Source: Elusimicrobiota bacterium (lineage in GTDB: Bacteria > Elusimicrobiota > Elusimicrobia > Elusimicrobiales > UBA9959). From it: a stretch of 64,000 bases of DNA. The number at the start of each line of letters is the position of its first letter. Positions within the stretch are counted from its first letter, which is position 1. Below the pieces are notes generated by a model. It was given only the letters and a program-made list of their open reading frames with translations, had not been told where the DNA came from and made no database searches. Both the position numbers and the translations under genes were made by a program. The stretch lies in contig JAPLKI010000013.1 in NCBI GenBank assembly GCA_026388155.1, positions 124,001 to 188,000 on the forward strand, read 5' to 3'. Positions 1-64,000 of this stretch are shown one piece after another.

Positions 1-326
1 CCGCCATCGCAGCCAACGAGAAACCCCTGATCAAGACCGCCATGGGCAGCGCGCAGTCTTACGCCTACGCGGAAAACAAGGACCTGTGGCACTTCCTGAG
101 CCTCTACAGCGCTTCTTCCCAGAACGCGAATGTGAAGGCCGCGGCGAAGGCCCTTCAGGACTACCTGACAGGCAAGCTGATCCTTCACAACCGCGTGAAC
201 AGCACATACGCCGACTCACACGGTTTAGCCATATACCTGCCCGACTCCCCGAATTCGGCCTACAACGATCTGGCATGGGCCAAGGCCTCGCAGTGGGACG
301 AGTTCATCAACTGGTACACTAAATAA
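1..326 (+). CDS. C11 clostripain-like peptidase, C-terminal fragment (cut by window edge)
   Basis: The reading frame is open from base 3 to a TAA at 324-326; the gene starts left of the window. The visible ~107 residues match the C-terminal part of the two complete C11 peptidases that follow: a serine/alanine-rich AQSYAY.ENKDLWHF segment, then SHGLAIYLP and a final LAWAKASQWDEFINWY. The catalytic His and Cys lie in the missing part. It is probably a secreted cysteine peptidase like its neighbours, which are the same length class and orientation. A strong terminator follows 18 bases after the stop, so it is its own transcription unit. The family assignment comes from similarity to the downstream paralogues. 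Confidence 0.85.
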   Translation, partial: AIAANEKPLIKTAMGSAQSYAYAENKDLWHFLSLYSASSQNANVKAAAKALQDYLTGKLILHNRVNSTYADSHGLAIYLPDSPNSAYNDLAWAKASQWDEFINWYTK

Positions 327-344
327 GCGCGCAGCACGCTGACG

Positions 345-376
345 GAAGGGCCGGCTTAACAGCCGGCCCTTCTTTT
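345..376 (+). terminator. Rho-independent terminator
   Basis: A perfect 12-bp stem (GAAGGGCCGGCT arms) has a TAAC loop and is followed by TTTT. It ends the first peptidase gene. The same GGGCCGGC stem core is reused after both downstream paralogues. Confidence 0.9.
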
Positions 377-407
377 GTTATAGCCGCAAACTTTAGATAC
401 GGCTATT

Positions 408-509
408 GCCATAAGCCATAAGCAGAACCGCCATACGCTTTAAGCCATATGCCATAGGCTTGTAAGGAACTCCCTAAAAGCTTATGGCCTAAAGCATATG
501 GCTTATGGC
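408..509. repeat. GCCRTANGC-type inverted repeat, copy 1
   Basis: The left arm is a run of words of the form GCCATANGC, where N varies. The right arm carries the same words inverted (GCTTATGGC, GCATATGGC). The arms meet at a centre resembling AAGGAACTCCCT, so the whole element can fold into an imperfect long hairpin. Five more copies occur up to 19 kb. The rest of the 327-624 gap holds the terminator and the promoter of the next gene; I see no further gene. Confidence 0.85.
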
Positions 510-553
510 AGTCTAGGCCCTTTGGGTAACTCCGCTTCTGGGTCTTAGGTCCC

Positions 554-582
554 TTGTTAAAGATCAATGGCAGGGTTAAACT
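554..582 (+). promoter_or_regulatory. Predicted sigma70-type promoter of second C11 peptidase
   Basis: TTGTTA (554-559) and TAAACT (577-582) are separated by 17 bases, and the -10 runs on as TAAACTATATA. The same arrangement, TTGTTG-N17-TAAACTATATA, lies upstream of the third peptidase, which supports it. It places transcription start near 589, about 35 bases before the chosen ATG. Confidence 0.6.
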
Positions 583-624
583 ATATACATGCGGAACAAA
601 CTTAACACCACCACGGAGGAATCC

Positions 625-1908
625 ATGATACGCAAAATATCGCTGTCGGTGCTGGCCGTGTCACTGTTCGCTTCCCTAGTATCGGCGGAAGTCGATTTTG
701 ACAAAGGCACGGGCATCAATATTAAGGAAGAACTGGCGAATACAGAGGTTACGCCTCCGAGTGCGCCGCAGGACAAAGGCGCAATATGGGACTGGTTTTT
801 CGGAGCACCGGCGCCGAAGGGACCCGCTGAATGGACTATAATGGTTTTTGTGAACGGCAAAAACAATCTGGAGCCGTTCGCCCTCAAGGACATGAATGAA
901 ATGGAGCAGGTCGGCTCTTCAGCCAAACTCAATATAGTGGTGGAAGCCGGCCGCATGGGCGAGTATACCACGGTAGGAAACTGGACCGGCACCAGACGCT
1001 ACCTTATAAAGAAAGATAAAGACACCAACAACGTGACCTCCCCGGTGGTACAGGATATGGGCAAGGTGGACATGGGTAATTACAACAGCGTGATAGATTT
1101 CGGCAATTGGGCCAAGAAGACCTATCCCGCCAATCACTACATGCTCATAATATGGAATCACGGCGCGGGCTGGATAAAATCCGTCAATACCAATAATAAA
1201 GGCATTTCTTACGATGACGAGACCGGCAATCACATCAATACCCCGCAGATGGCCGCCATACTCAAAGGCATAGGCGGAGTGGATATATATGGTTCGGATG
1301 CCTGCCTTATGCAGATGGCGGAAGTGGTCTACGAGATAAAGGATTACGCGCAGTACATTGTAGGTTCGGAAGAGACCGAGCCCGGCGATGGGTACACTTA
1401 TAATACCTTCCTCGGTCCCTTGGCGGCCAAGCCGGCCATGACCGCGGACGAACTTGCGAAGACCGCGGTGAACGCGTATGCGGACCATTACAAGGCCAGC
1501 GGCGAGGGTTCCACGCAGAGCTATATAAAATCCACCAGCATCCCCGGAATGCTTAACGCGGTGAACGCTTTCTCCTACGCCATAACCCAGGCGGGGGATA
1601 AGAGCGTTGTGAAAAGCGCCATGAGCTCGGCCCAGAGCTACGCTTATCCGGAGAACAAGGATCTCTATCACTTCGCCCAGCTCGTAGTGGCGGGAACCAA
1701 GTCAGCGGATGTTAAAGCCAAGGGCAACGCGCTCATGTCCTACATAACCGGCATGGTGCTGGCCAACAGGACAACCGGGAACTACTCCGATTCCCACGGT
1801 ATGGCCATTTACCTGCCGCCGTCCGCTCCCGAGGCCGGTTATACCGACCTTGCCTGGGCCAAGTATTCCAACTGGAGTCAGTTCATTGGCTGGTATCAGA
1901 AGCCGTAA
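625..1908 (+). CDS. Secreted C11 clostripain-like cysteine peptidase
   Basis: This is a 427-residue cysteine endopeptidase of the clostripain family, which generally cleaves after basic residues. I chose the ATG at 625 rather than the in-frame one at 589 because an ACGGAGGA ribosome site sits just upstream and residues 1-20 (MIRKISLSVLAVSLFASLVSA) then form a signal peptide. The catalytic dyad is visible as His179 in IWNHGAGW and Cys227 in GSDACLMQMAEV. An acidic loop GSEETEPGDGY follows, as in the family. The mature enzyme should be periplasmic or extracellular. It lies between two paralogues, each with its own terminator. The substrate cannot be read from sequence. Confidence 0.92.
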   Translation: MIRKISLSVLAVSLFASLVSAEVDFDKGTGINIKEELANTEVTPPSAPQDKGAIWDWFFGAPAPKGPAEWTIMVFVNGKNNLEPFALKDMNEMEQVGSSAKLNIVVEAGRMGEYTTVGNWTGTRRYLIKKDKDTNNVTSPVVQDMGKVDMGNYNSVIDFGNWAKKTYPANHYMLIIWNHGAGWIKSVNTNNKGISYDDETGNHINTPQMAAILKGIGGVDIYGSDACLMQMAEVVYEIKDYAQYIVGSEETEPGDGYTYNTFLGPLAAKPAMTADELAKTAVNAYADHYKASGEGSTQSYIKSTSIPGMLNAVNAFSYAITQAGDKSVVKSAMSSAQSYAYPENKDLYHFAQLVVAGTKSADVKAKGNALMSYITGMVLANRTTGNYSDSHGMAIYLPPSAPEAGYTDLAWAKYSNWSQFIGWYQKP

Positions 1909-1931
1909 AATAACGGGTTTGTGGAATTCAA

Positions 1932-1966
1932 AAGGGCCGGCTGGCGACAGCCGGCCCTTCTTTTTT
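1932..1966 (+). terminator. Rho-independent terminator
   Basis: An 11-bp stem AAGGGCCGGCT/AGCCGGCCCTT with a GGCGAC loop is followed by C and six T. It ends the second peptidase gene. Confidence 0.92.
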
Positions 1967-1990
1967 GCCGTAAGAGTAAATGCATAAAAC

Positions 1991-2164
1991 GCCGTACGCT
2001 TTAGGCCGTAAGCGGAAAGATTGCCATAGGCTATACGCCATATGCCATAGGCCTTAAGGAATTCCTTGAAAGCATATAGCTTATGGCGTATGGCTTACGG
2101 CGCGGCTGGAACAGCCGCACGGCTTACGGCTTATGGCGGCGGTGGCGCCCTTATGGCCTATGGC
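1991..2164. repeat. GCCRTANGC-type inverted repeat, copy 2 (extended)
   Basis: This is the longest version with copy 4. Tandem GCCRTANGC words lead into a palindromic centre AAGGAATTCCTT (around 2059-2070) and then the inverted words. A second module, hairpin GCGGCTG-GAA-CAGCCGC (2102-2118), is shared with copy 5. More GGCTTACGGC/GGCTTATGGC words follow. It fills most of the 1909-2365 gap; the remainder is the promoter of the third peptidase. Confidence 0.85.
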
Positions 2165-2285
2165 AATAATTGCGGCTAAAAGTTACGGCTTATGACGGGA
2201 GCGGCGCTCTTACGCCCTGCCACAGCGCCTTTAGGGCTTATCTGATATGGGCTTTTCGTCGGGGCCGAACTGGGCCTTTTGCCTC

Positions 2286-2314
2286 TTGTTGCTTTTTGAC
2301 CGTAGTGATAAACT
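2286..2314 (+). promoter_or_regulatory. Predicted sigma70-type promoter of third C11 peptidase
   Basis: TTGTTG (2286-2291), a 17-base spacer and TAAACT (2309-2314) continue as ATATA. This is the same layout and extended -10 as upstream of the second paralogue, suggesting shared regulation. Confidence 0.6.
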
Positions 2315-2365
2315 ATATATCGTCCGCTTTCGATAAGTATCGCAATGTTTTGCAAGGAGGAAAAA

Positions 2366-3676
2366 ATGTTTAAAAAATTCGCCTTATCCGCCGTAACCCT
2401 GTCCATGCTGGGCTCGCTCGCTTCAGCGGAAATAGGTTTTGACGGCGGCGCGCAGGTTAATCTCAAAGAGGAATTGGGCGCCGTTGAAGTTCCGTCCATC
2501 TCTCCGGCCTCGCCCGAGAAGGGCATAATATGGGACTGGCTGTTCGGTAAACAGCCCGCCGAGTGGACCATAATGGTTTTTGTGAACGGCAAAAATAATC
2601 TGGAACCGTTCGCCTTAAAGGACATGAACGAAATGGAAGTTGTGGGTTCCACCGCCAAGCTTAATATAGTGGTGGAAGCCGGCCGCATGGACGGCTATGA
2701 CACTTCCGACGGCGATTGGAAGGGAACCAGACGGTTCCTGATAAAGAAAGATAAAGACCTGTCCAAAGTGACCTCGCCCGTGGTTCAGGACCTGGGCAAG
2801 GTGGACATGGGCGATTATAAGAGCGTTGTAGACTTCGGCAAATGGGCCAAGCAGAAATACCCGGCGAAAAAATACATGCTTATAGTCTGGAATCACGGCT
2901 CCGGCTGGGAGAAAGGCATTAGACGGCCCATTTCAAAGGGCATCTCTTACGATGATGAGACCAACAACCACATCAACACTCCCCAACTGGGCCAGATACT
3001 CAAAGACATCGGCGGCGTGGACCTTTACGGTTCAGATGCCTGCCTCATGCAGATGGCTGAGGTGGTCTATGAGTTGAAGGACAACGTCAAATACATAGTC
3101 GGTTCCGAGGAAACGGAGCCCGGCGACGGCTACACCTACGATACCTTCCTCGGCCCGCTTGCGGCCAAACCGGCCATGACCCCTGAGGAGCTGGCGCGTA
3201 CCGCCGTTGACGCTTATTCCGATCACTACAAGGGCGGCTCAGAGGGTTCCACTCAGAGCTTCCTTAAGGCGGCTTCCATCCCCAAGCTGCTCACCCTGAC
3301 CAATGACTTTTCTTATGCCGTTACGCAGGCGGGGGAAAAGGATCTGGCCAAGAGCGCCAGGGATGCGGCCGTGGGATTCGCCATACCGGAGAATAAGGAC
3401 CTTTATGATTTCGTCAGTCACGTAGTGGCGGGGACCAAAAATCCCGCCGTGGCCGAAAAAGGCAAAGCCCTGATGTCCTTCATTACCGGCGGGTTGGTGA
3501 TGTATAACAGAACGAATAATTCCGCCGGCGGCTTTTGGTCCGGGCCTGTTGACTACGGTCCGGCAAAGGGCATATCAATATACATGCCTTCTTCAGGCCA
3601 GGGCGACGGTTACGCCGATCTCCAATGGGCGAAGTATTCCAACTGGGACGAGTTCATCACCTGGATGAACAGCTAA
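2366..3676 (+). CDS. Secreted C11 clostripain-like cysteine peptidase
   Basis: This is a 436-residue paralogue of the preceding gene. The start at 2366 follows AAGGAGG with ideal spacing and gives a signal peptide (MFKKFALSAVTLSMLGSLASA); an upstream in-frame ATG at 2345 would swallow the ribosome site. His177 (VWNHGSGW) and Cys226 (GSDACLMQ) are the predicted catalytic dyad. Long blocks are nearly identical to the second copy (WTIMVFVNGKNNLEPFALKD), indicating recent duplication. The C-terminal region has a small insertion, roughly SAGGFWSGPVDYGPA, that the second copy lacks. It ends at a strong terminator. The role is inferred to be extracellular protein degradation. Confidence 0.92.
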   Translation: MFKKFALSAVTLSMLGSLASAEIGFDGGAQVNLKEELGAVEVPSISPASPEKGIIWDWLFGKQPAEWTIMVFVNGKNNLEPFALKDMNEMEVVGSTAKLNIVVEAGRMDGYDTSDGDWKGTRRFLIKKDKDLSKVTSPVVQDLGKVDMGDYKSVVDFGKWAKQKYPAKKYMLIVWNHGSGWEKGIRRPISKGISYDDETNNHINTPQLGQILKDIGGVDLYGSDACLMQMAEVVYELKDNVKYIVGSEETEPGDGYTYDTFLGPLAAKPAMTPEELARTAVDAYSDHYKGGSEGSTQSFLKAASIPKLLTLTNDFSYAVTQAGEKDLAKSARDAAVGFAIPENKDLYDFVSHVVAGTKNPAVAEKGKALMSFITGGLVMYNRTNNSAGGFWSGPVDYGPAKGISIYMPSSGQGDGYADLQWAKYSNWDEFITWMNS

Positions 3677-3691
3677 AAAGGCATTTAATCT

Positions 3692-3724
3692 AAGGGGCCG
3701 GCGTTAAAAAACGCCGGCCCCTTT
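3692..3724 (+). terminator. Rho-independent terminator
   Basis: A perfect 14-bp stem (AAGGGGCCGGCGTT arms) with an AAAA loop runs into a short T tract. It ends the third peptidase gene and has the same GGCCGGC core as the other two. Confidence 0.9.
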
Positions 3725-3820
3725 CCTTTGCGTGCTCACCGCGCGCAGCCAGAAAAATTCAGTAAGGTGTCCATCTTACTTCTTGATCCGGAGTAACCGC
3801 AATCTCGACTTTCGGGCATA

Positions 3821-3856
3821 AAAATACCGGCAGCCGTTTGGGCTGCCGGTATTTTT
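3821..3856. terminator. Bidirectional terminator
   Basis: A 15-bp stem (TACCGGCAGCC core) with a GTTTG loop is flanked by A4 on the left and T5 on the right. It can terminate in both directions and closes the minus-strand gene ending at 3877. Confidence 0.85.
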
Positions 3857-3876
3857 ATATATTTGCGGGGAACGAC

Positions 3877-4314
3877 TTATTTTCCCGCTGCGGCCGCTGC
3901 GGGCGCTACGGGAGCTTCGGGTTTCTTCCCCTCATGCTTGCCCATATGCTTGCCTTCGTGCTTCTTAATGACCTTAACGTCGGTTTTGTCGCCCTGGGTT
4001 TTTACTTTAACTTCTTCGCCGACTTTGAAACCGGCGATTTTCTTGACATCAACGCCGATGGTCTTTTCTACGGCAGTCTTTTTGTCTTTCACGGTGATTT
4101 CGTTCTTCACTGTGTCAACCGCGGTTATCTCGCCCATCATAATTTCAGCTTTCGGGGCGGGCACATGTTTCCTGACCGCCGGCTTAACCGCTTTGGGGGC
4201 TTCCACCTTAGGGGCTGCCGCAGGGGCCGCCACAGGGGCGGCCGCAGGGGCTTGCGCGAAGCTTAAGCCTGCGAAAGCGATGAGGGTTACTGCCGCTAAC
4301 ATTGATTTTTTCAT
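3877..4314 (-). CDS. Small secreted Ala/Pro/Lys-rich protein with a beta-barrel-like domain
   Basis: This is a 145-residue protein. The ATG at 4314 is chosen because AAAGGAG lies upstream and the N-terminus MKKSMLAAVTLIAFAGLSFAQ is a clear signal peptide. Residues ~22-60 are low-complexity Ala/Pro/Lys. The middle (~62-115: GEITAVDTVKNEITVKDKK...GFKVGEEVKVKTQGDK) has the alternating pattern of a small OB/DUF5666-like beta barrel. The end is His/Lys-rich (HEGKHMGKHEGKK), which could bind metal, and finishes in polyalanine. It is monocistronic with its own terminator. The function is unknown; a metal or stress role next to a CusRS-like two-component system is only a guess. Confidence 0.75.
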   Translation of the reverse strand: MKKSMLAAVTLIAFAGLSFAQAPAAAPVAAPAAAPKVEAPKAVKPAVRKHVPAPKAEIMMGEITAVDTVKNEITVKDKKTAVEKTIGVDVKKIAGFKVGEEVKVKTQGDKTDVKVIKKHEGKHMGKHEGKKPEAPVAPAAAAAGK

Positions 4315-4435
4315 TGTAGTTTCTCCTTTCAATTTACTTCCTTGTTTCTAGTATAGCAAACAATACGTTAAGCCCGAATTAAAACAGGATTAAAAGATTT
4401 TAATGCTTAAACTGAGGGTTTGCCCCATTAATCAT

Positions 4436-5902
4436 TTACCCTATGTCCTGGCCGGGAAAAGAAACGCTGAAAGAAGAGCCTTTTAAAGGTTCGCTTTTTA
4501 CGATTATGGCGGCGCCGTGCGCGTCAAGGATGGATTTAGTTATGGCAAGCCCCAGGCCGAAGCCTTCCGTGCTCCTGGAAGAATCGGCCCGGTAAAACCT
4601 TTCAAAAACGTGCGGCAGGTCTTTTGGCGCTATGCCGCGGCCAGTGTCGGAAAACATAACCAGAACCCCGGCGCCCGCGATAGCGGAGCTCATGATTACG
4701 GTCCCGCCTTCATCGCTGTATTTAACGGCATTGTCCAGGATATTCAAAAAAGCCCGCCTCAACTGTCCGGCGTCGGCCTTTATTTCAGGCAGACCGGGAG
4801 CCAGCTTAAGAGCGAGCTTTATGCGCTTTTTTTCCGCCACCTGAACCATGTCGGAGGCAAGCGATTCAAGGACCTGGTTCAGGTTCACCGGCGAAATATC
4901 AAGGGGGATTTCCCGGTTGTCAAATTTGGCCAGCGTCAGCAGGTTCTCGACCAGTCTTGAAATTTTGTTGGTTTCTTCCAGGTTGCTTTGCAGTATCGAG
5001 GTGTATTCCGGCTCGGAGCGGGCTTTTTTCAGCGCTACTTCCAACTCGCCTTTTAAGATGGTGAGCGGCGTTTTTAATTCGTGCGAGGCATCCTGAATAA
5101 ACCGCTTCTGCGAAAGGAAGGAACCCTCAAGCCGCGAGAGCATGTCGTTGAACATGCTGGCAAGATCTCTGATTTCGTCTCTGGTGTCAGGCGCGGGGAT
5201 GCGCAGGCTGAGGTTTTCGGCGCTTATCTGCCTTATTGTTTTTATCATTCCGTGCACCGGCTTAAGCGCCACGCGCGCGAATATCATGCCGGCCGCTCCG
5301 GTAAAAAGCACTATGAGCGGCACAAGAACGGCCATCATGGTCCGTAAGTTATTCAGCGCGAACTCGGTCTGATACAGGGGCCTTGAAGCCTGTATGAGGT
5401 AAACAGTTTCGCCGTCTTTCAGCACGGGAGTGGTATAAGAGCGGTAAACGCTTTCTTTGTCCTGCGAATCCGGCGCTTTAATGGTGTCGTAGGCGGCTTC
5501 GCCCCTGACGGCTTCGTTCAGCGTACCCTCCGGTATTTCCGGGGCATTCGCCGCGCCCGGGGAACTCGCCAATATTATGCCACCGGCGTCGGTTATTTTC
5601 ACCTCTATGGCCGCAAATTTAGGGTCGTAGACGTCGCCGTTCAACAGACTCTGCGTCACCTTAAAAAAAGTTCCGCTTTTAGAGGAGGCCTTGGGCACCC
5701 TGCCGGTTTCAATTTCCTCCGTTTCCAGATAGGCCTCAACGGCGTCGGCAAGGCCCTCGGCACGGAATTCAAGCAGCCGGTCCATGTTCTCGTAAAGCGT
5801 TTTTTGAAGATTATTGTAGACCAGCACGCTGAAAAGCGAAAGCGTTACCGAAAGGGTCAGGGCGTACCAGACGGTCAGTTTGAAGCGGACGGATTTGAAC
5901 AT
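4436..5902 (-). CDS. Sensor histidine kinase (HAMP, HisKA, HATPase; heavy-metal-sensor type)
   Basis: This is a 488-residue membrane kinase. TM1 lies near residues 11-31 and TM2 near 190-212, flanking a ~155-residue periplasmic sensor region. A HAMP linker follows (~210-262), then the HisKA box with phospho-acceptor His274 in FIQDASHELKTPLTIL. The HATPase domain has an N box (NILDNAVKYSDEGG), G1 (FSDTGRGIA), an F box and G2 (GFGLGLAI). The domain order matches CusS/CopS-type kinases. It lies 74 bases downstream of its response regulator in the same orientation, so the pair is co-transcribed. The sensed ligand is not apparent; the sensor region has no obvious metal-binding Cys/His cluster. Confidence 0.93.
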   Translation of the reverse strand: MFKSVRFKLTVWYALTLSVTLSLFSVLVYNNLQKTLYENMDRLLEFRAEGLADAVEAYLETEEIETGRVPKASSKSGTFFKVTQSLLNGDVYDPKFAAIEVKITDAGGIILASSPGAANAPEIPEGTLNEAVRGEAAYDTIKAPDSQDKESVYRSYTTPVLKDGETVYLIQASRPLYQTEFALNNLRTMMAVLVPLIVLFTGAAGMIFARVALKPVHGMIKTIRQISAENLSLRIPAPDTRDEIRDLASMFNDMLSRLEGSFLSQKRFIQDASHELKTPLTILKGELEVALKKARSEPEYTSILQSNLEETNKISRLVENLLTLAKFDNREIPLDISPVNLNQVLESLASDMVQVAEKKRIKLALKLAPGLPEIKADAGQLRRAFLNILDNAVKYSDEGGTVIMSSAIAGAGVLVMFSDTGRGIAPKDLPHVFERFYRADSSRSTEGFGLGLAITKSILDAHGAAIIVKSEPLKGSSFSVSFPGQDIG

Positions 5903-5976
5903 AAAGTTTAAGTTGCTGCTTGGGAAGGTAACTGCTCAGGTAAACCTAAGTGATAACCTCCCGGCTGCCTGCGAAT

Positions 5977-6645
5977 TTACGGTTTCAGAGTGTAGCCTTT
6001 GCCGCGGATGGTGTGGATGAGTTTTTTTGAACTTCCCTGGTCTATTTTTTTGCGCAGGTAGTTTATAAAAACATCTATCACGTTGGTGTCGGTGTCAAAA
6101 TTTATGTCCCAGACATGCTCGGCTATCATGGTGCGGGTTACAATGGCGCCTTCGTTCCTGATAAGATATTCCAAAAGCGCGAACTCTTTCGAGCTCAGCG
6201 TTATTTCCACTTCGCCGCGCCTTACTTTGTGGGAGAGCAGATCCATTTCAAGGTCTCCGGCTTTGAGCAGCGTCGCCGGTTCAGCCGGGTTTTTCCGCAG
6301 CAGAACGCGCACCCGCGCCAGCAGCTCTTCAAAGGCGAAAGGCTTGGTGAGGTAGTCGTTGGCGCCGGAGTCAAGGCCTTTTACTTTGTCTTCCACGCGG
6401 TCTTTGGCCGTCAGCATAAGTATGGGTTTCAAAAAACCGTCCTCTCGGAGCTTGGCGCAAAGGCTCAGGCCGTCAAGGCCGGGCAGCATAAGGTCAAGGA
6501 TAAGCAGGTCGTACGGGTTCTCAAGAGCCAGCCGCAGGCCGTCGGGGCCTGTCAGGGCCGTGTCGGCGGCGTAATTTTCCTCTTTAAGGCCGCGCTTGAT
6601 AAATTCGGCTATTTTTTTTTCGTCTTCAATTATCAATATGCGCAT
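5977..6645 (-). CDS. OmpR/PhoB-family response regulator
   Basis: This is a 222-residue DNA-binding regulator. The receiver domain (1-~115) has the acidic pair E7/D8, phospho-acceptor Asp51 (LILDLMLPG), Thr in MLTA and Lys in LTKPF. The winged-helix effector domain (~128-220) ends with the typical IHTIRGKGYTL. It is the partner of the kinase immediately downstream. The start codon follows an AT-rich TATATT with no clear Shine-Dalgarno. A CAGAA-type repeat lies directly upstream, so the promoter must lie in or beyond it. The sequence style is closest to the CusR/CopR group, but targets are unknown. Confidence 0.94.
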   Translation of the reverse strand: MRILIIEDEKKIAEFIKRGLKEENYAADTALTGPDGLRLALENPYDLLILDLMLPGLDGLSLCAKLREDGFLKPILMLTAKDRVEDKVKGLDSGANDYLTKPFAFEELLARVRVLLRKNPAEPATLLKAGDLEMDLLSHKVRRGEVEITLSSKEFALLEYLIRNEGAIVTRTMIAEHVWDINFDTDTNVIDVFINYLRKKIDQGSSKKLIHTIRGKGYTLKP

Positions 6646-6653
6646 GTTAATAT

Positions 6654-6751
6654 AGAAGTCAGAATACAGAATTCAGAAGCTGGGATTTCGAGGAACTCTT
6701 TCATTAATCTGGTTTTTGCGTTCTATATTCTGACTTCTGTCTTCTGACTTC
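6654..6751. repeat. CAGAA-type inverted repeat, copy 1
   Basis: The left arm has serial GTCAGAA/ACAGAA/TTCAGAA words, and the right arm has their inverse (TTCTGACTTCTGTCTTCTGACTTC, spread over 6727-6751). The centre carries GAGGAACTC. The architecture is the same as the GCCRTANGC family but with different words. A second copy is at 38956-39041. Confidence 0.8.
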
Positions 6752-6767
6752 TCTCATCCACCTGTTG

Positions 6768-7697
6768 TCAAATGTTAGCCCTGAAATAGACCACGGTCTT
6801 TTTCAGGCCGCTTTCCAGGTCCACCTTCGGGAACCATTTCAGTTTCGTCTTTGCAAGCGTAATATCCGGCCTGCGGACTTTGGGATCGTCTTCGGGCAGC
6901 GGCCGGAAAACTATTTTGGAGCGGCTGCCTGTTATTCTTTTTATGGCGCGCGCGAGTTCAAGCAAGGTTATTTCCTGCGGGTTGCCGATATTTACCGGTT
7001 CGTTTATTCCCGACAGCAGAAGGCGGTAAATGCCGTCTATAAGGTCGGACACGTAGCACAGGCTTCTGGTCTGGGAGCCGTCGCCGTAAACCGTGATGGG
7101 CTTGTTCTTTAGCGCTTGGGCCATAAAATTGGGCACAGCCCGTCCGTCTTCAATGCGCATATTCGGGCCGTAAGTGTTAAAGATCCGCAGCAGGCGCACC
7201 GGCATTTTGTGATAGCGGTGATAGGCCATGGTCATGGCCTCGGCGAAACGCTTGGCCTCGTCGTAGACTCCGCGCGGGCCTATGGGGTTGACATTGCCCC
7301 AGTAGCTCTCGCGCTGGGGGTTAACCAGCGGATCGCCGTAAACTTCCGAGGTGGAGGCTATCATGAAGATAGCCTTCTTGTCTTTGGCAAGACCCAGCGC
7401 CTTGTGAGTGCCCAGCGCGCCCACTTTAAGCGTTGGGATGGGAAATTTGAGATAGTCAATGGGGGAAGCGGGGCTGGCGAAATGCAAAACGGCGTCCAGT
7501 TTTCCCGGCACATGCAGATAGTTGGTCACATCATATTTTATGAATTCAAACTTCGGCTCTTTTAACAGGTCCTGTATGTTGTCCACTCTGCCAGTGATGA
7601 AGTTGTCTATTCCCACAACGGCATGGTTCTTAGCCAGAAGATATCTTGAAAGATGGCTGCCCAAAAACCCCGCCGCGCCGGTAACAAGTATTCTCAT
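6768..7697 (-). CDS. uxs: UDP-glucuronate decarboxylase (UDP-xylose synthase), SDR family
   Basis: This is a 309-residue extended short-chain dehydrogenase/epimerase. The Rossmann motif [10 protein letters not shown] (residues 7-16) binds NAD. The active-site pair Tyr145/Lys149 is in YDEAKR, with the Ser/Thr of the triad in [11 protein letters not shown]. The block [15 protein letters not shown] and the RSLCYVSDL segment are typical of UDP-xylose synthases. It converts UDP-glucuronate to UDP-xylose. The upstream neighbour on the same strand is UDP-glucose dehydrogenase, which makes its substrate. The pair therefore forms a two-step route from UDP-glucose to UDP-xylose for surface glycans. Confidence 0.92.
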
Positions 7698-7717
7698 TTG
7701 GAAACTCCTATACTATT

Positions 7718-7799
7718 GCCATAGGCCGTAAGCCGTATGCCATAGGCTTTTATAAGGAGCACCTTATGTGCTTATGGTTTAAAGCGTATGGCTTATGGC
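7718..7799. repeat. GCCRTANGC-type inverted repeat, copy 3
   Basis: This is a compact copy: GCCATAGGC/GCCGTAAGC/GCCGTATGC words, centre TAAGGAGCACCTTA, then inverted GCTTATGG/GCGTATGGC/GCTTATGGC words. It lies between two co-directional sugar-nucleotide genes. Directly after it a perfect 8-bp hairpin (7801-7823) overlaps the end of the upstream dehydrogenase gene. Confidence 0.85.
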
Positions 7800-7809
7800 G
7801 TCGGTCGGC

Positions 7810-9141
7810 TTACGGCCGACCGACAGACGTATACGTCCACCCCATTTTGCGCATCTTGGCCGGGTCAAACAGATTGCGGCCGTCCACCATTATGGGGTGT
7901 TTCGCGAGCGCCATGACTTTTTTCAGGTCAAGCCCGGCGAATTCTTTCCACTCGGTGACCAGGCACACGCAATCGGCGCCTTTCACGCAATCGTAGGCGT
8001 CCATGGCAAAGTAAATCCCCTTGATGACGTGCCTGGCGTTTTCCTGCGAAACAGGGTCATAGCCGCGCACTTTCGCGCCCCGTTTTAAAAGTTCGCGCGC
8101 GATATCTATGGACGGCGCAAAGCGCATATCGTCGGTTTCGGGTTTAAAGGCGAGACCCAGCAGCGCTATCGTCTTGCCTTCCAGGTTCCAGAGTTCTTCT
8201 TCGATTTTTTTAACCAGCCACATTTTCTGGTTTTCGTTTATGTCTTTCACATTCTTCAGAAGTTCGAAGTTGTAGCCCACCTGGTTGCTCAGCCAGTAGA
8301 AGGCTTCCAGGTCTTTGGGGAAGCAGAAACCCCCGAAGCCGATGCCGGCTTTAAGAAAAGAGTTGCCTATGCGCTTGTCGAGTCCCATGCCCCTGGCCAC
8401 GTCCTCCACATTGGCGCCGGTCCTTTCACAGACATTGGCCACGGCGTTTATGAAGGAGATCTTGGTGGAAAGGAAAGAGTTGGAGGCGTGCTTTATAAGT
8501 TCCGCGCTTTTTACGCTGGTAACCACGATCGGCGCGCCCTTTATCGGCTTGTAGATCCGCCGCATAAGCGCTTCGGCCTGAGGCGACGATACGCCTACCA
8601 CCACGCGGTCGGGCTTAAGGAAATCCCAAACCGCCGTGCCTTCGCGCAGGAATTCCGGGTTTGAGGTGACGTCAAAGGGTATGCAGCGCTTATTGTGGCG
8701 CTTTACTGTCTTGTTTATCCAGTCGCAGGTGGCCACCGGCACGGTGGATTTTTCCACTATTACCGTGTAGCCGGTCATGTTTTTAGCCACTTCCTCTGAA
8801 ACTTTTTCTATGGCGGAAAGGTCCGCCGAACCGTCTTCGCGGGGCGGGGTGCCCACGGCTATGAATACGGCCTCGGCCCTGTGGCCTTTGTGGTGCAGCC
8901 CGTCTTTTATGGAATTTGAAAAATGCAGACGGCCGGCTTTCACGTTTTTCCTAACCACGCGCTCCAGGTCGTCTTCGTAAATGGGCATTACGCCCTTGCG
9001 CAGCAGCGCGATTTTTTTTGGGTCGCTGTCCACACAGACCACGCGGTGCCCAAGCTCGGAAAAACACGCGCCGCTGACCAGGCCCACATAGCCCGCTCCC
9101 ACCACGCAGATGTTAACCTTTTCGTTCACTGGTTTTTTCAT
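7810..9141 (-). CDS. ugd: UDP-glucose 6-dehydrogenase
   Basis: This 443-residue enzyme oxidises UDP-glucose to UDP-glucuronate with two NAD. The N-terminal Rossmann motif GAGYVGLVSGACF is at ~15-27. The central domain carries the family catalytic cysteine, Cys273, in GFGGFCFPKDLEAF. The C-terminal UDP-binding domain contains the ALLGLAFKPETDDMRFAPS block. A GGAG ribosome site precedes the ATG. Length and domain order are normal for the family. Its stop codon lies in hairpin-forming sequence immediately beside a GCCRTANGC repeat, so the last residues (SVGRP) may be repeat-derived. It supplies the substrate for the decarboxylase encoded next. Confidence 0.95.
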   Translation of the reverse strand: MKKPVNEKVNICVVGAGYVGLVSGACFSELGHRVVCVDSDPKKIALLRKGVMPIYEDDLERVVRKNVKAGRLHFSNSIKDGLHHKGHRAEAVFIAVGTPPREDGSADLSAIEKVSEEVAKNMTGYTVIVEKSTVPVATCDWINKTVKRHNKRCIPFDVTSNPEFLREGTAVWDFLKPDRVVVGVSSPQAEALMRRIYKPIKGAPIVVTSVKSAELIKHASNSFLSTKISFINAVANVCERTGANVEDVARGMGLDKRIGNSFLKAGIGFGGFCFPKDLEAFYWLSNQVGYNFELLKNVKDINENQKMWLVKKIEEELWNLEGKTIALLGLAFKPETDDMRFAPSIDIARELLKRGAKVRGYDPVSQENARHVIKGIYFAMDAYDCVKGADCVCLVTEWKEFAGLDLKKVMALAKHPIMVDGRNLFDPAKMRKMGWTYTSVGRP

Positions 9142-9185
9142 CTTTACTCTCCGAATAGTTAGTCAGGATTCAATTGTAATTGCCT

Positions 9186-9361
9186 GCCATAAGCTTTAAG
9201 CCATAAGCCGTACGGCTGTTCCAATGCTTGCGCAGGTGCCGTATCAGGAGCTATGCTCAGCAGACGGACAGCCGCGCCATAAGTCGTACGCCATAAGCTA
9301 TATGCTTTCAAGGAATTCCTTAAGGCCTATGGCATAAAGCGTATAGCCTAAAGCTTATGGC
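9186..9361. repeat. GCCRTANGC-type inverted repeat, copy 4 (extended; overlaps a gene end)
   Basis: GCCATAAGC, GCCATAAGC and GCCGTACGGC words are followed by a less regular middle containing GGCTGTTCC and GGACAGCCG. More GCCATAAGTC/GCCATAAGC words come next, then the palindrome AAGGAATTCCTT (9310-9321) and the inverted words. The last units code for the final residues and stop codon of the membrane-protein gene ending at 9348. Confidence 0.85.
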
Positions 9362-10586
9362 GCAGTTCTGCCGGGCCGCAGGCCAATTCGGAACCCGCTT
9401 CCGGCTCCAGCTCATGCGCCTTTGCCAGTTCGCAGGCGCGCTTTTTTTCCGCGAGGCCAAGGAAATAGATGGCGATGAATATGACTGCCAGCCCTATCCA
9501 GTCTTCCAGTTTCGGCGGTTTGGCGGCCATCAGGAAATACACTATCAGGGTCGCTATGGTGCCCGCGATAAGCGAGGTCAGGCGGTTGACAAGTCCCGAG
9601 AAGGTGGCGGTACGGCCCTTGAACATGAACAGGAACACCGAGAAAAAAGCGCCTATGCCGTAGGGGATGCCGGCAAGCGCCGCTTTAAACCAATCCTTAT
9701 GAGCGTTTGAGAACGCGCCCTGAAAGTTGGCCACAAAATCTTTGGGATTGGCCAGGTCCGGGGTCATGAAAAATACCACGGTCAGCGTTGCCAGGATCAT
9801 TGCGGTGCTGGCGGAAAGTTGCTCCACAGCGAAGAAGCCCTTGTTGTCGTAGGGCACGCCCTTTGTCCGCGTATTCTTGAAGTAGTTCATTATGTAGATG
9901 CGGATGGAGTAGGCGGTAATATAGCTTGTCAGTATGGTCATCGCGGCCGCGTTCTTTATAAAGGCGAAATTATTGGGATCAAAGACGAACAGCTGTTTCA
10001 AGGCGGCTATTATCCCGTGCGTCTCCTGCATAAGGGCGATGGCGCCTTTGAAATTCAGCAGCTGGAGAGCCACCGCGAAAAGCGCAAATATCACGGCCAC
10101 GTTCTCTTCCCAGTAGACGGTCTTTGTCAGGATGCCCTGGCGTATCTGTATGGAGTCGATGATGCGGCTTATTATAATGATGCTCGCGCGCATGATGATC
10201 ATGGCGACCATCACCGAGATGGGCAGCAGGTACATCAGCGTGGTGGTCGGTATGACCACCGCGGTGCAGACACCGGACGGTATGATGTAGAGGAATTCTT
10301 TGGGGAAGGTCAGGCCGAGCACCGTGATCCTGCCCTGGGATTGGAATTTGTACCATTTCCAGATTATGACGAGCGTTACGCAGAAAAGGCTGGACAAGAG
10401 AGTGGAGTAGACCATATACTGCACGTCGCTCATGGCGGGATAGCCGGGAGCGGTGTTCATGAAGTATTTCGGGAAGACCCCCGTCAGTATGTAGGTGGCG
10501 AAGTAGGCGAACGCCAGCTGCAGCAGGCGTTCCGTGGTGCCGTCGTGCGTTTTTTGCGTAAAAGCGATTTTCAGTGTTTTAAGCAT
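9348..10586 (-). CDS. Polytopic membrane protein, possible DMT-type transporter
   Basis: This 412-residue protein is dominated by about ten hydrophobic segments. Examples are near residues 24-40, 60-78, 95-125, 160-178, 210-228, 258-275, 305-320, 335-352 and 360-378. The pattern TFSGLVNRLTSLIAGTIATL near the C-terminus and the end FIAIYFLGLAEKK resemble the second half of drug/metabolite (EamA-like) transporters. I do not recognise a named family, and no catalytic motif is evident. The tail after residue ~380 is hydrophilic, and its last four residues (RHKL) plus stop come from a dispersed repeat, suggesting the C-terminus was altered. It follows a receiver-only regulator gene; substrate unknown. 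Confidence 0.7.
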   Translation of the reverse strand: MLKTLKIAFTQKTHDGTTERLLQLAFAYFATYILTGVFPKYFMNTAPGYPAMSDVQYMVYSTLLSSLFCVTLVIIWKWYKFQSQGRITVLGLTFPKEFLYIIPSGVCTAVVIPTTTLMYLLPISVMVAMIIMRASIIIISRIIDSIQIRQGILTKTVYWEENVAVIFALFAVALQLLNFKGAIALMQETHGIIAALKQLFVFDPNNFAFIKNAAAMTILTSYITAYSIRIYIMNYFKNTRTKGVPYDNKGFFAVEQLSASTAMILATLTVVFFMTPDLANPKDFVANFQGAFSNAHKDWFKAALAGIPYGIGAFFSVFLFMFKGRTATFSGLVNRLTSLIAGTIATLIVYFLMAAKPPKLEDWIGLAVIFIAIYFLGLAEKKRACELAKAHELEPEAGSELACGPAELRHKL

Positions 10587-10703
10587 ATATTTTAGGAGCC
10601 TCCATGGCTGGATAACATTATATATAAATATTAAGAGCCGGAAGGAACGGGGGGTTGAAGGTTCTTGGTCGTCAGCTGCCGGTTGCCGGGGAAAGGGGGG
10701 ATG

Positions 10704-10732
10704 AAAAAAGCCGTCCGCGAACGCGAACGGCC
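10704..10732 (-). terminator. Rho-independent terminator
   Basis: Read on the minus strand, GCCGTTCG...CGGACGGC (one wobble pair) is followed by six T. It ends the receiver-only regulator gene and separates it from the membrane protein downstream. Confidence 0.8.
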
Positions 10733-10745
10733 GGCTGACAATAAT

Positions 10746-11162
10746 TTATGTTTTTGGGGCTCTTTTCCGGGAAATTTCGGCGGCTTTTTTTATTTTGGCC
10801 AGCAGCATTTCCAGGTCAAAAGGCTTAACAAGATAGTCCATGGCGCCGAAAAGAAGGGCGTCATTCAAGGTGGCGGCGTCGTTTAAGCCGCTTACGGCAA
10901 GTATGGGCACATGGGCGGACGCGGGCATGGACCGGATATCGCCCATAAGGCTTATGCCGTCCTCACCGGGCATCATGATGTCCATCAGAACGACATCGGG
11001 TATTTCTTCCGGTTTGGCCCCGGCGAAGAATTCCTTCGCCTTTTTAGGGCTTGAAAATGTTTTTACTTCGCAGTTGTCGGAGGAGAGCCCCGTCTCGTAA
11101 ATTTCAAGTATGGCTTCGTCATCGTCCACCGCCACCACCCGTATAGGTTTTTCCTGTTCCAT
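10746..11162 (-). CDS. Receiver-only (CheY-like) response regulator
   Basis: This 138-residue protein is a single receiver domain. It has acidic residues DDD near 13-15, phospho-acceptor Asp61 in VVLMDIMMPG, Ser in LAVSG and Lys in YLVKPF. There is no output domain and no kinase gene beside it. Its partner must be elsewhere, and its output is presumably protein-protein interaction. It has its own terminator and lies downstream of the DsbA/MauE cluster in the same orientation. No good ribosome site precedes the ATG. Confidence 0.9.
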   Translation of the reverse strand: MEQEKPIRVVAVDDDEAILEIYETGLSSDNCEVKTFSSPKKAKEFFAGAKPEEIPDVVLMDIMMPGEDGISLMGDIRSMPASAHVPILAVSGLNDAATLNDALLFGAMDYLVKPFDLEMLLAKIKKAAEISRKRAPKT

Positions 11163-11209
11163 AGCTTAAGTATCTTAATTCTAACAAAAAAACCGCTTCC
11201 CGGTTCGCA

Positions 11210-11962
11210 CTATTTGCCGGCTTCCTTTACCTGGCACTTAAAAACCCCCCTGGTGCTCGGCAGGTAAAAAAGTTTGCGCAGTCCGTAAAGCTGATTAAGC
11301 GAAATAAAACTCCTTATGTCTTTCGCGTCATCCTGGCTCTGAAGCGGGATAAGGCGGTAAGGCTGCCTTATGGCTTCAAAAAGAGGCTTTACTTTTTGTA
11401 TATCGTAGGTTTCAATGTTTTTTATCTCATGTTCCTTGGAAGCGTGTTCCCTGAACTGGTCAAGCTCGTCACCCGCGATCGGCTCCGCTATCAGGAACCC
11501 GTAAAGTTTTTTATCCAGCGGCAGCTTTTCTATGCTTTTTTTGGCTTCGCCAAAGGCGTAAGAGAAGGCCTCCCCGAAAGTGTTGAGCGGGGCGTCTACC
11601 CGGCGCAGCTCCCCGTTTATGTAAGCCGAAATACTTAAAACTTCGCCGCGGTAAAAAACCATTTTATTCCCGGCTCCGTCCTGGAAATTCAGTATTTCCG
11701 AGTTTTCTATTTCACGGAAAAAATCCTTCGCGAGCTGCACGCTCACAATCCCCCGGCGCGTTATGGAGGCTTTTTTTGTCTCGATCCGCATCATCGCCTG
11801 GCCGTCCTGCGATATTTCCATGTAGTACTCTTTTCCCGTTTGAAGAGCGGACACGTTCATCCAGCTGACTTTGGCCGCGGCTTTCTGGCCGTACGGGCGG
11901 AAAGCGAGGGCTGGCAATACCGCGCAAAAGAACATTGCCGGAAGAAATATTTTTCTAGTCAT
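11210..11962 (-). CDS. Secreted protein of unknown function
   Basis: This is a 250-residue protein starting at 11962, inside the end of the MauE-like gene (8-base overlap, ATGACTAG). This start gives a clean signal peptide (MTRKIFLPAMFFCAVLPALA); longer in-frame starts would read back into the neighbour. The mature part is mixed alpha/beta and charged, with no cysteine pair except one Cys near the end, and no motif I recognise. The strict overlap with MauE and DsbA-like genes suggests a co-translated periplasmic unit in which this could be a substrate or accessory of the thiol system. That link is inferred only from gene order. Confidence 0.65.
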   Translation of the reverse strand: MTRKIFLPAMFFCAVLPALAFRPYGQKAAAKVSWMNVSALQTGKEYYMEISQDGQAMMRIETKKASITRRGIVSVQLAKDFFREIENSEILNFQDGAGNKMVFYRGEVLSISAYINGELRRVDAPLNTFGEAFSYAFGEAKKSIEKLPLDKKLYGFLIAEPIAGDELDQFREHASKEHEIKNIETYDIQKVKPLFEAIRQPYRLIPLQSQDDAKDIRSFISLNQLYGLRKLFYLPSTRGVFKCQVKEAGK

Positions 11963-12416
11963 GTTTATCAACCGCCGAGTCCAGCGAAAATCCCGCGCCG
12001 AGCCGGAAAGCCATAACGGCAAAGATCAGCAGCGGAATATTGCGCGCGAATTCCCCGGCAAGCGAGTTGGAACCGCTGGTCCCGAAGCAGCCGCAGGACA
12101 ATACCGGCAAATGCCGCAGCCAGGCCTGGGCGAGCAGGGCCTCGAAACCCAGCAGCAGCAGGCCGAGCGAGGCGGCGCAAAAACGGGTAAACAGGCCGGT
12201 TGCGAGCATAAGCCCCAGATAAAGTTCAAGCCAGGGCAGGGCGAGCGCCGTCCAGAGCGCGAGCCACGGCGGAACTACTTTGTAGCCCTCTATGGCGTAG
12301 GCGAACTCCTCGGCCGGGGAAGCGGCCTTTAAATAGCCCGCGTAAATAAACACCCCGCCCACGATAAGCCTTGCCGCCAGCCCGCACGCCATTTTAGCCC
12401 TGTTTTCGTTTTCCAT
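11955..12416 (-). CDS. MauE/DoxX-like membrane protein
   Basis: This 153-residue protein has four predicted membrane helices (about 14-32, 52-75, 80-100, 126-142). After helix 3 it has the motif SCGCFG (Cys108, Cys110), diagnostic of the MauE branch of DoxX-like proteins. Members of that branch act in periplasmic thiol redox, classically with MauD in methylamine dehydrogenase maturation. Its ATG overlaps the stop of the DsbA-like gene by one base (TAATG), and its own end overlaps the next start. The three genes are translationally coupled. I infer electron transfer to or from the DsbA-like protein across the membrane. Confidence 0.85.
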   Translation of the reverse strand: MENENRAKMACGLAARLIVGGVFIYAGYLKAASPAEEFAYAIEGYKVVPPWLALWTALALPWLELYLGLMLATGLFTRFCAASLGLLLLGFEALLAQAWLRHLPVLSCGCFGTSGSNSLAGEFARNIPLLIFAVMAFRLGAGFSLDSAVDKHD

Positions 12417-13045
12417 TATTTTTTCAGCAGATTGTCAAAATGTTTTGCCGCGTCAACCAGCTGGCCCGCGCCCACGGCGCGTTTTCCGTTTATGAAAAAA
12501 GTGGGCGTGGCAGTCACGCCTTTCAGGTCGCCTTCGGCCATTTCAAGCTTTATTCTTCGGATGGTTTCGGCGTTATTTGAGCAGGCCTCAAAAGCCGAAA
12601 GGTCAAGGTTCAGTTTTTTAGCGTAGCTGAAAAATTCAGCCGGTTTTTTTTCCGCGTGCCCCCAGAGTTCCTGATTTACAAAAAGCAGGGCCGCGTATTC
12701 CTGAAATTTACCCTGCTCGCCCGCGCAGTCGGCGTAAGCGGCGGCGTGAAAGGACCATTTGTGTATGGACATAAGCGGATAGTGCTTGAAATGAACCGCT
12801 ATATGGCCCGCGTAAAGCTTAAGCATCTCTTCCAGTTTGAAATAGGCCATGCTGCAGTGGGGGCAGGCGAAGTCGGTGTATTCATAAATTTGTATCTCGG
12901 CTGTTTTCCGGCCTAAAGCGCGGAAGGCCGGAACGGGCCGCATTGGGCCCAGGTTCATCTGCCTTGCCAGTAAAGTTGCAAGCGTGGCCATGAATATAAG
13001 GAACGCCGCTATGGCAAGCTTCCTCGCTGTTTTTACATAGGACAT
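12416..13045 (-). CDS. Membrane-anchored DsbA-like thioredoxin-fold protein
   Basis: This 209-residue protein has an N-terminal transmembrane anchor (~10-27), then a thioredoxin fold with the active site FACPHC (Cys61, Cys64) and the cis-Pro region VTATPTFFINGK near 180. The CPHC sequence is that of DsbA-type oxidases, and the helical insertion between strands fits. It should act in the periplasm, forming or exchanging disulfides. The next gene, with which it shares an A in TAATG, encodes a MauE-like redox membrane protein. Together they resemble a compact two-part disulfide relay similar in logic to DsbA with DsbB/VKOR. Confidence 0.9.
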   Translation of the reverse strand: MSYVKTARKLAIAAFLIFMATLATLLARQMNLGPMRPVPAFRALGRKTAEIQIYEYTDFACPHCSMAYFKLEEMLKLYAGHIAVHFKHYPLMSIHKWSFHAAAYADCAGEQGKFQEYAALLFVNQELWGHAEKKPAEFFSYAKKLNLDLSAFEACSNNAETIRRIKLEMAEGDLKGVTATPTFFINGKRAVGAGQLVDAAKHFDNLLKK

Positions 13046-13057
13046 AATGTGATTATA

Positions 13058-13276
13058 CTATAAAATTTTTACTATTTTGGAGGGGCAATGCGCGCCTTTA
13101 ACCAGATGTATCCGCTTGGGTTCCCTGCCCGTTGAGGCCGCCAGCAGGCTTATGGCCGCGATGTTGGCAAGCCCCCGTTCAGGCGGCGCCTTGACCCATA
13201 TTTCATAGGCGTCGGCGGCTTTTTTAATTATCTTTTCCGTTTTGGAGGCCGCGTGAACTTTAAGTTTTATGAACAT
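13058..13276 (-). CDS. DUF167/YggU family protein
   Basis: This small soluble protein has about 72 residues if started at 13276 (MFIKLKVHAASKTEKI) or 76 if started at 13288. The KVHAAS...IWVKAPPERGLANIAAISLLAASTG block is the DUF167 signature. The family function is not established. The frame stays open to an ATG at 13348, but that extension is a translation of the dispersed repeat (METPKKAYGIRPMA) and I reject it. No strong ribosome site is visible. It ends 12 bases before the DsbA-like gene and is probably co-transcribed with it. Confidence 0.8.
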   Translation of the reverse strand: MFIKLKVHAASKTEKIIKKAADAYEIWVKAPPERGLANIAAISLLAASTGREPKRIHLVKGAHCPSKIVKIL

Positions 13277-13284
13277 AACGGTAG

Positions 13285-13381
13285 ACATAAGCGGCTGTTC
13301 CAGCCGCGCCATAGGCCGTATGCCATATGCTTTTTTAGGAGTTTCCATAGAGCTTATGGCCTATGACATATGGCTTATGGC
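13285..13381. repeat. GCCRTANGC-type inverted repeat, copy 5
   Basis: It begins with the GCGGCTG-TTC-CAGCCGC hairpin (13291-13307) also found in copy 2. Then come GCCATAGGC/GCCGTATGCC words, a degenerate centre TTAGGAGTTTCC, and inverted GCTTATGGCC/ACATATGGC/GCTTATGGC words. It lies between gpmI and the DUF167 gene. Confidence 0.85.
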
Positions 13382-13387
13382 CGTCTC

Positions 13388-14947
13388 TTATTGCTTCGCA
13401 ATAAGAGATGCTGACGTCATATCCGCCGGCTTTGGCAGGTCCAGAACCTCAAGCACGGTCGGGGCGATGTCGGACAATATCCCGTGCGGCCGCAGTTTCA
13501 CGCCTGAGGAGCCGGCGGTTATAAAAATGAACTCCACCGGATTGGTCGTGTGCGAGGTCTTGGGCATGTTTATTTTGTAATCCCACATCTCTTCCGCGTT
13601 GCCGTGGTCGGAGGTTACCATTACGGTGTAATCATGCTTCAGCGCCGAATCCACCAATTTGCCCACCGAGAGGTCCGTTATTTCCACCGCTTTCACGGCG
13701 GCCTCGTATATGCCGGTGTGGCCTACCATATCGCAGTTGGCGAAGTTGACCAGAATAAAGTCGTATTTTTTCGAGGCTATTTCAGCCAGCGCGCGCGCGG
13801 CGACTTCGGGCGCGTTCATTTCGGGATGCTCTCCGAAGCTGGACGGGTCCCAGGTCCCTTTTATTTCCACCTGGTCTTCATTTCTGTAGGGCTCGGTACG
13901 CTTGCCGTTGAAGAAGGAGGTGACATGCTTGAACTTCTGGGTTTCGGCGAGGCGCAGCTGGCGGAGGCCCTGCTCTGAAATTATCTGGCCGAGCAGGTTG
14001 TCCATACAGCCGCCTTCGTCCATGGGGGGCAGGGCGCTGAATTTGAATTCGTCGTAGTAGCGGGTCAGGCCGCAGTAGACCACGGTCATTTTCTTCCAGC
14101 GGTTTCCGGGGTAATTGTCCTCTACGAAGGCTTTGGTAAGCTGTATGGCGCGGTCCTGGCGGAAATTGAAATGGATCACGGAGTCGCCGTCTTTCATGCC
14201 GGGGTAATCGCCTATGATGGTGGGCGGAATGTATTCGTCTACTATGGGCAAACCGTTGGGATTCTTCAGCGTGGCGTAGGCGCCGGTTATGGCTTCCTCG
14301 GCGGTTTTGGCTTTGGCGCCTTCGGCTTTTGTGAGGGCGTTGTAGGTCTGGTCGGTGAGTTGCCACTTTTCACCCCGGTCCATGGCGTAATAGCGGCCCA
14401 TGATAGTGCCTACCCGGGCTATGCCGACTTCTTTTATCACTTCGTCAAGCATTTTAAGGAAGCTTAAAGCGCTCCTGGGGGGCGTATCGCGGCCGTCAGC
14501 GAAGAAATGTATCCAGACCTTTTTTATGCCCATTTTCTTCGCCTGGCGCATGATGGCGTACATGTGGTCCTGGTGGGCGTGCACGCCTTCGTCCTGGACC
14601 AGGCCCATTAAATGCAGGGCTGAACCGTTTTTGGCGGCGTTATCCATGGCGCTTTTCAGGGCGGGCATTGTAAAGAAGGTGCCGTCTTCTATCATGTCCA
14701 TTATGCGTTTTAGTTCCTGTATTACTATGCGGCCTGCGCCCATGTTGAGGTGGCCGACTTCGGAGGAACCCTGGTAGCCTTTGGGCAGTCCCACGGCTTC
14801 GCCTGCGGGTTCAAGGACGCTGTTAGGATAGGTTTTGAGATAGCGGTCCATGTTGGGTTTCCTGGCGTTGTCTACGGCATTGTATTTGTCCGGCTTAGCT
14901 ATCCCCCACCCGTCGCGGATTATAAGAAGAACTTTGTTTTTGCCCAT
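13388..14947 (-). CDS. gpmI: 2,3-bisphosphoglycerate-independent phosphoglycerate mutase
   Basis: This 519-residue metalloenzyme interconverts 3- and 2-phosphoglycerate in glycolysis and gluconeogenesis. Metal ligands are visible in RDGWG near the N-terminus and SDHGNAE plus KTSHTTNPVEF near the C-terminus. The phospho-serine is in GSSEVGHLNMGAGR (~residue 61). The long insert domain with HFFADGRDTPP is normal for the family. A GAGGA ribosome site precedes the ATG. It is preceded by no co-directional close gene, so it probably starts its own unit. A dispersed repeat begins 7 bases after its stop. Confidence 0.96.
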   Translation of the reverse strand: MGKNKVLLIIRDGWGIAKPDKYNAVDNARKPNMDRYLKTYPNSVLEPAGEAVGLPKGYQGSSEVGHLNMGAGRIVIQELKRIMDMIEDGTFFTMPALKSAMDNAAKNGSALHLMGLVQDEGVHAHQDHMYAIMRQAKKMGIKKVWIHFFADGRDTPPRSALSFLKMLDEVIKEVGIARVGTIMGRYYAMDRGEKWQLTDQTYNALTKAEGAKAKTAEEAITGAYATLKNPNGLPIVDEYIPPTIIGDYPGMKDGDSVIHFNFRQDRAIQLTKAFVEDNYPGNRWKKMTVVYCGLTRYYDEFKFSALPPMDEGGCMDNLLGQIISEQGLRQLRLAETQKFKHVTSFFNGKRTEPYRNEDQVEIKGTWDPSSFGEHPEMNAPEVAARALAEIASKKYDFILVNFANCDMVGHTGIYEAAVKAVEITDLSVGKLVDSALKHDYTVMVTSDHGNAEEMWDYKINMPKTSHTTNPVEFIFITAGSSGVKLRPHGILSDIAPTVLEVLDLPKPADMTSASLIAKQ

Positions 14948-15052
14948 ATCGTTATCCTCGGTAAAGCTGCATCGGCATTGTCTCGTTCCTGTTATTTTAG
15001 AAAATAAGGAGGGACTTATGTAAGGAAACCCGGCGTGGGCGGCGGAGGTGGT

Positions 15053-16720
15053 CTAACGTTTTGTTGCGGCCTTCAGCCTGAAGTAGCGCAGCGGCTTGGC
15101 GACGTTCTTTGCCTCGGTCTCGTACGGCCCTTCAAAGCGCAGGCCCCCGGCCAGGCCGGCCTTCAGCATGGCGTCCTTAGCCGAGGCCATTACCAGGGTC
15201 TCGCGGAAACCTGCCTTGGACTGCAGACGGGCTGCCTGGTTCATGCCGCTGGAAAAGGCGGTGAAGTCGTGGTTGGGGCCGAAGAGTCCCACGGCGGCCG
15301 GGCAGAGGTTTACTCCGGCGGCCACGCCAAGCCCCTTCGCCTTTATCTTGCCCGCGAGGCCGCGGTAGCGCGGCAGGTTCCCCAGGCGGGCGGTGAAATC
15401 CTGTATCTCAAGCGCCGCCAGAGCGGCTTGGCGCGCGCAGCCGGCCTGCGATTCACGGAAGAAAGGAGGGCCGAAGTGTATTATCACGCAGTCGCCGACC
15501 ATCTTGTCGAAAGTGCCGCCGTGGTTCCAGGCTATGCGCACGGCCCCTTCGCTCCAGTAGTCCACGAAATCCCCTATCCGGTCCGGGCGGCGCAGGCCTT
15601 TTTCGCACAGCTTGGTGAAAGAGTTTATGTCCACGTAAAGTATGGCTATGGTCTTTACTCTGGGCGACAGGTGCTTGCGCATATAGTCCGGGTCGCTCAG
15701 CAGTTCAGAGACCGTGGAGGGGGAAAAAAATTTGGCCATGTGGCGCCGCTCGCGGTTATAATCTATCAGGCGCTGGCTTATGGAATTAGCGAAGATGCTC
15801 ATAAGGTCACGCCCGAAGGTGGAAAGCCCGTTTTTCACTTCGGTCACCAGCTTCCCCAGTTGGGCCGCGCCGGCGGCCCTGCCGCTAAGCGTGAAACCTA
15901 TCCCTTCGTTCAGCCCCAGCAGGCGGCGGACCATGTGTCTTTCAGGGTCCAGCAGGTGTATGCCATGAGTTTTTATGGCCAAGCTCAGGGCTTTGTGGGG
16001 CCGCTGCTCGGAATCGTGCACGCAGCGTCTGCCGCGGTAGATGCGGTACTGTATGCGCTCGCCTTCAGCCGCGTCGTCGTTAAGATAGACCAGTCCAAGG
16101 TGGCGGAACGGGATCTCGGCGTGCAGGGCTACCACCGCCTCGTCTATGGCGTCGCGCAGGACGCTGCGCGTCAGGCAGCGCGTCATGCGTTCCATCAGCT
16201 TCTGTTTTAACGCCGCGCTCTGTATGTTCCAGAGCGTGCCGTCCAGCTCCTCGCATACCGCATTCAGGCGGGCGCGGTAATCCTCGTCCACATTGACCGA
16301 GCCGCGGTAGCCGAAGGCCAGGGTGCCTACACGCCGTCCGTCCAGGTCCAGCGGCTGGGACACCCATTGCAGGCCGCGCGAACCGGCCACGCTTACTTTG
16401 GCCGGGGTTTTTCCCAATTCAAAAGCCGGGGCGGCTTTCCAGCTGAAAACTTCTTTGTTGAGGTCCTCGTTGCTGGTTTCCAGGGCGGCGGCGTCAGTGC
16501 CGAATTCTTGCGCTATTTTCGGCAGGAAAATATCGAGCGTGGCTTTCAGGCCGAGCTTTTTTCTCGCGCAGGTTTCAAGGATCGAATCGGCGAAAAGGTT
16601 CATTTCGTAAGGTCCTTTGCTGTGGTATCCGGGGCTGTTCTTCATAAGTTGGTCCAGGCTGAAAGTTTTTTCCCTTCTCCGGCAGGGCGTTAATTGCGTA
16701 TAGAGAGCGCGGAAACTCAT
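15053..16720 (-). CDS. Class III adenylate/guanylate cyclase with N-terminal sensor region
   Basis: This is a 555-residue cytoplasmic protein. Residues ~40-330 look like one or two GAF-like sensory segments, with no membrane helix. The C-terminal cyclase homology domain (~350-530) has both metal-binding aspartates (YVDINSFTKL and MVGDCVIIHFG) and the Asn/Arg pair in GMNQAARLQ needed for catalysis, so it should be active. The start at 16720 follows GGAG with 7-base spacing; a second in-frame ATG is at 16645. A TATAAT-like -10 (16764-16759) lies upstream. Base choice between ATP and GTP cannot be settled from sequence. It would produce a cyclic nucleotide second messenger. Confidence 0.88.
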   Translation of the reverse strand: MSFRALYTQLTPCRRREKTFSLDQLMKNSPGYHSKGPYEMNLFADSILETCARKKLGLKATLDIFLPKIAQEFGTDAAALETSNEDLNKEVFSWKAAPAFELGKTPAKVSVAGSRGLQWVSQPLDLDGRRVGTLAFGYRGSVNVDEDYRARLNAVCEELDGTLWNIQSAALKQKLMERMTRCLTRSVLRDAIDEAVVALHAEIPFRHLGLVYLNDDAAEGERIQYRIYRGRRCVHDSEQRPHKALSLAIKTHGIHLLDPERHMVRRLLGLNEGIGFTLSGRAAGAAQLGKLVTEVKNGLSTFGRDLMSIFANSISQRLIDYNRERRHMAKFFSPSTVSELLSDPDYMRKHLSPRVKTIAILYVDINSFTKLCEKGLRRPDRIGDFVDYWSEGAVRIAWNHGGTFDKMVGDCVIIHFGPPFFRESQAGCARQAALAALEIQDFTARLGNLPRYRGLAGKIKAKGLGVAAGVNLCPAAVGLFGPNHDFTAFSSGMNQAARLQSKAGFRETLVMASAKDAMLKAGLAGGLRFEGPYETEAKNVAKPLRYFRLKAATKR

Positions 16721-16758
16721 CTTCCCGCTCCAGGGAACCGCCGGAACGCGCTTTCAAT

Positions 16759-16764
16759 ATTATA
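16759..16764 (-). promoter_or_regulatory. Candidate -10 box of the cyclase gene
   Basis: TATAAT on the minus strand lies about 38 bases before the ATG. The region upstream is A/T-rich and no good -35 is seen. The rest of the 303-base gap 16721-17023 holds an imperfect GC-rich hairpin (16812-16845) and the plus-strand promoter at 16968. Confidence 0.4.
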
Positions 16765-16967
16765 ATAAAAATAAAAAAACCGCCGGCATTTTTAAATTTC
16801 CCGGCCAAATAAACGGCCCCCGTTCTGCCGGGGCGCGGTTTTGTTTTGCGGAAGAGGGAAAAGCGGGCAGCAGGGGACGCTGTCGATCAGTTGAGCAGCT
16901 TTAAAGGTCGATATGCCGCTTCCACCTGTTGTCTTTTTCGTCAGCGTGCCCTATGCCCCGGAGGCCC

Positions 16968-16996
16968 TTGACATGCTAATTGCGCTACTTTACACT
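16968..16996 (+). promoter_or_regulatory. Predicted sigma70 promoter of lysozyme-like gene
   Basis: TTGACA (16968-16973), a 17-base spacer and TACACT (16991-16996) predict a start near 17003, 20 bases before the chosen ATG. The -35 is a perfect consensus. An upstream in-frame start would lie before this promoter, which supports the 17024 start. Confidence 0.7.
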
Positions 16997-17023
16997 ATAA
17001 CTGTAAGGGTTGATGGGACCTCT

Positions 17024-17842
17024 ATGCACACTCGATACGCATTCATTATAGCTTCCCTGCTTTTCGCTTTTGCTCAAGCGGAGTCGGCTCAAAGCTCCGA
17101 TTTCGAATCGGCCCTGTCGGGGAATATTTCCGAGGTGCAGGTGGTCATGCCGCCGGCCGCGCCGGAACAAGTCCAGACCGAGGCGGCGCCGTCTTTCGGC
17201 AGACTGGTCACGTACGACTTCTATGCGGAAAGTTTCCCGGGTTTTTACGACGCGCGCGGCCAGAACAAAGAACCCTACAATATCCCGGAAATCCTGCGGG
17301 ATGTTCCGGAGCTGTGGAAGGCTCAAGGCGCTCTTTTCAAAAAGGTCGGCATGGCTATGGAGATGGACCCCTATGCCCTTGCGTCATATTGCGTCTTCGA
17401 GAGTTACAACGAGATCGACCATGAGTTCAACGTGAACCACTTGGACGGCGTAGCGGCGGGAATAGCGTCTACACAGGCATCGGACGTGCTTGGGGGGAGG
17501 GTCCCAGGCCTGAGCGTGCGTATTCCGAAGCAACTTTCGAATGCGAAGACGATGTTGCTAAACAACCCGGAATACGGCCTGCGCTTCCTGGCCGCCGAAT
17601 TCAAGGCGTGGTACTATGGCGGGGATTTCTTCCGCAACTATTACGGCGACGAAATGTTCAACAGGCTTTTTGAAACCGAGTATTTCCAGGGCTACCACGA
17701 CCTGGCAAAATCCTTTCCCAGGGTGGCGGTGCCCGGCTGGACTAAACCCAACAAAGCGAGGCGTAATTACGGCACGCAGGCCCAGTATGTAAGCCGCGCC
17801 TATGTGCTTTACAACGCTTTTCGTGCCGCCGACAAGAACTAG
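17024..17842 (+). CDS. Secreted lysozyme/transglycosylase-like protein
   Basis: This 272-residue protein has a signal peptide (MHTRYAFIIASLLFAFAQAES). The mature part contains MDPYALASYCVFESYNEID, which resembles the catalytic-Glu helix of lytic transglycosylases (candidate Glu126). It is followed by GVAAGIASTQASDVLG, in the place of the family's GxxGLMQ motif. Later aromatic segments (AEFKAWYYGGDFF, YVSRAYVLYNAF) fit the fold. The family match is by motif only and could be wrong. It has its own promoter and ends 19 bases from the convergent lipoprotein gene. The likely role is peptidoglycan cleavage in the periplasm. Confidence 0.6.
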   Translation: MHTRYAFIIASLLFAFAQAESAQSSDFESALSGNISEVQVVMPPAAPEQVQTEAAPSFGRLVTYDFYAESFPGFYDARGQNKEPYNIPEILRDVPELWKAQGALFKKVGMAMEMDPYALASYCVFESYNEIDHEFNVNHLDGVAAGIASTQASDVLGGRVPGLSVRIPKQLSNAKTMLLNNPEYGLRFLAAEFKAWYYGGDFFRNYYGDEMFNRLFETEYFQGYHDLAKSFPRVAVPGWTKPNKARRNYGTQAQYVSRAYVLYNAFRAADKN

Positions 17843-17861
17843 CCCGCTTTTTCTCTTCTAA

Positions 17862-18383
17862 TCACTTTTCGGACACCGGGTCACATATGTTCCACGACTT
17901 ATCGTCGCTGAACTTGTACTCCGGCGGCGTTTCTCCGCGCAGGCTCGCCAGCACTATCTTATAGACATGCTCGTTGCAGAAATCGATGGTTACGGCGTTA
18001 GTTTTTATTCCGGCCTTTAACTTGGGGGCGTGCAGGATCCTGCCCTGATAAACCAGCGCGAGGCGTTTTCCTTCGCCGATATATTTTTCAGGTATCGCCT
18101 CAAAGTCCGAGGCCTGCTTCGGAGCCAGAAAAAGCTCTATTTGATTGTGCCTGTCCGGCGAGGTCCTCGGCAGGGCCCTGAACTCAAAGCCGCTCAGCTC
18201 AAATAAAGGCTTGTCGGTCTGAAAGAGTATGCAGCTTCCCAAAAAGTCTTTGCAGTTTTTATTTCCCGCTTCGCCTTCCACGGCGGGATACATCGAGAAC
18301 GTTATGCCCGAGGCCTTTTCAATGTTTTTCCGTGTGCAAGCGCAAAAAAGGACAACAGCCGCAAACAATAGAAGTTTTTTCAT
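17862..18383 (-). CDS. Putative lipoprotein with SecD P1-head-like domain
   Basis: This is a 173-residue protein. GAGGA lies 5 bases before the ATG, and MKKLLLFAAVVLFCAC looks like a lipoprotein signal, with lipidation at Cys16 (imperfect lipobox). The C-terminal half (IELFLAPKQASDFEAIPEKYIGEGKRLALVYQGRILHAPKL..., positions ~18140-17900) follows the pattern of the SecD first periplasmic (P1 head) domain. There, a GkrlAivydGkvlsAP-like strand precedes an ITIxxF segment and a C-terminal helix. No membrane helices of SecD are present. So it is a free-standing P1-like domain tethered to a membrane. A role in secretion is only an inference from that resemblance. Confidence 0.6.
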   Translation of the reverse strand: MKKLLLFAAVVLFCACTRKNIEKASGITFSMYPAVEGEAGNKNCKDFLGSCILFQTDKPLFELSGFEFRALPRTSPDRHNQIELFLAPKQASDFEAIPEKYIGEGKRLALVYQGRILHAPKLKAGIKTNAVTIDFCNEHVYKIVLASLRGETPPEYKFSDDKSWNICDPVSEK

Positions 18384-18654
18384 CCGGGTCCTCGCTTAAA
18401 GACAATCTCCCGCAAAATATTCCCGCTTTTGTTATTATAGCGGTAGTGATTTGCCTGTTGCAAATTTTAAGAAGTCTCGGGAAATTGTCCGCAAGCATGT
18501 ATGTCATGAATCCGGAAGCCGACTTTGTGCAATTTAGCTGTATATCGTTCTGTTTAGTTCTATTTAGTTTTAGGAATTGGACACCAGATCGGACACCGGG
18601 CGGGTTGGATTAAACCTGAAAAACAGAAAAAACTATTGTAAAATATACACTTAC

Positions 18655-18729
18655 GGGTGGTTAGCTCAGCGGTAGAGCACTGTCCTCACACGACAGGGGT
18701 CACAGGTTCAAATCCTGTACCACCCACCA
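18655..18729 (+). tRNA. tRNA-Val (anticodon CAC)
   Basis: The cloverleaf is complete. The acceptor stem GGGTGGT pairs with ACCACCC; the D arm is GCTC...GAGC; the anticodon stem CTGTC/GACAG encloses loop CTCACAC, giving CAC; the T arm is ACAGG-TTCAAAT-CCTGT. The CCA end is encoded at 18727-18729. The anticodon reads GTG codons. The 384 bases before it hold only the lipoprotein's upstream region. Confidence 0.96.
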
Positions 18730-18892
18730 GTTTTTAAGGTGGTAAGCGAATCAACTGCTTGATTCGCGGCAGGATTTGAAAGGCGGAGCGTTGATGAGCC
18801 AGCAGGCGAATCCGCGAGCCGGGGTCGCGGGTCCGGTTGAGCGACGGCGAGACCGGAACCTGTGACCAAATCCTGTACCACCCACCAGTTTT
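18709..18892 (+). repeat. Direct duplication of tRNA-Val 3' end with inverted fragments between
   Basis: The last 21 bases of the tRNA plus the next five (18709-18734) recur perfectly at 18867-18892, 158 bases on. Between the copies lie inverse pieces of the same tRNA: CAGGATTTGAA (18770-18780) and AACCTGTGACC. There is also a perfect 9-bp hairpin (18746-18767) with arms GCGAATCAA. The layout resembles an attachment-site scar or a tiny palindromic insertion. No integrase is nearby. Confidence 0.8.
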
Positions 18893-18899
18893 CACAAAT

Positions 18900-18980
18900 G
18901 CCATACGCCATATGCCTTAAGCCATAGGCATAGAAAGAATTCCTTTTAAAGCATACAGCGTACGGCATACGGCTTATGGC
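18900..18980. repeat. GCCRTANGC-type inverted repeat, copy 6
   Basis: GCCATACGCC/ATATGCC/GCCATAGGC words, centre AAAGAATTCCTTTT, then GCATACAGC/GTACGGC/ATACGGC/GCTTATGGC words. It follows the tRNA duplication directly and is the last copy seen in the window. Confidence 0.82.
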
Positions 18981-19001
18981 AAACATAGCCGGTATTTTAG
19001 T

Positions 19002-19050
19002 GTAGGCGATGGAGTTCGCCTGAACCGCCTGATCGGCTGATGACTCCTGC
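19002..19050 (+). promoter_or_regulatory. Fluoride (crcB-type) riboswitch aptamer
   Basis: Hairpin AGGCG/CGCCT (19004-19021) has loop ATGGAGTT. It is followed by GAACC and a second short hairpin GCC/GGC (19027-19037), then TGATGACTCCTGC. The loop bases GGAGT (19011-19015) are exactly complementary to ACTCC (19043-19047), giving the diagnostic pseudoknot. The conserved GGCGATGG, AAC.GCC and GGCTGATG words of the class are all present in order. It precedes a proton antiporter, a known type of target for this class. Confidence 0.88.
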
Positions 19051-19077
19051 GATTTATATCGCGGGAGTTTTTGTTTT
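19043..19077 (+). terminator. Riboswitch expression platform (intrinsic terminator)
   Basis: ACTCCTGCGAT pairs with ATCGCGGGAGT around a TTAT loop, followed by TTTTTGTTTT. Its left arm reuses the ACTCC that forms the aptamer pseudoknot, so the two folds exclude each other. Fluoride binding should prevent termination and turn the downstream gene on. Confidence 0.88.
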
Positions 19078-19151
19078 CAGTCAAAATCCGCGCGATTATA
19101 GAGAAATTATTAAAGGCGGAGGAAACAGAGGCCCTCAGTAAGGAGATTATT

Positions 19152-20345
19152 ATGGAACACATCTACGTCATAAGCGCGTTGTGGCTGGGGCTTGCCGTTC
19201 TGTCCGCGATAATATCCTACCACCTGAAATTATCCATAGCACTGGTAGAGATCTGCGTGGGCGTTCTTGCCGGGACGGCCGCTAATAAATATTTCGGACA
19301 TAATTCGCTGGGTTCCGATCAGGAATGGCTGAAATTTTTGGCCTCGTCCGGGGCTGTGTTTTTGACATTTCTTGCCGGTGCGGAGTTGGACCATAAGGTC
19401 ATGAAAGCTAAATTGAAAGAGGTCCTGGTGGTGGGCTTCGTCGGCTTTCTGGCGCCTTTCGCGGGCGCGTCGGTTTTCAGCTATTATCTGCTTCACTGGG
19501 GCCTGCAGGCAAGCCTGCTTGCGGGGGTTGCCTTGTCCACAACTTCAATGGCCGTGGTGTATGCCGTGATGATAGAAACGGGCCTTAACTCCACGGAATT
19601 CGGCAAGGGAATACTGGGCGCCTGCTTTGTGAACGACCTGGGCACCGTTATAGCCCTTGGCCTGATCTTCTCACCGTTTACTTATAAGACGATTGTTTTC
19701 ATCGGAGCCACGGCTCTGATACTTTCCGTCTTTCCTTATATAACCAACCACCTGACTGATGTTTACGGCAACAGGACGGCGGCCATACGGGTTAAATGGG
19801 TCTCGTTCATTTTATTCGCCATGGGCGCTTTAAGCGTGTGGGCCGACAGCGAAGCGGTTTTGCCCGCCTACATGGCCGGCATGGTGCTGGCGGAATTCGC
19901 GTCGGACAACCAGCTTTGGATCAAAAGGCTCAGAAGCCTGACCGTGGGTTTTTTAACGCCGTTCTATTTTATAAGGGCGGGTTCGTTCGTCTCAATACCG
20001 GCGCTTGTTTCCGCGCCGATGGTCTTTGTGATCCTGTTCGCAAGCAAGGTCTCCACCAAAATATTCGGTTTATACCCGGTGATCTCCATTTTCAGGAAAG
20101 ACAGGTCCGAAAAATGGTACTACACACTGCTTATGTCGACCGGCCTGACCTTCGGCAGCATCTCGGCCTTGTACGGCCTGACGCACGGCATAATAGACGA
20201 AAGGCAATATTCATTTTTGATAATAACCGTGATAGCGTCGGCTGTCATTCCGACCGCGGTGGCCAATTTTAAATTTTTACCCGCGCATTTACTGGCCAAC
20301 ATTAAACAGCACGCCCAGAAAGCCGAAACAGCCCGGGACGAATAG
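19152..20345 (+). CDS. CPA2-family cation:proton antiporter, fluoride-responsive
   Basis: This is a 397-residue membrane protein with about 12 hydrophobic segments. The start at 19152 follows AAGGAG with good spacing; longer in-frame starts would run back into the riboswitch. Motifs fit KefB/NhaA-like CPA2 exchangers: EICVGVLAGT, GVALSTTSMAVVYAV, the transport aspartate in CFVNDLGTVIAL, and FLTPFYFIRAGSFV. There is no C-terminal nucleotide-binding domain. Being under a fluoride riboswitch, it probably expels fluoride or restores ion and pH balance under fluoride stress. A DedA gene follows 66 bases later and may be co-transcribed. The exact ion is not determined by sequence. Confidence 0.88.
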   Translation: MEHIYVISALWLGLAVLSAIISYHLKLSIALVEICVGVLAGTAANKYFGHNSLGSDQEWLKFLASSGAVFLTFLAGAELDHKVMKAKLKEVLVVGFVGFLAPFAGASVFSYYLLHWGLQASLLAGVALSTTSMAVVYAVMIETGLNSTEFGKGILGACFVNDLGTVIALGLIFSPFTYKTIVFIGATALILSVFPYITNHLTDVYGNRTAAIRVKWVSFILFAMGALSVWADSEAVLPAYMAGMVLAEFASDNQLWIKRLRSLTVGFLTPFYFIRAGSFVSIPALVSAPMVFVILFASKVSTKIFGLYPVISIFRKDRSEKWYYTLLMSTGLTFGSISALYGLTHGIIDERQYSFLIITVIASAVIPTAVANFKFLPAHLLANIKQHAQKAETARDE

Positions 20346-20411
20346 CTCGCGGACATAACACTTTTATGATTTACCCGCACACGGTATTTTGATAGTATTT
20401 ACATCTTAAGT

Positions 20412-21074
20412 ATGGAAATCATTCATGGTCTTTTGGCTTACATACTGAAATTTATAGATGTTCTGCTGCATCTGGATAAATACCTGGGGCAGGTAATACA
20501 AAGTTTCGGCGCGTGGACCTATCTGATACTTTTTACCATCATTTTCTGCGAGACCGGCTTTGTGGTAACGCCTTTTCTGCCGGGGGATTCTTTGCTGTTC
20601 GCCATAGGCGCGTTCTCGGCGCTTGGTTATCTGGACCTTTCAAAGGTCTGGCCGCTGCTGATATTTGCGGCCATTGCGGGGGACAATTCAAATTACGCTT
20701 TCGGCAAATTTGTGGGGCCGAAGGTCTTTAACTACGAGAACTCAAGGATCTTCAGAAAAGAGTATCTCGCCCGGACGCACAATTTTTACGAAAAATACGG
20801 CGGCAAGACCATAATACTCGCCAAATACGTGCCCATAGTGCGCACCTTCGCGCCTTTTGTGGCGGGCGTGGGGGCCATGACCTATCCGCGGTTTTTGATG
20901 TTCAATATTATCGGCGGGGCCACCTGGGTAACGCTCTTAATGCTGGCCGGCTACTTTTTCGGGAATATGCCTGTGGTTAAAAACAATTTTTCAGCGGTTA
21001 TTTTTGCCATCATCATCCTGTCGGTGATGCCCGGTGTTATAGAATACATCAGGCATAAACGAGCCAGCCGGTAA
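20412..21074 (+). CDS. DedA-family membrane protein
   Basis: This 220-residue protein has the SNARE-associated/DedA (VTT) domain. A hydrophobic re-entrant segment contains ETGFVVTPFLPGDSLLF, followed by GDNSNYAFGKFVG and KYVPIVRTFAPFVAGVGAM with the conserved Arg, then a C-terminal helix pair. DedA proteins act as proton-dependent flippases of lipid carriers and support envelope homeostasis. No strong promoter separates it from the antiporter, so it may share the fluoride-controlled transcript. That would be an unusual partner for a fluoride switch. Confidence 0.92.
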   Translation: MEIIHGLLAYILKFIDVLLHLDKYLGQVIQSFGAWTYLILFTIIFCETGFVVTPFLPGDSLLFAIGAFSALGYLDLSKVWPLLIFAAIAGDNSNYAFGKFVGPKVFNYENSRIFRKEYLARTHNFYEKYGGKTIILAKYVPIVRTFAPFVAGVGAMTYPRFLMFNIIGGATWVTLLMLAGYFFGNMPVVKNNFSAVIFAIIILSVMPGVIEYIRHKRASR

Positions 21075-21120
21075 ACTGCAGCCCAACTCGGGTTTCATCC
21101 CGCAACCTATAAGCCCATCG

Positions 21121-21173
21121 CTGAAGAGCTGAAGTGCTTTGCCCTCGCTTTCTTCAAAACTTCAGTTCTTCAG
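21121..21173. repeat. CTGAAG-type inverted repeat
   Basis: A 15-bp stem (CTGAAGAGCTGAAGT against its inverse at 21159-21173, one mismatch) is built from repeated CTGAAG words, with a 23-base loop. There is no T tract, so it is not a standard terminator. It lies between dedA and the TetR promoter. Confidence 0.75.
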
Positions 21174-21201
21174 CCCTAGCCTCAAGCGGCCAGCAGGGGA
21201 C

Positions 21202-21254
21202 TTGACGCGCGGCGAGTTTTGTGTTAAAATATTTATGAACGAACGCTCGTTCAT
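21202..21254 (+). promoter_or_regulatory. TetR gene promoter with palindromic operator
   Basis: TTGACG (21202-21207), 17 bases and TAAAAT (21225-21230) form the promoter. Immediately downstream is the inverted repeat ATGAACGA-ACGC-TCGTTCAT (21235-21254), covering the predicted start point. Its form and position fit an autoregulatory operator for the TetR protein encoded next. Confidence 0.82.
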
Positions 21255-21256
21255 TT

Positions 21257-21892
21257 ATGATAAAAACAAAAACACCTTCAGTCAACAACAAGGACGCCGC
21301 AGGCGGCAACCAGGAGCGGATACTTGCGGCCGCGGCCGCGCTTTTTACCAGGCGGGGCTTTCACGGCACTTCCACGCGCGATATCGCGTCCGGCGCCGGA
21401 GTGTCGCTGGGGAACATATACAACCATTTTCCCACCAAAGAGGCCATATTCGTTTCCCTGCTTGAAAAGTGCGAAAAAGAGTATTTCAACCCAGAGCAGC
21501 CGCTTATAAAAGCTCTTTCGCAGACCGCATTCCCAGACAACATCGAGGCCCTGGGGTTCGCCTCAAGGGAGACGGTGAAGAAGTTCTCGACCTACACGCT
21601 GCTTATTTATGTGGACGTGGTGGAATTTCAGGCCCGGCATGTATCTAAAATTTTCAGTAATATGCGCAACGGTTACAATGCGGCCCTTAAAGCCTCGCCC
21701 GTGAGGGCAAAAAACAAAATAGCCGCCGACATCGACCCCGCGGCCGCCCTTATGATGGTCACCTGGAACTATTTCAATTACTTCATAATGGAGAACCTTT
21801 TCAAGGTTAAGGGGCATTACGGCCTGCCGGACGATGCGGTGGTTAAACTTTTCGCGCGCGTGTTCAGCCGCGGGATACTTGCTAAAGGCTGA
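21257..21892 (+). CDS. TetR-family transcriptional repressor
   Basis: This is a 211-residue protein. The N-terminal helix-turn-helix domain (~18-66: QERILAAAAALFTRRGFHGTSTRDIASGAGVSLGNIYNHFPTKEAIF, read in parts) is a textbook TetR domain. The helical C-terminal domain would bind an effector, possibly an acyl-CoA given its neighbours. Its own promoter carries a strong palindrome. The CoA-transferase gene starts 23 bases after its stop, so the three genes form one autoregulated operon. The start at 21257 leaves only ~20 bases of leader and no clear ribosome site. Confidence 0.93.
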   Translation: MIKTKTPSVNNKDAAGGNQERILAAAAALFTRRGFHGTSTRDIASGAGVSLGNIYNHFPTKEAIFVSLLEKCEKEYFNPEQPLIKALSQTAFPDNIEALGFASRETVKKFSTYTLLIYVDVVEFQARHVSKIFSNMRNGYNAALKASPVRAKNKIAADIDPAAALMMVTWNYFNYFIMENLFKVKGHYGLPDDAVVKLFARVFSRGILAKG

Positions 21893-21915
21893 AGGATGAG
21901 GATTAAGAGGAAACT

Positions 21916-23244
21916 ATGATTGCCATTAAAAAAAATAAAACCGTTAAAAGATCCGTCTACGGGGAAAAACTAATTTCGGCCCGCGAGGCCGCGGCCAAAA
22001 TCAGATCCGGCGACGACGTGGTGGTGGCGCAGTGCGCTTCGGAGCCGCAGGGCTGCATGGCCCAGTTCCACACGGCTGCCGGCGTGCGCGACGTGCGCGT
22101 GTTTTCCGTGCTTACGCTCAAGCCTTACGATTTTTATATGAAGCCGGAAATGAAAGGCCGTTTTGAATTGGCCAGCTGGTTTCACGCGCCGGGCTCAAGG
22201 CAGGCTCTGGCCGCCGGCGCCGGCACCGTCACCTATGTGCCGAACATGCTGCACCGTGCCGCCCTTGACCGCATATACGCGCGGAAGCCGGATATTTTCT
22301 TCGGCACTTGCACCCCGCCGGACACCAGAGGTTTTGTGTCGCTCTCCCTTGGCGTGACCTATGAAAAAGACGTTATCGAGGCCGCCGGTACCGTTATCCT
22401 TGAAGTGAACCGCAACCTGCCGCGCACTTTCGGCGATACGCATCTGCGCGTTGAAGATGTGGATTTTTTTGTCGAAAACGACCAGGAGGTGCCCACCCTG
22501 CCTTCGCCCTCGCCCGACGCGACAGAGCTTGCCATCGGGGGCCACATAGCGGAACTGGTGCCGGACGGAGCGACCATACAGCTTGGCATAGGCGGCATTC
22601 CCAACGCCGCCGCGCTGGCGCTTAAGGGCAAGAAAGACCTGGGCGTGCATACCGAAATGATGGTGGATTCCGTAATGGAGCTTTACGAGGCGGGGGTAAT
22701 AACGAACAAGCGTAAAACGCTGCTTAAAGACAAGTTCGTGTGCACTTTTGCCATGGGTTCGCGCAAACTCTACGACTGGCTTGACGATAACCCGGCGGTG
22801 GAATTCCGCCGCGGCGCCTGGGTGAACGACCCCGCCGTGATACGGCAGAATTCCCGCATGACTTCCATAAATACCTGCCTGATGGTGGACCTTACCGGCC
22901 AGGTGGCCAGCGAGTCCATAGGAACGGCGCAATATTCAGGCACCGGCGGCCAGACCGACACGGCCGTGGGGGCCAAGGAAGCGTACGACGGACTGGGGAA
23001 GTCCATAATTGCCTGCCGCTCCACGGCGCGCGGCGGCAAAGTGTCAACGATAGTACCGGTATTGCCGGAAGGTACGGCTGTTACCCTGCACCGGGCCAAT
23101 ACCGACCATATAGTGACGGAGCATGGCATAGCCTATATGCGCGGGCGCACGGTGCGGGAACGGGCCCGCAATCTGATAGCCGCGGCGCATCCCGATTTCA
23201 GGTGCGAGCTTGAAGTGCAGGCGGTAAAATTGGGGTACATATAA
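21916..23244 (+). CDS. Acetyl-CoA hydrolase/CoA-transferase family protein
   Basis: This is a 442-residue family I CoA-transferase of the Cat1/4-hydroxybutyrate CoA-transferase type. Glycine-rich CoA-binding motifs are visible (QLGIGGIPNA, YSGTGGQTD). The catalytic glutamate that forms the CoA thioester is most likely Glu247 in HTEMMVDSV. The C-terminal part ends with the usual HGIAYMRGRTVRERA. It would transfer CoA between acetyl-CoA and a short acid such as butyrate, acetoacetate or 4-hydroxybutyrate. The thiolase gene follows 52 bases later, pointing to short-chain acyl-CoA or ketone-body metabolism. The exact acid is unresolved. Confidence 0.92.
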   Translation: MIAIKKNKTVKRSVYGEKLISAREAAAKIRSGDDVVVAQCASEPQGCMAQFHTAAGVRDVRVFSVLTLKPYDFYMKPEMKGRFELASWFHAPGSRQALAAGAGTVTYVPNMLHRAALDRIYARKPDIFFGTCTPPDTRGFVSLSLGVTYEKDVIEAAGTVILEVNRNLPRTFGDTHLRVEDVDFFVENDQEVPTLPSPSPDATELAIGGHIAELVPDGATIQLGIGGIPNAAALALKGKKDLGVHTEMMVDSVMELYEAGVITNKRKTLLKDKFVCTFAMGSRKLYDWLDDNPAVEFRRGAWVNDPAVIRQNSRMTSINTCLMVDLTGQVASESIGTAQYSGTGGQTDTAVGAKEAYDGLGKSIIACRSTARGGKVSTIVPVLPEGTAVTLHRANTDHIVTEHGIAYMRGRTVRERARNLIAAAHPDFRCELEVQAVKLGYI

Positions 23245-23296
23245 GTCTCAAGTGACAAGTTTTTAGGGAATTAAAAATATAACGGAGGAGATCAAG

Positions 23297-24475
23297 ATGA
23301 AAGAAGTGTTCATAGCGGAAGGAGTAAGGACGGCGATAGGCAGTTTCGGCGGGGCGCTTGCCGATTTCAGTTCCGTGGAATTGGGCAAGGCCGCGGCAAA
23401 AGCACTGCTTGAGCGCGCCAAGGTTAACCCGGCCGACATTGACGAGGCGCTTTTCGGCAGCATTTTCCAGGCGGGCGTGGGTCAGAACATGGCCAGGCAG
23501 ATAGCCATAGGCGCCGGTATACCCAACAGCAAAACGGCCATGACCGTGAATATGCTTTGCGGTTCGGGTCTTCGGACAGTGGCCATGGCGGCCCAACAGA
23601 TAAAGTGCGGCGACGCCGACATGATAATAGCCGGCGGCGCTGAGAGCATGACCAACGCTCCGTACCTGTTGAAAAAAGCGCGCTACGGCTATAAGATGGG
23701 CCACGGGGAACTGCTGGATTCAATGATAAGCGACGGTCTGTGGGACATTTTTAATAATTACCACATGGGAGTGACGGCTGAAAATCTGGCCGCCAAGTAC
23801 GGCCTTGGCAGGGAAGAGCAGGATAAGTTCGCGGCCCTGTCGCAGAACAAGGCCGAGAAGGCCATAAAGGAAGGCCGCTTTAAGGATGAAATAATTCCCG
23901 TGGCCATTCCTCAGCGCAAAGGCGACCCTGTGATGTTTACGCAGGACGAATTTCCCAAGCCGGGGGTTACGGTGGAAGGACTGGCCAAACTCCGGCCCGC
24001 TTTCAAGAAAGACGGCACGGTTACGGCGGCCAACGCCTCCGGAATTAACGACGGCGCGGCCTGCGTGCTGGCGGCGTCCGAAGACGCGGTGAAGAAACAC
24101 TCACTGGAACCGATGGCCAGAATAGTTTCATACGGCTGGGCCGGCGTGGACCCCGCGATAATGGGCATAGGCCCCGCCGATGCGGTGCGCCTGGCTTTGA
24201 AGCGCGCCGGCTGGCAGCTTAAGGATGTTGAGCTGATAGAGGCCAATGAGGCCTTTGCGGCGCAGTCGCTCGCGGTGGCAAAAGAACTGGGCTTCAACAG
24301 CGACGTTGTAAATGTGAACGGCGGCGCCATAGCGCTGGGACATCCCGTCGGGGCCAGCGGCGCGCGGATACTTGTAACCCTGCTGCACGAGATGAAAAAA
24401 CGCAATGTGAAGAAGGGTCTTGCCACCCTCTGCATAGGCGGCGGCATGGGCATAGCCATGTGCGTTGAGCGGTAA
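23297..24475 (+). CDS. atoB: Acetyl-CoA acetyltransferase (thiolase)
   Basis: This is a 392-residue thiolase. The acylated Cys88 is in NMLCGSGLR; the other active-site residues are in [17 protein letters not shown] (His) and LCIGGGMG (Cys near 380). Length and motif spacing are typical of biosynthetic/degradative acetoacetyl-CoA thiolases. ACGGAGGAG gives a strong ribosome site. With the CoA-transferase upstream it can split acetoacetyl-CoA to two acetyl-CoA or run in reverse. A strong terminator follows. It is the last gene of the TetR operon. Confidence 0.95.
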
Positions 24476-24495
24476 GCGGTAAAAACCGTAAAGAA

Positions 24496-24524
24496 AAGAG
24501 CCCCGGGAGACCGGGGCTCTTTTT
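24496..24524 (+). terminator. Rho-independent terminator
   Basis: The stem AAGAGCCCCGG/CCGGGGCTCTT with a GAGA-type loop is followed by T5. It ends the TetR-CoA-transferase-thiolase operon. Confidence 0.93.
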
Positions 24525-24555
24525 ATTCAGTCTGTCGTACCGGATCCTGTGACCC

Positions 24556-24584
24556 TTGACATGGCAAGACCCCGAGGCTATACT
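24556..24584 (+). promoter_or_regulatory. Predicted sigma70 promoter of alpha/beta hydrolase gene
   Basis: TTGACA (24556-24561), 17 bases and TATACT (24579-24584) are close to consensus. Transcription should start near 24591, which rules out the in-frame start at 24549. Confidence 0.78.
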
Positions 24585-24653
24585 ACATATAGAACAATTT
24601 CCGCAAAGCTTTTTTGCCCAATGGCTGTTACACCGAAGAGGCTGCTATATATT

Positions 24654-25754
24654 ATGAACAACTTACATAAAGCCGTTGCGGCAGTAATTCTTTCGGCCAT
24701 ACTGACGGTCTGCGCGTCGCTTTCCAAAGCCGCCCCGGAAGACGAAGACGGGGGGCCGGACCTTACCGCCCAGAAAAACGAAAATGGGGGGGTAGACCTT
24801 ACCGCCAAGCCGGTCATCCTTACCGTCGACGGCCTGAATTTCAGAACTTTCGGCTGCGGCAAGGAGATCTATGAGGGGCGGTCGCAGATCAGCATACCGG
24901 CCGCCTATACGCTGCGCGATCTTAACAGGGATACCTGCAAAGTAGTGGATATGGTGGCGGGATTTCTGTTCAGGGACAGGGATGCCAATGAGACCGAATA
25001 CCTTTATAAAGACCTTAAAAAGATATGCGGCGCCGGCGCCTGCGGCGAATTCTTTGGCAGCGGTTTCTATTGGAACGGGGATGAGAGACAATCCCGTCCG
25101 GTGGTTGATGACCTCAAGAAAGATATAAAACTGGCCGCCGCCTATGCTTCGTCCAAAAAAAGGCCTTTAATAATGGTCGTGCACAGCTGGGGATGTATGC
25201 TGACCGTAGAGGCTCTGGGGGAAATAGAGAGTGAAGGCGGGGGCGTGCAGGTCGCCAAGCTGGTCACCCTCGGAAATCCTATAGGCGGGTTCAACCTTAG
25301 CCATCCGTTCGGGGGGCTTAAGTACAAGGCCGCCGTCCGCGCGCTTATCACAGACCAGAATTTTTTTATGGAACCTCACATGCTGCGATCGGTGGGAAAA
25401 TGGGTCAATTACTGGGCCAGCAGGGATTGGGTTTCATCAGAGCTGCATATTCACGACCAGGATATAAAAAATATCCAGATAGACGCGGATCCCAAATACA
25501 ATGAGGCGGCGGAGGTTGTCCGCCATATGATTTCAGGATACCTGAATTTGGACCTGCAGGGGCCGGAACAGCAGGAAAAGCTGGAAGAAGCTAAAGCCGA
25601 CATCGAGAAGATAGGCTTTGGCCCGGGCCCTACCGGCGTGTGGCACAGCATTTACATGGAAGGAGGGGGGAAAATTAGCCTCCCAAGCATTTCGCAGACG
25701 CCGCTGGATGTGGGGACATATCCCATGATGGAAAAAGAACTCAGTTCCATCTGA
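24654..25754 (+). CDS. Secreted alpha/beta-hydrolase (lipase-like)
   Basis: This is a 366-residue protein. The start at 24654 gives a signal peptide (MNNLHKAVAAVILSAILTVCAS); an ATG at 24620 is also downstream of the promoter and possible. A short acidic linker contains a duplicated GG.DLTA element. The hydrolase core has the nucleophile elbow VVHSWGCML (Ser), preceded by a strand with VILTVDGLNF and followed by LVTLGNPIGG, as in lipases and PGAP1-like esterases. The late HIHD segment may hold the catalytic His. Cysteines at FGCGKE, KICGAGACG may form disulfides. It is monocistronic with tandem terminators; substrate unknown. Confidence 0.75.
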   Translation: MNNLHKAVAAVILSAILTVCASLSKAAPEDEDGGPDLTAQKNENGGVDLTAKPVILTVDGLNFRTFGCGKEIYEGRSQISIPAAYTLRDLNRDTCKVVDMVAGFLFRDRDANETEYLYKDLKKICGAGACGEFFGSGFYWNGDERQSRPVVDDLKKDIKLAAAYASSKKRPLIMVVHSWGCMLTVEALGEIESEGGGVQVAKLVTLGNPIGGFNLSHPFGGLKYKAAVRALITDQNFFMEPHMLRSVGKWVNYWASRDWVSSELHIHDQDIKNIQIDADPKYNEAAEVVRHMISGYLNLDLQGPEQQEKLEEAKADIEKIGFGPGPTGVWHSIYMEGGGKISLPSISQTPLDVGTYPMMEKELSSI

Positions 25755-25757
25755 CGG

Positions 25758-25796
25758 AAAAAATCCCCCGGGCTTTAAAACCCGGGGGATTTTTTT
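25758..25796 (+). terminator. Rho-independent terminator
   Basis: The stem ATCCCCCGGG/CCCGGGGGAT is followed by T6. It is the first of two tandem terminators after the hydrolase gene. Confidence 0.92.
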
Positions 25797-25813
25797 AGCT
25801 GCGGAATGCTTTT

Positions 25814-25839
25814 GCCGGGAATCGTTCCCGGCTTTTTTT
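25814..25839 (+). terminator. Second tandem terminator
   Basis: GCCGGGAA/TTCCCGGC with a TCG loop is followed by T7. It backs up the preceding terminator and shields the convergent gene. Confidence 0.88.
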
Positions 25840-25903
25840 ATTAGCGCGTATTTCCGCCGTCGCGGCAGATAAAAGGATTTATCGGCCGGGGGCGGAAAGG
25901 CTT

Positions 25904-26803
25904 TTAAGGCTTAACAGGGCCGCTGTTCTTAATAAACTCGTCCACGGCTTTGGCTATGGCCTGTATCAGAGGCTTGCCCTGCGGGCCGGGCAGCTGCGTG
26001 TAAACCACCAGCACGTATTCACGGCCCGGGGCCTTTACTATGGCGGCGTCGTTCCTGGCGGCGTCGAGTTCTCCGGTCTTGCCGGCATAAGAGGCTTCCT
26101 GCGGCAGTGCGGCGGCTATCAGCTCCCTGTCAAGCTGGCCCGAAAGCGTCGCGTACATGGCGTCCGAGGCTTCCGGACTGACCAGTTTTCTGCCGGCAAC
26201 CAGCATCAGCAGTGTCGCGGCGTCGTGCGCCGGCATCTGGTTATAGCCTGTGGCTTCAGGGTCGCGCACGGTTATGTCGCTGGAAAGTTTATGGCGCACA
26301 TAAGTGGAAGTAAGGCCTGCGCTTTGTACAAAAACCGTCACCTTTTTTCTGTCGAGAAAATCTATCAGCGTGTTGGCGGCGACGTTGTCGCTGCGGCGTA
26401 TCATAACCTCGGTCAGTTTAGCCAGCGTCCAGGTCTCGCCTACGAGTATCGGCGGATCGGAGTCGGGTATGCCGTCCGCATTCGGGTCCCAGGTGCCGGT
26501 CCAGTTGTTCGTTGTTATCGTTATCTTCGAGTTCAGGGACACGCCGCCGCTCACGGCGTTGTAGACACCGGCCAGCAGATTCAGCTTTATCACGCTGGCC
26601 GCGGGCTGCACTTCGGCGTCGCGCCAGCCGCCGCGTTCGGGAGAGGACGGGTTGCTCAGGTCTATTATGGAGATGCAGGCCGTGGAGAGATCAAGCTTGC
26701 CTGACAGGTCTTTAAGGAAAGCGTTCATTCCGGCGCTGTCCGCCGCGCAGGCCGGGCTTAAGCCTATTGCTGAGATAAAAACGGCTGATAAGGTTTTTTT
26801 CAT
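25904..26803 (-). CDS. Class A beta-lactamase-like serine hydrolase (secreted)
   Basis: This is a 299-residue protein with a signal peptide (MKKTLSAVFISAIGLSPACA). All three signature motifs of class A serine beta-lactamases are present: S70-V-I-K73, S138-D-N140 and K242-T-G244. A glutamate in VRDPEATGYNQ could serve as the omega-loop general base. An insertion WTGTWDPNADGIPDSDPP between the first and second motifs is unusual. It may be a true beta-lactamase or a related D-Ala peptidase or esterase. It has no regulator or resistance gene beside it. A second, membrane-anchored relative lies at 44292. Confidence 0.82.
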   Translation of the reverse strand: MKKTLSAVFISAIGLSPACAADSAGMNAFLKDLSGKLDLSTACISIIDLSNPSSPERGGWRDAEVQPAASVIKLNLLAGVYNAVSGGVSLNSKITITTNNWTGTWDPNADGIPDSDPPILVGETWTLAKLTEVMIRRSDNVAANTLIDFLDRKKVTVFVQSAGLTSTYVRHKLSSDITVRDPEATGYNQMPAHDAATLLMLVAGRKLVSPEASDAMYATLSGQLDRELIAAALPQEASYAGKTGELDAARNDAAIVKAPGREYVLVVYTQLPGPQGKPLIQAIAKAVDEFIKNSGPVKP

Positions 26804-26945
26804 TTATGTTCTTATTTGATCTTAAGCACCGGATACTTTAGTCGGGCTTGAGCCTGCGGCGCGGCACGAAAAATCGGCCCTGAGGATTTTCTTATAACGA
26901 CAAAATTATACTAACTTTATGCGCCCGCAAGCCTGACGGTTGAGG

Positions 26946-26980
26946 GCCGGCTAAGAATTAGCCGGCGGGCAGATTTTTTT
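26946..26980 (+). terminator. Terminator-like hairpin upstream of the kinase gene
   Basis: A perfect GCCGGCTAA-GAA-TTAGCCGGC stem-loop (26946-26966) is followed after seven bases by T7. It sits in the divergent region between the beta-lactamase-like gene and the kinase. It could attenuate kinase transcription or be a transcript end. Confidence 0.45.
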
Positions 26981-27035
26981 GTAGACTTAACTGTACAGGC
27001 TGTGTCTTCACACTGTTTGTAGCCTGAAAATAATC

Positions 27036-28367
27036 ATGAAGACAGAAAGCAGCCGCAAAAATGTAAAAAAAACCGGTCTTGGTAAGACGGCGTCTTCCAT
27101 ACTGCCGCCCGAGCAGGCTATACATGCGCTGCGGCAGGAAGTTCCTAAAAACGAAATAATACACGCCCTGCGCGAAAGGGTCAAGGAACTTACCGCGCTT
27201 CACTCCGCCGTCTGCATACTGCAGGACGACAGGCTTGAACCGGCTCAGGTGCTGGGCCGCGTGGTAAAACTCATTCCTCCCGCCTGGCAGTACCCCGAAA
27301 TAACCGCCGGCCGCATTGCGGTGGGCGAATGTTCGGCGCGTACAGCCGGCTTCAGGCGCACGCGCTGGCGCCAGTCCTGCGATTTTAAGATAAGCGGCGG
27401 CATGTCCGGCAGGATAGAGGTGTTTTACTTTAAGAAGATGCCGCCGGAAGCGGAAGGCCCGTTTCTCGCCGAAGAACGGAACCTTATAAACTCGCTCGCC
27501 GACATGCTCAGGACATATTTTGAACGCCGTACGGCGTCCCAGGCGCTGATAAGCGCCCACAGGAACCTTGAAAAACGCGTCCGCGAGAGAACAGCGGACC
27601 TTGAAAAGCTTAACTCCGCCCTGAAAGCCGAGGTGGCGGAACGCGAAAGGCGCCAGAAAGAGATACTTTCCTACCAGGAAAAACTGCGGCGGCTTTCTTC
27701 GGAACTTATACTTACCGAGGAGCGGGAACGCCATGAAATAGCCACGGATCTGCACGATATTATAGGCCAGACGCTGGCCATGGCAAAAATGAAAGCGGGT
27801 GCGCTGCATGCTCACTGCGCTGCGCCTGAAGCGGCGCGTGAACTGAAGAAACTGTCCGGTTTCATTGAGGAAGCTATTTTCGGGACCAGAAATCTCACCT
27901 TCCAGCTGGCTTCCCCGATACTTTATGAACTGGGACTTGAAAGCGCGCTTGAGCGTTTGGCCGAAGATACCCGCCGCCGCCACGGCATGGCGGTGGACTT
28001 TCAGGATGACGGAAAATCAAAACCCCTGCCCACGGAAACGCGGATAATGATATTCAAGGCCGCCCGCGAACTTCTGGTTAACGCCGTGAAACATTCCGGC
28101 GCCGGGGCCGTAAAAATGCGGGTGCGCCGCGCCCGCGGAAAAATAGTGGTGACGGTCGCCGATAACGGCAGGGGCTTTAATGTAGAAGCGCGCTCGGTTT
28201 ACGACGGGAAAAAGAGCGGGTTCGGGCTTTTCTCCATAAGGGAAAAGATGTCGCACCTGGGCGGCTCGTTCCTGGTGAACTCAAAATCCGGCGGCGGGAC
28301 GCTGGCCGTTATAACAGCGCCTCTAGGAAAGGATCAGAAACATGGAAAAAACAATACTTATCTGTGA
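27036..28367 (+). CDS. Cytoplasmic NarL-type sensor histidine kinase
   Basis: This 443-residue protein has no membrane segment. Residues ~45-165 form a GAF-like or novel sensor region containing two cysteines close together (VGECSARTAGF...RQSCDF). A coiled coil (~175-225) leads to the HisKA_3 dimerisation box with phospho-acceptor His240 (ERHEIATDLHDIIGQTL). A HATPase domain follows (AARELLVNAVKHSGA, VADNGRGF, GFGLFSIREKM). Its last 26 bases overlap the start of the LuxR-type regulator, so the two are translationally coupled. The ligand is unknown; the nearby ammonium transporter suggests a nitrogen-related signal. Confidence 0.92.
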   Translation: MKTESSRKNVKKTGLGKTASSILPPEQAIHALRQEVPKNEIIHALRERVKELTALHSAVCILQDDRLEPAQVLGRVVKLIPPAWQYPEITAGRIAVGECSARTAGFRRTRWRQSCDFKISGGMSGRIEVFYFKKMPPEAEGPFLAEERNLINSLADMLRTYFERRTASQALISAHRNLEKRVRERTADLEKLNSALKAEVAERERRQKEILSYQEKLRRLSSELILTEERERHEIATDLHDIIGQTLAMAKMKAGALHAHCAAPEAARELKKLSGFIEEAIFGTRNLTFQLASPILYELGLESALERLAEDTRRRHGMAVDFQDDGKSKPLPTETRIMIFKAARELLVNAVKHSGAGAVKMRVRRARGKIVVTVADNGRGFNVEARSVYDGKKSGFGLFSIREKMSHLGGSFLVNSKSGGGTLAVITAPLGKDQKHGKNNTYL

Positions 28368-28989
28368 CGACCATAAAATATTCCGCGAGGGTCTGCGGGC
28401 GCTTCTTGAAAAGCAGCCCGGCATAAAAGTGGCGGGCGAGGCCCGCGACGGGCTTGAAGCCGTGCACCTGTGCAGGGAACTGTCGCCCGACATAGTTATA
28501 ATGGATATTTCCATGCCGGGCCTTAACGGGATAGAGGCCGCCCGCAAAATAGCGAAAGCAAAAAAAACAGCGCGCGTAATAGCCCTTTCCATGCACAACG
28601 ACAGAAAATATGTCACTGAAATATTCAAGGCCGGGGCCCGCGCCTATCTGCTGAAGGATTCGGCTTTTGAAGAACTGCTGGACGCCATAAAAGCCGTTTC
28701 ATGCGGCCGCGTTTTTTTGAGCGCCGGTATAACCAGCCTGGTGCTCAGTGATTACATAAAAAACCCGGCGAAAAATTCCCAAAGCGCTTTCACCCTGCTT
28801 TCGGCCAGGGAGCGGGAAGTGCTGCAGCTTTTTGCGGAAGGCCTGAGCACCAAGGAAATTTCCGCCAAACTGGGAGTAAGCGTCAAAACCGTGGAAACCC
28901 ACCGCAAGAGGATAATGGAAAAGCTTAATATCAAAAACATAGCCGGCCTTACCAAGTACGCCGTGAAGGAAGGCCTTGTAAGTCTGTAA
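28342..28989 (+). CDS. NarL/FixJ-family response regulator
   Basis: This is a 215-residue regulator. The receiver has D9/D10, phospho-acceptor Asp55 (IVIMDISMPG) and Lys in YLLKDS. The C-terminal LuxR-type HTH (~150-210: LSAREREVLQLFAEGLSTKEI, SVKTVETHRKRIMEKL, in parts) is canonical. It overlaps the upstream kinase and is its partner. A 17-bp palindrome (29014-29030) lies between this gene and amtB and is a candidate binding site for it. Confidence 0.95.
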   Translation: MEKTILICDDHKIFREGLRALLEKQPGIKVAGEARDGLEAVHLCRELSPDIVIMDISMPGLNGIEAARKIAKAKKTARVIALSMHNDRKYVTEIFKAGARAYLLKDSAFEELLDAIKAVSCGRVFLSAGITSLVLSDYIKNPAKNSQSAFTLLSAREREVLQLFAEGLSTKEISAKLGVSVKTVETHRKRIMEKLNIKNIAGLTKYAVKEGLVSL

Positions 28990-29013
28990 AACTAGGGTTT
29001 TTCTCCCACCCCA

Positions 29014-29058
29014 ATCAGGGAATCCCTGATATTCCCGGCGTTCCCGCATACATATAAT
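29014..29058 (+). promoter_or_regulatory. Palindromic operator candidate and -10 box upstream of amtB
   Basis: ATCAGGGA-A-TCCCTGAT is a perfect inverted repeat at 29014-29030. TATAAT follows at 29053-29058, so the palindrome overlaps the -35 zone, a normal position for an activator or repressor. The regulator encoded immediately upstream is the obvious candidate. Confidence 0.6.
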
Positions 29059-29122
29059 TTCCCTAATATACGGACACAGGCGGCCGCCTGCGCGGACGCA
29101 TTCTATACGGAGGATTAAAAAT

Positions 29123-30334
29123 ATGTTCGATACCGGAAATACAGGGTTTATGCTGGTGGCGACCAGCCTTGTCATGTTAATGACGCCGGGCCTCGCTTTC
29201 TTCTACGGGGGACTTGTGGGCAGGAAGAACGTCCTGGCCATAATGATACAGAGTTTCGTTTCCATGGGCGTGACCACGGTCCTGTGGTACATCTGCGGGT
29301 TTTCTCTGTGCTTCTCCGGAGGGGAAGGCAAGCTTATCGGCGATCTGAACTACGCGTTCATGAACGGGATAACGCCTACCACCGCGTTCGCCGGGTCATC
29401 GAGCATTCCGCTGATAGTTTTCTTCGCCTATCAGATGATGTTCGCCCAGATAACCCCGGCGCTTTGCACGGGGGCCTTCACCAACCGGGTAAATTTCAAG
29501 GCGTATCTGATATTTCTCGTGGGCTGGCTGTTGTTCGTCTATTTCCCGCTCTGTCACATGGTCTGGGGCGGCGGTTTACTAGCCAAGCATGGTGTGCTTG
29601 ATTTTGCCGGCGGTATAGTGGTACACGCCTCCGCCGGCTTTGCGGCGCTCGCTTCGGTGTTTTTTGTCGGCAAGCGCAAGGTCGCCGACCCGTCCGCGCA
29701 CAGCATACCGCTGGTCGCTCTCGGCACCGGCCTTCTCTGGTTCGGCTGGTACGGTTTCAACGCCGGCAGCGAGTTGAAAGTCGATTCGGTCACCGCTCTG
29801 TCGTTCGTAAACACGGACGTGGCCGCCTCTTTCGCGGCTGTGACCTGGCTGATAATCGCCTGGATTATAGAAAAGAAGCCCAAGTTCGTCGGCCTCCTGA
29901 CGGGATCTATAGCGGGACTTGCCACCATAACCCCGGCCTCCGGCTACGTTACAACAACGTCGGCTGTGTTCATCGGCATCGCCTCCAGCATAGTCTGCTA
30001 CATAGCGGTCAACCTGAAAAACAAATTACACTGGGACGACGCGCTGGACGTCTGGGGCGTGCACGGCATGGGGGGCGTTCTGGGCGTTATCTGCCTGGGT
30101 ATATTTGCGACCAAAGCCGTTAACATTGCCGGCGCGGACGGACTGATGTACGGCGATACCAGGTTTTTCCTGAAGGAAACTATAGCGGTGGCAGGCGCCG
30201 CGATCTATGCCTTCCTGTTCACTTACTGTATGCTCTGGCTCATAAACCTCGTGACACCGGTCAGGACCTCGGAGAAGGAAGAAGAGGCCGGGATGGATGA
30301 GGCGCAGCACGGCGAAACTGCGTATCTCCAGTAA
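29123..30334 (+). CDS. amtB: Ammonium transporter (Amt/MEP/Rh family)
   Basis: This 403-residue protein has 11 membrane segments. It begins with the family signature FMLVATSLVMLMTPGLAFFYGGLVGRKN (in parts). The two pore histidines are in PLCHMVWGGG and WGVHGMGGVLG. The cytoplasmic tail ends DEAQHGETAY, the segment that contacts PII proteins in other Amt proteins. TACGGAGG is a strong ribosome site. No glnB/glnK follows, which is unusual because amtB and glnK are commonly paired. Instead a small barrel-like protein gene follows past a terminator hairpin, and a two-component pair precedes it. Confidence 0.96.
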   Translation: MFDTGNTGFMLVATSLVMLMTPGLAFFYGGLVGRKNVLAIMIQSFVSMGVTTVLWYICGFSLCFSGGEGKLIGDLNYAFMNGITPTTAFAGSSSIPLIVFFAYQMMFAQITPALCTGAFTNRVNFKAYLIFLVGWLLFVYFPLCHMVWGGGLLAKHGVLDFAGGIVVHASAGFAALASVFFVGKRKVADPSAHSIPLVALGTGLLWFGWYGFNAGSELKVDSVTALSFVNTDVAASFAAVTWLIIAWIIEKKPKFVGLLTGSIAGLATITPASGYVTTTSAVFIGIASSIVCYIAVNLKNKLHWDDALDVWGVHGMGGVLGVICLGIFATKAVNIAGADGLMYGDTRFFLKETIAVAGAAIYAFLFTYCMLWLINLVTPVRTSEKEEEAGMDEAQHGETAYLQ

Positions 30335-30346
30335 TAAAACATCAGA

Positions 30347-30376
30347 AAAACGGCTGTCCTGTGAGGCGGCCGTTTT
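30347..30376 (+). terminator. Rho-independent terminator after amtB
   Basis: The stem AAAACGGC/GCCGTTTT has a 14-base loop and ends in a T run. It may be partial, allowing read-through into the outer-membrane protein gene 28 bases on. Confidence 0.8.
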
Positions 30377-30403
30377 TTACGTCAAACGGAGTGAAATCTT
30401 TGT

Positions 30404-31141
30404 ATGAGAACATCCATTGCAGCGGTTATGACCGTTTTGGTTTGCATGGGCGCGGCATTTGCCACCCCTTCCACTCAGGTGTGGATACCCTCCACCGACA
30501 TACAGAAATACAAGACGGCGCACCTGAACATAGACAGTTATCTATCCGCTGGAAAAGAGAGCAACGGAACCAGAAAAGCGCCTTTAAGCATGATAGGCCC
30601 CACCGTGGGCTTTCTGTCTTATGAAAAGATCCAGGCTGAGGCCGGGTTCGACCTGATGTATCAGGGCGTTGCCAATGACAATTATCCGCTTTATCTGCAT
30701 GGCAAGGCGGGCACCCAGGAAAACGTGTGGTTCAAAGGTTCGCCCGCTTTCGCCTTAGGCGTGTACAACGCGGGCTTAAAGAGCGGCAAAACGAACCAGG
30801 ATATCCTCTACGCTATGGCCGCAAAGACCCTATCGGCCGCCGGGCGTTTCTCGGCCGGTTATTACAGGGGCAACAATACAGTGCTTGTGGATGAAAACGG
30901 TAAAAAGGCGGCCGACGGCCTGCTTTTATCCTGGGACAGGACTATAAGCGAGGTGTCGGACAAGCTTTGGGCGGCTGTTGATTATCAGGGCGGAGATTCC
31001 GCTTTGGGCGCGCTTAATTTTGGTGTTTTCTGGGCTTTCGCCCCGAATACCGGCGTTATTTTTGGTTACGATATTTATAATAATAAAAAAACAGCCGGCC
31101 GGAACACTTATACGGTGCAGGTGGATATAAACTTTCCCTGA
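30404..31141 (+). CDS. Outer-membrane beta-barrel-like protein
   Basis: This is a 245-residue protein with a signal peptide (MRTSIAAVMTVLVCMGAAFA). The mature part consists of alternating short amphipathic strands with Gly/Tyr turns (FSAGYYRGNNTVLVDENGKKAADGLLLSW, in parts). The C-terminal strand TYTVQVDINF-P ends close to an aromatic residue, as in BAM-inserted barrels. About 8-10 strands fit. No known family is recognised. An ACGGAG ribosome site precedes it. Its position after amtB suggests an outer-membrane channel for nitrogen compounds, an inference from context only. Confidence 0.65.
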   Translation: MRTSIAAVMTVLVCMGAAFATPSTQVWIPSTDIQKYKTAHLNIDSYLSAGKESNGTRKAPLSMIGPTVGFLSYEKIQAEAGFDLMYQGVANDNYPLYLHGKAGTQENVWFKGSPAFALGVYNAGLKSGKTNQDILYAMAAKTLSAAGRFSAGYYRGNNTVLVDENGKKAADGLLLSWDRTISEVSDKLWAAVDYQGGDSALGALNFGVFWAFAPNTGVIFGYDIYNNKKTAGRNTYTVQVDINFP

Positions 31142-31225
31142 ATAATGCCGTCCGGCAAAAACAGCCGGACGCAAGGCTCCCGTTTCCACATTACCGCTTA
31201 GTCAGCGGGAAAGTGCGGAGGAAAC

Positions 31226-31259
31226 CTCCGCCCTGAAGCTGTTTTTCCTCAGGGCGGAG
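31226..31259. other. Strong GC-rich hairpin, intergenic
   Basis: A perfect 11-bp stem CTCCGCCCTGA/TCAGGGCGGAG has a 12-base loop rich in T. It lies between convergent genes and probably acts as a transcription end or mRNA-stabilising structure, although no T tract follows. Confidence 0.6.
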
Positions 31260-31313
31260 TTGGTAGTTCGCATTAAGCGTAGCGGCCTTCTTGTTCCCGG
31301 CCGTGTTTTGCAC

Positions 31314-31745
31314 CTATTTTATCAGTTTGCTGTAGCTTCCTATTTCAAGCTGGGCAAGCTTGGAATCTCCAGGGGCGCGCAGCGCTATGCTGATATTTCC
31401 CTGCAGCGGAGCAAGAGCGGCATATTCCGCTTCGAGAGGGTTCAGCAGCAGCACAACAGTTCCCTTGCGGTGATCAACGCCGGCCACCTTCACGTTCTGC
31501 AGTATGGTGGCCGATATTTTTTCTTTTCTGTTATCTTTCATCTGCGCCTCGAACACGCTGATCACGTCCAGGTAGGCGCCCTTTTTCACCCAGGAGAGCT
31601 GGGCCTTGGGCAGTTCCATCACAAAACCGCGGTATCCCGCCACAAGGTCAGCCGCGCGGTACTTTCTCTCCGCGCGCATATGCCCCATAAAGCCCGCCGC
31701 CGCCAGAACCAGTGCCAACACAACCAGCACAGTCTTTGTTTTCAT
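31314..31745 (-). CDS. CpaB/RcpC-like membrane-anchored protein
   Basis: This is a 143-residue protein with an N-terminal hydrophobic segment (~5-20). The remainder matches the C-terminal half of the Flp pilus assembly protein CpaB/RcpC: WVKKGAYLDVISVFE, then SATILQNVKVAGV, then KGTVVLLLNPLEAEYAALAPLQGNISIALRAPGD (in parts). The N-terminal SAF domain of full CpaB is reduced or missing, making it about half the usual length. It overlaps the anti-sigma gene by four bases and is the third member of that operon. No other tad/flp genes are in the window, so it may have been repurposed as an envelope-stress effector. Confidence 0.75.
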   Translation of the reverse strand: MKTKTVLVVLALVLAAAGFMGHMRAERKYRAADLVAGYRGFVMELPKAQLSWVKKGAYLDVISVFEAQMKDNRKEKISATILQNVKVAGVDHRKGTVVLLLNPLEAEYAALAPLQGNISIALRAPGDSKLAQLEIGSYSKLIK

Positions 31746-32221
31746 AACGCCTCCTTATTCTTCGCTTTTTCATAGGGAGGAAATTCATCCCTCCCGCTTA
31801 ACCTGTAATAAAATTCAGAAGCCCGCGCCCCGGAGTCCGGAACGCTGTAGGAAGCATCCGTAAGCGGCGGGGTGATGGCGGAGCCTGCCGCCGTAACGGC
31901 GACCCGATGGGCAGGAACAGCCATTATAATAAAGACCGCCAATCCGGCGGCAAGCAGCGCTGAAGCGAAGGCCATTTTCTTCTCCCGCACCCTGCCGCGG
32001 ACAGCGGCCGAGACAACCGCGCCGGCGAATGCCGGGCCGGCCGAAAGCAGAGGCGCGCCGGCGGCGGCAAGTGCCGAACGCTCCTCAAGGAGCGCCAGCC
32101 GCAGGGCCGCGCATTCCCGGCAGCCGGCAAGATGGCGTTCCGCGGCCAGGGCCCTTTGCGCGGAAAGTTCCCCCAGCACAAGGGACATAATTTCCCGTTT
32201 CATTTCAGCGCCGCAGTTCAT
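31742..32221 (-). CDS. Anti-sigma factor with zinc-finger (zf-HC2-like) domain
   Basis: This is a 159-residue protein. The N-terminal anti-sigma zinc motif HxxxCxxC is seen as ERHLAGCRECAAL (~29-40), with an upstream Cys/His contribution likely from MNCGAEMKRE. One transmembrane helix (~83-101) places the C-terminal third outside the cytoplasm. It overlaps the sigma gene upstream and the CpaB-like gene downstream by four bases each (ATGA). By family analogy it binds and holds the ECF sigma factor at the membrane until an envelope signal releases it. Confidence 0.87.
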   Translation of the reverse strand: MNCGAEMKREIMSLVLGELSAQRALAAERHLAGCRECAALRLALLEERSALAAAGAPLLSAGPAFAGAVVSAAVRGRVREKKMAFASALLAAGLAVFIIMAVPAHRVAVTAAGSAITPPLTDASYSVPDSGARASEFYYRLSGRDEFPPYEKAKNKEAL

Positions 32222-32814
32222 ATATCCTCCGATAAATATTCAAGAAGCAGGGCATGGGCGTTATGCAGCCTTGAACGCACCGTGCCCACGGGGATGCCGG
32301 TCACAGAGGCTATTTGATCGTATGACAGAACCTCCCACTCCCTGAGAAGCAGCACGGTTTTAAGTTTATCCGGCAGCTTTTCCACCGCCGCGCGTACCGC
32401 CGCCCCGCGTTCCCCCGCTTCCAGCCGCTCCAGAATTCCCGGAACGGCGTCCGGTATATTCTCAAATTCCTCATTGCCGAAAAGCAGTCCGACACTTTCG
32501 GTTTTTTTCGCCAGATAATGCCGAAAATAGGTCATGCCGACATTGCGCGCCAATGAAAAAAGCCAGGTGCTGAAAAGCGACTCTCTCCTGTAAGAGGCCG
32601 CGCTTTTCCAGACCGCGAGGAATACCTCCTGCGTCATATCAAGGGCCTCTTCGCGCGGCAGTGAAAAATGCCAGGACATGAAGCTTAACACCTTGTCCTT
32701 ATAACGCTCTACCAGCTCCCCCAGCGCGGAGGCGTCGCCTGCGCCTGCGGCCTTTATAAGATCCTCGTCAGCTGCCGTCCCATTTATGAGTTTGTCGTCC
32801 AAGACATTTTCCAT
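32218..32814 (-). CDS. ECF-type RNA polymerase sigma factor
   Basis: This is a 198-residue sigma70-family protein. Region 2 (~22-92) includes LGELVERYKDKVLSFM and the DMTQEVFLAVWKSA motif with the RESLFSTWLFSLARN promoter-melting segment. Region 4 (~130-190) ends with the helix-turn-helix YDQIASVTGIPVGTVRSRLHNA. There is no region 1 or 3, so it is ECF type. Its stop overlaps the start of its anti-sigma factor. A possible ECF promoter lies just upstream, suggesting autoregulation. Confidence 0.94.
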   Translation of the reverse strand: MENVLDDKLINGTAADEDLIKAAGAGDASALGELVERYKDKVLSFMSWHFSLPREEALDMTQEVFLAVWKSAASYRRESLFSTWLFSLARNVGMTYFRHYLAKKTESVGLLFGNEEFENIPDAVPGILERLEAGERGAAVRAAVEKLPDKLKTVLLLREWEVLSYDQIASVTGIPVGTVRSRLHNAHALLLEYLSEDI

Positions 32815-32835
32815 AAAGCGGTCTGCCCTCGTTAA

Positions 32836-32863
32836 TTAGTAGCGCGGCGAAGCTGAAAAGTTC
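32836..32863 (-). promoter_or_regulatory. Candidate ECF-type autoregulated promoter
   Basis: On the minus strand GAACTT (32863-32858) is followed after 16 bases by TACTAA (32841-32836), about 20 bases before the sigma-factor ATG. The GAACTT -35 is the typical core recognised by many ECF sigma factors. Confidence 0.45.
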
Positions 32864-32872
32864 ACTTTGTAA

Positions 32873-33871
32873 TTATCGCTCTTGTGCGGGGCTGTGGTCG
32901 AGGTACCACACATAGTCGGCAAGGCCGGCATCCTGCGCTGGAAAGGCTGCGGGGCAGGCTGCGGCGTCCTGGGGGTAGAAAGAGGCCAGGCGCAGACCGG
33001 CGGTCCGGGATTTAAAGGATTCGGGGATGCCAGCGTTGTATATTACGTGGCCGGCTCCGGCTACGGCCAACGCGGCAAAGCCGGGGTTGGCGTTTACGAA
33101 GGCGGCCAGGCGGGCGCCCATGGTTTCGTTCCACGCGGACATGGCGGCCAGATAGTTTTCGAATTTAAACATATCAGCCATGTGGCCTTCAAAGGAGCTG
33201 CGGATATATTTTATGTAGGCTTCGTTGGTGGTTACCTTAAGGTCCGGGGGCAGGTACTGTTTGTCTTCGGGGGTAAGAGCTTCCAGGCCGACATGGGCTA
33301 TGTTTGAGACTACTTTTTTGGGCAGGTTCAGGGCGAGGGCTTTCAGCCGGTTGGCGCGGATAAAGTCGAACAGCGGCTTATAAAGGTTGAAGTCGAACCC
33401 CCATTCCGTTTTCCAGTCGGCTTTCAGCAGAAAATCTTCTTCGGTAAGGCGGCCTGCGGCGTAGTCGTCCAGCACGGGCTGAAGGGTCATATTGAGCATT
33501 TCAAAGCCGACCACTATGCCGCCGCCGCGGGCGGCATACAGGGCTTTTAAAGCTTCAAGCTGGGCAAGGTGGTCCGCCATCTGGTCGTGGGTTTCTCCTA
33601 CGAAGACGGCGTCGCTGTTCTGAATGAGGGTTTGGAAAGCGGCGGGGCCGCCGACGGGGGCGCCGGAGAGGGAGTTGAAGACGCAAAAGCCGGGGGCTGT
33701 CCGCGGCGAAGGGGCGGGGGGCGGGACCGCGGGCTCCGTGTTTTTCAGGTTTTCCATCAGGAGGTTGTAGTAGTTGTTCCGGTCAAAAGCGGGCTCTCTC
33801 AGCGTTTCAGGTATTCCGGCGCGGGCTGTTGCGGCGGCGGAGAGGAACAGAGCTATCGCTAGTTTTAACAT
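32873..33871 (-). CDS. ChaN-like (DUF399) secreted protein
   Basis: This is a 332-residue protein with a signal peptide (MLKLAIALFLSAAATARA). A Pro-rich linker near residues 50-60 precedes the ChaN/haem-binding-uptake domain. The domain begins DAVFVGETHDQMADHLAQL and includes VVGFEMLNMTLQPVLDDY, LPKKVV and AVAGAGHVIYNAGIPE. These ETHD and GxxH motifs are conserved across the ChaN/Tiki superfamily. The campylobacterial ChaN binds haem; others are metal-dependent hydrolases, so haem or metal handling in the periplasm is the best guess. AAAGGAG precedes the start. It lies just upstream of the ECF operon on the same strand. Confidence 0.85.
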   Translation of the reverse strand: MLKLAIALFLSAAATARAGIPETLREPAFDRNNYYNLLMENLKNTEPAVPPPAPSPRTAPGFCVFNSLSGAPVGGPAAFQTLIQNSDAVFVGETHDQMADHLAQLEALKALYAARGGGIVVGFEMLNMTLQPVLDDYAAGRLTEEDFLLKADWKTEWGFDFNLYKPLFDFIRANRLKALALNLPKKVVSNIAHVGLEALTPEDKQYLPPDLKVTTNEAYIKYIRSSFEGHMADMFKFENYLAAMSAWNETMGARLAAFVNANPGFAALAVAGAGHVIYNAGIPESFKSRTAGLRLASFYPQDAAACPAAFPAQDAGLADYVWYLDHSPAQER

Positions 33872-34035
33872 CTATGTTGGCTCCTTTGCGCTCACGCTGA
33901 CTAGAATCACGCAACGCCGCTTATATTAGTATATGGAATTATATGCGTGGCTGTATAGTGTTCAAGGCCCGTATTTGACCGGCTTTTCAGTTCCGGCTCT
34001 TTGGGCCGGAACTGCCCGGGGGGGGCGAATAATTA

Positions 34036-34041
34036 TATAAT
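34036..34041 (+). promoter_or_regulatory. -10 box positioned for leaderless transcription
   Basis: TATAAT is followed by six bases and then the ATG at 34048, so transcription would begin at or one base from the start codon. No good -35 is visible. Confidence 0.5.
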
Positions 34042-34047
34042 TTGGGA

Positions 34048-35478
34048 ATGATCAATCTTGCCGCCGTAAATTCAAAACTGCTTAAAGCACACTACGCCGT
34101 AAGGGGTAAAATAGTTGTCCGCGCCAATGAGCTGGAAGGGCGCGGGAAGAAGATAATTTACTGTAATATAGGCAATCCCCAGGCGCTGAAACAAAAGCCT
34201 CTCACGTTCGTGCGGCAGGTCCTCAGCCTGCTTGAGTATCCGGACATGATAGCCCTCCCCGAAACCGCGAAGATTTTCCCCGCCGACGCGATCAGGCGGG
34301 CAAAAATGATAATTGATAAAAATCCCGGCGGTACCGGGGCTTATACCCAGAGCGCGGGCATTCCGTTCATACGCAAAGCTGTCGCCGATTTTATCCATAA
34401 GCGCGACGGCATTCCCGTCGACATGAACCGGATACTTCTTACCGACGGCGCCAGCAAAGGCGTTCAGGCTGTGCTGACCATGCTGACGAACAGGGAGACG
34501 GACGGGTACATGATCCCCATCCCGCAGTATCCGCTCTACAGCGCGACTATCGAGCTGTACGGAGCGAAGCAGATAAACTATTTCCTCGATGAGAGCAACC
34601 ACTGGCAGCTGAACGAGCATGAACTGAACAGGAGTTTTGACGAAGCTAAAAAGAACGGCATTAATCCCGTGGCGATCGTGGTAATAAATCCGGGCAACCC
34701 CACCGGCGCCGTGCTTTCCATGGAAAATATCGAGATGGTGGTCCGCTTCGCGAGAAAACACAAGCTTTCAATCCTTGCCGACGAAGTTTATCAGGAGAAT
34801 ATTTACGCGCCGGGGCTTAAGTTCTATTCGTTCGCCAAGGTGATGCATGATGAGGGCGAGACGGATGTGACGTTGTTCAGTTTTCATTCGGTTTCCAAGG
34901 GGTTCCTCGGCGAATGCGGGCACAGGGGCGGCTATCTTGAAGTCAGGAACATGCCCGACGACGTTTACGCGGAGATGATAAAATTGCAGTCTATCGGTCT
35001 GTGCGCCAATGTGGACGGGCAGATAGTCACTTACCTGATGGCGGCGCCGCCCGAAAAAGGCTCGGAGAGCTATGAGCTTTACGCGCGGGAGCGCGACGCT
35101 ATACTCAGCGGCCTGAAGGAGAAGGCGGAGATACTCGGCCGCGGCTTAAATGAGATAGAGGGGATGGAAACTTATATTCCGCAGGGCGCGATGTACGCTT
35201 TTGTGAAGTTCGACCTCCCGCATCCGGAAGGCGTTGACCCGGCGAAGATGACGGAGGAGGAAAGGAGCAGCTATGAGACGGCAAGAGACTCGGAGTATTG
35301 CCTGAAACTGCTGGAAGAGACCGGGATCTGCGTGGTGCCGGGCTCGGGGTTCGGCCAGCGGCCCGGAACGCTTCATTTCCGCACAACTTTTCTGCCGCCG
35401 AAAGACGATATCAGGGCTCTCGTTGAAAATATGAAGAAATTCCACGCTTCTTACGTAGCCAGGCTTAAGGGAAAATAG
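34048..35478 (+). CDS. PLP-dependent aminotransferase, alanine aminotransferase-like
   Basis: This is a 476-residue fold-type I aminotransferase. Motifs resemble eukaryotic and bacterial alanine transaminases: YCNIGNPQALKQKPLTF, TGAYTQSAGIPFIRKAVADFI, LTDGASKGVQ, VVINPGNPTGAVLS, LADEVYQENIY. The PLP-binding Lys284 is in FHSVSKGFLGECGHRGGY, and the substrate-binding Arg is in GTLHFRTTFLPP. It likely converts alanine plus 2-oxoglutarate to pyruvate plus glutamate. The ATG at 34048 has no ribosome site but an ideally placed -10, so I prefer a leaderless start. Two further co-directional genes follow within 70 bases each. Confidence 0.93.
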   Translation: MINLAAVNSKLLKAHYAVRGKIVVRANELEGRGKKIIYCNIGNPQALKQKPLTFVRQVLSLLEYPDMIALPETAKIFPADAIRRAKMIIDKNPGGTGAYTQSAGIPFIRKAVADFIHKRDGIPVDMNRILLTDGASKGVQAVLTMLTNRETDGYMIPIPQYPLYSATIELYGAKQINYFLDESNHWQLNEHELNRSFDEAKKNGINPVAIVVINPGNPTGAVLSMENIEMVVRFARKHKLSILADEVYQENIYAPGLKFYSFAKVMHDEGETDVTLFSFHSVSKGFLGECGHRGGYLEVRNMPDDVYAEMIKLQSIGLCANVDGQIVTYLMAAPPEKGSESYELYARERDAILSGLKEKAEILGRGLNEIEGMETYIPQGAMYAFVKFDLPHPEGVDPAKMTEEERSSYETARDSEYCLKLLEETGICVVPGSGFGQRPGTLHFRTTFLPPKDDIRALVENMKKFHASYVARLKGK

Positions 35479-35514
35479 AGGCGCCGCCGGAGATAGTCAG
35501 AAGAAGGCCTTGCC

Positions 35515-36249
35515 ATGAAAAAAGTCCAAAAACGACCCGCCCGGGGAAAATTTTTTCTGTGCGGCGCCGGCATAGATTTTCTTGACGACATGACGCTTGG
35601 AACCGTCCGCGTTTTGCGGAGCTGCGATGTCGTCTTTTATATTCATAAAGACCGCGAACGGGTCACAAAAACATTAAAACTTGTTTCTCCCGGCCTGCGT
35701 ATCGCGTACGCCGACTACGAGAGCATCCCGCAGCCGGCTCTCTGGCGTCTGATAGAAGCTGAGCTTAAAAAAGGCAGGCGGGTCGCGTATCTCGCCTACG
35801 GCAATCCGCTTCTTTTCAGCGAGGGGGGGATATTAGTGGATTATTGCCGCCGGCATGGATACGCCTTCAGCGTGGTTCCCGCCCTGTCGTCGGCGGACAA
35901 TATTCTGGGGGTGCTTGAGGAACACGGCAAGCGGCTGCTGGACAAAGGATTTTCCGTGTGTAAGGCGGAGGAGCTGCGGGCCCGTCCCGGTTTGCTGCCC
36001 CCGGCCGGGCTGCTGATAATTTTCTGCGCCAGCGAGGCGCTGAAAAAATACGGAAAAGAGCTGTTCGCTCCCATAGAGCGCTGTTACCCGGCGGATCACC
36101 CCGTCTATCTTGTGCGTGTAAGATCCGCCGGTCTCATAGGCAAAACATCATTCCGCTCTTTGAAAGTAAAGGATCTGCGCGCCGCAGCCGGCCTTATAGA
36201 GCACAGAATGTCTATAATACTGCCGGCGCTGCCCGCCGGCAGGTATTAA
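35515..36249 (+). CDS. Tetrapyrrole-methylase-fold SAM-dependent methyltransferase
   Basis: This is a 244-residue protein with the corrin/porphyrin methylase fold. The N-terminal glycine-rich loop is FFLCGAGIDFLDDMTLGTVRVL, with VVFY at the end of strand 2. The second conserved block is VAYLAYGNPLLFS, followed by VVPALSSADNILG where true cobalamin methylases have PG(I/V)(S/T)(S/A). No cobalamin, haem or siroheme genes are near. Sequences of this type are also used to methylate other substrates, including peptide backbones in borosin-type RiPPs, so the substrate is open. It sits between an aminotransferase and an unknown nuclease-like gene, 36 and 65 bases away. Confidence 0.78.
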   Translation: MKKVQKRPARGKFFLCGAGIDFLDDMTLGTVRVLRSCDVVFYIHKDRERVTKTLKLVSPGLRIAYADYESIPQPALWRLIEAELKKGRRVAYLAYGNPLLFSEGGILVDYCRRHGYAFSVVPALSSADNILGVLEEHGKRLLDKGFSVCKAEELRARPGLLPPAGLLIIFCASEALKKYGKELFAPIERCYPADHPVYLVRVRSAGLIGKTSFRSLKVKDLRAAAGLIEHRMSIILPALPAGRY

Positions 36250-36314
36250 TTGGATATGGATAAGAGGCCGTTTTTATAGCTGTCGGCGGGTGGAAATCTC
36301 TCCGGCGGATTTTT

Positions 36315-36992
36315 ATGGATAAACCAGGTGTGCTTAAACTTATTGAATTGTCCAGGCTGCCTGAGGATGTGAAGCGGTATTTTGCGAAGGTTGCCGGACG
36401 CAAGCCGCATTCCGCGCTGAAGGCGGAGCTTAAGAGAAATCCCGCGGATTTCATCGGGAATATGGACCGCCTGCTTGCCGCGGGGAGCGGAATTCTGGGG
36501 CGCCCGAAAGAAGAGGTTCTGTTCATTACGGGATTTAATAAAAATGATATGGCGCCGGAAAGGTTCGGGGCGGCGCTGGCGGAGCTCCGGGCCGTGGTAT
36601 TCCTTCACCGCGAGGAATTTGGCGATTTGAAATTTATCCGGCAGCGCGGCGGCACAAGCGCGGATATCTCCGGGGTGAGGGGCGGCCAGAACTATGTATT
36701 TGAGGTCTGTTGCCTTCAATCGGACAACGATTTTTCCATAGTTCGTCTTGCGCTAAAGTATGATAAAAAAAAGCGGCAATTGAACAGTTCCCGTAAAAAA
36801 TACAACTGTGAGCGCGGCGCTCTGATCTTTGCGGCCAATCCTTCCGATTTTGACAGTTCTGTGGATGAGGTCGACCTGCGGGAGCTTGCGGGCGGGCTGT
36901 ACGTAAAAAAGAACAACCCCCCATTCACGCATATCTGCCTGCTTGCCGGCAATAAAGGTTCCGTTTTTCCCGAGTGGGAATCGGGGATATAA
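36315..36992 (+). CDS. Unknown protein, possible PD-(D/E)XK-like nuclease fold
   Basis: This is a 225-residue soluble protein with no signal peptide. The N-terminal ~60 residues are helical. The central part (LKFIRQRGGTSADISGVRGGQNYVFEVCCLQ, in parts, ~105-135) has a conserved-looking Asp in ADI and a Glu-x-Cys where PD-(D/E)XK enzymes have ExK. It is followed by a Lys-rich helix (KYDKKKRQLNSSRKKY) and a strand GALIFAAN. That order suits the fold, but the Lys replacement suggests an inactive or divergent member. The identification is tentative. It is the last gene of the aminotransferase-methylase cluster. Confidence 0.5.
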   Translation: MDKPGVLKLIELSRLPEDVKRYFAKVAGRKPHSALKAELKRNPADFIGNMDRLLAAGSGILGRPKEEVLFITGFNKNDMAPERFGAALAELRAVVFLHREEFGDLKFIRQRGGTSADISGVRGGQNYVFEVCCLQSDNDFSIVRLALKYDKKKRQLNSSRKKYNCERGALIFAANPSDFDSSVDEVDLRELAGGLYVKKNNPPFTHICLLAGNKGSVFPEWESGI

Positions 36993-37009
36993 CACTATTT
37001 TTTTGGGGG

Positions 37010-37429
37010 CTAAAATAAATCCGCGCCGCGCCGCGTCCGCTTTATGTCGGCCCGGCATTTTTTGCTTTCAAGGCGGCGCTGTTTTGAGCCGTAAGAGGGT
37101 TTTGTGGGCCTTCTGCGTCTTGGAGGGCGCATGGCGCGTTCCAATAGTTCGCGCAGCCGGGCCCTGGCGGCTTGGCGGTTCTGCTCCTGCGTTCTGTGCT
37201 CGCTTGCGATGATCAGTATATCGCCGCCCTCGGTCAGCTTTGCGCCGGCAAGCTGTCTGAGCCGCGCCTGCGCCGCATGGGACAGGCCGGACAAGCGGGG
37301 GCAAAAGCGAAGCTGCACGGCGGTGGCGACTTTGTTCACGTTCTGCCCGCCGTGGCCGCCGCTCCTTATAAATTTTTCCTCAATTGAGCCCGGAGCCGGA
37401 AAGAAACCTGATTCAAATTCAGTCATCAT
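37010..37429 (-). CDS. arfB: Alternative ribosome-rescue factor (ArfB/YaeJ-like)
   Basis: This is a 139-residue peptidyl-tRNA hydrolase of the class I release-factor family. The catalytic GGQ (27-29) is in RSGGHGGQNVNKVATAVQL. The basic C-terminal tail (RPPRRRRPTKPSYGSKQRR, in parts) is the segment that enters the empty mRNA channel of stalled ribosomes in ArfB. The codon-recognition domain of full release factors is absent, which fits this role. The start is the ATG at 37429 or 37426; an upstream TTG at 37444 is less likely. It follows glpK by 30 bases on the same strand. Confidence 0.92.
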   Translation of the reverse strand: MMTEFESGFFPAPGSIEEKFIRSGGHGGQNVNKVATAVQLRFCPRLSGLSHAAQARLRQLAGAKLTEGGDILIIASEHRTQEQNRQAARARLRELLERAMRPPRRRRPTKPSYGSKQRRLESKKCRADIKRTRRGADLF

Positions 37430-37459
37430 AGGTATATATCGCAAACCCGCGTTTGTGGT

Positions 37460-38935
37460 TTATAGCAGCCGGTTTACCGCTTCTTTCCAGCCGCTGTACA
37501 GGCGCGCGGCCTCTTTTCGCGGCATGGAGGGTTTAAACTCCCTGTCCCTGGCCCAGCAGGCGCGTATTTCTTCCGGGTTTTTCCAGTAACCTGCGGCCAG
37601 CCCGGCCAGATACGCGGCGCCCAGGGAAGTCGTTTCTATCACGCGCGGCCGCACCACCTTAATTCCGCAGATGTCCGCCTGAAAAGCGCAAAGCAGGTTA
37701 TTGGCCGAAGCCCCGCCGTCTATTTTAAGTTCTTTGACGCGCAGGCCGCAGTCGCGCTCCATGGCGTCCATCACATCTTTTGTCTGGTAACACATGGCTT
37801 CAATTGCGGCTCTCGCCAGATGATTTCGCGAGGTGCCTCTTGTTATGCCGAACAGCGCGCCCCGCGCGTGAGGTTTCCAATAAGGCGCACCGAGCCCGGT
37901 GAAAGCGGGCACAAGGTAAACCCCTTCATTGTTCTTCAGAGCGGCCGCCATCTTTCGGGATTGGGAGGCCGAGTTCAATATTTTAAGCCCGTCCCTCAGC
38001 CACTGCACGGCCGCGCCCGCTATAAAAACGGCGCCCTCAAGCGCGTAAGCCGGGCCGCCGCCGGCGTCGCAGGCGAGCGTGGTTATAAGCCCGCTGGCTG
38101 AATTGACGCGGTTTTTTCCGGTATTCATCAGCAGGAAACAGCCGGTGCCGTAAGTGTTCTTGACCGTTCCCGGTCCAAAGCAGGCCTGGCCGTATAAAGC
38201 CGCCTGCTGATCCCCCGCGATGCCGCTTACGGATATCCCCGCCGGCAGCCGGCCTATGGCTGCCGTCCTGCCGAATTCGCCGGCGGAAGGCCGGACCGCG
38301 GGCAGCATCGCGCGCGGCACGCCGAATATTTTAAGCAGCCGCTCGTCCCATTTAAGCTTTGTAATATCGAAAAGCATTGTGCGCGAAGCGTTCGTGTAGT
38401 CCGTGGCGTGCGTTTTTCCGCCGGTCAGTTTCCACAGTATCCAGGTGTCCGTTGTCCCGAACAGCAGTCCGCCGCGCGCCGCTTTTTTGGCCGCGCCGGG
38501 AACATGTTTCAGCAGCCACTCTATTTTTGAGGCGGAGAAATAAGCGTCAACCGGCAGGCCGGTCGTACGGCGGATGTAGCCGGATATTTTTTTGTCCGCG
38601 TTCAGCTCTTCACAGCGCCGGGCCGTGCGTCTGCACTGCCAGACTATGGCCCTGTAGATGGGCCTGCCGGTGTTCCTGTCCCAGACCACGGCGGTCTCGC
38701 GCTGATTGGTTATTCCGATGGCGGCGATCAGGCCGGGGGATACTGTTTGCAGGACTTTTTGTATACAATTGTTGACGCTTTCCCATATTTCTTCGGGGTC
38801 GTGCTCAACCCAGCCGGGTTTTGGAAAATACTGGCGGAATTCCGAGTAAGCGGCCGCTATTTTTTCCCCGCGGCGGTCGTAGACTATGGCCCGGCTTCCG
38901 GTGGTCCCCTGGTCTATGGCAAGAATATATTTCAT
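37460..38935 (-). CDS. glpK: Glycerol kinase
   Basis: This is a 491-residue FGGY-family sugar kinase. The N-terminal phosphate-binding motif IDQGTTGSRAIVYD and the glycerol-kinase blocks PGWVEHDPEEIW, IGITNQRETAVVWD, GDQQAALYGQACF and YKTYGTGCFLLMNTG-like are present. The family signature GAPYWKPHARGALFGITRG and DGGASANNLL complete the fold. It makes glycerol-3-phosphate for lipid synthesis or catabolism. No glpF or glpD is adjacent. Its upstream region contains a CAGAA-type repeat. Confidence 0.96.
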   Translation of the reverse strand: MKYILAIDQGTTGSRAIVYDRRGEKIAAAYSEFRQYFPKPGWVEHDPEEIWESVNNCIQKVLQTVSPGLIAAIGITNQRETAVVWDRNTGRPIYRAIVWQCRRTARRCEELNADKKISGYIRRTTGLPVDAYFSASKIEWLLKHVPGAAKKAARGGLLFGTTDTWILWKLTGGKTHATDYTNASRTMLFDITKLKWDERLLKIFGVPRAMLPAVRPSAGEFGRTAAIGRLPAGISVSGIAGDQQAALYGQACFGPGTVKNTYGTGCFLLMNTGKNRVNSASGLITTLACDAGGGPAYALEGAVFIAGAAVQWLRDGLKILNSASQSRKMAAALKNNEGVYLVPAFTGLGAPYWKPHARGALFGITRGTSRNHLARAAIEAMCYQTKDVMDAMERDCGLRVKELKIDGGASANNLLCAFQADICGIKVVRPRVIETTSLGAAYLAGLAAGYWKNPEEIRACWARDREFKPSMPRKEAARLYSGWKEAVNRLL

Positions 38936-38955
38936 GGTTAATTCGGTACGGCTTA

Positions 38956-39041
38956 AGAAGACAGAATTCAGAAGACAGTAGTCAGAATTCAGAATTGTGG
39001 AACATTCCCACCCATTCTGACTTCTGTATTCTGGCTTCTGG
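38956..39041. repeat. CAGAA-type inverted repeat, copy 2
   Basis: The left arm has GACAGAA/TTCAGAA/GACAGTA/GTCAGAA words and the right arm has ATTCTGACTTCTGTATTCTG plus GGCTTCTGGC. The centre is GTGGAACATTCCCAC, itself a hairpin. The stop codon of the next minus-strand gene (39044-39042) abuts the last word. Confidence 0.8.
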
Positions 39042-39881
39042 CTACCTATTTACTAAAACCGCCAGGCGCTGCGTTTCTTTTTCAAAATCTTCCATACTGT
39101 CGTAGGGCAGCGCGCTAAGCGGTTTATGCTCCAGTATGGCCCAAAGGCCGGTATTTTTAAGCGCTTTATGCGCGAAAGCTGCGAGCTCGGCGCACATCAG
39201 ATTAAAATTCGTATGGCTGGAATATGTCTTTTTTTCTTTAAGGCAGGAAAAGTCAAAATCCGCCGGATTCAGCCGCAGACGGAGATTTTGCTTCAGGATT
39301 ATGTCCAGCAGAAAAGAGGTTTCCGAAGTTCTCACCTCTTTTTTTACTTCCTTGCTTTTCCCCATGCCTATGGGCAGGCCGGTCACGGCCATTATACCCA
39401 TTCGCACCGCCCTCTCTCCTGCGGAGGGGCCTTCAACCGACTTTACTACTTTAACCGTTTCTTCTTTGAGCGGCGCCGCCGATAAAACCAGGATATCCGC
39501 GGCCGCCGCGTTCATGCTGACGCCGGCGGTGGCGTAGCTGAAGGTGTTGTTTGCAAAAGCGGCTTTTTTTATCAATGCGGGGTGGGTAAGCTTGGGCAGT
39601 CCGGCTGAAGGCAGTATTATCGTTTTAATACCGTAAGCTTCGCATTTCCCGGCCAACTCGCGCGCTCTGTCGGGCGCCAGGCCGGAACCCAGAAGACCCC
39701 AGCAATGCCTGACCAGCCGCCCGGCGTCATTTAAATTCAATGAATGGAATTCCGAAAGTATTTTAGCCGTAAGGGCAAAGTCCGGAAGTCTTTCTTCCGT
39801 TATCAGCACCGAATAAATTTCAGTCGCGGACAGCGCCATAGGTCCGCGACAGGCCAGAGTCACTTTTATCTCTTCTGCCAT
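39042..39881 (-). CDS. Unknown soluble protein
   Basis: This is a 279-residue protein with no signal or membrane segment and no family I recognise. The N-terminal part (IKVTLACRGPMALSATEIYSVL, in parts) and helical segments with GRLVRHCWGLLGSGLAPDRARELAGKCEAYGI (~55-90) look like a small alpha/beta domain of the type in which two adjacent amino-acid-binding-like folds repeat. A Thr/Ser-rich centre, KKEVRTSETSFLLDIIL, follows. The ATG at 39881 lies nine bases after a TACAAT -10 box, so the leader would be only a few bases long. A longer frame upstream (to 40214) covers hairpin-rich intergenic DNA and is rejected. Confidence 0.65.
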   Translation of the reverse strand: MAEEIKVTLACRGPMALSATEIYSVLITEERLPDFALTAKILSEFHSLNLNDAGRLVRHCWGLLGSGLAPDRARELAGKCEAYGIKTIILPSAGLPKLTHPALIKKAAFANNTFSYATAGVSMNAAAADILVLSAAPLKEETVKVVKSVEGPSAGERAVRMGIMAVTGLPIGMGKSKEVKKEVRTSETSFLLDIILKQNLRLRLNPADFDFSCLKEKKTYSSHTNFNLMCAELAAFAHKALKNTGLWAILEHKPLSALPYDSMEDFEKETQRLAVLVNR

Positions 39882-39931
39882 TGTCAAAATATTGTAACAA
39901 ATCCAACCCGTAACGGGGAGTAACCGTAACC

Positions 39932-40253
39932 CGAAACCTTCAGTCGACTGAAGGTTTCGCCCCGCAGGGTAGGGGGAACCACTATGTGGTTCCCGCCTGT
40001 GGCTAAATTCCCCAGGAAGGGGTGCCGCCGCCCTTTTCCGACGTGAAACGACGCTGGTATCTGCGCTATATTGACCGCATGAAAAAATGCGCTCAAAGCT
40101 TACACATGTCCGTAAAAGGGCGGGGTAACCCAGCCCCGCTCTTTTGGATTTATCGTCGAACCAAAAGGGCGGGGCCAGCCCTTTTGGCCAATAAATTTCC
40201 ATGTCACAGGCCAAAAGAGCTGTCCTCCGGGCGAATCCTGACTGAAGGATTCG
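39932..40253. repeat. Cluster of five strong hairpins in a 438-base gene-free gap
   Basis: In order: a 28-bp perfect palindrome centred on TCGA (39932-39959); GGGAACCAC-TAT-GTGGTTCCC (39974-39994); AAAAGGGCGGGG/CCCCGCTCTTTT (40114-40145, one wobble); CCAAAAGGGC/GCCCTTTTGG (40161-40187); and CGAATCCT/AGGATTCG (40232-40253). The third and fourth share a stem core. No convincing gene lies here; the gap also holds the promoter region of the NfeD gene (TATAAT at 40265-40270). Confidence 0.8.
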
Positions 40254-40319
40254 GGTTAAAATTGTATAATCAATATCGCTGGCGAACTATTTTAATTTTG
40301 ACCCGGAAGGTACATGATT

Positions 40320-41669
40320 ATGAAAAAAATAATTTTATTCGCGTTGTTTCTGGCATTGCCGCAGACCGGCGTTTTAGCGGCCAAAAAAGCCCAGGCTCCC
40401 AAGCTGGCCCAGCCGCAAAGCGGGAAAACTTACGCCGTGACCAAAGTGCTTGCCGCGCCCTACGCGGGCGTTATCACGCCTGCGGCGGCCGAATTCATGG
40501 ACGGCGCCATAGACCGCGCCAATGAAGAAAAATACGATCTGCTGGTTCTTGAGCTTGACACCCCCGGCGGACTTGACACTTCCATGCGCGACATCATAAA
40601 AAAGATCCTGGCGTCTAAGGTGCCGGTGGCGGTGTATGTTTATCCGCAGGGCGCGCGCGCGGCGTCCGCCGGAGTGTTTATCGCCATGGCGGCGCATCTG
40701 GCCGTAATGTCCCCCGGCACCAATATCGGCGCGGCGCACCCTGTAATGCTCGGCGCCATGCCGTCCATGGGCGGCGAAAAAGAAGGCAATAAGAAAGACC
40801 CGATGGAAGCCAAGGTTTTAAATGACGCTTCCGCTTACATCAATTCCATAACCCGGCAGAAAAACCGCAATGTCGAATGGGCCATAAAGGCCGTCACCAA
40901 AAGCGATTCCATCCCGGCCGAGGAAGCTCTTAAGCTCGGCGTGGCGGACCTTATCGCCTCCGACATGAACGATCTGCTGCTTAAAATAAACGGCCGCGAA
41001 GTCGAGAGCTTCGGCAGGCTGGCGGTTAAAGATCCCAAAGTCGATCTTATGCTCCAGACCCGCCGCCAGAAATTTTTAGCCGCCGTCACCGACCCGAACA
41101 TCGCCATGATACTTATGAGCCTGGGCGCGGCCGGGCTGTTTATAGAGCTTTACAACCCGGGCCTTATTCTGCCGGGCGTGGTGGGGGCGATGTCTTTATT
41201 GCTTGCGTTTTATTCTTTTCAGGCGCTGTCCGCCAATTTCGCGGGACTCGCCCTTATCCTGCTCGGATTTGTGTTTTTCATCGCTGAAATTAAAGTTGTC
41301 AGCTACGGTCTGCTCACGCTCGGCGGAGCGGTGTCCATAATCTTGGGGGCGCTGATGCTGTTTAACAGGCCCTCGCTTGGAGGATTGTCTATTTCTATGA
41401 CCATATTAACTTCCACACTTATCAGCCTTATCGCCGTGGTGGCGGCGCTTGCCTGGGTGGTTCTAAGAGCGCAGCTGCGCCGCGTGGTGACCGGCATTGA
41501 AAGCCTTGCCGGCAAAAAAGGCCTTGCAAAAACCGCCCTTAATCCCAAAGGCACGGTGCTGGTTGCGGGCGAGCTTTGGGAAGCTGAAAGCGTTTCCGGC
41601 GATGTCGCGGAAGGCGCGGAGATAACAGTCACCGCCGTTGAAGGCTTCAAAGTGCGCGTGAAAAAATGA
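40320..41669 (+). CDS. nfeD: NfeD-family membrane serine protease (ClpP-class)
   Basis: This is a 449-residue protein. The ATG at 40320 is preferred over 40314 because GGAAGG then lies nine bases upstream. A signal peptide (MKKIILFALFLALPQTGVLA) leads to a ClpP-like protease domain, with LLVLELDTPGGLDTSMRDIIKKIL and nucleophile Ser116 in ARAASAGVFIAMAA. Then come four to five membrane helices (~260-385) and a C-terminal OB-fold NfeDC domain (GTVLVAGELWEAES...AEGAEITVTAVEGFKVRV, in parts). Family members cleave C-termini of stomatin-like proteins; no stomatin gene is adjacent here. Confidence 0.93.
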   Translation: MKKIILFALFLALPQTGVLAAKKAQAPKLAQPQSGKTYAVTKVLAAPYAGVITPAAAEFMDGAIDRANEEKYDLLVLELDTPGGLDTSMRDIIKKILASKVPVAVYVYPQGARAASAGVFIAMAAHLAVMSPGTNIGAAHPVMLGAMPSMGGEKEGNKKDPMEAKVLNDASAYINSITRQKNRNVEWAIKAVTKSDSIPAEEALKLGVADLIASDMNDLLLKINGREVESFGRLAVKDPKVDLMLQTRRQKFLAAVTDPNIAMILMSLGAAGLFIELYNPGLILPGVVGAMSLLLAFYSFQALSANFAGLALILLGFVFFIAEIKVVSYGLLTLGGAVSIILGALMLFNRPSLGGLSISMTILTSTLISLIAVVAALAWVVLRAQLRRVVTGIESLAGKKGLAKTALNPKGTVLVAGELWEAESVSGDVAEGAEITVTAVEGFKVRVKK

Positions 41670-41681
41670 AACAGTTCTGTA

Positions 41682-41741
41682 ACGCGCCTGAATTATAATC
41701 TATAGGCGCGTATTGAAAATATTATGCGGTTGTGCCATAAT
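41682..41741 (+). promoter_or_regulatory. clpC promoter with upstream inverted repeat
   Basis: TTGAAA (41713-41718), 17 bases and CATAAT (41736-41741) form a sigma70-type promoter. Just upstream, ACGCGCCT (41682-41689) and AGGCGCGT (41704-41711) form a perfect inverted repeat with an AT-rich 14-base spacer. This could be a repressor site controlling the chaperone gene or the end of the nfeD transcript. It is not a CIRCE element. Confidence 0.6.
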
Positions 41742-41801
41742 ATTAATTTGTGTTCGCCGGCGGCGGGACGATTTTAAAGTTTATTCTGGAGGCTTTACAC
41801 T

Positions 41802-44288
41802 ATGGGAACAAGATTTACCGAACGCGCCCAGCGCGTGATTCTGATAGCCCAGGAAGAGGCGAAGCGCCTTAACCACGACTATGTGGGCACCGAGCACATC
41901 CTGCTTGGCCTGATAGCCCTCGGCGAGGGTGTGGCCTCCCAGGTTTTACAGGGCCTCGGAGTCGACCTGCGCAAGGTGCGCGCCGAGATAGAAAAAATAG
42001 TGGGCCAGGGCGATAATATGATGCTCCTGGGCGAGATACCTTTCACCCCGCGCGCCAAAAAAGTGCTTGAATACGCCGTGGAAGAGGCCCAGCAGATGGG
42101 CCATTCCTACATCGGCACCGAACATATTTTAATGGGCCTTATCCGCGAAGAAGAGGGTGTGGCGGCAAGAGTGCTTGCCAATCTCGGCCTGAAGCTTGAA
42201 ACCGTGCGCGAGGAAGTGCTTACCATCCTCGGCGACCTGGACCAGAAAGACAGCCAGAAAGAGCCGTCGCAGAAAAGTCACGCCCCGCACAGCGCGGTCA
42301 AGGGCAAAACAAAAACCCCCACCCTTGACGAATTCGCCCGCGACATGACGCAGATGGCCAAAGAGGGGAAACTTGACCCCGTTATAGGCCGCTCAAATGA
42401 AATGGACCGCGTCATACAGGTGCTCGGGCGTCGCACCAAAAACAACCCGGTTCTTATAGGGGAGCCCGGCGTGGGCAAAACGGCCATTGTGGAGGGGCTG
42501 GCCCAGAAAATAGCCAGCGGCGATATTTCAGACACGCTCGCGAGCAAGCGGCTTTTAAGCCTGGACCTGGCCTCGATAGTGGCCGGCACCAAGTACCGCG
42601 GCGAATTTGAGCAGCGCCTCAAAAGCATTATCGAGGAGATCCGCAAGGCCAAAAATTCCATCATAATGTTCATTGACGAACTGCACACCGTGATAGGCGC
42701 AGGCGCGGCCGAGGGCGCCATAGACGCCTCCAATATGCTCAAGCCCGCGCTCGCGCGCGGCGAGCTGCAGTGCATAGGCGCCACCACTTTTGACGAATAC
42801 CGCAAGCACATAGAGCACGACCCTGCCCTTGAGCGCCGTTTCCAGCCCGTGGTGGTGGACCCGCCCACGGTTGAGGAAACCATAGAGATACTGAAAGGTC
42901 TGCAGGAAAAATACGAGTCGCATCACAAGTGCAAGTATTCCGACCCCGCTATTTTCGCGGCCGTCCAGCTTTCGGATAAGTACATAACCGACAGGGCGCT
43001 GCCCGACAAGGCCATAGACCTGCTTGACGAGGCCGGTTCCCGCGCCCGCCTGAAGCTCTCGGTTTCCCCGCCCGAATTCAAGGAAAAAGAGGCCGAGCTG
43101 GAAGAGTTGGGCAAAGAAAAGAACGCCGCCATCTACGGCCAGGAATTTGAGAAGGCCGCTAAACTGCGCGAGCGCGAGAAAGAGCTTAAAAAGACGCTGG
43201 AAGATTCAAAGAAAAAATGGCGCGAATCGCGCGACAAGATGGCGCCCGAAGTGACCGAGGAGGATATAGCCTCCATCGCCTCAAAGTGGACCGGCATCCC
43301 GGTCACCCGCATGACGCAGACCGAAGCCGACAAACTGATGCACATGGAAGAGGAAATTCACAAGCATCTTATAGGGCAGGAGGAGGCGGTAAAAATAGTC
43401 TCCCAGGCCATAAAGCGCAGCCGCACCGGCATGAAAGACCCGAAGCGCCCGATAGGCAATTTTATTTTTCTGGGGCCCACGGGCGTTGGTAAAACGGAGC
43501 TGGCCCGCGTGCTTGCCGACTTCCTGTTCGGCAGCGAAGAGGCCATGGTGCGCGTTGACATGTCGGAATATATGGAAAAATTCTCGGTTTCCCGCCTTAT
43601 AGGCGCGCCTCCCGGTTATGTGGGTTACGAGGAAGGCGGCAAGCTTACCGAGCTTGTGCGCCGCAAACCGTATTCCGTGGTGGTGCTGGACGAAATCGAG
43701 AAAGCACACCCCGATGTTTTCAATATCCTGCTCCAGATCATGGACGAGGGTTTGCTGACGGACAGCCTGGGCCACAAAGTGAGTTTCAAAAACACCATAC
43801 TTATCATGACCTCCAATGTGGGCGCGCGGCTTATCAGCAAAGGCAAAACTTTGGGTTTCATACCGCGGGAAGACCGCGAGAAAGATTACCATGAAATGAA
43901 AGACACCGTTAAAGAAGAGATAAAGCGCGTCTTCAACCCGGAATTCATCAACCGCATAGACGAGGTTATAGTTTTCCGGCCCCTGAATGAAATAGATATG
44001 GGCAAGATCCTGGAGCTCAACCTCGCCAAGGTGGAAAAAAAGCTGGAAGATAAGGGCGTCAGCTTTGAGATAAGCAAAGAGGCTAAGGCATTCCTGACAA
44101 AGAGGGGCTTTGACCCGCAATACGGAGCCCGCCCGCTTTTAAGGGTTGTGCAGCGCCTGCTTGAGGACCCGCTCTCCGAATTCCTGCTGAACAGCAAGAT
44201 GATAAAAGGCGACACGGTGACGATCAGCTATAAAGGCGAAGGCGAAGCTTTGGAGCTGGGAGTGGCCCAGACGGCCCCCAAAAAATAA
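41802..44288 (+). CDS. clpC: ClpC-type AAA+ unfoldase
   Basis: This 828-residue HSP100 protein has two N-terminal Clp repeats (~5-75 and 80-150). AAA domain 1 has Walker A GEPGVGKT (~222) and Walker [11 protein letters not shown] middle region (~410-480) contains the coiled-coil/UVR-like segment [25 protein letters not shown] domain 2 has Walker A GPTGVGKT (~560) and Walker [14 protein letters not shown]. The loop [10 protein letters not shown] carries the LGF tripeptide used to dock ClpP. TGGAGG precedes the ATG. It feeds unfolded proteins to ClpP, which is not in the window. The next gene begins three bases after its stop. Confidence 0.96.
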
Positions 44289-44291
44289 TTT

Positions 44292-45347
44292 GTGAAAGTG
44301 CACAGGTTTAAAAACACGCTTGAATGGCGTTATGTCCCGCCGCCGGTAGAGGAACCCAAAAAAAGGCGCCTGGGCCCGGCCGTGCGAGTTTTTGCCGTGC
44401 TCGCCGCGGCGGCTTTTGCTTTTCCGCTTTATCAGGCCTGGGTTTATTTCTCCACCGTGATCAATCCGCCTCCCGAGCCCTCAAAAGTGGAAACGCCCAT
44501 TAATAATACCGAATGGCAGGAAATGGCGTCCGGCCTTAAAACCGCCTCGGCCTCTTACAGCGGCCATGTGGGCATTTACATGAAGGATCTGCAATCCGGC
44601 AAGGTTTGGGAATACAACTCCGACCGGCTGTTCCCTTCGGCAAGCCTGATCAAGCTGCCCATAATGGCGGCGGTCTTTGAAAAAATAAAGGCCGGCGAAC
44701 TTACGCTTGACACGCAGATACAGCTTTCCCGCCATGACCGCTGGGGCGGCTCGGGCTCTCTAAAATGGGTGCGCGACGGCACGCGGCTCAGTGTTATGGA
44801 GATCATCTACAAGATGATAACCGAAAGCGACAACACAGCCACTCACATGCTTATAGATTCTATGGGGCTTGATTACCTTCAGCGGGAATTCGCCAGGCTC
44901 GGCCTTGTTTATACCAAAATTTACCCCGAGGGTTTAAGCCTTACCTCAGGCCGCGTGGCTCGCGAGAACTATACCACGGCGCGTGAAATGGCCGGCATGC
45001 TTGAACAGATCTACGATGGGGATCTTATAGACAAAGACTCAAGCGGGCAGATGCTGGATTTTTTAAAGCACAATAAAAGCCGCAGCCGCCTCAGGCGCGG
45101 CCTGCCGATTGGCTGGGAGATAGGCCATAAAACCGGGCTGCTCAGGCGTTCCTGCCACGATGTGGGCATAGTATTCTCGCCCCGCGGCGACTACATAATA
45201 GCCGTGCTTACCTCAAACGTCCCCGATTACACAAGCGCCAAGGCATTCATCGCCAAGGTAGCCAAGCTTACCTACAAATACTACAAGATAGACGCCGATT
45301 ACGCCCAATCCCGGGTCAACACCGAAGAACTTACCAGATCAATGTAA
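44292..45347 (+). CDS. Membrane-anchored class A beta-lactamase-like serine hydrolase
   Basis: This is a 351-residue protein starting at GTG three bases after clpC, with no ribosome site of its own, so translation is probably coupled. An N-terminal cytoplasmic stretch (1-~28) and one TM helix (~30-52) anchor it, with the enzyme domain outside. Motifs are S118-L-I-K121, S179-D-N181 and K280-T-G282, the order and spacing of class A beta-lactamases and related D,D-peptidases. No clear omega-loop glutamate block is visible, so a peptidoglycan or esterase activity is as likely as antibiotic hydrolysis. Confidence 0.85.
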   Translation: MKVHRFKNTLEWRYVPPPVEEPKKRRLGPAVRVFAVLAAAAFAFPLYQAWVYFSTVINPPPEPSKVETPINNTEWQEMASGLKTASASYSGHVGIYMKDLQSGKVWEYNSDRLFPSASLIKLPIMAAVFEKIKAGELTLDTQIQLSRHDRWGGSGSLKWVRDGTRLSVMEIIYKMITESDNTATHMLIDSMGLDYLQREFARLGLVYTKIYPEGLSLTSGRVARENYTTAREMAGMLEQIYDGDLIDKDSSGQMLDFLKHNKSRSRLRRGLPIGWEIGHKTGLLRRSCHDVGIVFSPRGDYIIAVLTSNVPDYTSAKAFIAKVAKLTYKYYKIDADYAQSRVNTEELTRSM

Positions 45348-45623
45348 ACCCTTCATTGTGCCCTCCGGCCGCCGGGTTTTACAAACCTTGGCGGCAATTG
45401 CTTTCTTTCTACTATAAATATCTGCGCGAATATCTAATAATTGCCGAATACCATTGTGTAATAGTATTGCTGTCGCTAATTAATGTAAAATCAACAAATA
45501 GCTATATTCCACAGATATAGCGATGCCGGTTCCGTGTCTTTGGGGGATAGTAATTGTGAAATCATTGTTTTTTTGTTTGCGTTTATCTATTTAGGCAGGG
45601 GTTTGGGTTTTTAATGAGAATGT
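45348..45623 (+). other. AT-rich gap before the kelch gene
   Basis: These 276 bases are clearly AT-richer than the preceding genes. They contain a 7-bp hairpin GCTATAT/ATATAGC (45501-45521) and several TA-rich stretches, but I find no promoter with good spacing and no gene. It marks the left border of the compositionally distinct surface-protein block. Confidence 0.5.
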
Positions 45624-48600
45624 ATGGCAATAATTAAGAATTTCAGAAACATCCTCCTATTCTCGTTTCGCAGGCTAGCCGCAAAAATTCTCTTGTCGGG
45701 TTTTTGCGGCTGTATAATTTTTGCGGTAAATTCATATGCGGTTGAAACGCCGACGGGTATTTATTTTGACGAGGTTTCCAGTAACTCAATAACGGCTTCT
45801 GGCTACGTTTCGACCGGGTTCACTGGGCTTGAAACGGGTTTGGCCGGTGTAAACGTGGCGATAAACGGAACCTATTCAACCTGGCGAAACGGCAATAAAT
45901 GGACGACAAAGGCGGCAATGCCGACGGCACGTTATGGCTTGGCAGCCGGAGTAATAGGCGGCAAACTGTATGTAGTAGGTGGAAGTGTTAGTGGTGGTAT
46001 GGGAAATACCAATGAGGAGTATGACCCTGCATCCAATACTTGGGCGACAAAAGCGGTAATGCCCACGGCCCGTGTGTATTTGTCAGCCGGAGTAATAGGC
46101 GGCAAACTTTATGCAGTAGGGGGAAATAATGGGAATCTCTTGAATACCAACGAGGAGTACGACCCCGCTTCCAATACTTGGGCGACAAAAGCGGGAATGC
46201 CCACGGCCCGGGAGACATTGTCAGTTGGAGCAATAGGTGGCAAGCTGTATGCCTTAGGGGGGGCGGGTGGGAGTTCCCCTAATACCGAGGAGTATGACCC
46301 CGTGAGCAATACGTGGAGCACAAAAGCCCCTATACCTACGACCCGCGCGGGTTTGGCAGCCGGAGTAATAAGCGGCAAGTTGTATGCCGTGGGGGGAAAT
46401 AATGGGGGATACTTAAATACCAACGAGGAATACGACCCCGCGAGCAATACTTGGAGTACAAAAGCAGTAATGTCCACGGCTCGTTATAATTTGTCAGTGG
46501 CTGTAATAGGCGGCAAGCTGTATGCCATGGGGGGGGCGAATCCGGGTTTTTTAAATAACAACGAAGAGTATGACCCGTGGGCGAATACGTGGAGTACAAA
46601 AGCAGTAATGCCCACGGCCCGTGAATACTTTTCAGTTGGAGTGGTAGGCGGCAAGCTGTCTGCCGTGGGGGGGTTGAATGGTGACTTAAATACCAACGAG
46701 GAGTACGACCCCGGCGTGGAGGCTTTGTTTACCGGCCTGACGCCGAACACGCAGTACAGCTTCAACGCCAAGGCACGCGATGCGGCCGGCGTGGAGACAG
46801 CCGAAAGCCCGACGGTTTCCACTTACACGCTGGCCGCCATTCCTGGCGCGGCAGTGCAAGCGTTTACTTCGGTATATGCCAGTTCGCTGACGGTTCAGTG
46901 GACATTAAGCAACAATCCAGCCGGCACTACCTTATACCGGGCGCAGGCGTCCACTGATTCGGCCTTCGGATTGGTGGCGGCATCGTCCGATACTTATAAC
47001 ATCAATGCAATATTAACCGGTCTTTCGGGCAATACCACTTATTACACCCGCGTGGCGGCTATAAATGGTAACGGGATAATAACAGCTTACAAAACGCTCG
47101 GCTCAACCAGGACTTTGGTTGAAACGCCGACGGGTATTTACTTTGATGAGGTTTCAAGCACTTCAATAACGGCTTCCGGTTACGCCGCTACGCCCGCGTT
47201 CAGCGGACTTGAAACAGGTTTATCAGGCGTAAACGTGGCGAAGGACGGGATTTATTCAACCTGGCGGAACGGCAATAAATGGACCACAAAGGCGGCAATG
47301 CCCACAGCACGTAATGTTTTTTCTGCCGGGATAATAGGTGGCAAACTGTATGCCGTGGGAGGATCGAATGGTGGTTACTTGAATATTAACGAGGAGTATG
47401 ACCCTGTGGCTAATACCTGGGCTACAAAAGCAGTAATGCCCACGCCCCGTCAGATGCTGTCTGTTGGGGTAATAGGAGGCAAGCTGTATGCCGTGGGGGG
47501 TGCTAATGGAAGCAACTTAAATGTTAACGAGGAGTATGACCCTACGGCCAATACATGGGCGACAAAAGCGGTAATGCCGACGGCCCGTAACGGTTTGTCT
47601 GTTGGCGTAATAGGCGGCAAATTGTATGCAGTGGGAGGATTGAACGGTATTTACTTGAATACCAATGAAGAGTATGACCCCGCGGCCAATACCTGGATGA
47701 TAAAAGCAATAATGCCCACGGCCCGTCAGATGCTGTCTGCCGGGGTAATAGGTGGCAAACTGTATGCCGTTGGGGGAGAGATTAGTCCTGCTAATGTTGT
47801 GAATACCAACGAGGAGTATGACCCCGCGGCCAATACATGGGCGACAAAAGCAATAATGCCAACGGCCCGTCAAAGATTGTCAGTCGGAGTAATAGGCGGT
47901 AAGCTATATATCGTGGGGGGAGACAATAATAGTGGTGTATTAAATATCAATGAAGAATACGACCCCATAGCCAATACCTGGGCGACAAAAGCGGTGATGC
48001 CCACAACTCGTCAGCATTTGTCATCCGGGATAATAGGCGGCAAGTTGTATGCGGTGGGGGGAGAGAACGGTGGTTACTTGAATACCAACGAAGAATATGA
48101 CCCCGGCGTGGCGTCATCGTTTACCGGTCTGGCACCCAATACACAATACAGTTTTAAAGCCAAAGCACGCGATGCCGCCGGCGTAGAGACAGTCGAAAGC
48201 CCGACAGTTTCCACTTATACTTTGGCGGCTGTTGCCATGCCGGCGAGTGGTCAACCGTTTGTGGCTGTTTATGTCTCCAGTATTACAGTAAACTGGTCCT
48301 CCGGCACGGCGGCTGGCGGGTTCAATGGCACCGGCGCTAGCTATAAAATTCAAATTTCAACGGCATCCGATTTTTCCGGTGTTTCTTCTTCTTCTGTTAC
48401 TTATTCCTTACAACTTACCACTTCCGGTTTATCGTCCGGTATCACTTATTATTTCCGCGCGCAGACTTATAATACGTTGGGGGTAACAGACTATTCCTGG
48501 CTGGTGCTGGGATCAACCAAGACTTTAACTTCGTCCTCGGGTATGACAGCGCCGACGGGTATTTACTTTGATGAGGTTTCCAGTAATTCAATAACCGCTT

Positions 48601-51600
48601 CTGGCTACGTTTCAACCGGGTTCACCGGGCTTGAAACAGGCTTGTCAGGCGTTAATGTGGCGAAGGACGGGATTTATTCAACTTGGCGGAACGGCAATAA
48701 ATGGACGACAAAAGCAGTAATGCCCACAGACCGTCGTGATTTGGCTGCAGGCGTAATAGGTGGTAAGCTGTATGTGGTGGGGGGGCAGGGTGGCGCCAAT
48801 AATGCTAACGAGGAGTATGACCCCGCTTCTAATACTTGGGCGACCAAAGCGTCAATGCCCACGCCCCGACTAGGATTGTCTGCGGGAGTAATAGGCGGTA
48901 AGCTATATATGGTTGGGGGACATCCTGCCTTGAGTACCAACGAAGAGTATGACCCCACGGCCAATAGCTGGACCACAAAAGCTGGGATGCCCACGGCCCG
49001 TGGTTTGGTGTCTGCAGGCGTAATAGACGGCAGGCTTTATGTCATAGGGGGATATAGTCTTGGGAGTATGTTAGATACCAACGAGGAGTATGACCCCGCT
49101 TCTAATACTTGGGCGACCAAAGCGTCAATGCCCACAGCCCGTTATCAATTGTCTGCCGGAGTAATAGGCGGCAAGCTATATGCAACAGGGGGAACTATTA
49201 ATGGTAGCAGCAGTTATTTGAGTGCCAACGAGGAGTATAACCCCGTATCCAATACCTGGACGACAAAAGCGGTAATGCCCACAGCCCGTTATGGTTTGTC
49301 ATCTGGCGTAATAGGCGGCAAGCTGTATGCCGTGGGGGGATATACTGTGAATTTATTGGATACAAATGAAGAGTATGACCCCGTGGCCAATACTTGGGCG
49401 GCCAAAGCGGTAATGCCTACGGCTCGCTATACTTTGTCAGCCGGAGTTATAGGTGGCAAACTGTATGCCGTGGGTGGGCAGGGTCCTAACGAAGAGTATA
49501 ACCCCGGCGTGGCGTTATCATTCACCGGGCTGACGCCCAATACGCAATACAGTTTCAAAGCCAAAGCACGCGATGCCAGCGGTGTTGAGACAGCCGAAAG
49601 CCCGACGGTTTCCACTTACACGCTGGCTGCCGTCCCTATCGCCGCAACGCCGGCGTTTACAGGTGTAAATTTAAACGCCATCACAGTTAACTGGACTCAA
49701 AACAACAATCCCGTCGGCACAACCTTATACCGGGCTCAGGCGTCCGTTGATTCAGCCTTTGGCACGGTGGCGGCGTCTTCCGATACTTATAATCTTAGCG
49801 CGGTTTTACCGGGCCTATCGGCTAACACTGTCTATTACGCCCGCGTAGCGGCCATAAACGGCAACGGGATAATAACGACTTATACTGTGTTTGGGTCAAC
49901 CAAGACTTTAACTTCGTCCTCGGCTATGACAACGCCGACAGGTATTTACTTTGATGAGGTTTCCAGTAATTCAATAACCGCTTCTGGCTACGTTTCAACC
50001 GGGTTCACCGGGCTTGAAACAGGCTTGTCAGGCGTTAATGTGGCGAAGGACGGGATTTATTCAACCTGGCGGAACGGCAATGTCTGGGTTGCAAAAGCTG
50101 TAATGCCAACGGCCCGCGATTGGCTCGCAGTCGGAGTAATAAGTGGCAAGCTTTATGCCGTGGGGGGAGAGATAAATAGTGGAAATACTATCTTAAATAC
50201 CAATGAGGAGTATGATCCTGTGTCTAATACCTGGGCGACAAAAGCCGTAATGCCCACGGCCCGTGGTTATTTGTCTGCCGGAGTAATAGGTGGTAAGCTG
50301 TATGCAGTGGGTGGATATTATAATGCGGAGTACAAAAACACCAATGAGGCGTACGACCCCGCGGCCAATACCTGGATTACAAAAGCGGCAATGCCGACGG
50401 CCCGTAATGCTTTGTCAGTCGGAGTAATAGGCGGCAAACTGTATGCGGTGGGGGGATGGAATGTAAGTCACTTAAATATCAACGAGGAGTATGACCCCGC
50501 GTTTAATACCTGGGCGACAAAAGCGACAATGCTGACTGACCGTTATGCTTTGTCAGTCGGAGTAATAGGCGGCAAACTGTATGCGGTGGGGGGATATGGT
50601 AGTAGTTACTTGAATACCAATGAAGAATACGACCCCGGCGTGGCATCTTCGTTTACCGGTTTAAGCCCCAACACGCAATACAGCTTCACCGCCAAAGCCC
50701 GCGATGCCAGCGGTGTGGAGACAGCCGAAAGCCCGACGGTTTCCACATACACCCTAGCCGCAGTCCCTATCACCGCAACGCCGGCGTTTACAGGTGTAAA
50801 TTTAAACGCCATCACAGTTAACTGGACTCAAAACAACAATCCCGTCGGCACAACCTTATACCGGGCTCAGGCGTCCGTTAATTCAGCCTTTGGCACGGTG
50901 GCGGCGTCTTCCGATACTTATAATCTTAGCGCGGTTTTACCGGGCCTCTCGGCTAACACTGTTTATTACGCCTGCGTAGCAGCCATAAACGGCAACGGGA
51001 TAATAACGGCTTACACAGCGCTTGGGTCCACCACTACGGTTGCGGCTGGCAACAGCGTACCCACGCTTGCCTGGACTGGCGAGAGCAATTATATTGCCGA
51101 CGGCCTTAACCCGGAAAGTGGTGACACAGCGACAAGTTTTGCATATCACGTGAAATACACTGACGCGGATAATGACGCGCCCGGAAGCGGATACCCGAAA
51201 GTGCATATCAAAAAGGGTGGCACTGAAATATCCGGCAGTCCGTTTACAATGACTTTTGTTTCAGGTGCCTATAATACCGGGGCAATCTATAACTATTCAA
51301 AGACACTGGCGGTGGGAACGGATTATACCTATTACTTTGAAGCGCTGGATTCCATCGGCGCCACCGCCACAGGGACACCGACATCTTCTGTGGACGCGCC
51401 GGATGTGTCATTAGGCAATAGTCCTCCAACGCTTGCCTGGACCAACGAAAGAGATTACACTGCTGACGGTCTTAACCCCGAAACCGGAGATACTTTGACA
51501 AGTTTTGTGTACCGCGTGAAATACACGGACGCGGATAATGACGCCCCTTTGAGCGGCTATCCGAAAGTGCACATTGAAAAGAGCGGCACGGATATATCCG

Positions 51601-52085
51601 GCAGTCCGTTTACGATGACTTTTGTTTCAGGGGCCTATAATACCGGAGCGATTTACACCTATCTAAAAACACTGGCTGCTGTGGGAACGGATTACACTTA
51701 TTATTTTGAGGCGCAGGATATACACAGCAATATGGCCTCTGGTTCGCCACTAAATTCAGTGGATTCCCCTGATGTGGCTGAAGTTGTGCAACAACATGGG
51801 AATTACAAAACCACTATGGGGGACAATTTGTTTAACCCAAAAACCGGCGGGACTTCAAAGGTTAAATTTAATGTCCCGGCGGCGGGCAGGGTCTCGCTGA
51901 AGATATATGATTTGTCGGGCAAGCTTATAAGGACGCTTTTTGAGGGCGATTCCAATTCAGGGAATATACAGAAAGACTGGGACGGCAGGGATGACAGCGG
52001 CCGCTATGTTGTCCCCAGTGTGTATTTCCTGCATTATGTGCACCCCGGCGGGAAAGAAGTCAGAAAAATCGGAGTAAAAAAGTGA
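45624..52085 (+). CDS. Giant secreted kelch-propeller/FN3 protein with FlgD-like C-terminal domain
   Basis: This is a 2153-residue protein with a signal segment (~20-40). Four propeller blocks contain 6, 6, 6 and 5 kelch units (23 in all), each ~47-52 residues with core MPTAR...GVIGGKLYAVGG...NTNEEYDP..NTW (read in parts). Each block is introduced by TPTGIYFDEVSSNSITASGY and followed by fibronectin-III-like domains. Two tandem Ig-like modules follow (~1812-2050, PTLAW...YTADADNDAP-like), then a C-terminal FlgD-Ig-like domain (VSLKIYDLSGKLIRTLFEG...DGRDDSGRYVVPSVYFLHY). Such tails act as sorting domains in type IX secretion or as surface anchors. It is likely exported and displayed, binding glycans or proteins. 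Its stop overlaps the PorV-CsgG gene (GTGA). Confidence 0.9.
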   Translation: MAIIKNFRNILLFSFRRLAAKILLSGFCGCIIFAVNSYAVETPTGIYFDEVSSNSITASGYVSTGFTGLETGLAGVNVAINGTYSTWRNGNKWTTKAAMPTARYGLAAGVIGGKLYVVGGSVSGGMGNTNEEYDPASNTWATKAVMPTARVYLSAGVIGGKLYAVGGNNGNLLNTNEEYDPASNTWATKAGMPTARETLSVGAIGGKLYALGGAGGSSPNTEEYDPVSNTWSTKAPIPTTRAGLAAGVISGKLYAVGGNNGGYLNTNEEYDPASNTWSTKAVMSTARYNLSVAVIGGKLYAMGGANPGFLNNNEEYDPWANTWSTKAVMPTAREYFSVGVVGGKLSAVGGLNGDLNTNEEYDPGVEALFTGLTPNTQYSFNAKARDAAGVETAESPTVSTYTLAAIPGAAVQAFTSVYASSLTVQWTLSNNPAGTTLYRAQASTDSAFGLVAASSDTYNINAILTGLSGNTTYYTRVAAINGNGIITAYKTLGSTRTLVETPTGIYFDEVSSTSITASGYAATPAFSGLETGLSGVNVAKDGIYSTWRNGNKWTTKAAMPTARNVFSAGIIGGKLYAVGGSNGGYLNINEEYDPVANTWATKAVMPTPRQMLSVGVIGGKLYAVGGANGSNLNVNEEYDPTANTWATKAVMPTARNGLSVGVIGGKLYAVGGLNGIYLNTNEEYDPAANTWMIKAIMPTARQMLSAGVIGGKLYAVGGEISPANVVNTNEEYDPAANTWATKAIMPTARQRLSVGVIGGKLYIVGGDNNSGVLNINEEYDPIANTWATKAVMPTTRQHLSSGIIGGKLYAVGGENGGYLNTNEEYDPGVASSFTGLAPNTQYSFKAKARDAAGVETVESPTVSTYTLAAVAMPASGQPFVAVYVSSITVNWSSGTAAGGFNGTGASYKIQISTASDFSGVSSSSVTYSLQLTTSGLSSGITYYFRAQTYNTLGVTDYSWLVLGSTKTLTSSSGMTAPTGIYFDEVSSNSITASGYVSTGFTGLETGLSGVNVAKDGIYSTWRNGNKWTTKAVMPTDRRDLAAGVIGGKLYVVGGQGGANNANEEYDPASNTWATKASMPTPRLGLSAGVIGGKLYMVGGHPALSTNEEYDPTANSWTTKAGMPTARGLVSAGVIDGRLYVIGGYSLGSMLDTNEEYDPASNTWATKASMPTARYQLSAGVIGGKLYATGGTINGSSSYLSANEEYNPVSNTWTTKAVMPTARYGLSSGVIGGKLYAVGGYTVNLLDTNEEYDPVANTWAAKAVMPTARYTLSAGVIGGKLYAVGGQGPNEEYNPGVALSFTGLTPNTQYSFKAKARDASGVETAESPTVSTYTLAAVPIAATPAFTGVNLNAITVNWTQNNNPVGTTLYRAQASVDSAFGTVAASSDTYNLSAVLPGLSANTVYYARVAAINGNGIITTYTVFGSTKTLTSSSAMTTPTGIYFDEVSSNSITASGYVSTGFTGLETGLSGVNVAKDGIYSTWRNGNVWVAKAVMPTARDWLAVGVISGKLYAVGGEINSGNTILNTNEEYDPVSNTWATKAVMPTARGYLSAGVIGGKLYAVGGYYNAEYKNTNEAYDPAANTWITKAAMPTARNALSVGVIGGKLYAVGGWNVSHLNINEEYDPAFNTWATKATMLTDRYALSVGVIGGKLYAVGGYGSSYLNTNEEYDPGVASSFTGLSPNTQYSFTAKARDASGVETAESPTVSTYTLAAVPITATPAFTGVNLNAITVNWTQNNNPVGTTLYRAQASVNSAFGTVAASSDTYNLSAVLPGLSANTVYYACVAAINGNGIITAYTALGSTTTVAAGNSVPTLAWTGESNYIADGLNPESGDTATSFAYHVKYTDADNDAPGSGYPKVHIKKGGTEISGSPFTMTFVSGAYNTGAIYNYSKTLAVGTDYTYYFEALDSIGATATGTPTSSVDAPDVSLGNSPPTLAWTNERDYTADGLNPETGDTLTSFVYRVKYTDADNDAPLSGYPKVHIEKSGTDISGSPFTMTFVSGAYNTGAIYTYLKTLAAVGTDYTYYFEAQDIHSNMASGSPLNSVDSPDVAEVVQQHGNYKTTMGDNLFNPKTGGTSKVKFNVPAAGRVSLKIYDLSGKLIRTLFEGDSNSGNIQKDWDGRDDSGRYVVPSVYFLHYVHPGGKEVRKIGVKK
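45890..50640 (+). repeat. Tandem ~150-base kelch-coding repeats in four blocks
   Basis: Twenty-three units of about 140-160 bases share near-identical DNA, for example GGAGTAATAGGCGGCAA and AACGAGGAGTATGACCCC. They are arranged in blocks at about 45890-46715, 47270-48105, 48700-49505 and 50085-50640. The blade linkers vary while the cores hardly do, even at silent positions. This points to recent expansion or gene conversion. Confidence 0.88.
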
Positions 52086-53800
52086 AAAAAGTAATTTTTT
52101 TACTCGCTTTCATTCTTTCTGCCGGCTCCCTGTCCGCCCAGGAAAGCGGTGTGTTTCTAAAGCTGCCGGTATCGCCGCGTGCCGGCGGAATGGGCGATGC
52201 TTCTGTCGCGCTTGCAGATGATCCTTTTGGCCTTTACTATAATCCGGCCGGGATGGCTTTTGCAAAGCATCCCGCGGTCTCGTTGGTTTATCAGAAATAT
52301 TTGCAGGACATAAGCGGGAACTCGCTGGGTTTTGTTTACCCTTTCAAAAACTGGGCGATAGGTATTGCGCCGACTTTTTATAACATGAAAGAGGAACCGA
52401 TTTATGACTCTCTAGGGGGAGATACAGGGGAAAAGTTCGGGTATGGAGCTAAAATAATCCCGGTCGCCTTGGCGGGGAAGAATGGGAACCTGGCTGTTGG
52501 TATTGCCGGCAAATCATACAGCGAGAATATAGGCGGACAGGTTTCTGCTACAACCGCCTATGATGTCGGAGCGATATATAAATTAGACAGGCTTAGTTTT
52601 GGGGCGGCAATGCAGAATTTAGGCGGAAAAATATTTGATTACAATGTACCAAAAATACAACGGGTCGGGGTAGCTTATACCGGCGTTAAATATTCCGGCG
52701 CGGCGGACTTAAAGAAAGAAGGTGAGGGTAAAAGTTTCCTTGGGTTTGGCGGTGCTTACAACCTTACCGAGTTGTTAAAATTACGCGGAGGCTGGCAGCT
52801 TAAAGACGAATTTAGTGGAATCACTTTTGGGTTGGGTCTTGATCTTGGGGGCCTGACTTTTGACTATGCTTGTGTAAGCTATGGAGACTTGGGAACAACG
52901 CATAAGGCGGGGGTTACGTGGGCTTTCGGCGCCAGGAAAGTGAGTGAGCAAGAAAGTGCGAAAGTGAGTATGCAAGAAGAGAAAAGAGTAAGTGAGCAGA
53001 TAAGTGAGAAAGCAATTATAAATTCCGCTCCTGAACTGGCCTGGACCGGTGAGGAGAATTACGTCGCCGTGGGGTTAAGCACCGGCGCGGGGAACACCAC
53101 CACGCCATTTGTGTACCGCGTGAAATACGCGGACGCGAATAACGACGCCCCGGCCGCCGGCTATCCTAAAGTGCATATCACTAAAGGCGGGGCCGAGGCT
53201 CCCGGCAGCCCGTTTGCCATGGAATATTCTTCAGGCGACAATAAGAATGGCGCTATTTACGCTCGAATGCAAAGGCTGGCGTCCGGCAATGATTATGCGT
53301 ATTATTTTGAAGCTAAAGATTCGTCCGGCGCGGCGGCTGCGGGAGCGCCTACTGTGGCGGTCAACGGCCCGATAGTTGCTCAGGCCGAAGTTGTAAATAT
53401 CCCCGGCGGAACGAATGTGGCCGTGGCGGACTTTAGCGGCAAGAACGTGTCGCAGGCGGACGCTTCAATAGTGACCGATTTCTTAAGGACAGAACTGGTA
53501 ACCACAGGGTTGTTCAATGTGATGGACAGGAACAACATGGATACCGTGCTGGCCGAGCAGAAGTTCCAGAACAGCGGCTGCACCGAGCAGCAATGCGCGG
53601 TTGAAATGGGCAAACTGCTAAATGTAAAGCAGATGCTTGTGGGCTCGCTCTCAAAGCTTTTGGACAACTATTATATAACGGTTAATGTGGTGGATGTGGA
53701 AACCGGCAAAATAATGGCGTCTTATGACAGCGAAGGCGTATCTTCCAAAGAATTGAAAGACGCATGCAAAAAAATAGTGGAAAAATTGTCCCGCAAGTAA
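52082..53800 (+). CDS. PorV-like outer-membrane protein fused to Ig-like and CsgG-type domains
   Basis: This is a 572-residue protein. GTG start overlaps the kelch gene's stop (GTGA). After a signal peptide (MKKVIFLLAFILSAGSLSAQ) comes a PorV/UPF0164-type barrel (~22-283: SPRAGGMGDASVALADDPFGLYYNPAGMAF, in parts). A charged linker (~284-313, SEQ/KVS repeats) leads to an Ig-like module (~315-430) homologous to the two in the kelch protein. A C-terminal CsgG/TolB-like domain (~446-572: VAVADFSGKNVSQADASIV, SGCTEQQCAVEMGKLL) ends it. PorV proteins carry CTD-bearing cargo to the cell surface in type IX systems; CsgG forms outer-membrane export pores. This combination is not one I know as a described protein. 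Confidence 0.85.
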   Translation: MKKVIFLLAFILSAGSLSAQESGVFLKLPVSPRAGGMGDASVALADDPFGLYYNPAGMAFAKHPAVSLVYQKYLQDISGNSLGFVYPFKNWAIGIAPTFYNMKEEPIYDSLGGDTGEKFGYGAKIIPVALAGKNGNLAVGIAGKSYSENIGGQVSATTAYDVGAIYKLDRLSFGAAMQNLGGKIFDYNVPKIQRVGVAYTGVKYSGAADLKKEGEGKSFLGFGGAYNLTELLKLRGGWQLKDEFSGITFGLGLDLGGLTFDYACVSYGDLGTTHKAGVTWAFGARKVSEQESAKVSMQEEKRVSEQISEKAIINSAPELAWTGEENYVAVGLSTGAGNTTTPFVYRVKYADANNDAPAAGYPKVHITKGGAEAPGSPFAMEYSSGDNKNGAIYARMQRLASGNDYAYYFEAKDSSGAAAAGAPTVAVNGPIVAQAEVVNIPGGTNVAVADFSGKNVSQADASIVTDFLRTELVTTGLFNVMDRNNMDTVLAEQKFQNSGCTEQQCAVEMGKLLNVKQMLVGSLSKLLDNYYITVNVVDVETGKIMASYDSEGVSSKELKDACKKIVEKLSRK

Positions 53801-55149
53801 TTTTTGTGGGACTATTAGCCTTATCCTGCCTGCCCTGCCGGGCGGGCGGCTTTAGTCCCGGTGACAGGGCGCCTGACTTTGAATTGTCGGACCTGACTGG
53901 CAAAACGATTTCGCTCTCCGATATACTCCGCGAGGACAAGCCGGTGGTTCTTTCTTTTTTCGGCACCTGGTGCGACAGCTGCCTTAAAGAAATGAACGAT
54001 CTGGCTGAAATAGCCCCAAAATATAACGCCGCCGTCTATCTTGTGGGAGTTGACGCCGATAAAGACAAACTGGTTCGGTTCGTAGAAAAACACAAAATAC
54101 CGTTTCCCGTGCTGTGGGATCCCAAAGCGCGGGTAATAGGCCGGAAATATGACTTATTCCGGGGGGCCTTTCTTGTGGTTCCCAAAGTGTTCATTATATC
54201 GCCCGCCGGCACCATTGAATATGTTTCCGAGGCTTATGATGAGGCAAGAAAGACCGCCTTGAAGAACAAGCTGGCTGAGGTGAGCGCGAAAAAGTGGAGG
54301 AAACTCCCCGAAGTCGCCGTTTTTTTCACCGGTTCGGCTAACGGTTGCCTGGAGCCGTCTTATTCTAACAAACAGACCTACGGTGGTTTTGTTAAACTTA
54401 TTTCTTTCCTTAAACAGCAAATCAAAAAATATCCCAGCTATATTCTGCTAGATTCGGGTGATTTCCTGCCTTATGCGGTTTCCGCCGCCCAGGCCGATTT
54501 AGCGCTTAAAGCCATGGGACTGGCGGGCTATGACGCCATAGCCGTGGGTGACCAGGACCTTTATTTCAGCGGGTATATTGATGTACTCAGGAGTGGGAAA
54601 CTTCCGTTTATCGCCTCAAATGTCGGTTGGAAGGCGGACAAAAGCGATTCTACCTCCGGTGTTGTCACGTTGCCAGCGGGCCAGGCGGATAAGACCATGG
54701 TTGCCGGCGGTATTAAAATCCGGATCGTGTCTTTTATAAGCCCTGAAACATTTTCACTTTACCCGGAGACGTTCACGGATAAAATTGGGTTCAGGGATTT
54801 GAAAGAAGTTTTAAAAGGCGGAAAAAATGCCGATTTTCTTATACTTCTTTCCCACGCTGGCGTTGAGGTAAATAAGAAAATGGCCGAAGAATTTAAAGAG
54901 TTTGACCTGATTATAGGCGGCCACTCGCAGGAGTTGCTTAACAAGCCGCTGAAAGCGGGGAATGCTTTAATAATCCAGTCCGGCAGCAATTTGCAGCACG
55001 CGGGCAAGATAGTTCTAAGATTTGACGGTAATAAAAAACTTTCGAATTACGACTACGAGATAGCGCCGTTGGTAAATGAAATCCCCGACGCCCCGCAGAT
55101 AGAAGCCTTGCTAAAAGACTATAAAAACCAAGTAATAAAAGAACCTTAA
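53764..55149 (+). CDS. Fusion of TlpA-like thioredoxin and 5'-nucleotidase-type metallophosphatase
   Basis: This is a 461-residue protein starting inside the previous gene (37-base overlap). A signal segment (~8-27) precedes a TlpA/ResA-type thioredoxin (~30-170) with active site TWCDSC (Cys70, Cys73). The second half (~182-455) follows the UshA-like metallophosphatase pattern: GSANGCLEPSYSNKQTYGG, LLDSGDF, GDQDLYF and LLSHAGVEVNKK...IIGGHSQE. Two usual metal ligands appear changed (GNHE to GDQD, GGHSH to GGHSQ), so catalysis is doubtful. Periplasmic. By operon position it may keep cysteines of the CsgG-type proteins, or of surface cargo, in the right redox state. Confidence 0.82.
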   Translation: MQKNSGKIVPQVIFVGLLALSCLPCRAGGFSPGDRAPDFELSDLTGKTISLSDILREDKPVVLSFFGTWCDSCLKEMNDLAEIAPKYNAAVYLVGVDADKDKLVRFVEKHKIPFPVLWDPKARVIGRKYDLFRGAFLVVPKVFIISPAGTIEYVSEAYDEARKTALKNKLAEVSAKKWRKLPEVAVFFTGSANGCLEPSYSNKQTYGGFVKLISFLKQQIKKYPSYILLDSGDFLPYAVSAAQADLALKAMGLAGYDAIAVGDQDLYFSGYIDVLRSGKLPFIASNVGWKADKSDSTSGVVTLPAGQADKTMVAGGIKIRIVSFISPETFSLYPETFTDKIGFRDLKEVLKGGKNADFLILLSHAGVEVNKKMAEEFKEFDLIIGGHSQELLNKPLKAGNALIIQSGSNLQHAGKIVLRFDGNKKLSNYDYEIAPLVNEIPDAPQIEALLKDYKNQVIKEP

Positions 55150-55270
55150 ACAGACTCCCCAACTGCCTTTTTGGTATTATAATGGCGTTGGGTCTATAAG
55201 GCCGCTGGAGGGCTTCGGGGGATAGCTGGTTGTGATAAAAAACCGGATGATATCTCGTACATAATAAAAC

Positions 55271-56659
55271 ATGAAATTCACCCGCAAATTTTTTTTAATG
55301 GTCTTGCCACTTTCGCTTTGCATTTTTGCTGCCGGTGCGGAATTAAGCCCTGCTGGAACGCTAAAGTCCGGGGGAGGCGGATTGAACTCCCTAGGCGTTG
55401 CCGGGAAAATACGGCTTGCCGTGCTGGAATTACCCGGAGATGAAATTCCCCGGGAAGCGGTTTCGCAGATAACAAAATTTATTAAAAATGAATTCGCGGA
55501 ATCCGACCGGTATAACGTCGTATCGGCAGAGGATATTGATACTGTTCTGACAGATTCTTCTATAAACCAGCGAGCTTGCCTGACTCCTAAATGTATAAGC
55601 GCCATGGGGCGCTTGCTGGGCGTGCAGCAGCTATTAGTGGGAACCGTTTCCAAATCTTCGGAAACATATGTAATTTCGGTGAAGCTGGCGGAGGCGGAAA
55701 AAGGAGAGACGCTTGCTTCTGTATATTTGGAGATATCAAGCGGACTACCGCAGGCTTACCGGCTGTTTAACACGAGGGAACAATCCGCCAAAAACACTAA
55801 ACGGACAAGCGCGTCGGTAGGCTTAATTACTGGCGCGGACGTGCCACACGAAGATGCGGGGGCAATAGGTAATTTTATCAGGACCATGTTGGCAAATAGT
55901 GGAGCATACCGAATTATAGAAAAGGGTGAAATGCTCAGAGTATTGGCTGAAAAGCAGTATCACACCCGCCTTTGCGCCGACACCGACTGCGCTGCCGATA
56001 TAGGCAGGTTGCTGGATGTGCGGCAATCGGCTGTTGGCATCATGTCCAAGTCTTCAGATGCGTACCATGCCGCGCTTGTTCTTGCGGATGTGGAAACCGG
56101 CAAAACGCTCGCTTCCGCCATACTTAATGTTTCATGTGATTCGGGCCTGGTTTGCGGATACCCGGTAAAAATCCCCGCTGAAACGTATCCGGTTGTGGCG
56201 GAATTGCCCGGATCAGCGGAAGCGGAAGCCGTCTTGCCGCTTATTAAACCATCCTCTGGACGGGATACAATTCACATAGCTGTGGCGGATTTCGCAGGCA
56301 AAAATGTTTCCCAGGCGGACGCTTCCATAGTAGCGGATTTTCTTAGAACCGAAATGGTCGGTGCAGGCGGGTTTGATGTGATGGACAGAGCGAATATGGA
56401 AACCGTGCTGGCTGAGCAGAAACTTCAGTCCAGCGGCTGTACGGAGCAGGAATGCGCGGTCCAAATGGGGAAATTACTTAATGTGCAGTTTATTGCCGTA
56501 GGTTCATTATCCAAGCTTCTGGATATTTATTTTGTCACGGTTAATTTAATTGATGTGGAAACCGGAAAAATAACTGCGTCCTACGACCATGACGCATCAT
56601 CGGCCAGGGAATTAAGGGGAGCATGCAAAAAGCTGGTGCAAAAACTGGCTGGGCACTGA
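55271..56659 (+). CDS. Secreted protein with three tandem CsgG/TolB-like domains
   Basis: This is a 462-residue protein with a signal peptide (MKFTRKFFLMVLPLSLCIFAAGA). Three homologous units follow, at ~45-165, ~180-290 and ~335-460. Each has an alpha/beta pattern with a Cys pair at the same place: RACLTPKCIS, RLCADTDCAAD and SGCTEQECAVQ. Each Cys pair is followed by GKLLxVQxxxVGSLSK-like helices and a strand ending DVETGK. The third unit is almost identical to the end of the PorV fusion, showing exchange between the genes. The paired cysteines may form a disulfide within each unit. Role inferred as outer-membrane secretion or envelope assembly. Confidence 0.83.
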   Translation: MKFTRKFFLMVLPLSLCIFAAGAELSPAGTLKSGGGGLNSLGVAGKIRLAVLELPGDEIPREAVSQITKFIKNEFAESDRYNVVSAEDIDTVLTDSSINQRACLTPKCISAMGRLLGVQQLLVGTVSKSSETYVISVKLAEAEKGETLASVYLEISSGLPQAYRLFNTREQSAKNTKRTSASVGLITGADVPHEDAGAIGNFIRTMLANSGAYRIIEKGEMLRVLAEKQYHTRLCADTDCAADIGRLLDVRQSAVGIMSKSSDAYHAALVLADVETGKTLASAILNVSCDSGLVCGYPVKIPAETYPVVAELPGSAEAEAVLPLIKPSSGRDTIHIAVADFAGKNVSQADASIVADFLRTEMVGAGGFDVMDRANMETVLAEQKLQSSGCTEQECAVQMGKLLNVQFIAVGSLSKLLDIYFVTVNLIDVETGKITASYDHDASSARELRGACKKLVQKLAGH

Positions 56660-56686
56660 CAATCAATTTATAAATGTAAACTAGAA

Positions 56687-56914
56687 ATGAAGCCGGTTGC
56701 CGTTATTCTCAACGACAAAGAGCTTGTAAGACTTTTAACCCACCTTGGCCTACCCGTGAAATTCCCTGTATTAATACCGGCTCCCAAAGCCTGTGATCCA
56801 CCCGATGAAGACTGCCAGCTGGACCTGCCCCGCACTTTGGCCCGTTTGGAAAAAGTGCGGGGCCCACGGGCTGACTTATACGAAGAAATAGAGCCCGCCC
56901 CGGCTGGCGATTAA
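56687..56914 (+). CDS. Short ORF resembling a transposase C-terminal tail
   Basis: This 75-residue ORF has the pattern VAVILNDKELVRLLTHLGLPV...PAPKACDPP near its start and a DLYEE end. In my experience this pattern occurs at the C-termini of IS91-like/Y2 transposases or as a stand-alone fragment behind them. No transposase core is present, since the upstream gene is the intact triple-CsgG protein. It is most likely a remnant of a lost insertion sequence, but a genuine small gene cannot be excluded. The 227 bases after it contain a small hairpin GATAAG-CGCC-CTTATC (57077-57092) and nothing else I can name. Confidence 0.35.
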   Translation: MKPVAVILNDKELVRLLTHLGLPVKFPVLIPAPKACDPPDEDCQLDLPRTLARLEKVRGPRADLYEEIEPAPAGD

Positions 56915-57141
56915 ACCAACCATCCCAGAACTCTTAACTGGCCCGACATCCGCCGGGAGTGGGGGAGGTTTTCAAAATTTCAGAAAAACACCTCACTTTT
57001 TGTATTATAGCGAGAGGGTAATGCTTTTGCGAATTTTTTTAGGCGTCCGGAAGTTTCAGATGGGGGGGGAACTAACGATAAGCGCCCTTATCTGCGGGGA
57101 CTCGATATAAGTTTATTTAAATGTGCTTTAATGGAGGCAAT

Positions 57142-58560
57142 ATGAAGAAATTAATTCAATTCAGCCTGATACTGTCGGCAATAATAATTATTATCAGTGT
57201 TCCCGGAACACCTTCAATTCGCGACGCTCAGGCAGCAAATGCAATGATGATTCCATTTTGCCCTTCCTGCCATAAAAAGTGGAAAGATCATTGTTATATG
57301 TGCAAAGAACCTGACAACCGTTTGACCGATTTTGCGCATTTATGTGATGAATGCTTCAAGAAAACCGGCTTTATATCCGGGGCCCATGGTTGCGGTACCC
57401 CCTACAAGGGCTGGATGAGAATTTGCAGCAAGTGCGCGGCGAAAAACGTCTGCGCCAAGTGCGGAAAACCGTTGGGCGGTAAAGGAGCATCTGTTGGAGA
57501 GGATGAGAAAAGAGTGGTTGAGCGATATAAGGTGCGAATTACAATTCCCGGCAAAAAGGAAAAATTCCTTCAATATTATAATGCCGCAAATGAAGCCATG
57601 AAGAAGAAGGATTACCGGCAGGCCCTGGACTATTTCAAGAAATGCAACGAAATAATTCCCGACGGCTGCGCCTGCCAGATCGGAATAGCCCTGAGAGGAC
57701 TGGGAAAAGAAGAGGAAGCCGTCAAGTATTTTGATATTGCCATTAAGAACGACCCCGCCGATTACGAAGCCTACTTTCAAAAAGGTCTGGCCACTCTGGG
57801 TCAAGAAGGGTCTGAAGAATCTTTAAAAAAAGCCATAGACCTCAATGTGCCTTATGGGGATGCCTATCTCATGTACGCGTATTTAAGGGAATCCAATAAA
57901 GATAAGGATCAGGCAGTGATGTATTACGAAAAGGGGTTTGAACTTAAGCCTGATGAAATTAAATTCAGGGGAAATCTTATTGATCTCTATAAGCAGGACG
58001 GCAGGCTTGATGACGCCTTGCAGCAGGCAGATATTTCGTGCAAGCTCTCGGGTAATAGTCTAGAGTCGCTCAATATTAAAGGAGGGATTTTAATTGATGC
58101 AAAAAAATGGACCGATGCGATTCCAGTTTACGAGAAGATACTTTCAATGGCGTCGACCAATGTGGATGTCCCCTACTTCTTTCTTGGTTTAAGCCACTAT
58201 CAATTAAATCATTTTGAAAAAGCCAGAGACAACTGGAAGAAAGCTGTCGAAAAAGATGTGAACAATTATCCCGAACCCTATTCTTGCCTCGCGCTTTGTG
58301 AAATGAAGTTGAAAAACCCTGTTGAGGCTGAAAAGTACTGCGAAACAGCTCTTAAATTAACGAAGAATGAGAATTCGTTCGTTTATTACAACCTTGCGGG
58401 GGCATATTCATTATTGAACAAAACGGATAAAAGCATCGATTTGCTGGAGAAGGCTTTGAAGACAGGACGAGCCAATATCCCTCAAATAGAAGCGGACGCT
58501 GATCTGATTAATGTAAGACAAACCGAGAGCTACAAAAAGCTTGTATTAAAATACAAATGA
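57142..58560 (+). CDS. Zinc-ribbon/TPR secreted or membrane-tethered protein
   Basis: This is a 472-residue protein. GGAGG places the start at 57142. A hydrophobic N-terminal segment (~5-24, signal or anchor) is followed by a cysteine-rich region (~38-115) with four CxxC pairs (FCPSCHKKW, CYMCKEP, LCDECF, CSKCAAKNVCAKCGKPL). This suggests two zinc ribbons on the outside of the membrane, which is uncommon. From ~140 to the end about eight TPR-type helical pairs follow (YYNAANEAMKKKDYRQALDYFKKC, YFDIAIKNDPADYEAYFQKG, in parts). The gene is markedly AT-rich. The function is probably scaffolding of a protein complex; specific partners are unknown. Confidence 0.8.
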   Translation: MKKLIQFSLILSAIIIIISVPGTPSIRDAQAANAMMIPFCPSCHKKWKDHCYMCKEPDNRLTDFAHLCDECFKKTGFISGAHGCGTPYKGWMRICSKCAAKNVCAKCGKPLGGKGASVGEDEKRVVERYKVRITIPGKKEKFLQYYNAANEAMKKKDYRQALDYFKKCNEIIPDGCACQIGIALRGLGKEEEAVKYFDIAIKNDPADYEAYFQKGLATLGQEGSEESLKKAIDLNVPYGDAYLMYAYLRESNKDKDQAVMYYEKGFELKPDEIKFRGNLIDLYKQDGRLDDALQQADISCKLSGNSLESLNIKGGILIDAKKWTDAIPVYEKILSMASTNVDVPYFFLGLSHYQLNHFEKARDNWKKAVEKDVNNYPEPYSCLALCEMKLKNPVEAEKYCETALKLTKNENSFVYYNLAGAYSLLNKTDKSIDLLEKALKTGRANIPQIEADADLINVRQTESYKKLVLKYK

Positions 58561-58715
58561 TCCTTGCTTAATTGGTTCAATGGATCAATTGAAAATTCAG
58601 TTACGCCTATCTGTAGTAAACGTTGGTGGAAACTGGCGCAGGCTACTTCAGCCCGGTTCCAGTCCCCCCTTTCAAACCGCGCCAAGTGCCAGTTATCTGG
58701 TAGAGTAGGGAATGC

Positions 58716-58738
58716 AAAAAGGTACCAGGTACCTTTTT
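58716..58738. terminator. Near-perfect GGTACC palindrome, possible bidirectional terminator
   Basis: The arms AAAAAGGTACC and GGTACCTTTTT are separated by one base. The A and T tracts suit termination in both directions. It lies 156 bases after the TPR gene. The rest of the 231-base gap shows no gene. Confidence 0.6.
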
Positions 58739-58791
58739 CCACTTCAGCCTACCTCTGGCATACCGCTGTAGCTAAAGGCTAGAATATAACC

Positions 58792-60594
58792 GTGAAAACC
58801 ATTGAACTGCTTGCTCCGGCGCGGGACCTGGCTGTGGGCCTTGACGCCATTAACTGCGGCGCCGACGCCGTCTATATCGGCGCCGAGGAATTCGGCGCCC
58901 GCTTTGCCGCGGCCAATACCGTGGCCGATATCGAAAAGCTCTGCGCCCATTCCCGCCGCTACGGCGCGAAGGTGTACGCCGCCGTAAATACCATTTTGAC
59001 CGACCATGAGCTTATCCGCGCACAAAGGCTTATAAAGCGCCTTTGGGAAGCCGGAGTGGACGCCGTTATCATACAGGACATGGGCCTGCTTGAAGTGGAC
59101 CTGCCGCCGGTGCCGCTGATAGCCAGCACCCAGGCCAATAACACTACTCCGGAAAAAGTTCTGTTCCTTGAAAAAGCCGGCTTTAAGCGGGTGATACTCG
59201 GGCGCGAGCTTTCCATAGAAGAAATAAAAAAAATACGGGCCAAAACCGCGGTGGAGCTTGAGTTCTTTATTCACGGGGCCTTGTGCGTGTCTTACAGCGG
59301 GCAGTGCTACGCGAGCTTCGCGCTCGGCGGCCGCAGCGGCAACAGGGGCGCCTGCGCCCAGCCCTGCCGCAAACTTTACACCCTGCGGGACGGGCTCAGC
59401 AATGTTATAGTAAAAAACAAGCACCTGCTCTCGCTTAAGGACCTTAACCTGACGAAACGGCTGGGCGCGCTAATTGACGCCGGCGTTACCTCGTTTAAAA
59501 TAGAGGGCCGCCTGAAGGACAGCGCTTATGTGCGCAATATCGTCTCGCATTACCGGGGGGCTTTGGATAAAGTCCTTGAGCAGAAAAAACTGGAAAGAAG
59601 CTCAAATGGGAAAAGCTTTATAGCTTTTACTCCTAACCCCGCCAAAACCTTCAACCGCGGCTACAGCGAATATTTCGTCAACGGCAATCCGGCCGATATC
59701 GCCGCGCCCGACACGCCGAAGTTCGTGGGTGAGGCGCTTGGCAGCGTTTACGAGATAAAGAACGGTTCCTTTAAACTGCAGGGCGCGGAAAAACTGCACC
59801 CCGGCGACGGCATTTCTTTTTTTGACAAAGACGGCGTGCTGGACGGCTCGCTTGTGAACGGCGTAAAAGACGGGCGCGTAAGGGCGGAAAGTTTAAAAGG
59901 CATAGAGAACGGAACCTATATTTATCGCAATTTTGACAGGGAGTTCATCCGCCTGGTGGGGCGGGAGGGGCCGCAGAGGAAACTGGGCGTCAAGCTTGAA
60001 TTCTCGGAAACCGGGGACGGGTTCAAACTTAAAGCCATTGACGAGTTGGGCGCGGGGGCGGTGCTGGAAATTAAAACCAAAAAAGTCACTGCCAAAAAGC
60101 CGGAGCAGGCCGTTGAAACCGTGAATAAACAGCTTTCCAAACTGGGCGAGAGCGAGTATTATCTTCAGGCCCTTGAAGTTAAACTGTCCAAGCCCTTTTT
60201 TATCCCCGTGTCGGTGCTGAACGACCTGAGGCGCGACACGCTGGGGGTTCTCTCTAAGCAGGCCGCAGCCGCAAAGCGCGAAGAAATAAAAATAAAACCG
60301 AACGATTACCCGTATCCCGCAAAAAAGCTGGATTTTACTGGCAATGTTTTAAATTCAAAAGCCGCGGCTTTTTACAAGCGTCACGGGGTGGCTGAGATAG
60401 CGTTTGCGGCCGAAGAGGGCTTGGACATGAAAGGGAAGCGCCTTATGACCATGAAATACTGCATAAGGCGCCGCCTGGGCCTGTGCCAGAAAGGAAAAGC
60501 CGTGGAGCCGCTGTACCTGGAAGACGAAGAGGGGCATAAGTTCCGCATGGATTTTGACTGCGAGACCTGCGTGGCGACGCTGACGCTTGAATAA
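58792..60594 (+). CDS. U32 peptidase-family protein
   Basis: This is a 600-residue protein of the U32 family (YegQ/RlhA/TrhP relatives). The N-terminal TIM-barrel part begins IELLAPARDLAVGLDAINCGADAVYIGAEEFGAR. The family signature is FIHGALCVSYSGQCYASFALGGRSGNRGACAQPCRK (in parts, ~168-200), with the four cysteines typical of the group. A long C-terminal extension ends with further cysteines (YCIRRRLGLCQKGK and CETCVATLTL). U32 members modify tRNA or rRNA by prephenate-dependent hydroxylation, and several carry iron-sulfur clusters. An RNA-modifying role is more likely than proteolysis. The GTG start at 58792 follows TAGAAT by six bases, so it may be leaderless. Confidence 0.9.
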   Translation: MKTIELLAPARDLAVGLDAINCGADAVYIGAEEFGARFAAANTVADIEKLCAHSRRYGAKVYAAVNTILTDHELIRAQRLIKRLWEAGVDAVIIQDMGLLEVDLPPVPLIASTQANNTTPEKVLFLEKAGFKRVILGRELSIEEIKKIRAKTAVELEFFIHGALCVSYSGQCYASFALGGRSGNRGACAQPCRKLYTLRDGLSNVIVKNKHLLSLKDLNLTKRLGALIDAGVTSFKIEGRLKDSAYVRNIVSHYRGALDKVLEQKKLERSSNGKSFIAFTPNPAKTFNRGYSEYFVNGNPADIAAPDTPKFVGEALGSVYEIKNGSFKLQGAEKLHPGDGISFFDKDGVLDGSLVNGVKDGRVRAESLKGIENGTYIYRNFDREFIRLVGREGPQRKLGVKLEFSETGDGFKLKAIDELGAGAVLEIKTKKVTAKKPEQAVETVNKQLSKLGESEYYLQALEVKLSKPFFIPVSVLNDLRRDTLGVLSKQAAAAKREEIKIKPNDYPYPAKKLDFTGNVLNSKAAAFYKRHGVAEIAFAAEEGLDMKGKRLMTMKYCIRRRLGLCQKGKAVEPLYLEDEEGHKFRMDFDCETCVATLTLE

Positions 60595-60613
60595 GCGCGC
60601 TATCCGCGCTGTC

Positions 60614-60645
60614 ACAGGTCACAAGACACAAGTCGCAGGTCACAC
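60614..60645. repeat. GTCACAG-type degenerate repeat
   Basis: Serial words CACAGGTCACAAG, ACACAAGTCGCAGGTCACA form one arm only. They recall the word-built hairpins elsewhere in the window but lack a clear inverted arm. A terminator begins directly after it. Confidence 0.55.
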
Positions 60646-60672
60646 AAAAAACGACCTGTTTATCGTTTTTTT
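60646..60672 (+). terminator. Rho-independent terminator after the U32 gene
   Basis: AAAAAACGA/TCGTTTTTT with an eight-base loop is followed by more T. It is AT-rich but well placed, 52 bases after the stop codon. Confidence 0.65.
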
Positions 60673-60757
60673 CACTCCGCCATAACCCTTTAATAAAAAC
60701 AGGTTGCCGTCCCCTATTAGCCAAAATGTGACTTTGGATACTAAGGTAAAAAAACAG

Positions 60758-60787
60758 TTGACAAATAATTTCACCTTAAGGTATTAT
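60758..60787 (+). promoter_or_regulatory. Predicted promoter of the giant LamG protein gene
   Basis: TTGACA (60758-60763), 18 bases and TATTAT (60782-60787). An inverted pair CTAAGGT (60741-60747) / ACCTTAAG (60773-60780) brackets the -35 and could be a regulator site. Confidence 0.65.
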
Positions 60788-60808
60788 CCTTTTTACGTTA
60801 GGGCGGGT

Positions 60809-63800
60809 ATGTTTAAATATTTTTCTATTGAATCTATATCTTCCTTTAAAACCGCTTCCGTGGCGCGGGTCATTATTTTCTTCCTTTATTCATTTGCGTT
60901 TGCCGGTTTTGCCTCGGCCGGGCAGGCAACAGCCAACAGCCCAGCCAACGGGGCTTTCGTCAGCACCGCCAATCCGGTGATGACGTGGGACGGGACCAGC
61001 GGCAGTTTCGAACTGCAGCTCGCAACGGACGCGGGCTTCACGGATATCATCGCCGACTCGACTACGGCCAATAATTTCTACGTCTCGACCGCCAGCCTGA
61101 ATGCCGGCAGCTATTGGTGGCGGGTCCAGGAAGTAGGAAGCCCCTGGTCTCCGACGTTCAGTTTCGTGGTGGATATCGTCCCGCCGGCCTATTCCGGACC
61201 GCAGGTTTCAACTTCCCCGGCCGCCTCGTCCTGGACGGCTTTGCCCATGGCCACTTATCTTTCCACCAATGTGGTCTCGGCAAAGATTTCGGTACAGGAC
61301 CTGAGTTCGGGGCTTTTGGTCTCCACCGGTCTGCCAGACGGCCTCGTCGCCCAGTGGCACCTGGATGAGGGTGCGGGCACCGTAGCACTGGATGCCTCGC
61401 CCAACGCTTTTAACGGGAACCTGATCAATAACCCGGTTTGGACCAGCGGCGTCAAAGGCAAAGCTCTGGCGTTGAACGGCACACAAGAAGTTGACATTCC
61501 TTCCGCTGATGCCTTAAACGCTTATCCCCTGACCGCTTCAGTATGGTTCAAAACGAACGGGTCCGGCAGCACGACCGGCGCGATCCTCAGCAAATATGTG
61601 AGCGGCTATTTCAATGGCTACAGCGTCCATATGTATGGAGGACTTCTTTGCGCTTCTTATTTTATTAATGGTAATAACCAGGATTATGTGGATCCGGATA
61701 ATGACGGGTATTGTGGGTTCCGGATCCCCGGATTTGACGATGCCCAATGGCATCAGGCTGCTTTTGTAGTTGATTCCACGGGCGGCAACTTCTATGTGGA
61801 CGGCCTCCGGCGCGGCTATGTCGCCTGGAACGGTAATTCCGGCGCCCCGAGCACTACTGAGCCCCTTCGGCTGGGTGCCGGGTTTTTAGGTTATTTTCCG
61901 GGCGCGATCGATGAAGCGCGCCTGTATAACGTCGCCCGCTCATCCGCCGATATTCTGGCCGATTACCAGTCCGATACATTAGCCGCCCACAACCGCGGTC
62001 AGGCCTATAGCGTCCTTTACTCCACCAATGCCGGCTCCACCTGGAACTATGTTTCCACCAATAGCGTAACATTGGGCGGCTCCAACGGGACCAACGCGCT
62101 TCAGACTCTGGAGGCGGACAATATTCCGCTGGTCACCTCCGCTGGTCCGGGCGCGCCCACCAACCAGATAGCCTTCGTTACCTCTGATTTTGCCGGCAAC
62201 GTTTCCACCGCGGTCTATACCGTTCTGGTGGATACAATCCCGCCAACTTTGCTAAGCCCGGCCGACACTACCTATATCAACGCCATAAACCCGTTTATGA
62301 CCTGGACCGGGGCAATAGGCAATTCCCGCCTGCAGCTCGCCAGGAACCCTGGCTTCACGGATATCCTCGCCGACTCGACTACGGCCAATAATTTCTATAT
62401 CTCTACCAATAGCCTGAGCCAGGCGGCCACTTATTGGTGGCGGGTTCAGGAAGCCGAAATCTCCGATCTGAACGTCTGGTCTTCCACATTCAGTTTCATG
62501 GTGGACATTGCGTCTCCGGTCTATTCCGGGCCCCAGGTTTCCACCTCTCCTGCCGGGCTATTCGTGTCTACGGCTGCGTACCTCAGAGCGAATCCCGCCT
62601 CTATCCGGGTATCGGTGCAGGACTTGAACGCGGGGCTCCTCGTTTCCGCTGGGCTGTTCTCTTCAGCTGTGCTGCCCGAAGGCCTTATCAGACAGTGGCG
62701 TCTGGATGAGGGCGCGGGCACCCTGGCGTCGGACTCTTCCGGCAACGGCGCTGACGGCACACTGGTCAACGGCCCTGCCTGGGTCGCCGGCCACCGCGGC
62801 ATGGCCGTCAACTTCAGCGGAGCTTCCCGCATGGACGTTCCCTCCATTACTCTGGGCGCCAACTATACAGTCACAGCCTGGTCGCAATTCCCTCTAGCCG
62901 CCGGCGGCTATCACATTCTCATGCGCATGGGCTACGGCGATACGCACTCGCCCCTATGCGCGTATCAGAACATGTTGTGCGAGTGGCCAAGCGGTTGTAC
63001 TTCCGGCTTCGATTTGAGCACTCTGAGCGGCTGGCATCACCTCGCGGCCGTAGCCTCGGAGGGCTTAACTAACTTTTATGTGGACGGACTTAACGTAGGG
63101 CAGGTCGTAGGCAATGCCGCGGGCGTAACGGCGCAAACCGCGCAGTTCGGCGGAGACGCTATGGTGACAAGTCAGGTATGGGGCGGCGCGCTGGATGATA
63201 TCCGGGTTTATAACGTGGCGCGCTCGCCAGCCGAGATATTGGCCGAGTTCCAGGACAAAGCCTATGAGGTGCTTTACTCCACCAACGCCGGCGGCACCTG
63301 GCATCTCGTCTCCACCGACAGCGTCCATCTGAGCGGCGCCGACGGGACCAAAGCCACGCAGATATTAGAGGCCGACAACTTCCCTATCGTCACCTCCACG
63401 GAACCGGGCGCGCCCACCAACCAGATCGCCTTCACGGTCTCCGACATGGCCGGCAACGTTTCCACCGCAGTCTACACCGTTTTGGGGGACCTCACGGGTC
63501 CGCCGGCCCTGGCCGCTCCCGCCGACGCGGCCTATATCAGCACCACAAATCCGGCTATGCTCTGGACCACCGGGGTAATAGGTGATTCCCGCCTGCAGCT
63601 TGCGACGGATGAGGGATTCACAAATATCATCGCCGACTCGGTCACGGTCAACGCTTTCTATGCGTCAACAGGCTCGCTCAGTAATGCCGCCGCTTATTGG
63701 TGGCGGGTAAAGGCATACGACAACTTGATCAACGAGTGGACTGACTGGTCTTCCACTTTCAGCTTCGTGGTGGATATCGTGCCTCCCGTCTTTTCGGGCC

Positions 63801-64000
63801 CGCAGGTTTCCACCCCGGCCGCCCCGTCCTGGACGAATTTACCCATGAACGCTTATATTTCCACCAACGTGGTTTCGGCCAGGATTTCGGTGCAGGACTT
63901 GAGCGCGGGGCTTTTGGTTTCAACCGGCCTGCCCGACGGCCTCGTCGCCCAGTGGCATTTGGATGAGGGCACGGGCACCGTGGCGCTGGACGCATCAATG
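60809..64000 (+). CDS. Giant secreted LamG/Ig-like repeat protein (3' end beyond window)
   Basis: The frame from ATG 60809 is open for 1064 codons to the window edge, with no stop. A signal segment ends near FAFAGFASAGQA (~residue 37). Then come repeating modules of ~1.3 kb: an Ig/FN3-like part (NPVMTWDG...FELQLATDAGFTDI...YWWRV), a hinge PVYSGPQVSTSPA...SVQDLSSGLLVSTG, and a concanavalin/LamG-like domain (QWHLDEGAGTVALDAS...WHQAAFVVDSTGGNFYVDGL...DEARLYNVARS). A YSTNAGSTW and GAPTNQIAFV.SD.AGNVS domain closes each module. Two modules are complete and a third begins near 63785. It probably binds surface glycans or acts as an adhesin. It has its own promoter. Confidence 0.88.
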   Translation, partial: MFKYFSIESISSFKTASVARVIIFFLYSFAFAGFASAGQATANSPANGAFVSTANPVMTWDGTSGSFELQLATDAGFTDIIADSTTANNFYVSTASLNAGSYWWRVQEVGSPWSPTFSFVVDIVPPAYSGPQVSTSPAASSWTALPMATYLSTNVVSAKISVQDLSSGLLVSTGLPDGLVAQWHLDEGAGTVALDASPNAFNGNLINNPVWTSGVKGKALALNGTQEVDIPSADALNAYPLTASVWFKTNGSGSTTGAILSKYVSGYFNGYSVHMYGGLLCASYFINGNNQDYVDPDNDGYCGFRIPGFDDAQWHQAAFVVDSTGGNFYVDGLRRGYVAWNGNSGAPSTTEPLRLGAGFLGYFPGAIDEARLYNVARSSADILADYQSDTLAAHNRGQAYSVLYSTNAGSTWNYVSTNSVTLGGSNGTNALQTLEADNIPLVTSAGPGAPTNQIAFVTSDFAGNVSTAVYTVLVDTIPPTLLSPADTTYINAINPFMTWTGAIGNSRLQLARNPGFTDILADSTTANNFYISTNSLSQAATYWWRVQEAEISDLNVWSSTFSFMVDIASPVYSGPQVSTSPAGLFVSTAAYLRANPASIRVSVQDLNAGLLVSAGLFSSAVLPEGLIRQWRLDEGAGTLASDSSGNGADGTLVNGPAWVAGHRGMAVNFSGASRMDVPSITLGANYTVTAWSQFPLAAGGYHILMRMGYGDTHSPLCAYQNMLCEWPSGCTSGFDLSTLSGWHHLAAVASEGLTNFYVDGLNVGQVVGNAAGVTAQTAQFGGDAMVTSQVWGGALDDIRVYNVARSPAEILAEFQDKAYEVLYSTNAGGTWHLVSTDSVHLSGADGTKATQILEADNFPIVTSTEPGAPTNQIAFTVSDMAGNVSTAVYTVLGDLTGPPALAAPADAAYISTTNPAMLWTTGVIGDSRLQLATDEGFTNIIADSVTVNAFYASTGSLSNAAAYWWRVKAYDNLINEWTDWSSTFSFVVDIVPPVFSGPQVSTPAAPSWTNLPMNAYISTNVVSARISVQDLSAGLLVSTGLPDGLVAQWHLDEGTGTVALDASM

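Follow-up and report, generated by a model that had tools for sequence, protein, structure and literature searches.

Introduction

Fluoride export in bacteria is said, in the excerpted parts of a review, to be accounted for by Fluc (CrcB) and CLC-F, and the Na+/H+ antiporters linked to fluoride riboswitches are ascribed there to pH control (PMC11139923). According to the same excerpts, the two exporters are nearly exclusive of each other, with about 3% of strains carrying both, and CLC-F proteins are marked by the motifs GREGT/V, GEVTP, and GNNLI/GMGLI (PMC11139923). CrcB and CLC-F are also the only exporters named in the excerpts of four other papers (PMC9495176, PMC3755343, PMC13104614, PMC8913905). 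The arrangement of a riboswitch followed by an antiporter is already known, since Na+/H+ antiporters have been published as targets of fluoride riboswitches (excerpts of PMC11139923, citing Baker 2012).

The locus described here, located in a 64,000-nucleotide stretch of Elusimicrobiota DNA (the window), shows the same association as the published riboswitch-controlled Na+/H+ antiporters (Baker 2012, via the excerpts of PMC11139923). For those antiporters, we did not find the subfamily boundary, the altered core motif, or the near-exclusion with Fluc and CLC-F reported below described in the open-licence literature, nor did we find there an account of a fluoride exporter with a CPA fold; the excerpts of PMC7266159 and PMC9646797 contain nothing on this subfamily. 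With the CLC-F F−/H+ antiporters and the Fluc/CrcB channels, the window transporter shares riboswitch control, a near-exclusive distribution among genomes, and a presumed task, whereas both families are unrelated to it and neither occurs in its genome.

Results

The 3.36-Mb genome of the window contains a single RF01734 (crcB motif) site, at 18996-19056 on the forward strand. The covariance model was matched over its full length (1-64 of 64) with 61.1 bits (E 1.7e-14), above the gathering score of 34, which places the RNA in the fluoride riboswitch class. Both hairpins and the GGAGT:ACTCC pseudoknot are visible in the sequence, with the 5′ strand at 19011-19015 (+) in the register of the Rfam alignment and the 3′ strand at 19043-19047 (+). 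An intrinsic terminator was found by the terminator scan at 19042-19077 (+), consisting of a 12-bp stem (19042-19069) with a 4-nt loop and the T-rich tail TTTGTTTT. Its 5′ arm, GACTCCTGCGAT, takes in the entire ACTCC strand, and therefore the aptamer pseudoknot and the terminator are mutually exclusive. The pseudoknot (GGAGU:ACUCC in the RNA) is thus accompanied by a competing expression platform. For the region 18996-19080 the folding energy was −35.8 kcal/mol (z −4.7), a value reached by none of 200 shuffles. The original prediction of a complete aptamer with a terminator competing for ACTCC, for which a covariance search had been proposed as the check, is borne out by these results, the score being well clear of a poor one; its coordinates were correct except that the start given, 19002, lies 6 nt inside the Rfam boundary. 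In its consensus elements, its ON layout, and the competition of the terminator for the pseudoknot, the leader differs in nothing notable from class RF01734, and by analogy with established riboswitch knowledge it is almost certainly a fluoride-ON transcriptional switch acting by antitermination.

The riboswitch is followed by a probable ribosome-binding site, AAGGAG (19140-19145, +), and by a transporter gene of 397 codons for amino acids running from ATG at 19152 to a TAG stop ending at 20345 (+). Its product matched PF00999 (Na_H_Exchanger) at 4.5e-36 and 124.9 bits, above the curated cut-off of 26.2. The best NCBIfam model was TIGR00932 (CPA2; 6.1e-30), with 104.7 bits against a cut-off of 238.3; judged by sequence, the protein is related to, yet outside, the curated TIGR00932 subfamily. 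NapA and KefC are its nearest solved relatives by sequence. The AlphaFold2 model (pLDDT 91.6, pTM 0.90) superposed on NapA (5bz2) with a Z of 39.5 and 3.7 Å over 365 residues. Helix breaks at 128-133 and 328-333 of the model place it in the NapA fold with its crossed broken helices; that the two breaks cross as they do in NapA is presumed by us. These results agree with the earlier assignment of the riboswitch target to the CPA2-type exchangers.

Compared with NapA, the CPA2 Na+/H+ antiporter of Thermus thermophilus (4bwz, 5bz2), the window protein has the same fold at 22% identity. Its D162 and K303 are the equivalents of D157 and K305 in NapA, the latter by family alignment, one pairwise alignment having instead paired K305 with P309. 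It differs in having N161 for D156, in R275, and in the replacement of the APRGEV segment by STGLTFG. The codons for N161-D162, aligned with NapA D156-D157, are located at 19632-19637 (+), and those for S329-G335 (STGLTFG), which fall where the model has its helix break between 318-328 and 333-344, at 20136-20156 (+).

The protein belongs to a sharply bounded subfamily, as indicated by the gap in the search with profile A1, in which full-length members scored at least 485 bits, member fragments were also found, and the next matches reached 70.7 bits or less. A1 was built from 36 riboswitch-linked antiporters out of 45 cluster members, with fragments and one duplicate excluded. Profile A2 comprised 64 of the 80 cross-phylum rows and the window protein. 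In a tree, 125 members stood on one side of a branch and 10 other CPA2s of Elusimicrobiota on the other (SH-aLRT 100); a second tree separated 164 members from 7 others. Both were quick trees without bootstrap; proteins shorter than 300 aa and L188 were excluded from both, L183, L184, and L187 also from the second, and L178 and L179 were trimmed to 420 aa.

In nearly all of the 125 members, residues 329-335 are STGLTFG, the outgroups having xxRGExx at these positions. K215, T72, and Y137 are invariant, and K303 is present throughout the 125 members and shared by 10 of the 11 outgroups. An N or a T, never a D, occupies position 161. Position 162 is D in 94 members, the window protein included, and N in 31, which accordingly have no aspartate at the site of NapA D156-D157. 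We take the aspartate at the D157 position to be the one needed for cation/H+ antiport. Riboswitch-linked rows of A1 make up 23 of the 31 N162 members, and two further N162 members were found in a second phylum (L259, L260) with no riboswitch at threshold. Residues 162 and 275 were associated: D162 went with a basic residue at 275 in 126 cases and N162 with a non-basic one in 33, and there were 5 exceptions. This covariation was considered as support for a charge-balanced anion site and dropped, because the two positions changed only 2 and 1 times on the tree and are not independent evidence. Beyond what had originally been predicted, the alignments thus point to a whole subfamily that is dedicated to fluoride and has altered core motifs, the antiport aspartate being absent from some of its members.

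RF01734 was detected in 74 of 340 Elusimicrobiota genomes, at 88 sites. The nearest recognised gene was this antiporter in 43 cases, CrcB in 22, enolase in 8, a formate-hydrogenlyase-type subunit in 2, and another gene in 13. Among the best 80 of 584 relatives, compared across phyla, a same-strand riboswitch lay no more than 300 nt away in 60 and farther upstream in 3, and 17 had none at the gathering score. These rates describe this subfamily only, since the relatives were recruited with conserved peptides (MSTGLTFG and S[ET]TS[LMV]AVVY), the loci were those nearest to the window, and A1 came from riboswitch-linked rows. The source records of the best 80 belong to Omnitrophota, Nitrospirota, Deltaproteobacteria, Planctomycetota, Actinomycetota, Bacteroidota, and others. 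The second phylum was centred on the genome of L124 (Syntrophus sp.), where a profile search of 257 genomes yielded 40 family stretches; the riboswitch lay within 300 nt in 28 and farther away in 3, and 9 had none at threshold.

Several features of these loci were observed in passing. An aptamer-like core is visible in L110, one of the 17 relatives without a scoring riboswitch, and L142, a member from a Methanomassiliicoccales archaeon record, has no riboswitch at threshold. In a pseudoknot variant (L047, L055, L056, L059, L062-L082, and other Elusimicrobiota loci), GATGT stands opposite ACCTC in place of GGAGT:ACTCC, with the second pair compensated and a U.C (or A.C) mismatch in the middle. 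The 5′ side was GATGT at 25 sites and GAAGT at 2, nearly all preceding a subfamily antiporter, as counted by eye from parse output that left 3 of the 88 sites unparsed. Three genomes (G142, G144, and G154; loci L033, L035, L036, and L041) carry several separate fluoride riboswitches with large regulons, whose targets are enolase with a dynamin-like GTPase, an antiporter-Usp-CrcB-DUF190/CBS cluster, and MFS or EamA transporters.

The genome of the window (G000, 96.9% complete) gave no match to CrcB/Fluc (PF02537), none to CLC proteins of any kind (PF00654), and no PF00999 gene other than the window transporter, and the idea of a CrcB or CLC hidden elsewhere in it was rejected on these searches. 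The claim that this organism counters fluoride with this transporter, a putative antiporter, is therefore well supported. Within Elusimicrobiota, CrcB was found in 3 of 42 genomes with a riboswitch before an antiporter, whereas 24 of the remaining 32 genomes with a riboswitch had it (Fisher p 2e-9, uncorrected for kinship); both groups are the same sort of genome, mostly incomplete MAGs, whose incompleteness lowers all presence counts. Within one genus (g13), G156 and G158 have a riboswitch before CrcB and no antiporter, and G157 and G159 have the reverse. PF00654 matches occurred in 8 of the 42 genomes, and the CLCs of 6 of these 8 were inspected and carried no CLC-F motif, the weak matches in G144 and G230 being left out.

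The cross-phylum search for CrcB and CLC covered 50 of the 60 loci with a near riboswitch, corresponding to 49 genomes. CrcB was present in 3 and a CLC in 21, and a motif scan found none of GREGT/V, GEVTP, and GNNLI/GMGLI in the CLCs of those 21. The same scan detected GREGT and GEVTP in two positive controls with a riboswitch before a CLC (L046, L050), and the idea that the CLCs of the partner genomes are CLC-F was rejected. For four CLC frames (L198, L199, L202, L208) the patterns matched no selectivity motif, and the statement on them is confined to the absence of CLC-F motifs. Taken together, no known exporter was found in 46 of the 49 cross-phylum genomes with the riboswitch-antiporter pair, and in Elusimicrobiota the same holds for at least 38 of the 42. 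The exclusion of CrcB is weaker in the second phylum, where CrcB was found in 7 of 40 family genomes versus 99 of 217 others. All three Elusimicrobiota with both the family and CrcB carry them in one cluster, riboswitch-antiporter-Usp-CrcB-DUF190/CBS, and family and CrcB share a riboswitch cluster in 5 of the 7 such genomes of the second phylum (G468, G506, G567, G602, G640). In these clusters the antiporter may help CrcB instead of replacing it, and the arrangement is equally compatible with either role.

Downstream of the transporter by 66 nt lies a DedA-family gene (VTT domain; PF09335, NF008102) at 20412-21074 (+). The terminator scan listed no terminator-like site between the two genes, and dedA is a possible member of the same operon. 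A DedA relative also follows riboswitch-crcB-crcB in three genomes of the same bacterial family (G120, G156, G158) and stands divergently beside the riboswitch and antiporter in G157 and G159. Recurrence of DedA at fluoride-riboswitch loci was observed in the window, L009, L012, L048, L061, and L088. Beside the riboswitch, a 26-nt exact repeat (18709-18734 and 18867-18892, 158 bp apart), made up of the 3′ end of tRNA-Val(cac) (18655-18729) and its flank, resembles a scar of integration or excision.

Discussion

Our results are consistent with a model in which fluoride, together with Mg2+, would stabilise the GGAGT:ACTCC pseudoknot and keep ACTCC from the terminator, so that RNA polymerase would read into the transporter gene and probably into dedA. 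The product, a CPA2-fold transporter of a fluoride-dedicated subfamily, would then take the place of Fluc (CrcB) and CLC-F, and would most likely lower cytoplasmic fluoride itself through proton-coupled extrusion of F−. We consider the chances of this explanation as a whole, from the ON switch to a substitute transporter that most likely extrudes F−, to be about even. One part of it stands more firmly: the window protein is probably the main fluoride-defence transporter of the cell. That its substrate is fluoride, and not Na+ or K+, is put forward more tentatively, at somewhat less than an even chance.

A decayed or chance RNA match in front of a gene free of fluoride regulation is hardly credible: a chance aptamer is excluded by the score of 61.1 bits against 34 and the intact terminator, and the pairing with the antiporter recurs across phyla. 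The main rival to fluoride transport is pH homeostasis, in which fluoride would induce an ordinary CPA2 Na+(K+)/H+ antiporter that carries no F− and that corrects cytoplasmic pH or reduces the pH gradient trapping F−. We regard this as a real possibility, although not the likelier outcome. Riboswitch-linked Na+/H+ antiporters have been interpreted in this way in print (excerpts of PMC11139923), and an operon with CrcB does occur. NapA, KefC, and NhaP are the closest proteins by fold and sequence, and the window protein retains both D162 and K303. The conservation of D162 in 94 of 125 members, as in cation/H+ antiporters, likewise counts against the export of F−. However, with a role in pH alone, 46 of 49 and at least 38 of 42 genomes with the pair would have no known exporter removing fluoride; moreover, one lineage with N in place of the NapA D157 aspartate retains the riboswitch, and the subfamily has lost the RGE motif seen in outgroup CPA2s.

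The family might also depend on a second exporter, such as the DedA neighbour, and act on fluoride only together with it or in its support. The position of dedA behind the window antiporter, behind riboswitch-crcB-crcB (G120, G156, G158), and divergently by the riboswitch and antiporter (G157, G159) speaks for such a partnership, which we nevertheless consider improbable, because, among all the loci collected, those of only 5 further genomes contained a DedA relative, and most family loci have none nearby.

Since the transporter seems to be a substitute for the known exporters, it may be an unrecognised fluoride pump. The riboswitch-linked STGLTFG subfamily of CPA2 as a third class of bacterial fluoride exporter is a live hypothesis, held here just short of even confidence. 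Such a class would have converted the CPA antiporter fold from cation to F− transport, probably with F−/H+ coupling; its marks would be STGLTFG, N or T in place of the first NapA aspartate, in some members N in place of the second, and the retained K303, and it would operate in the absence of Fluc and CLC-F across many phyla. If the subfamily is the sole fluoride transporter in dozens of genomes, then either fluoride would be survivable by proton/cation exchange alone, or there would be a third exporter class, a cation-antiporter fold with a changed ion. Both alternatives bear on fluoride tolerance in defluorinating microbes.

What the first reader, a model, noticed from the sequence alone, without database searches (positions are those of the whole stretch)
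45624..56659. Candidate secretion/display system: CTD-bearing kelch giant, PorV-CsgG fusion, redox fusion, triple CsgG
Four genes sit in order, the first three overlapping (GTGA, then 37 bases). The first product carries a FlgD-like C-terminal domain of the kind used as type IX sorting signals. The second is a PorV-family protein, the family that shuttles such cargo, fused to a CsgG-type domain. The third is a thioredoxin fusion and the fourth has three CsgG-type domains with conserved Cys pairs. No core type IX motor genes are visible. The set looks like a self-contained cargo-carrier-pore unit not described as such to my knowledge.
Basis: partly seen in the sequence, partly recalled or inferred. 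Interest (0 to 1): 0.86.

Follow-up and report, generated by a model that had tools for sequence, protein, structure and literature searches.

The report
Type IX-like cargo-and-carrier gene cassette
A bacterium of the little-studied phylum Elusimicrobiota keeps, next to the gene of a giant surface protein, the gene of its own outer-membrane carrier and of a redox helper, and its genome repeats such cargo-carrier pairs about twenty times, which points to a protein-export system like one mainly known from Bacteroidota but without that system's recognisable motor.

Summary
The kelch giant ends in a sorting-type CTD. The second gene is a PorV barrel plus an Ig-like and a CsgG/LpoB-like domain. The fourth gene holds three LpoB-like domains. 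Gene 3 is more than a thioredoxin fusion: it is TlpA-like thioredoxin plus a UshA/SoxB-like phosphoesterase.
The unit is not self-contained. The genome encodes a divergent Sov/SprA translocon (E 2.4e-42; found in 60 of 61 order relatives), but no GldL or GldM was detected. The 'CsgG' domain resembles LpoB, not a pore.
The cassette is one case of a genome-wide rule. This genome has 28 PorV-family genes, 20 of them directly behind a CTD-cargo gene. In five genera, 62 of 88 CTDs sit directly before a PorV gene (chance below 0.06 per genome).
CTD > PorV-LpoB > Trx-phosphoesterase recurs twice in this genome and across several Elusimicrobiota families. One lineage keeps PorV and the LpoB-like domain as separate genes.
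Best reading: a type IX-like export system with one dedicated PorV shuttle per cargo; in this subclass the shuttle has a periplasmic LpoB-like extension and a thiol-redox partner. Export is inferred; the role of extension and redox gene is conjecture.

The parts
45624..52085 (+). Cargo: giant kelch/fn3 protein (2153 aa) with signal peptide, two cassette-type Ig-like domains and C-terminal CTD
51045..51782 (+). Two Ig-like domains (aa 1808-2053) also found in the PorV fusion and in cargo of distant cassettes
51807..52082 (+). C-terminal sorting-type domain (aa 2062-2153), FlgD_ig / Por_Secre_tail-like
52082..53800 (+). Shuttle: PorV-family barrel + Ig-like + LpoB/CsgG-like domain (572 aa)
52142..52951 (+). 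PorV-type outer-membrane barrel (aa 21-290)
52997..53389 (+). Ig-like domain of the shuttle (aa 306-436), homologous to the cargo's Ig-like domains; poorly modelled (pLDDT below 50)
53390..53797 (+). LpoB/TolB_N/CsgG-like domain (aa 437-572), Cys500/Cys505 pair
53764..55149 (+). TlpA-like thioredoxin domain (CxxC at 70-73) fused to UshA/SoxB-like (PCGU-family-related) phosphoesterase domain
53764..53800 (+). 37-nt overlap between shuttle and Trx-phosphoesterase genes, also 37 nt in most close relatives
55271..56659 (+). Three tandem LpoB/DUF2380-like domains with a Cys pair each; at this position G023 and L139 have a kelch + LpoB-like fusion
60704..64000 (+). Neighbouring second CTD-cargo gene, cut by the window end, followed outside the window by its own PorV gene (C13:189856)

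Best explanation
The cassette encodes one cargo of a type IX-like outer-membrane export system of Elusimicrobiota, plus that cargo's own shuttle. Proposed steps: (1) the kelch protein crosses the inner membrane by Sec (signal peptide: inferred from sequence). (2) It enters a SprA/Sov-type translocon encoded elsewhere in the genome (homologue shown; use inferred). (3) Its CTD is caught by the extracellular loops of the cognate PorV-family barrel docked on SprA, and cargo and shuttle leave laterally to the surface (by homology to the F. johnsoniae translocon; pairing supported by gene order and co-divergence). (4) In this subclass the shuttle carries a periplasmic Ig plus LpoB-like extension, which I propose anchors or pulls the shuttle from the periplasmic side, standing in for PorE-type anchors or for the undetected GldLM motor (conjecture, about 0.3). 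(5) The overlapping Trx-phosphoesterase gene's product keeps the cassette's thiols, such as the Cys pair of the LpoB-like domains, in the right redox state or acts on a phospho-substrate of the anchored complex (conjecture, about 0.3). The confidence given is for steps 1-3.
For: CTD-PorV adjacency: 20 of 28 PorV genes in this genome have a CTD gene directly upstream; 62 of 88 CTDs in five genera, expected under 0.06 per genome. PorV, not FadL. SprA homologue in three colinear stretches, E 2.4e-42, in 60 of 61 relatives. Co-divergence of CTD and barrel: r 0.575, p 5e-5 within this genome; nearest neighbours agree in 11 of 21 pairs against about 1 expected. In L056 and L089 barrel and CTD are both divergent while the LpoB-like domain stays 73-80% identical. 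Cassette conservation. Unfused PorV and LpoB-like genes in the same order in L162. Cys pair kept in all fused copies compared. Carrier cycle and dedicated shuttles in F. johnsoniae: PMC10994853, PMC12618676.
Against: No experiment; draft genomes only. SprA is below the equivalog cut-off (144.5 of 200 bits) and its profile finds no PDB entry. No GldL, GldM or C25 peptidase found, so energy and processing are unexplained; the C25 search had no ringing control. Co-divergence fades among deep paralogues (p 0.07 once pairs above 40% barrel identity are removed). The kelch cargo has only one cysteine outside its signal peptide, so it is an unlikely redox substrate. The unfused L162 LpoB-like protein lacks the Cys pair. 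The phosphoesterase has non-canonical metal-ligand positions, and the window's version lost the CxC motif.
Confidence: 0.72

Rival explanations
1. Self-contained cargo-carrier-pore unit: the PorV-CsgG protein and the triple CsgG protein form their own pore and need no other translocon.
For: No motor genes found; gene order.
Against: SprA homologue present. The domain resembles LpoB and has no predicted long membrane hairpins. Most of the other PorV-CTD pairs of this genome have no CsgG-type domain detected beside them.
Confidence: 0.04
2. Surface nutrient or redox enzyme complex: the kelch and Ig-like proteins bind a substrate, the PorV-like barrel is mainly an uptake channel (FadL-like), and the Trx-phosphoesterase processes the substrate in the periplasm; the CTD only docks the binder on the barrel.
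For: PorV barrels are FadL relatives; UshA/SoxB relatives are periplasmic phosphatase or sulfur enzymes; distant cassettes add a DUF1573-glutaredoxin-like protein with a hydrophobic C-terminal end.
Against: Cargo bodies vary freely (kelch, laminin-G, BNR, Ig, TIG) while CTD and barrel are kept; phosphoesterase metal-ligand positions depart from the canonical set; PorV beats FadL by about 27 orders of magnitude in E-value.
Confidence: 0.15
3. CTD and PorV are co-inherited outer-membrane partners (anchor and socket) but the cargo reaches the surface by another route, SprA having another role in Elusimicrobiota.
For: SprA is kept in 60 of 61 relatives, including the small-genome family f2, where the PorV query finds only 1-2 matches per genome; SprA sits beside LptF/LptG.
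Against: SprA, PorV and CTD together are the hallmark of T9SS export; no alternative exporter was seen linked to these genes.
Confidence: 0.09

Closest known systems
Type IX secretion system of Bacteroidota (SprA/Sov, PorV, type A CTD)
   Same: Sec cargo with C-terminal Ig-like CTD, PorV-family barrel, SprA homologue.
   Different: Outside the FCB group; about 28 PorV-family genes instead of few; shuttles encoded one per cargo; GldL, GldM and C25 peptidase not detected; SprA divergent.
Type B CTD / SprF (PorP-like) cognate shuttle pairs of Flavobacterium johnsoniae, some with a PorE-like anchor in the operon (PMC12618676)
   Same: One shuttle gene next to each cargo gene; some operons add a periplasmic anchor protein.
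   Different: Here the shuttle is PorV-family and the CTD type A-like; the periplasmic module is fused to the shuttle and LpoB-like; a Trx-phosphoesterase is added.
LpoB (PBP1B activator) / TolB N-terminal domain / CsgG core
   Same: Fold and sequence family of the C-terminal domain of the shuttle and of gene 4.
   Different: Not a free lipoprotein: fused to an outer-membrane barrel, in tandem triples or fused to kelch; no pore hairpins predicted.
UshA-like (seleno)protein family NF041198 (PCGU) and TlpA/ResA thioredoxins
   Same: Domain composition of gene 3; distant cassette members carry an ESCxC motif in the corresponding region.
   Different: Below the equivalog cut-off (75 of 275 bits); window copy lost the CxC; located in a shuttle operon.

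Membership tests
Type IX secretion system | SprA/Sov translocon | tested here: met
   TIGR04189 E 2.4e-42, 144.5 bits (cut-off 200), three colinear stretches; met as homologue, below equivalog cut-off
Type IX secretion system | PorV shuttle | tested here: met
   NF033709 over cut-off; 6h3i_F E 1.4e-31; fold hits 8gl6_F, 6h3i_F
Type IX secretion system | Cargo with C-terminal CTD at the very end | tested here: met
   TIGR04183: 20 hits in this genome, 17 over cut-off; at C-termini; FlgD and PorZ among fold hits
Type IX secretion system | GldL/GldM (PorL/PorM) motor | tested here: not met
   No hit to TIGR03517 or TIGR03513 at E up to 1 in a 96.9% complete genome; divergent motors could be missed
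Type IX secretion system | PorU-type C25 sortase | tested here: inconclusive
   No PF01364 hit, but no control genome rang
Type IX secretion system | GldK/GldN ring, SprE/PorW, PorE | not tested
Type IX secretion system | CTD-dependent export | not testable with these tools
   needs experiment
CsgG/curli secretion pore | Membrane-spanning hairpins and ring assembly | tested here: not met
   Predicted domain of about 130 aa shows short strands only; LpoB is the best fold match for it, CsgG not in the top 50. Ring assembly itself not tested
UshA-like PCGU (seleno)protein NF041198 | Score above 275 bits and PCGU/C motif | tested here: not met
   75 bits; motif reads NGCLEPSYS in the window, ESCxC in most distant members
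LpoB PBP activator | LpoB fold | tested here: met
   4q6z TM 0.69 (target length), rmsd 2.3
LpoB PBP activator | Lipoprotein that binds PBP1B | not testable with these tools
   fused to an outer-membrane barrel; binding needs experiment

The most novel reading that the evidence does not exclude
A T9SS-like exporter outside the FCB group that runs without the GldLM motor. Each cargo has its own PorV shuttle, and in this subclass energy or anchoring reaches the shuttle through a fused periplasmic LpoB/TolB-like handle (for example via Tol-Pal or peptidoglycan synthesis), under thiol-redox control by the product of the overlapping Trx-phosphoesterase gene.
Probability: 0.2. Interest if true: 0.88.

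Novelty: new variant of a known kind. Interest (0 to 1): 0.72.

Why it matters
[quoted passage not shown] Here an Elusimicrobiota order has a SprA homologue in 60 of 61 genomes, and in five genera studied PorV-family genes are paired with CTD cargo gene by gene. This makes a secretome predictable from gene order, including some very large CTD-ending frames of the phylum. It offers natural cognate and swapped CTD-barrel pairs to test what makes a shuttle specific. It also raises the question of how such a translocon works without GldLM.

Tried and rejected
Self-contained pore: rejected because a SprA homologue exists and the CsgG-type domain is LpoB-like. FadL-type porin instead of PorV: disfavoured by PDB profile E-values. 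Canonical UshA nucleotidase or SoxB: scores far below cut-offs, metal-ligand positions altered. SprA against solved structures: no hit by sequence or profile, so homology rests on TIGR04189. PDB sequence search with the LpoB-like domain alone gave chance hits. Redox substrate = kelch cargo: unlikely, one cysteine beyond the signal peptide. Terminator-like hairpin at 45676-45712 taken as a sign of a later start: not resolved, left open. Prior description: no paper found joining PorV, CsgG and FlgD, or Elusimicrobiota with T9SS as a finding.

Full report
Observation. Four same-strand ORFs lie at 45624-52085, 52082-53800, 53764-55149 and 55271-56659, overlapping by 4 and 37 nt and then separated by 121 nt. 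Pfam and NCBIfam confirm kelch/fn3 plus FlgD_ig CTD, PorV family plus CsgG/LpoB-type domain, and a TlpA-like thioredoxin. Gene 4 has three LpoB-like domains, each with a Cys pair.

Identity of the second gene. A profile of 28 sequences finds F. johnsoniae PorV (6h3i_F) at E 1.4e-31, then FadL at 3e-4. An AlphaFold2 model (pLDDT above 90 in the barrel and most of the C-terminal domain, below 50 in the Ig part) matches PorV of the T9SS translocon first (8gl6_F, 6h3i_F); its C-terminal domain matches LpoB (4q6z, rmsd 2.3) and shows no long hairpins of the CsgG pore type. So 'pore' is not supported. The CTD model (pLDDT around 90 or more over most of the CTD) is an all-beta domain with FlgD and the T9SS protein PorZ among its fold hits, though the top hit is neither and the matches are weak.

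Genome context. The window's genome (3.36 Mb, 96.9% complete) belongs to Elusimicrobiota, order Elusimicrobiales, judged by the titles of its relatives. It holds 28 PorV-family genes (29 listed matches, one gene split in two) and 20 TIGR04183 CTD hits. In four further genomes of other genera the rule holds: 62 of 88 CTDs in all lie within 700 nt upstream of a PorV domain, against under 0.06 expected per genome. A 1840-aa SprA/Sov homologue lies on contig C25 beside LptF/LptG and is present in 60 of 61 relatives. GldM, GldL and Peptidase_C25 profiles find nothing; the C25 search lacked a positive control.

The cassette. CTD cargo > PorV-CsgG > Trx-phosphoesterase occurs twice in this genome (window and C13:635-7949, L056) and in G015 (twice, with small insertions), G004 (frame of the shuttle broken), G023, G006, G032 and L139. 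In the closest 61 genomes the Trx-phosphoesterase occurs 10 times in 7 genomes, each time with a PorV-CsgG or CsgG-type gene next to it. In 295 genomes of the phylum it occurs 25 times in 22 genomes; by my count, 18 of the 25 lie directly behind a gene with a fused PorV-CsgG protein or its truncated remnant. L162 has CTD > PorV > separate LpoB-like gene > Trx-phosphoesterase, the unfused form. Four loci (L157, L159-L161) have no intact PorV-CsgG neighbour. Distant cassettes add a DUF1573-glutaredoxin-like protein with a hydrophobic C-terminal end. Cargo bodies differ between cassettes: kelch, laminin-G, BNR, TIG, Ig-like.

Pairing evidence. Across 21 cognate pairs of this genome, CTD and barrel identities correlate (r 0.575, permutation p 5e-5), nearest neighbours agree in 11 of 21, but the signal drops to p 0.07 when pairs above 40% barrel identity are removed. 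CTDs of the main cassette group are 69-88% identical to the window's where barrels are 51-79% identical, and both diverge in L056 and L089 while their LpoB-like domains stay 73-80% identical. A third, G015d (L141), also has an LpoB-like domain 88% identical on a barrel of only 29%, but without a CTD gene upstream. So the periplasmic module has been combined with several barrels, and barrel and CTD tend to go together.

Distribution. The cassette is absent from the two same-genus genomes but present in other genera. The window's Trx-phosphoesterase is 79% identical to that of G015 although SprA of the two is 67% identical, while within genus g4 the same protein is less conserved than SprA (G023-G032: 58% against 76%). 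This suggests transfer between genera; I did not test it with a formal reconciliation.

Mechanism. In F. johnsoniae PorV docks at the lateral gate of SprA, binds the CTD and is extracted with the cargo in an energy-dependent step (PMC10994853); type B cargo have dedicated SprF-like shuttles, some with a PorE-like peptidoglycan anchor in the operon (PMC12618676). By analogy each PorV here serves its neighbour cargo. The LpoB-like extension would be periplasmic and could anchor or pull the shuttle; the Trx domain could service the Cys pair of the LpoB-like domains, which is kept in the fused copies compared but missing in the unfused L162 copy. These last two steps are conjecture.

Literature. 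The searched library (open-licence PMC) holds no paper describing T9SS in Elusimicrobiota; PMC11285876 states T9SS genes are absent outside FCB phyla. Subscription papers and preprints were not searchable, so priority is not proven.

Noticed in passing
G010:C11:39513, G013:C54:24892, G023:C35:268907, G012:C6:189665, G000:C10:32120: CTD hits in huge open frames (17,613, 16,223, 14,446, 13,077 and 10,805 codons), three of them (G013, G023, G000) directly before a PorV gene: giant surface proteins look like CTD cargo.
   Followed up: no
window 60704-64000 and C13:184704-190785: A second CTD-cargo/PorV pair starts 4 kb right of the cassette and is cut by the window end.
   Followed up: partly
window 45676-45712: A 15-bp terminator-like hairpin with T-rich tail overlaps the signal-peptide codons of the kelch gene; its start codon or leader may need a second look.
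   Followed up: partly
L055:7176-8345, L057, L060, L064, L069, L074, L075: Other PorV proteins of this genome carry long extensions of different kinds (500-680 aa proteins; L055 with what looks like TPR), so PorV fused to extra modules is common here; not classified.
   Followed up: no
L056:7971-8420, L072 (148 aa), L157:8436-8894, L160:4519-4980: A conserved LPP20-like lipoprotein of about 150 aa recurs next to PorV or Trx-phosphoesterase genes across families.
   Followed up: partly
window 57121-58560: TPR protein with an N-terminal zinc-ribbon-like Cys cluster follows the cassette; no link found.
   Followed up: no
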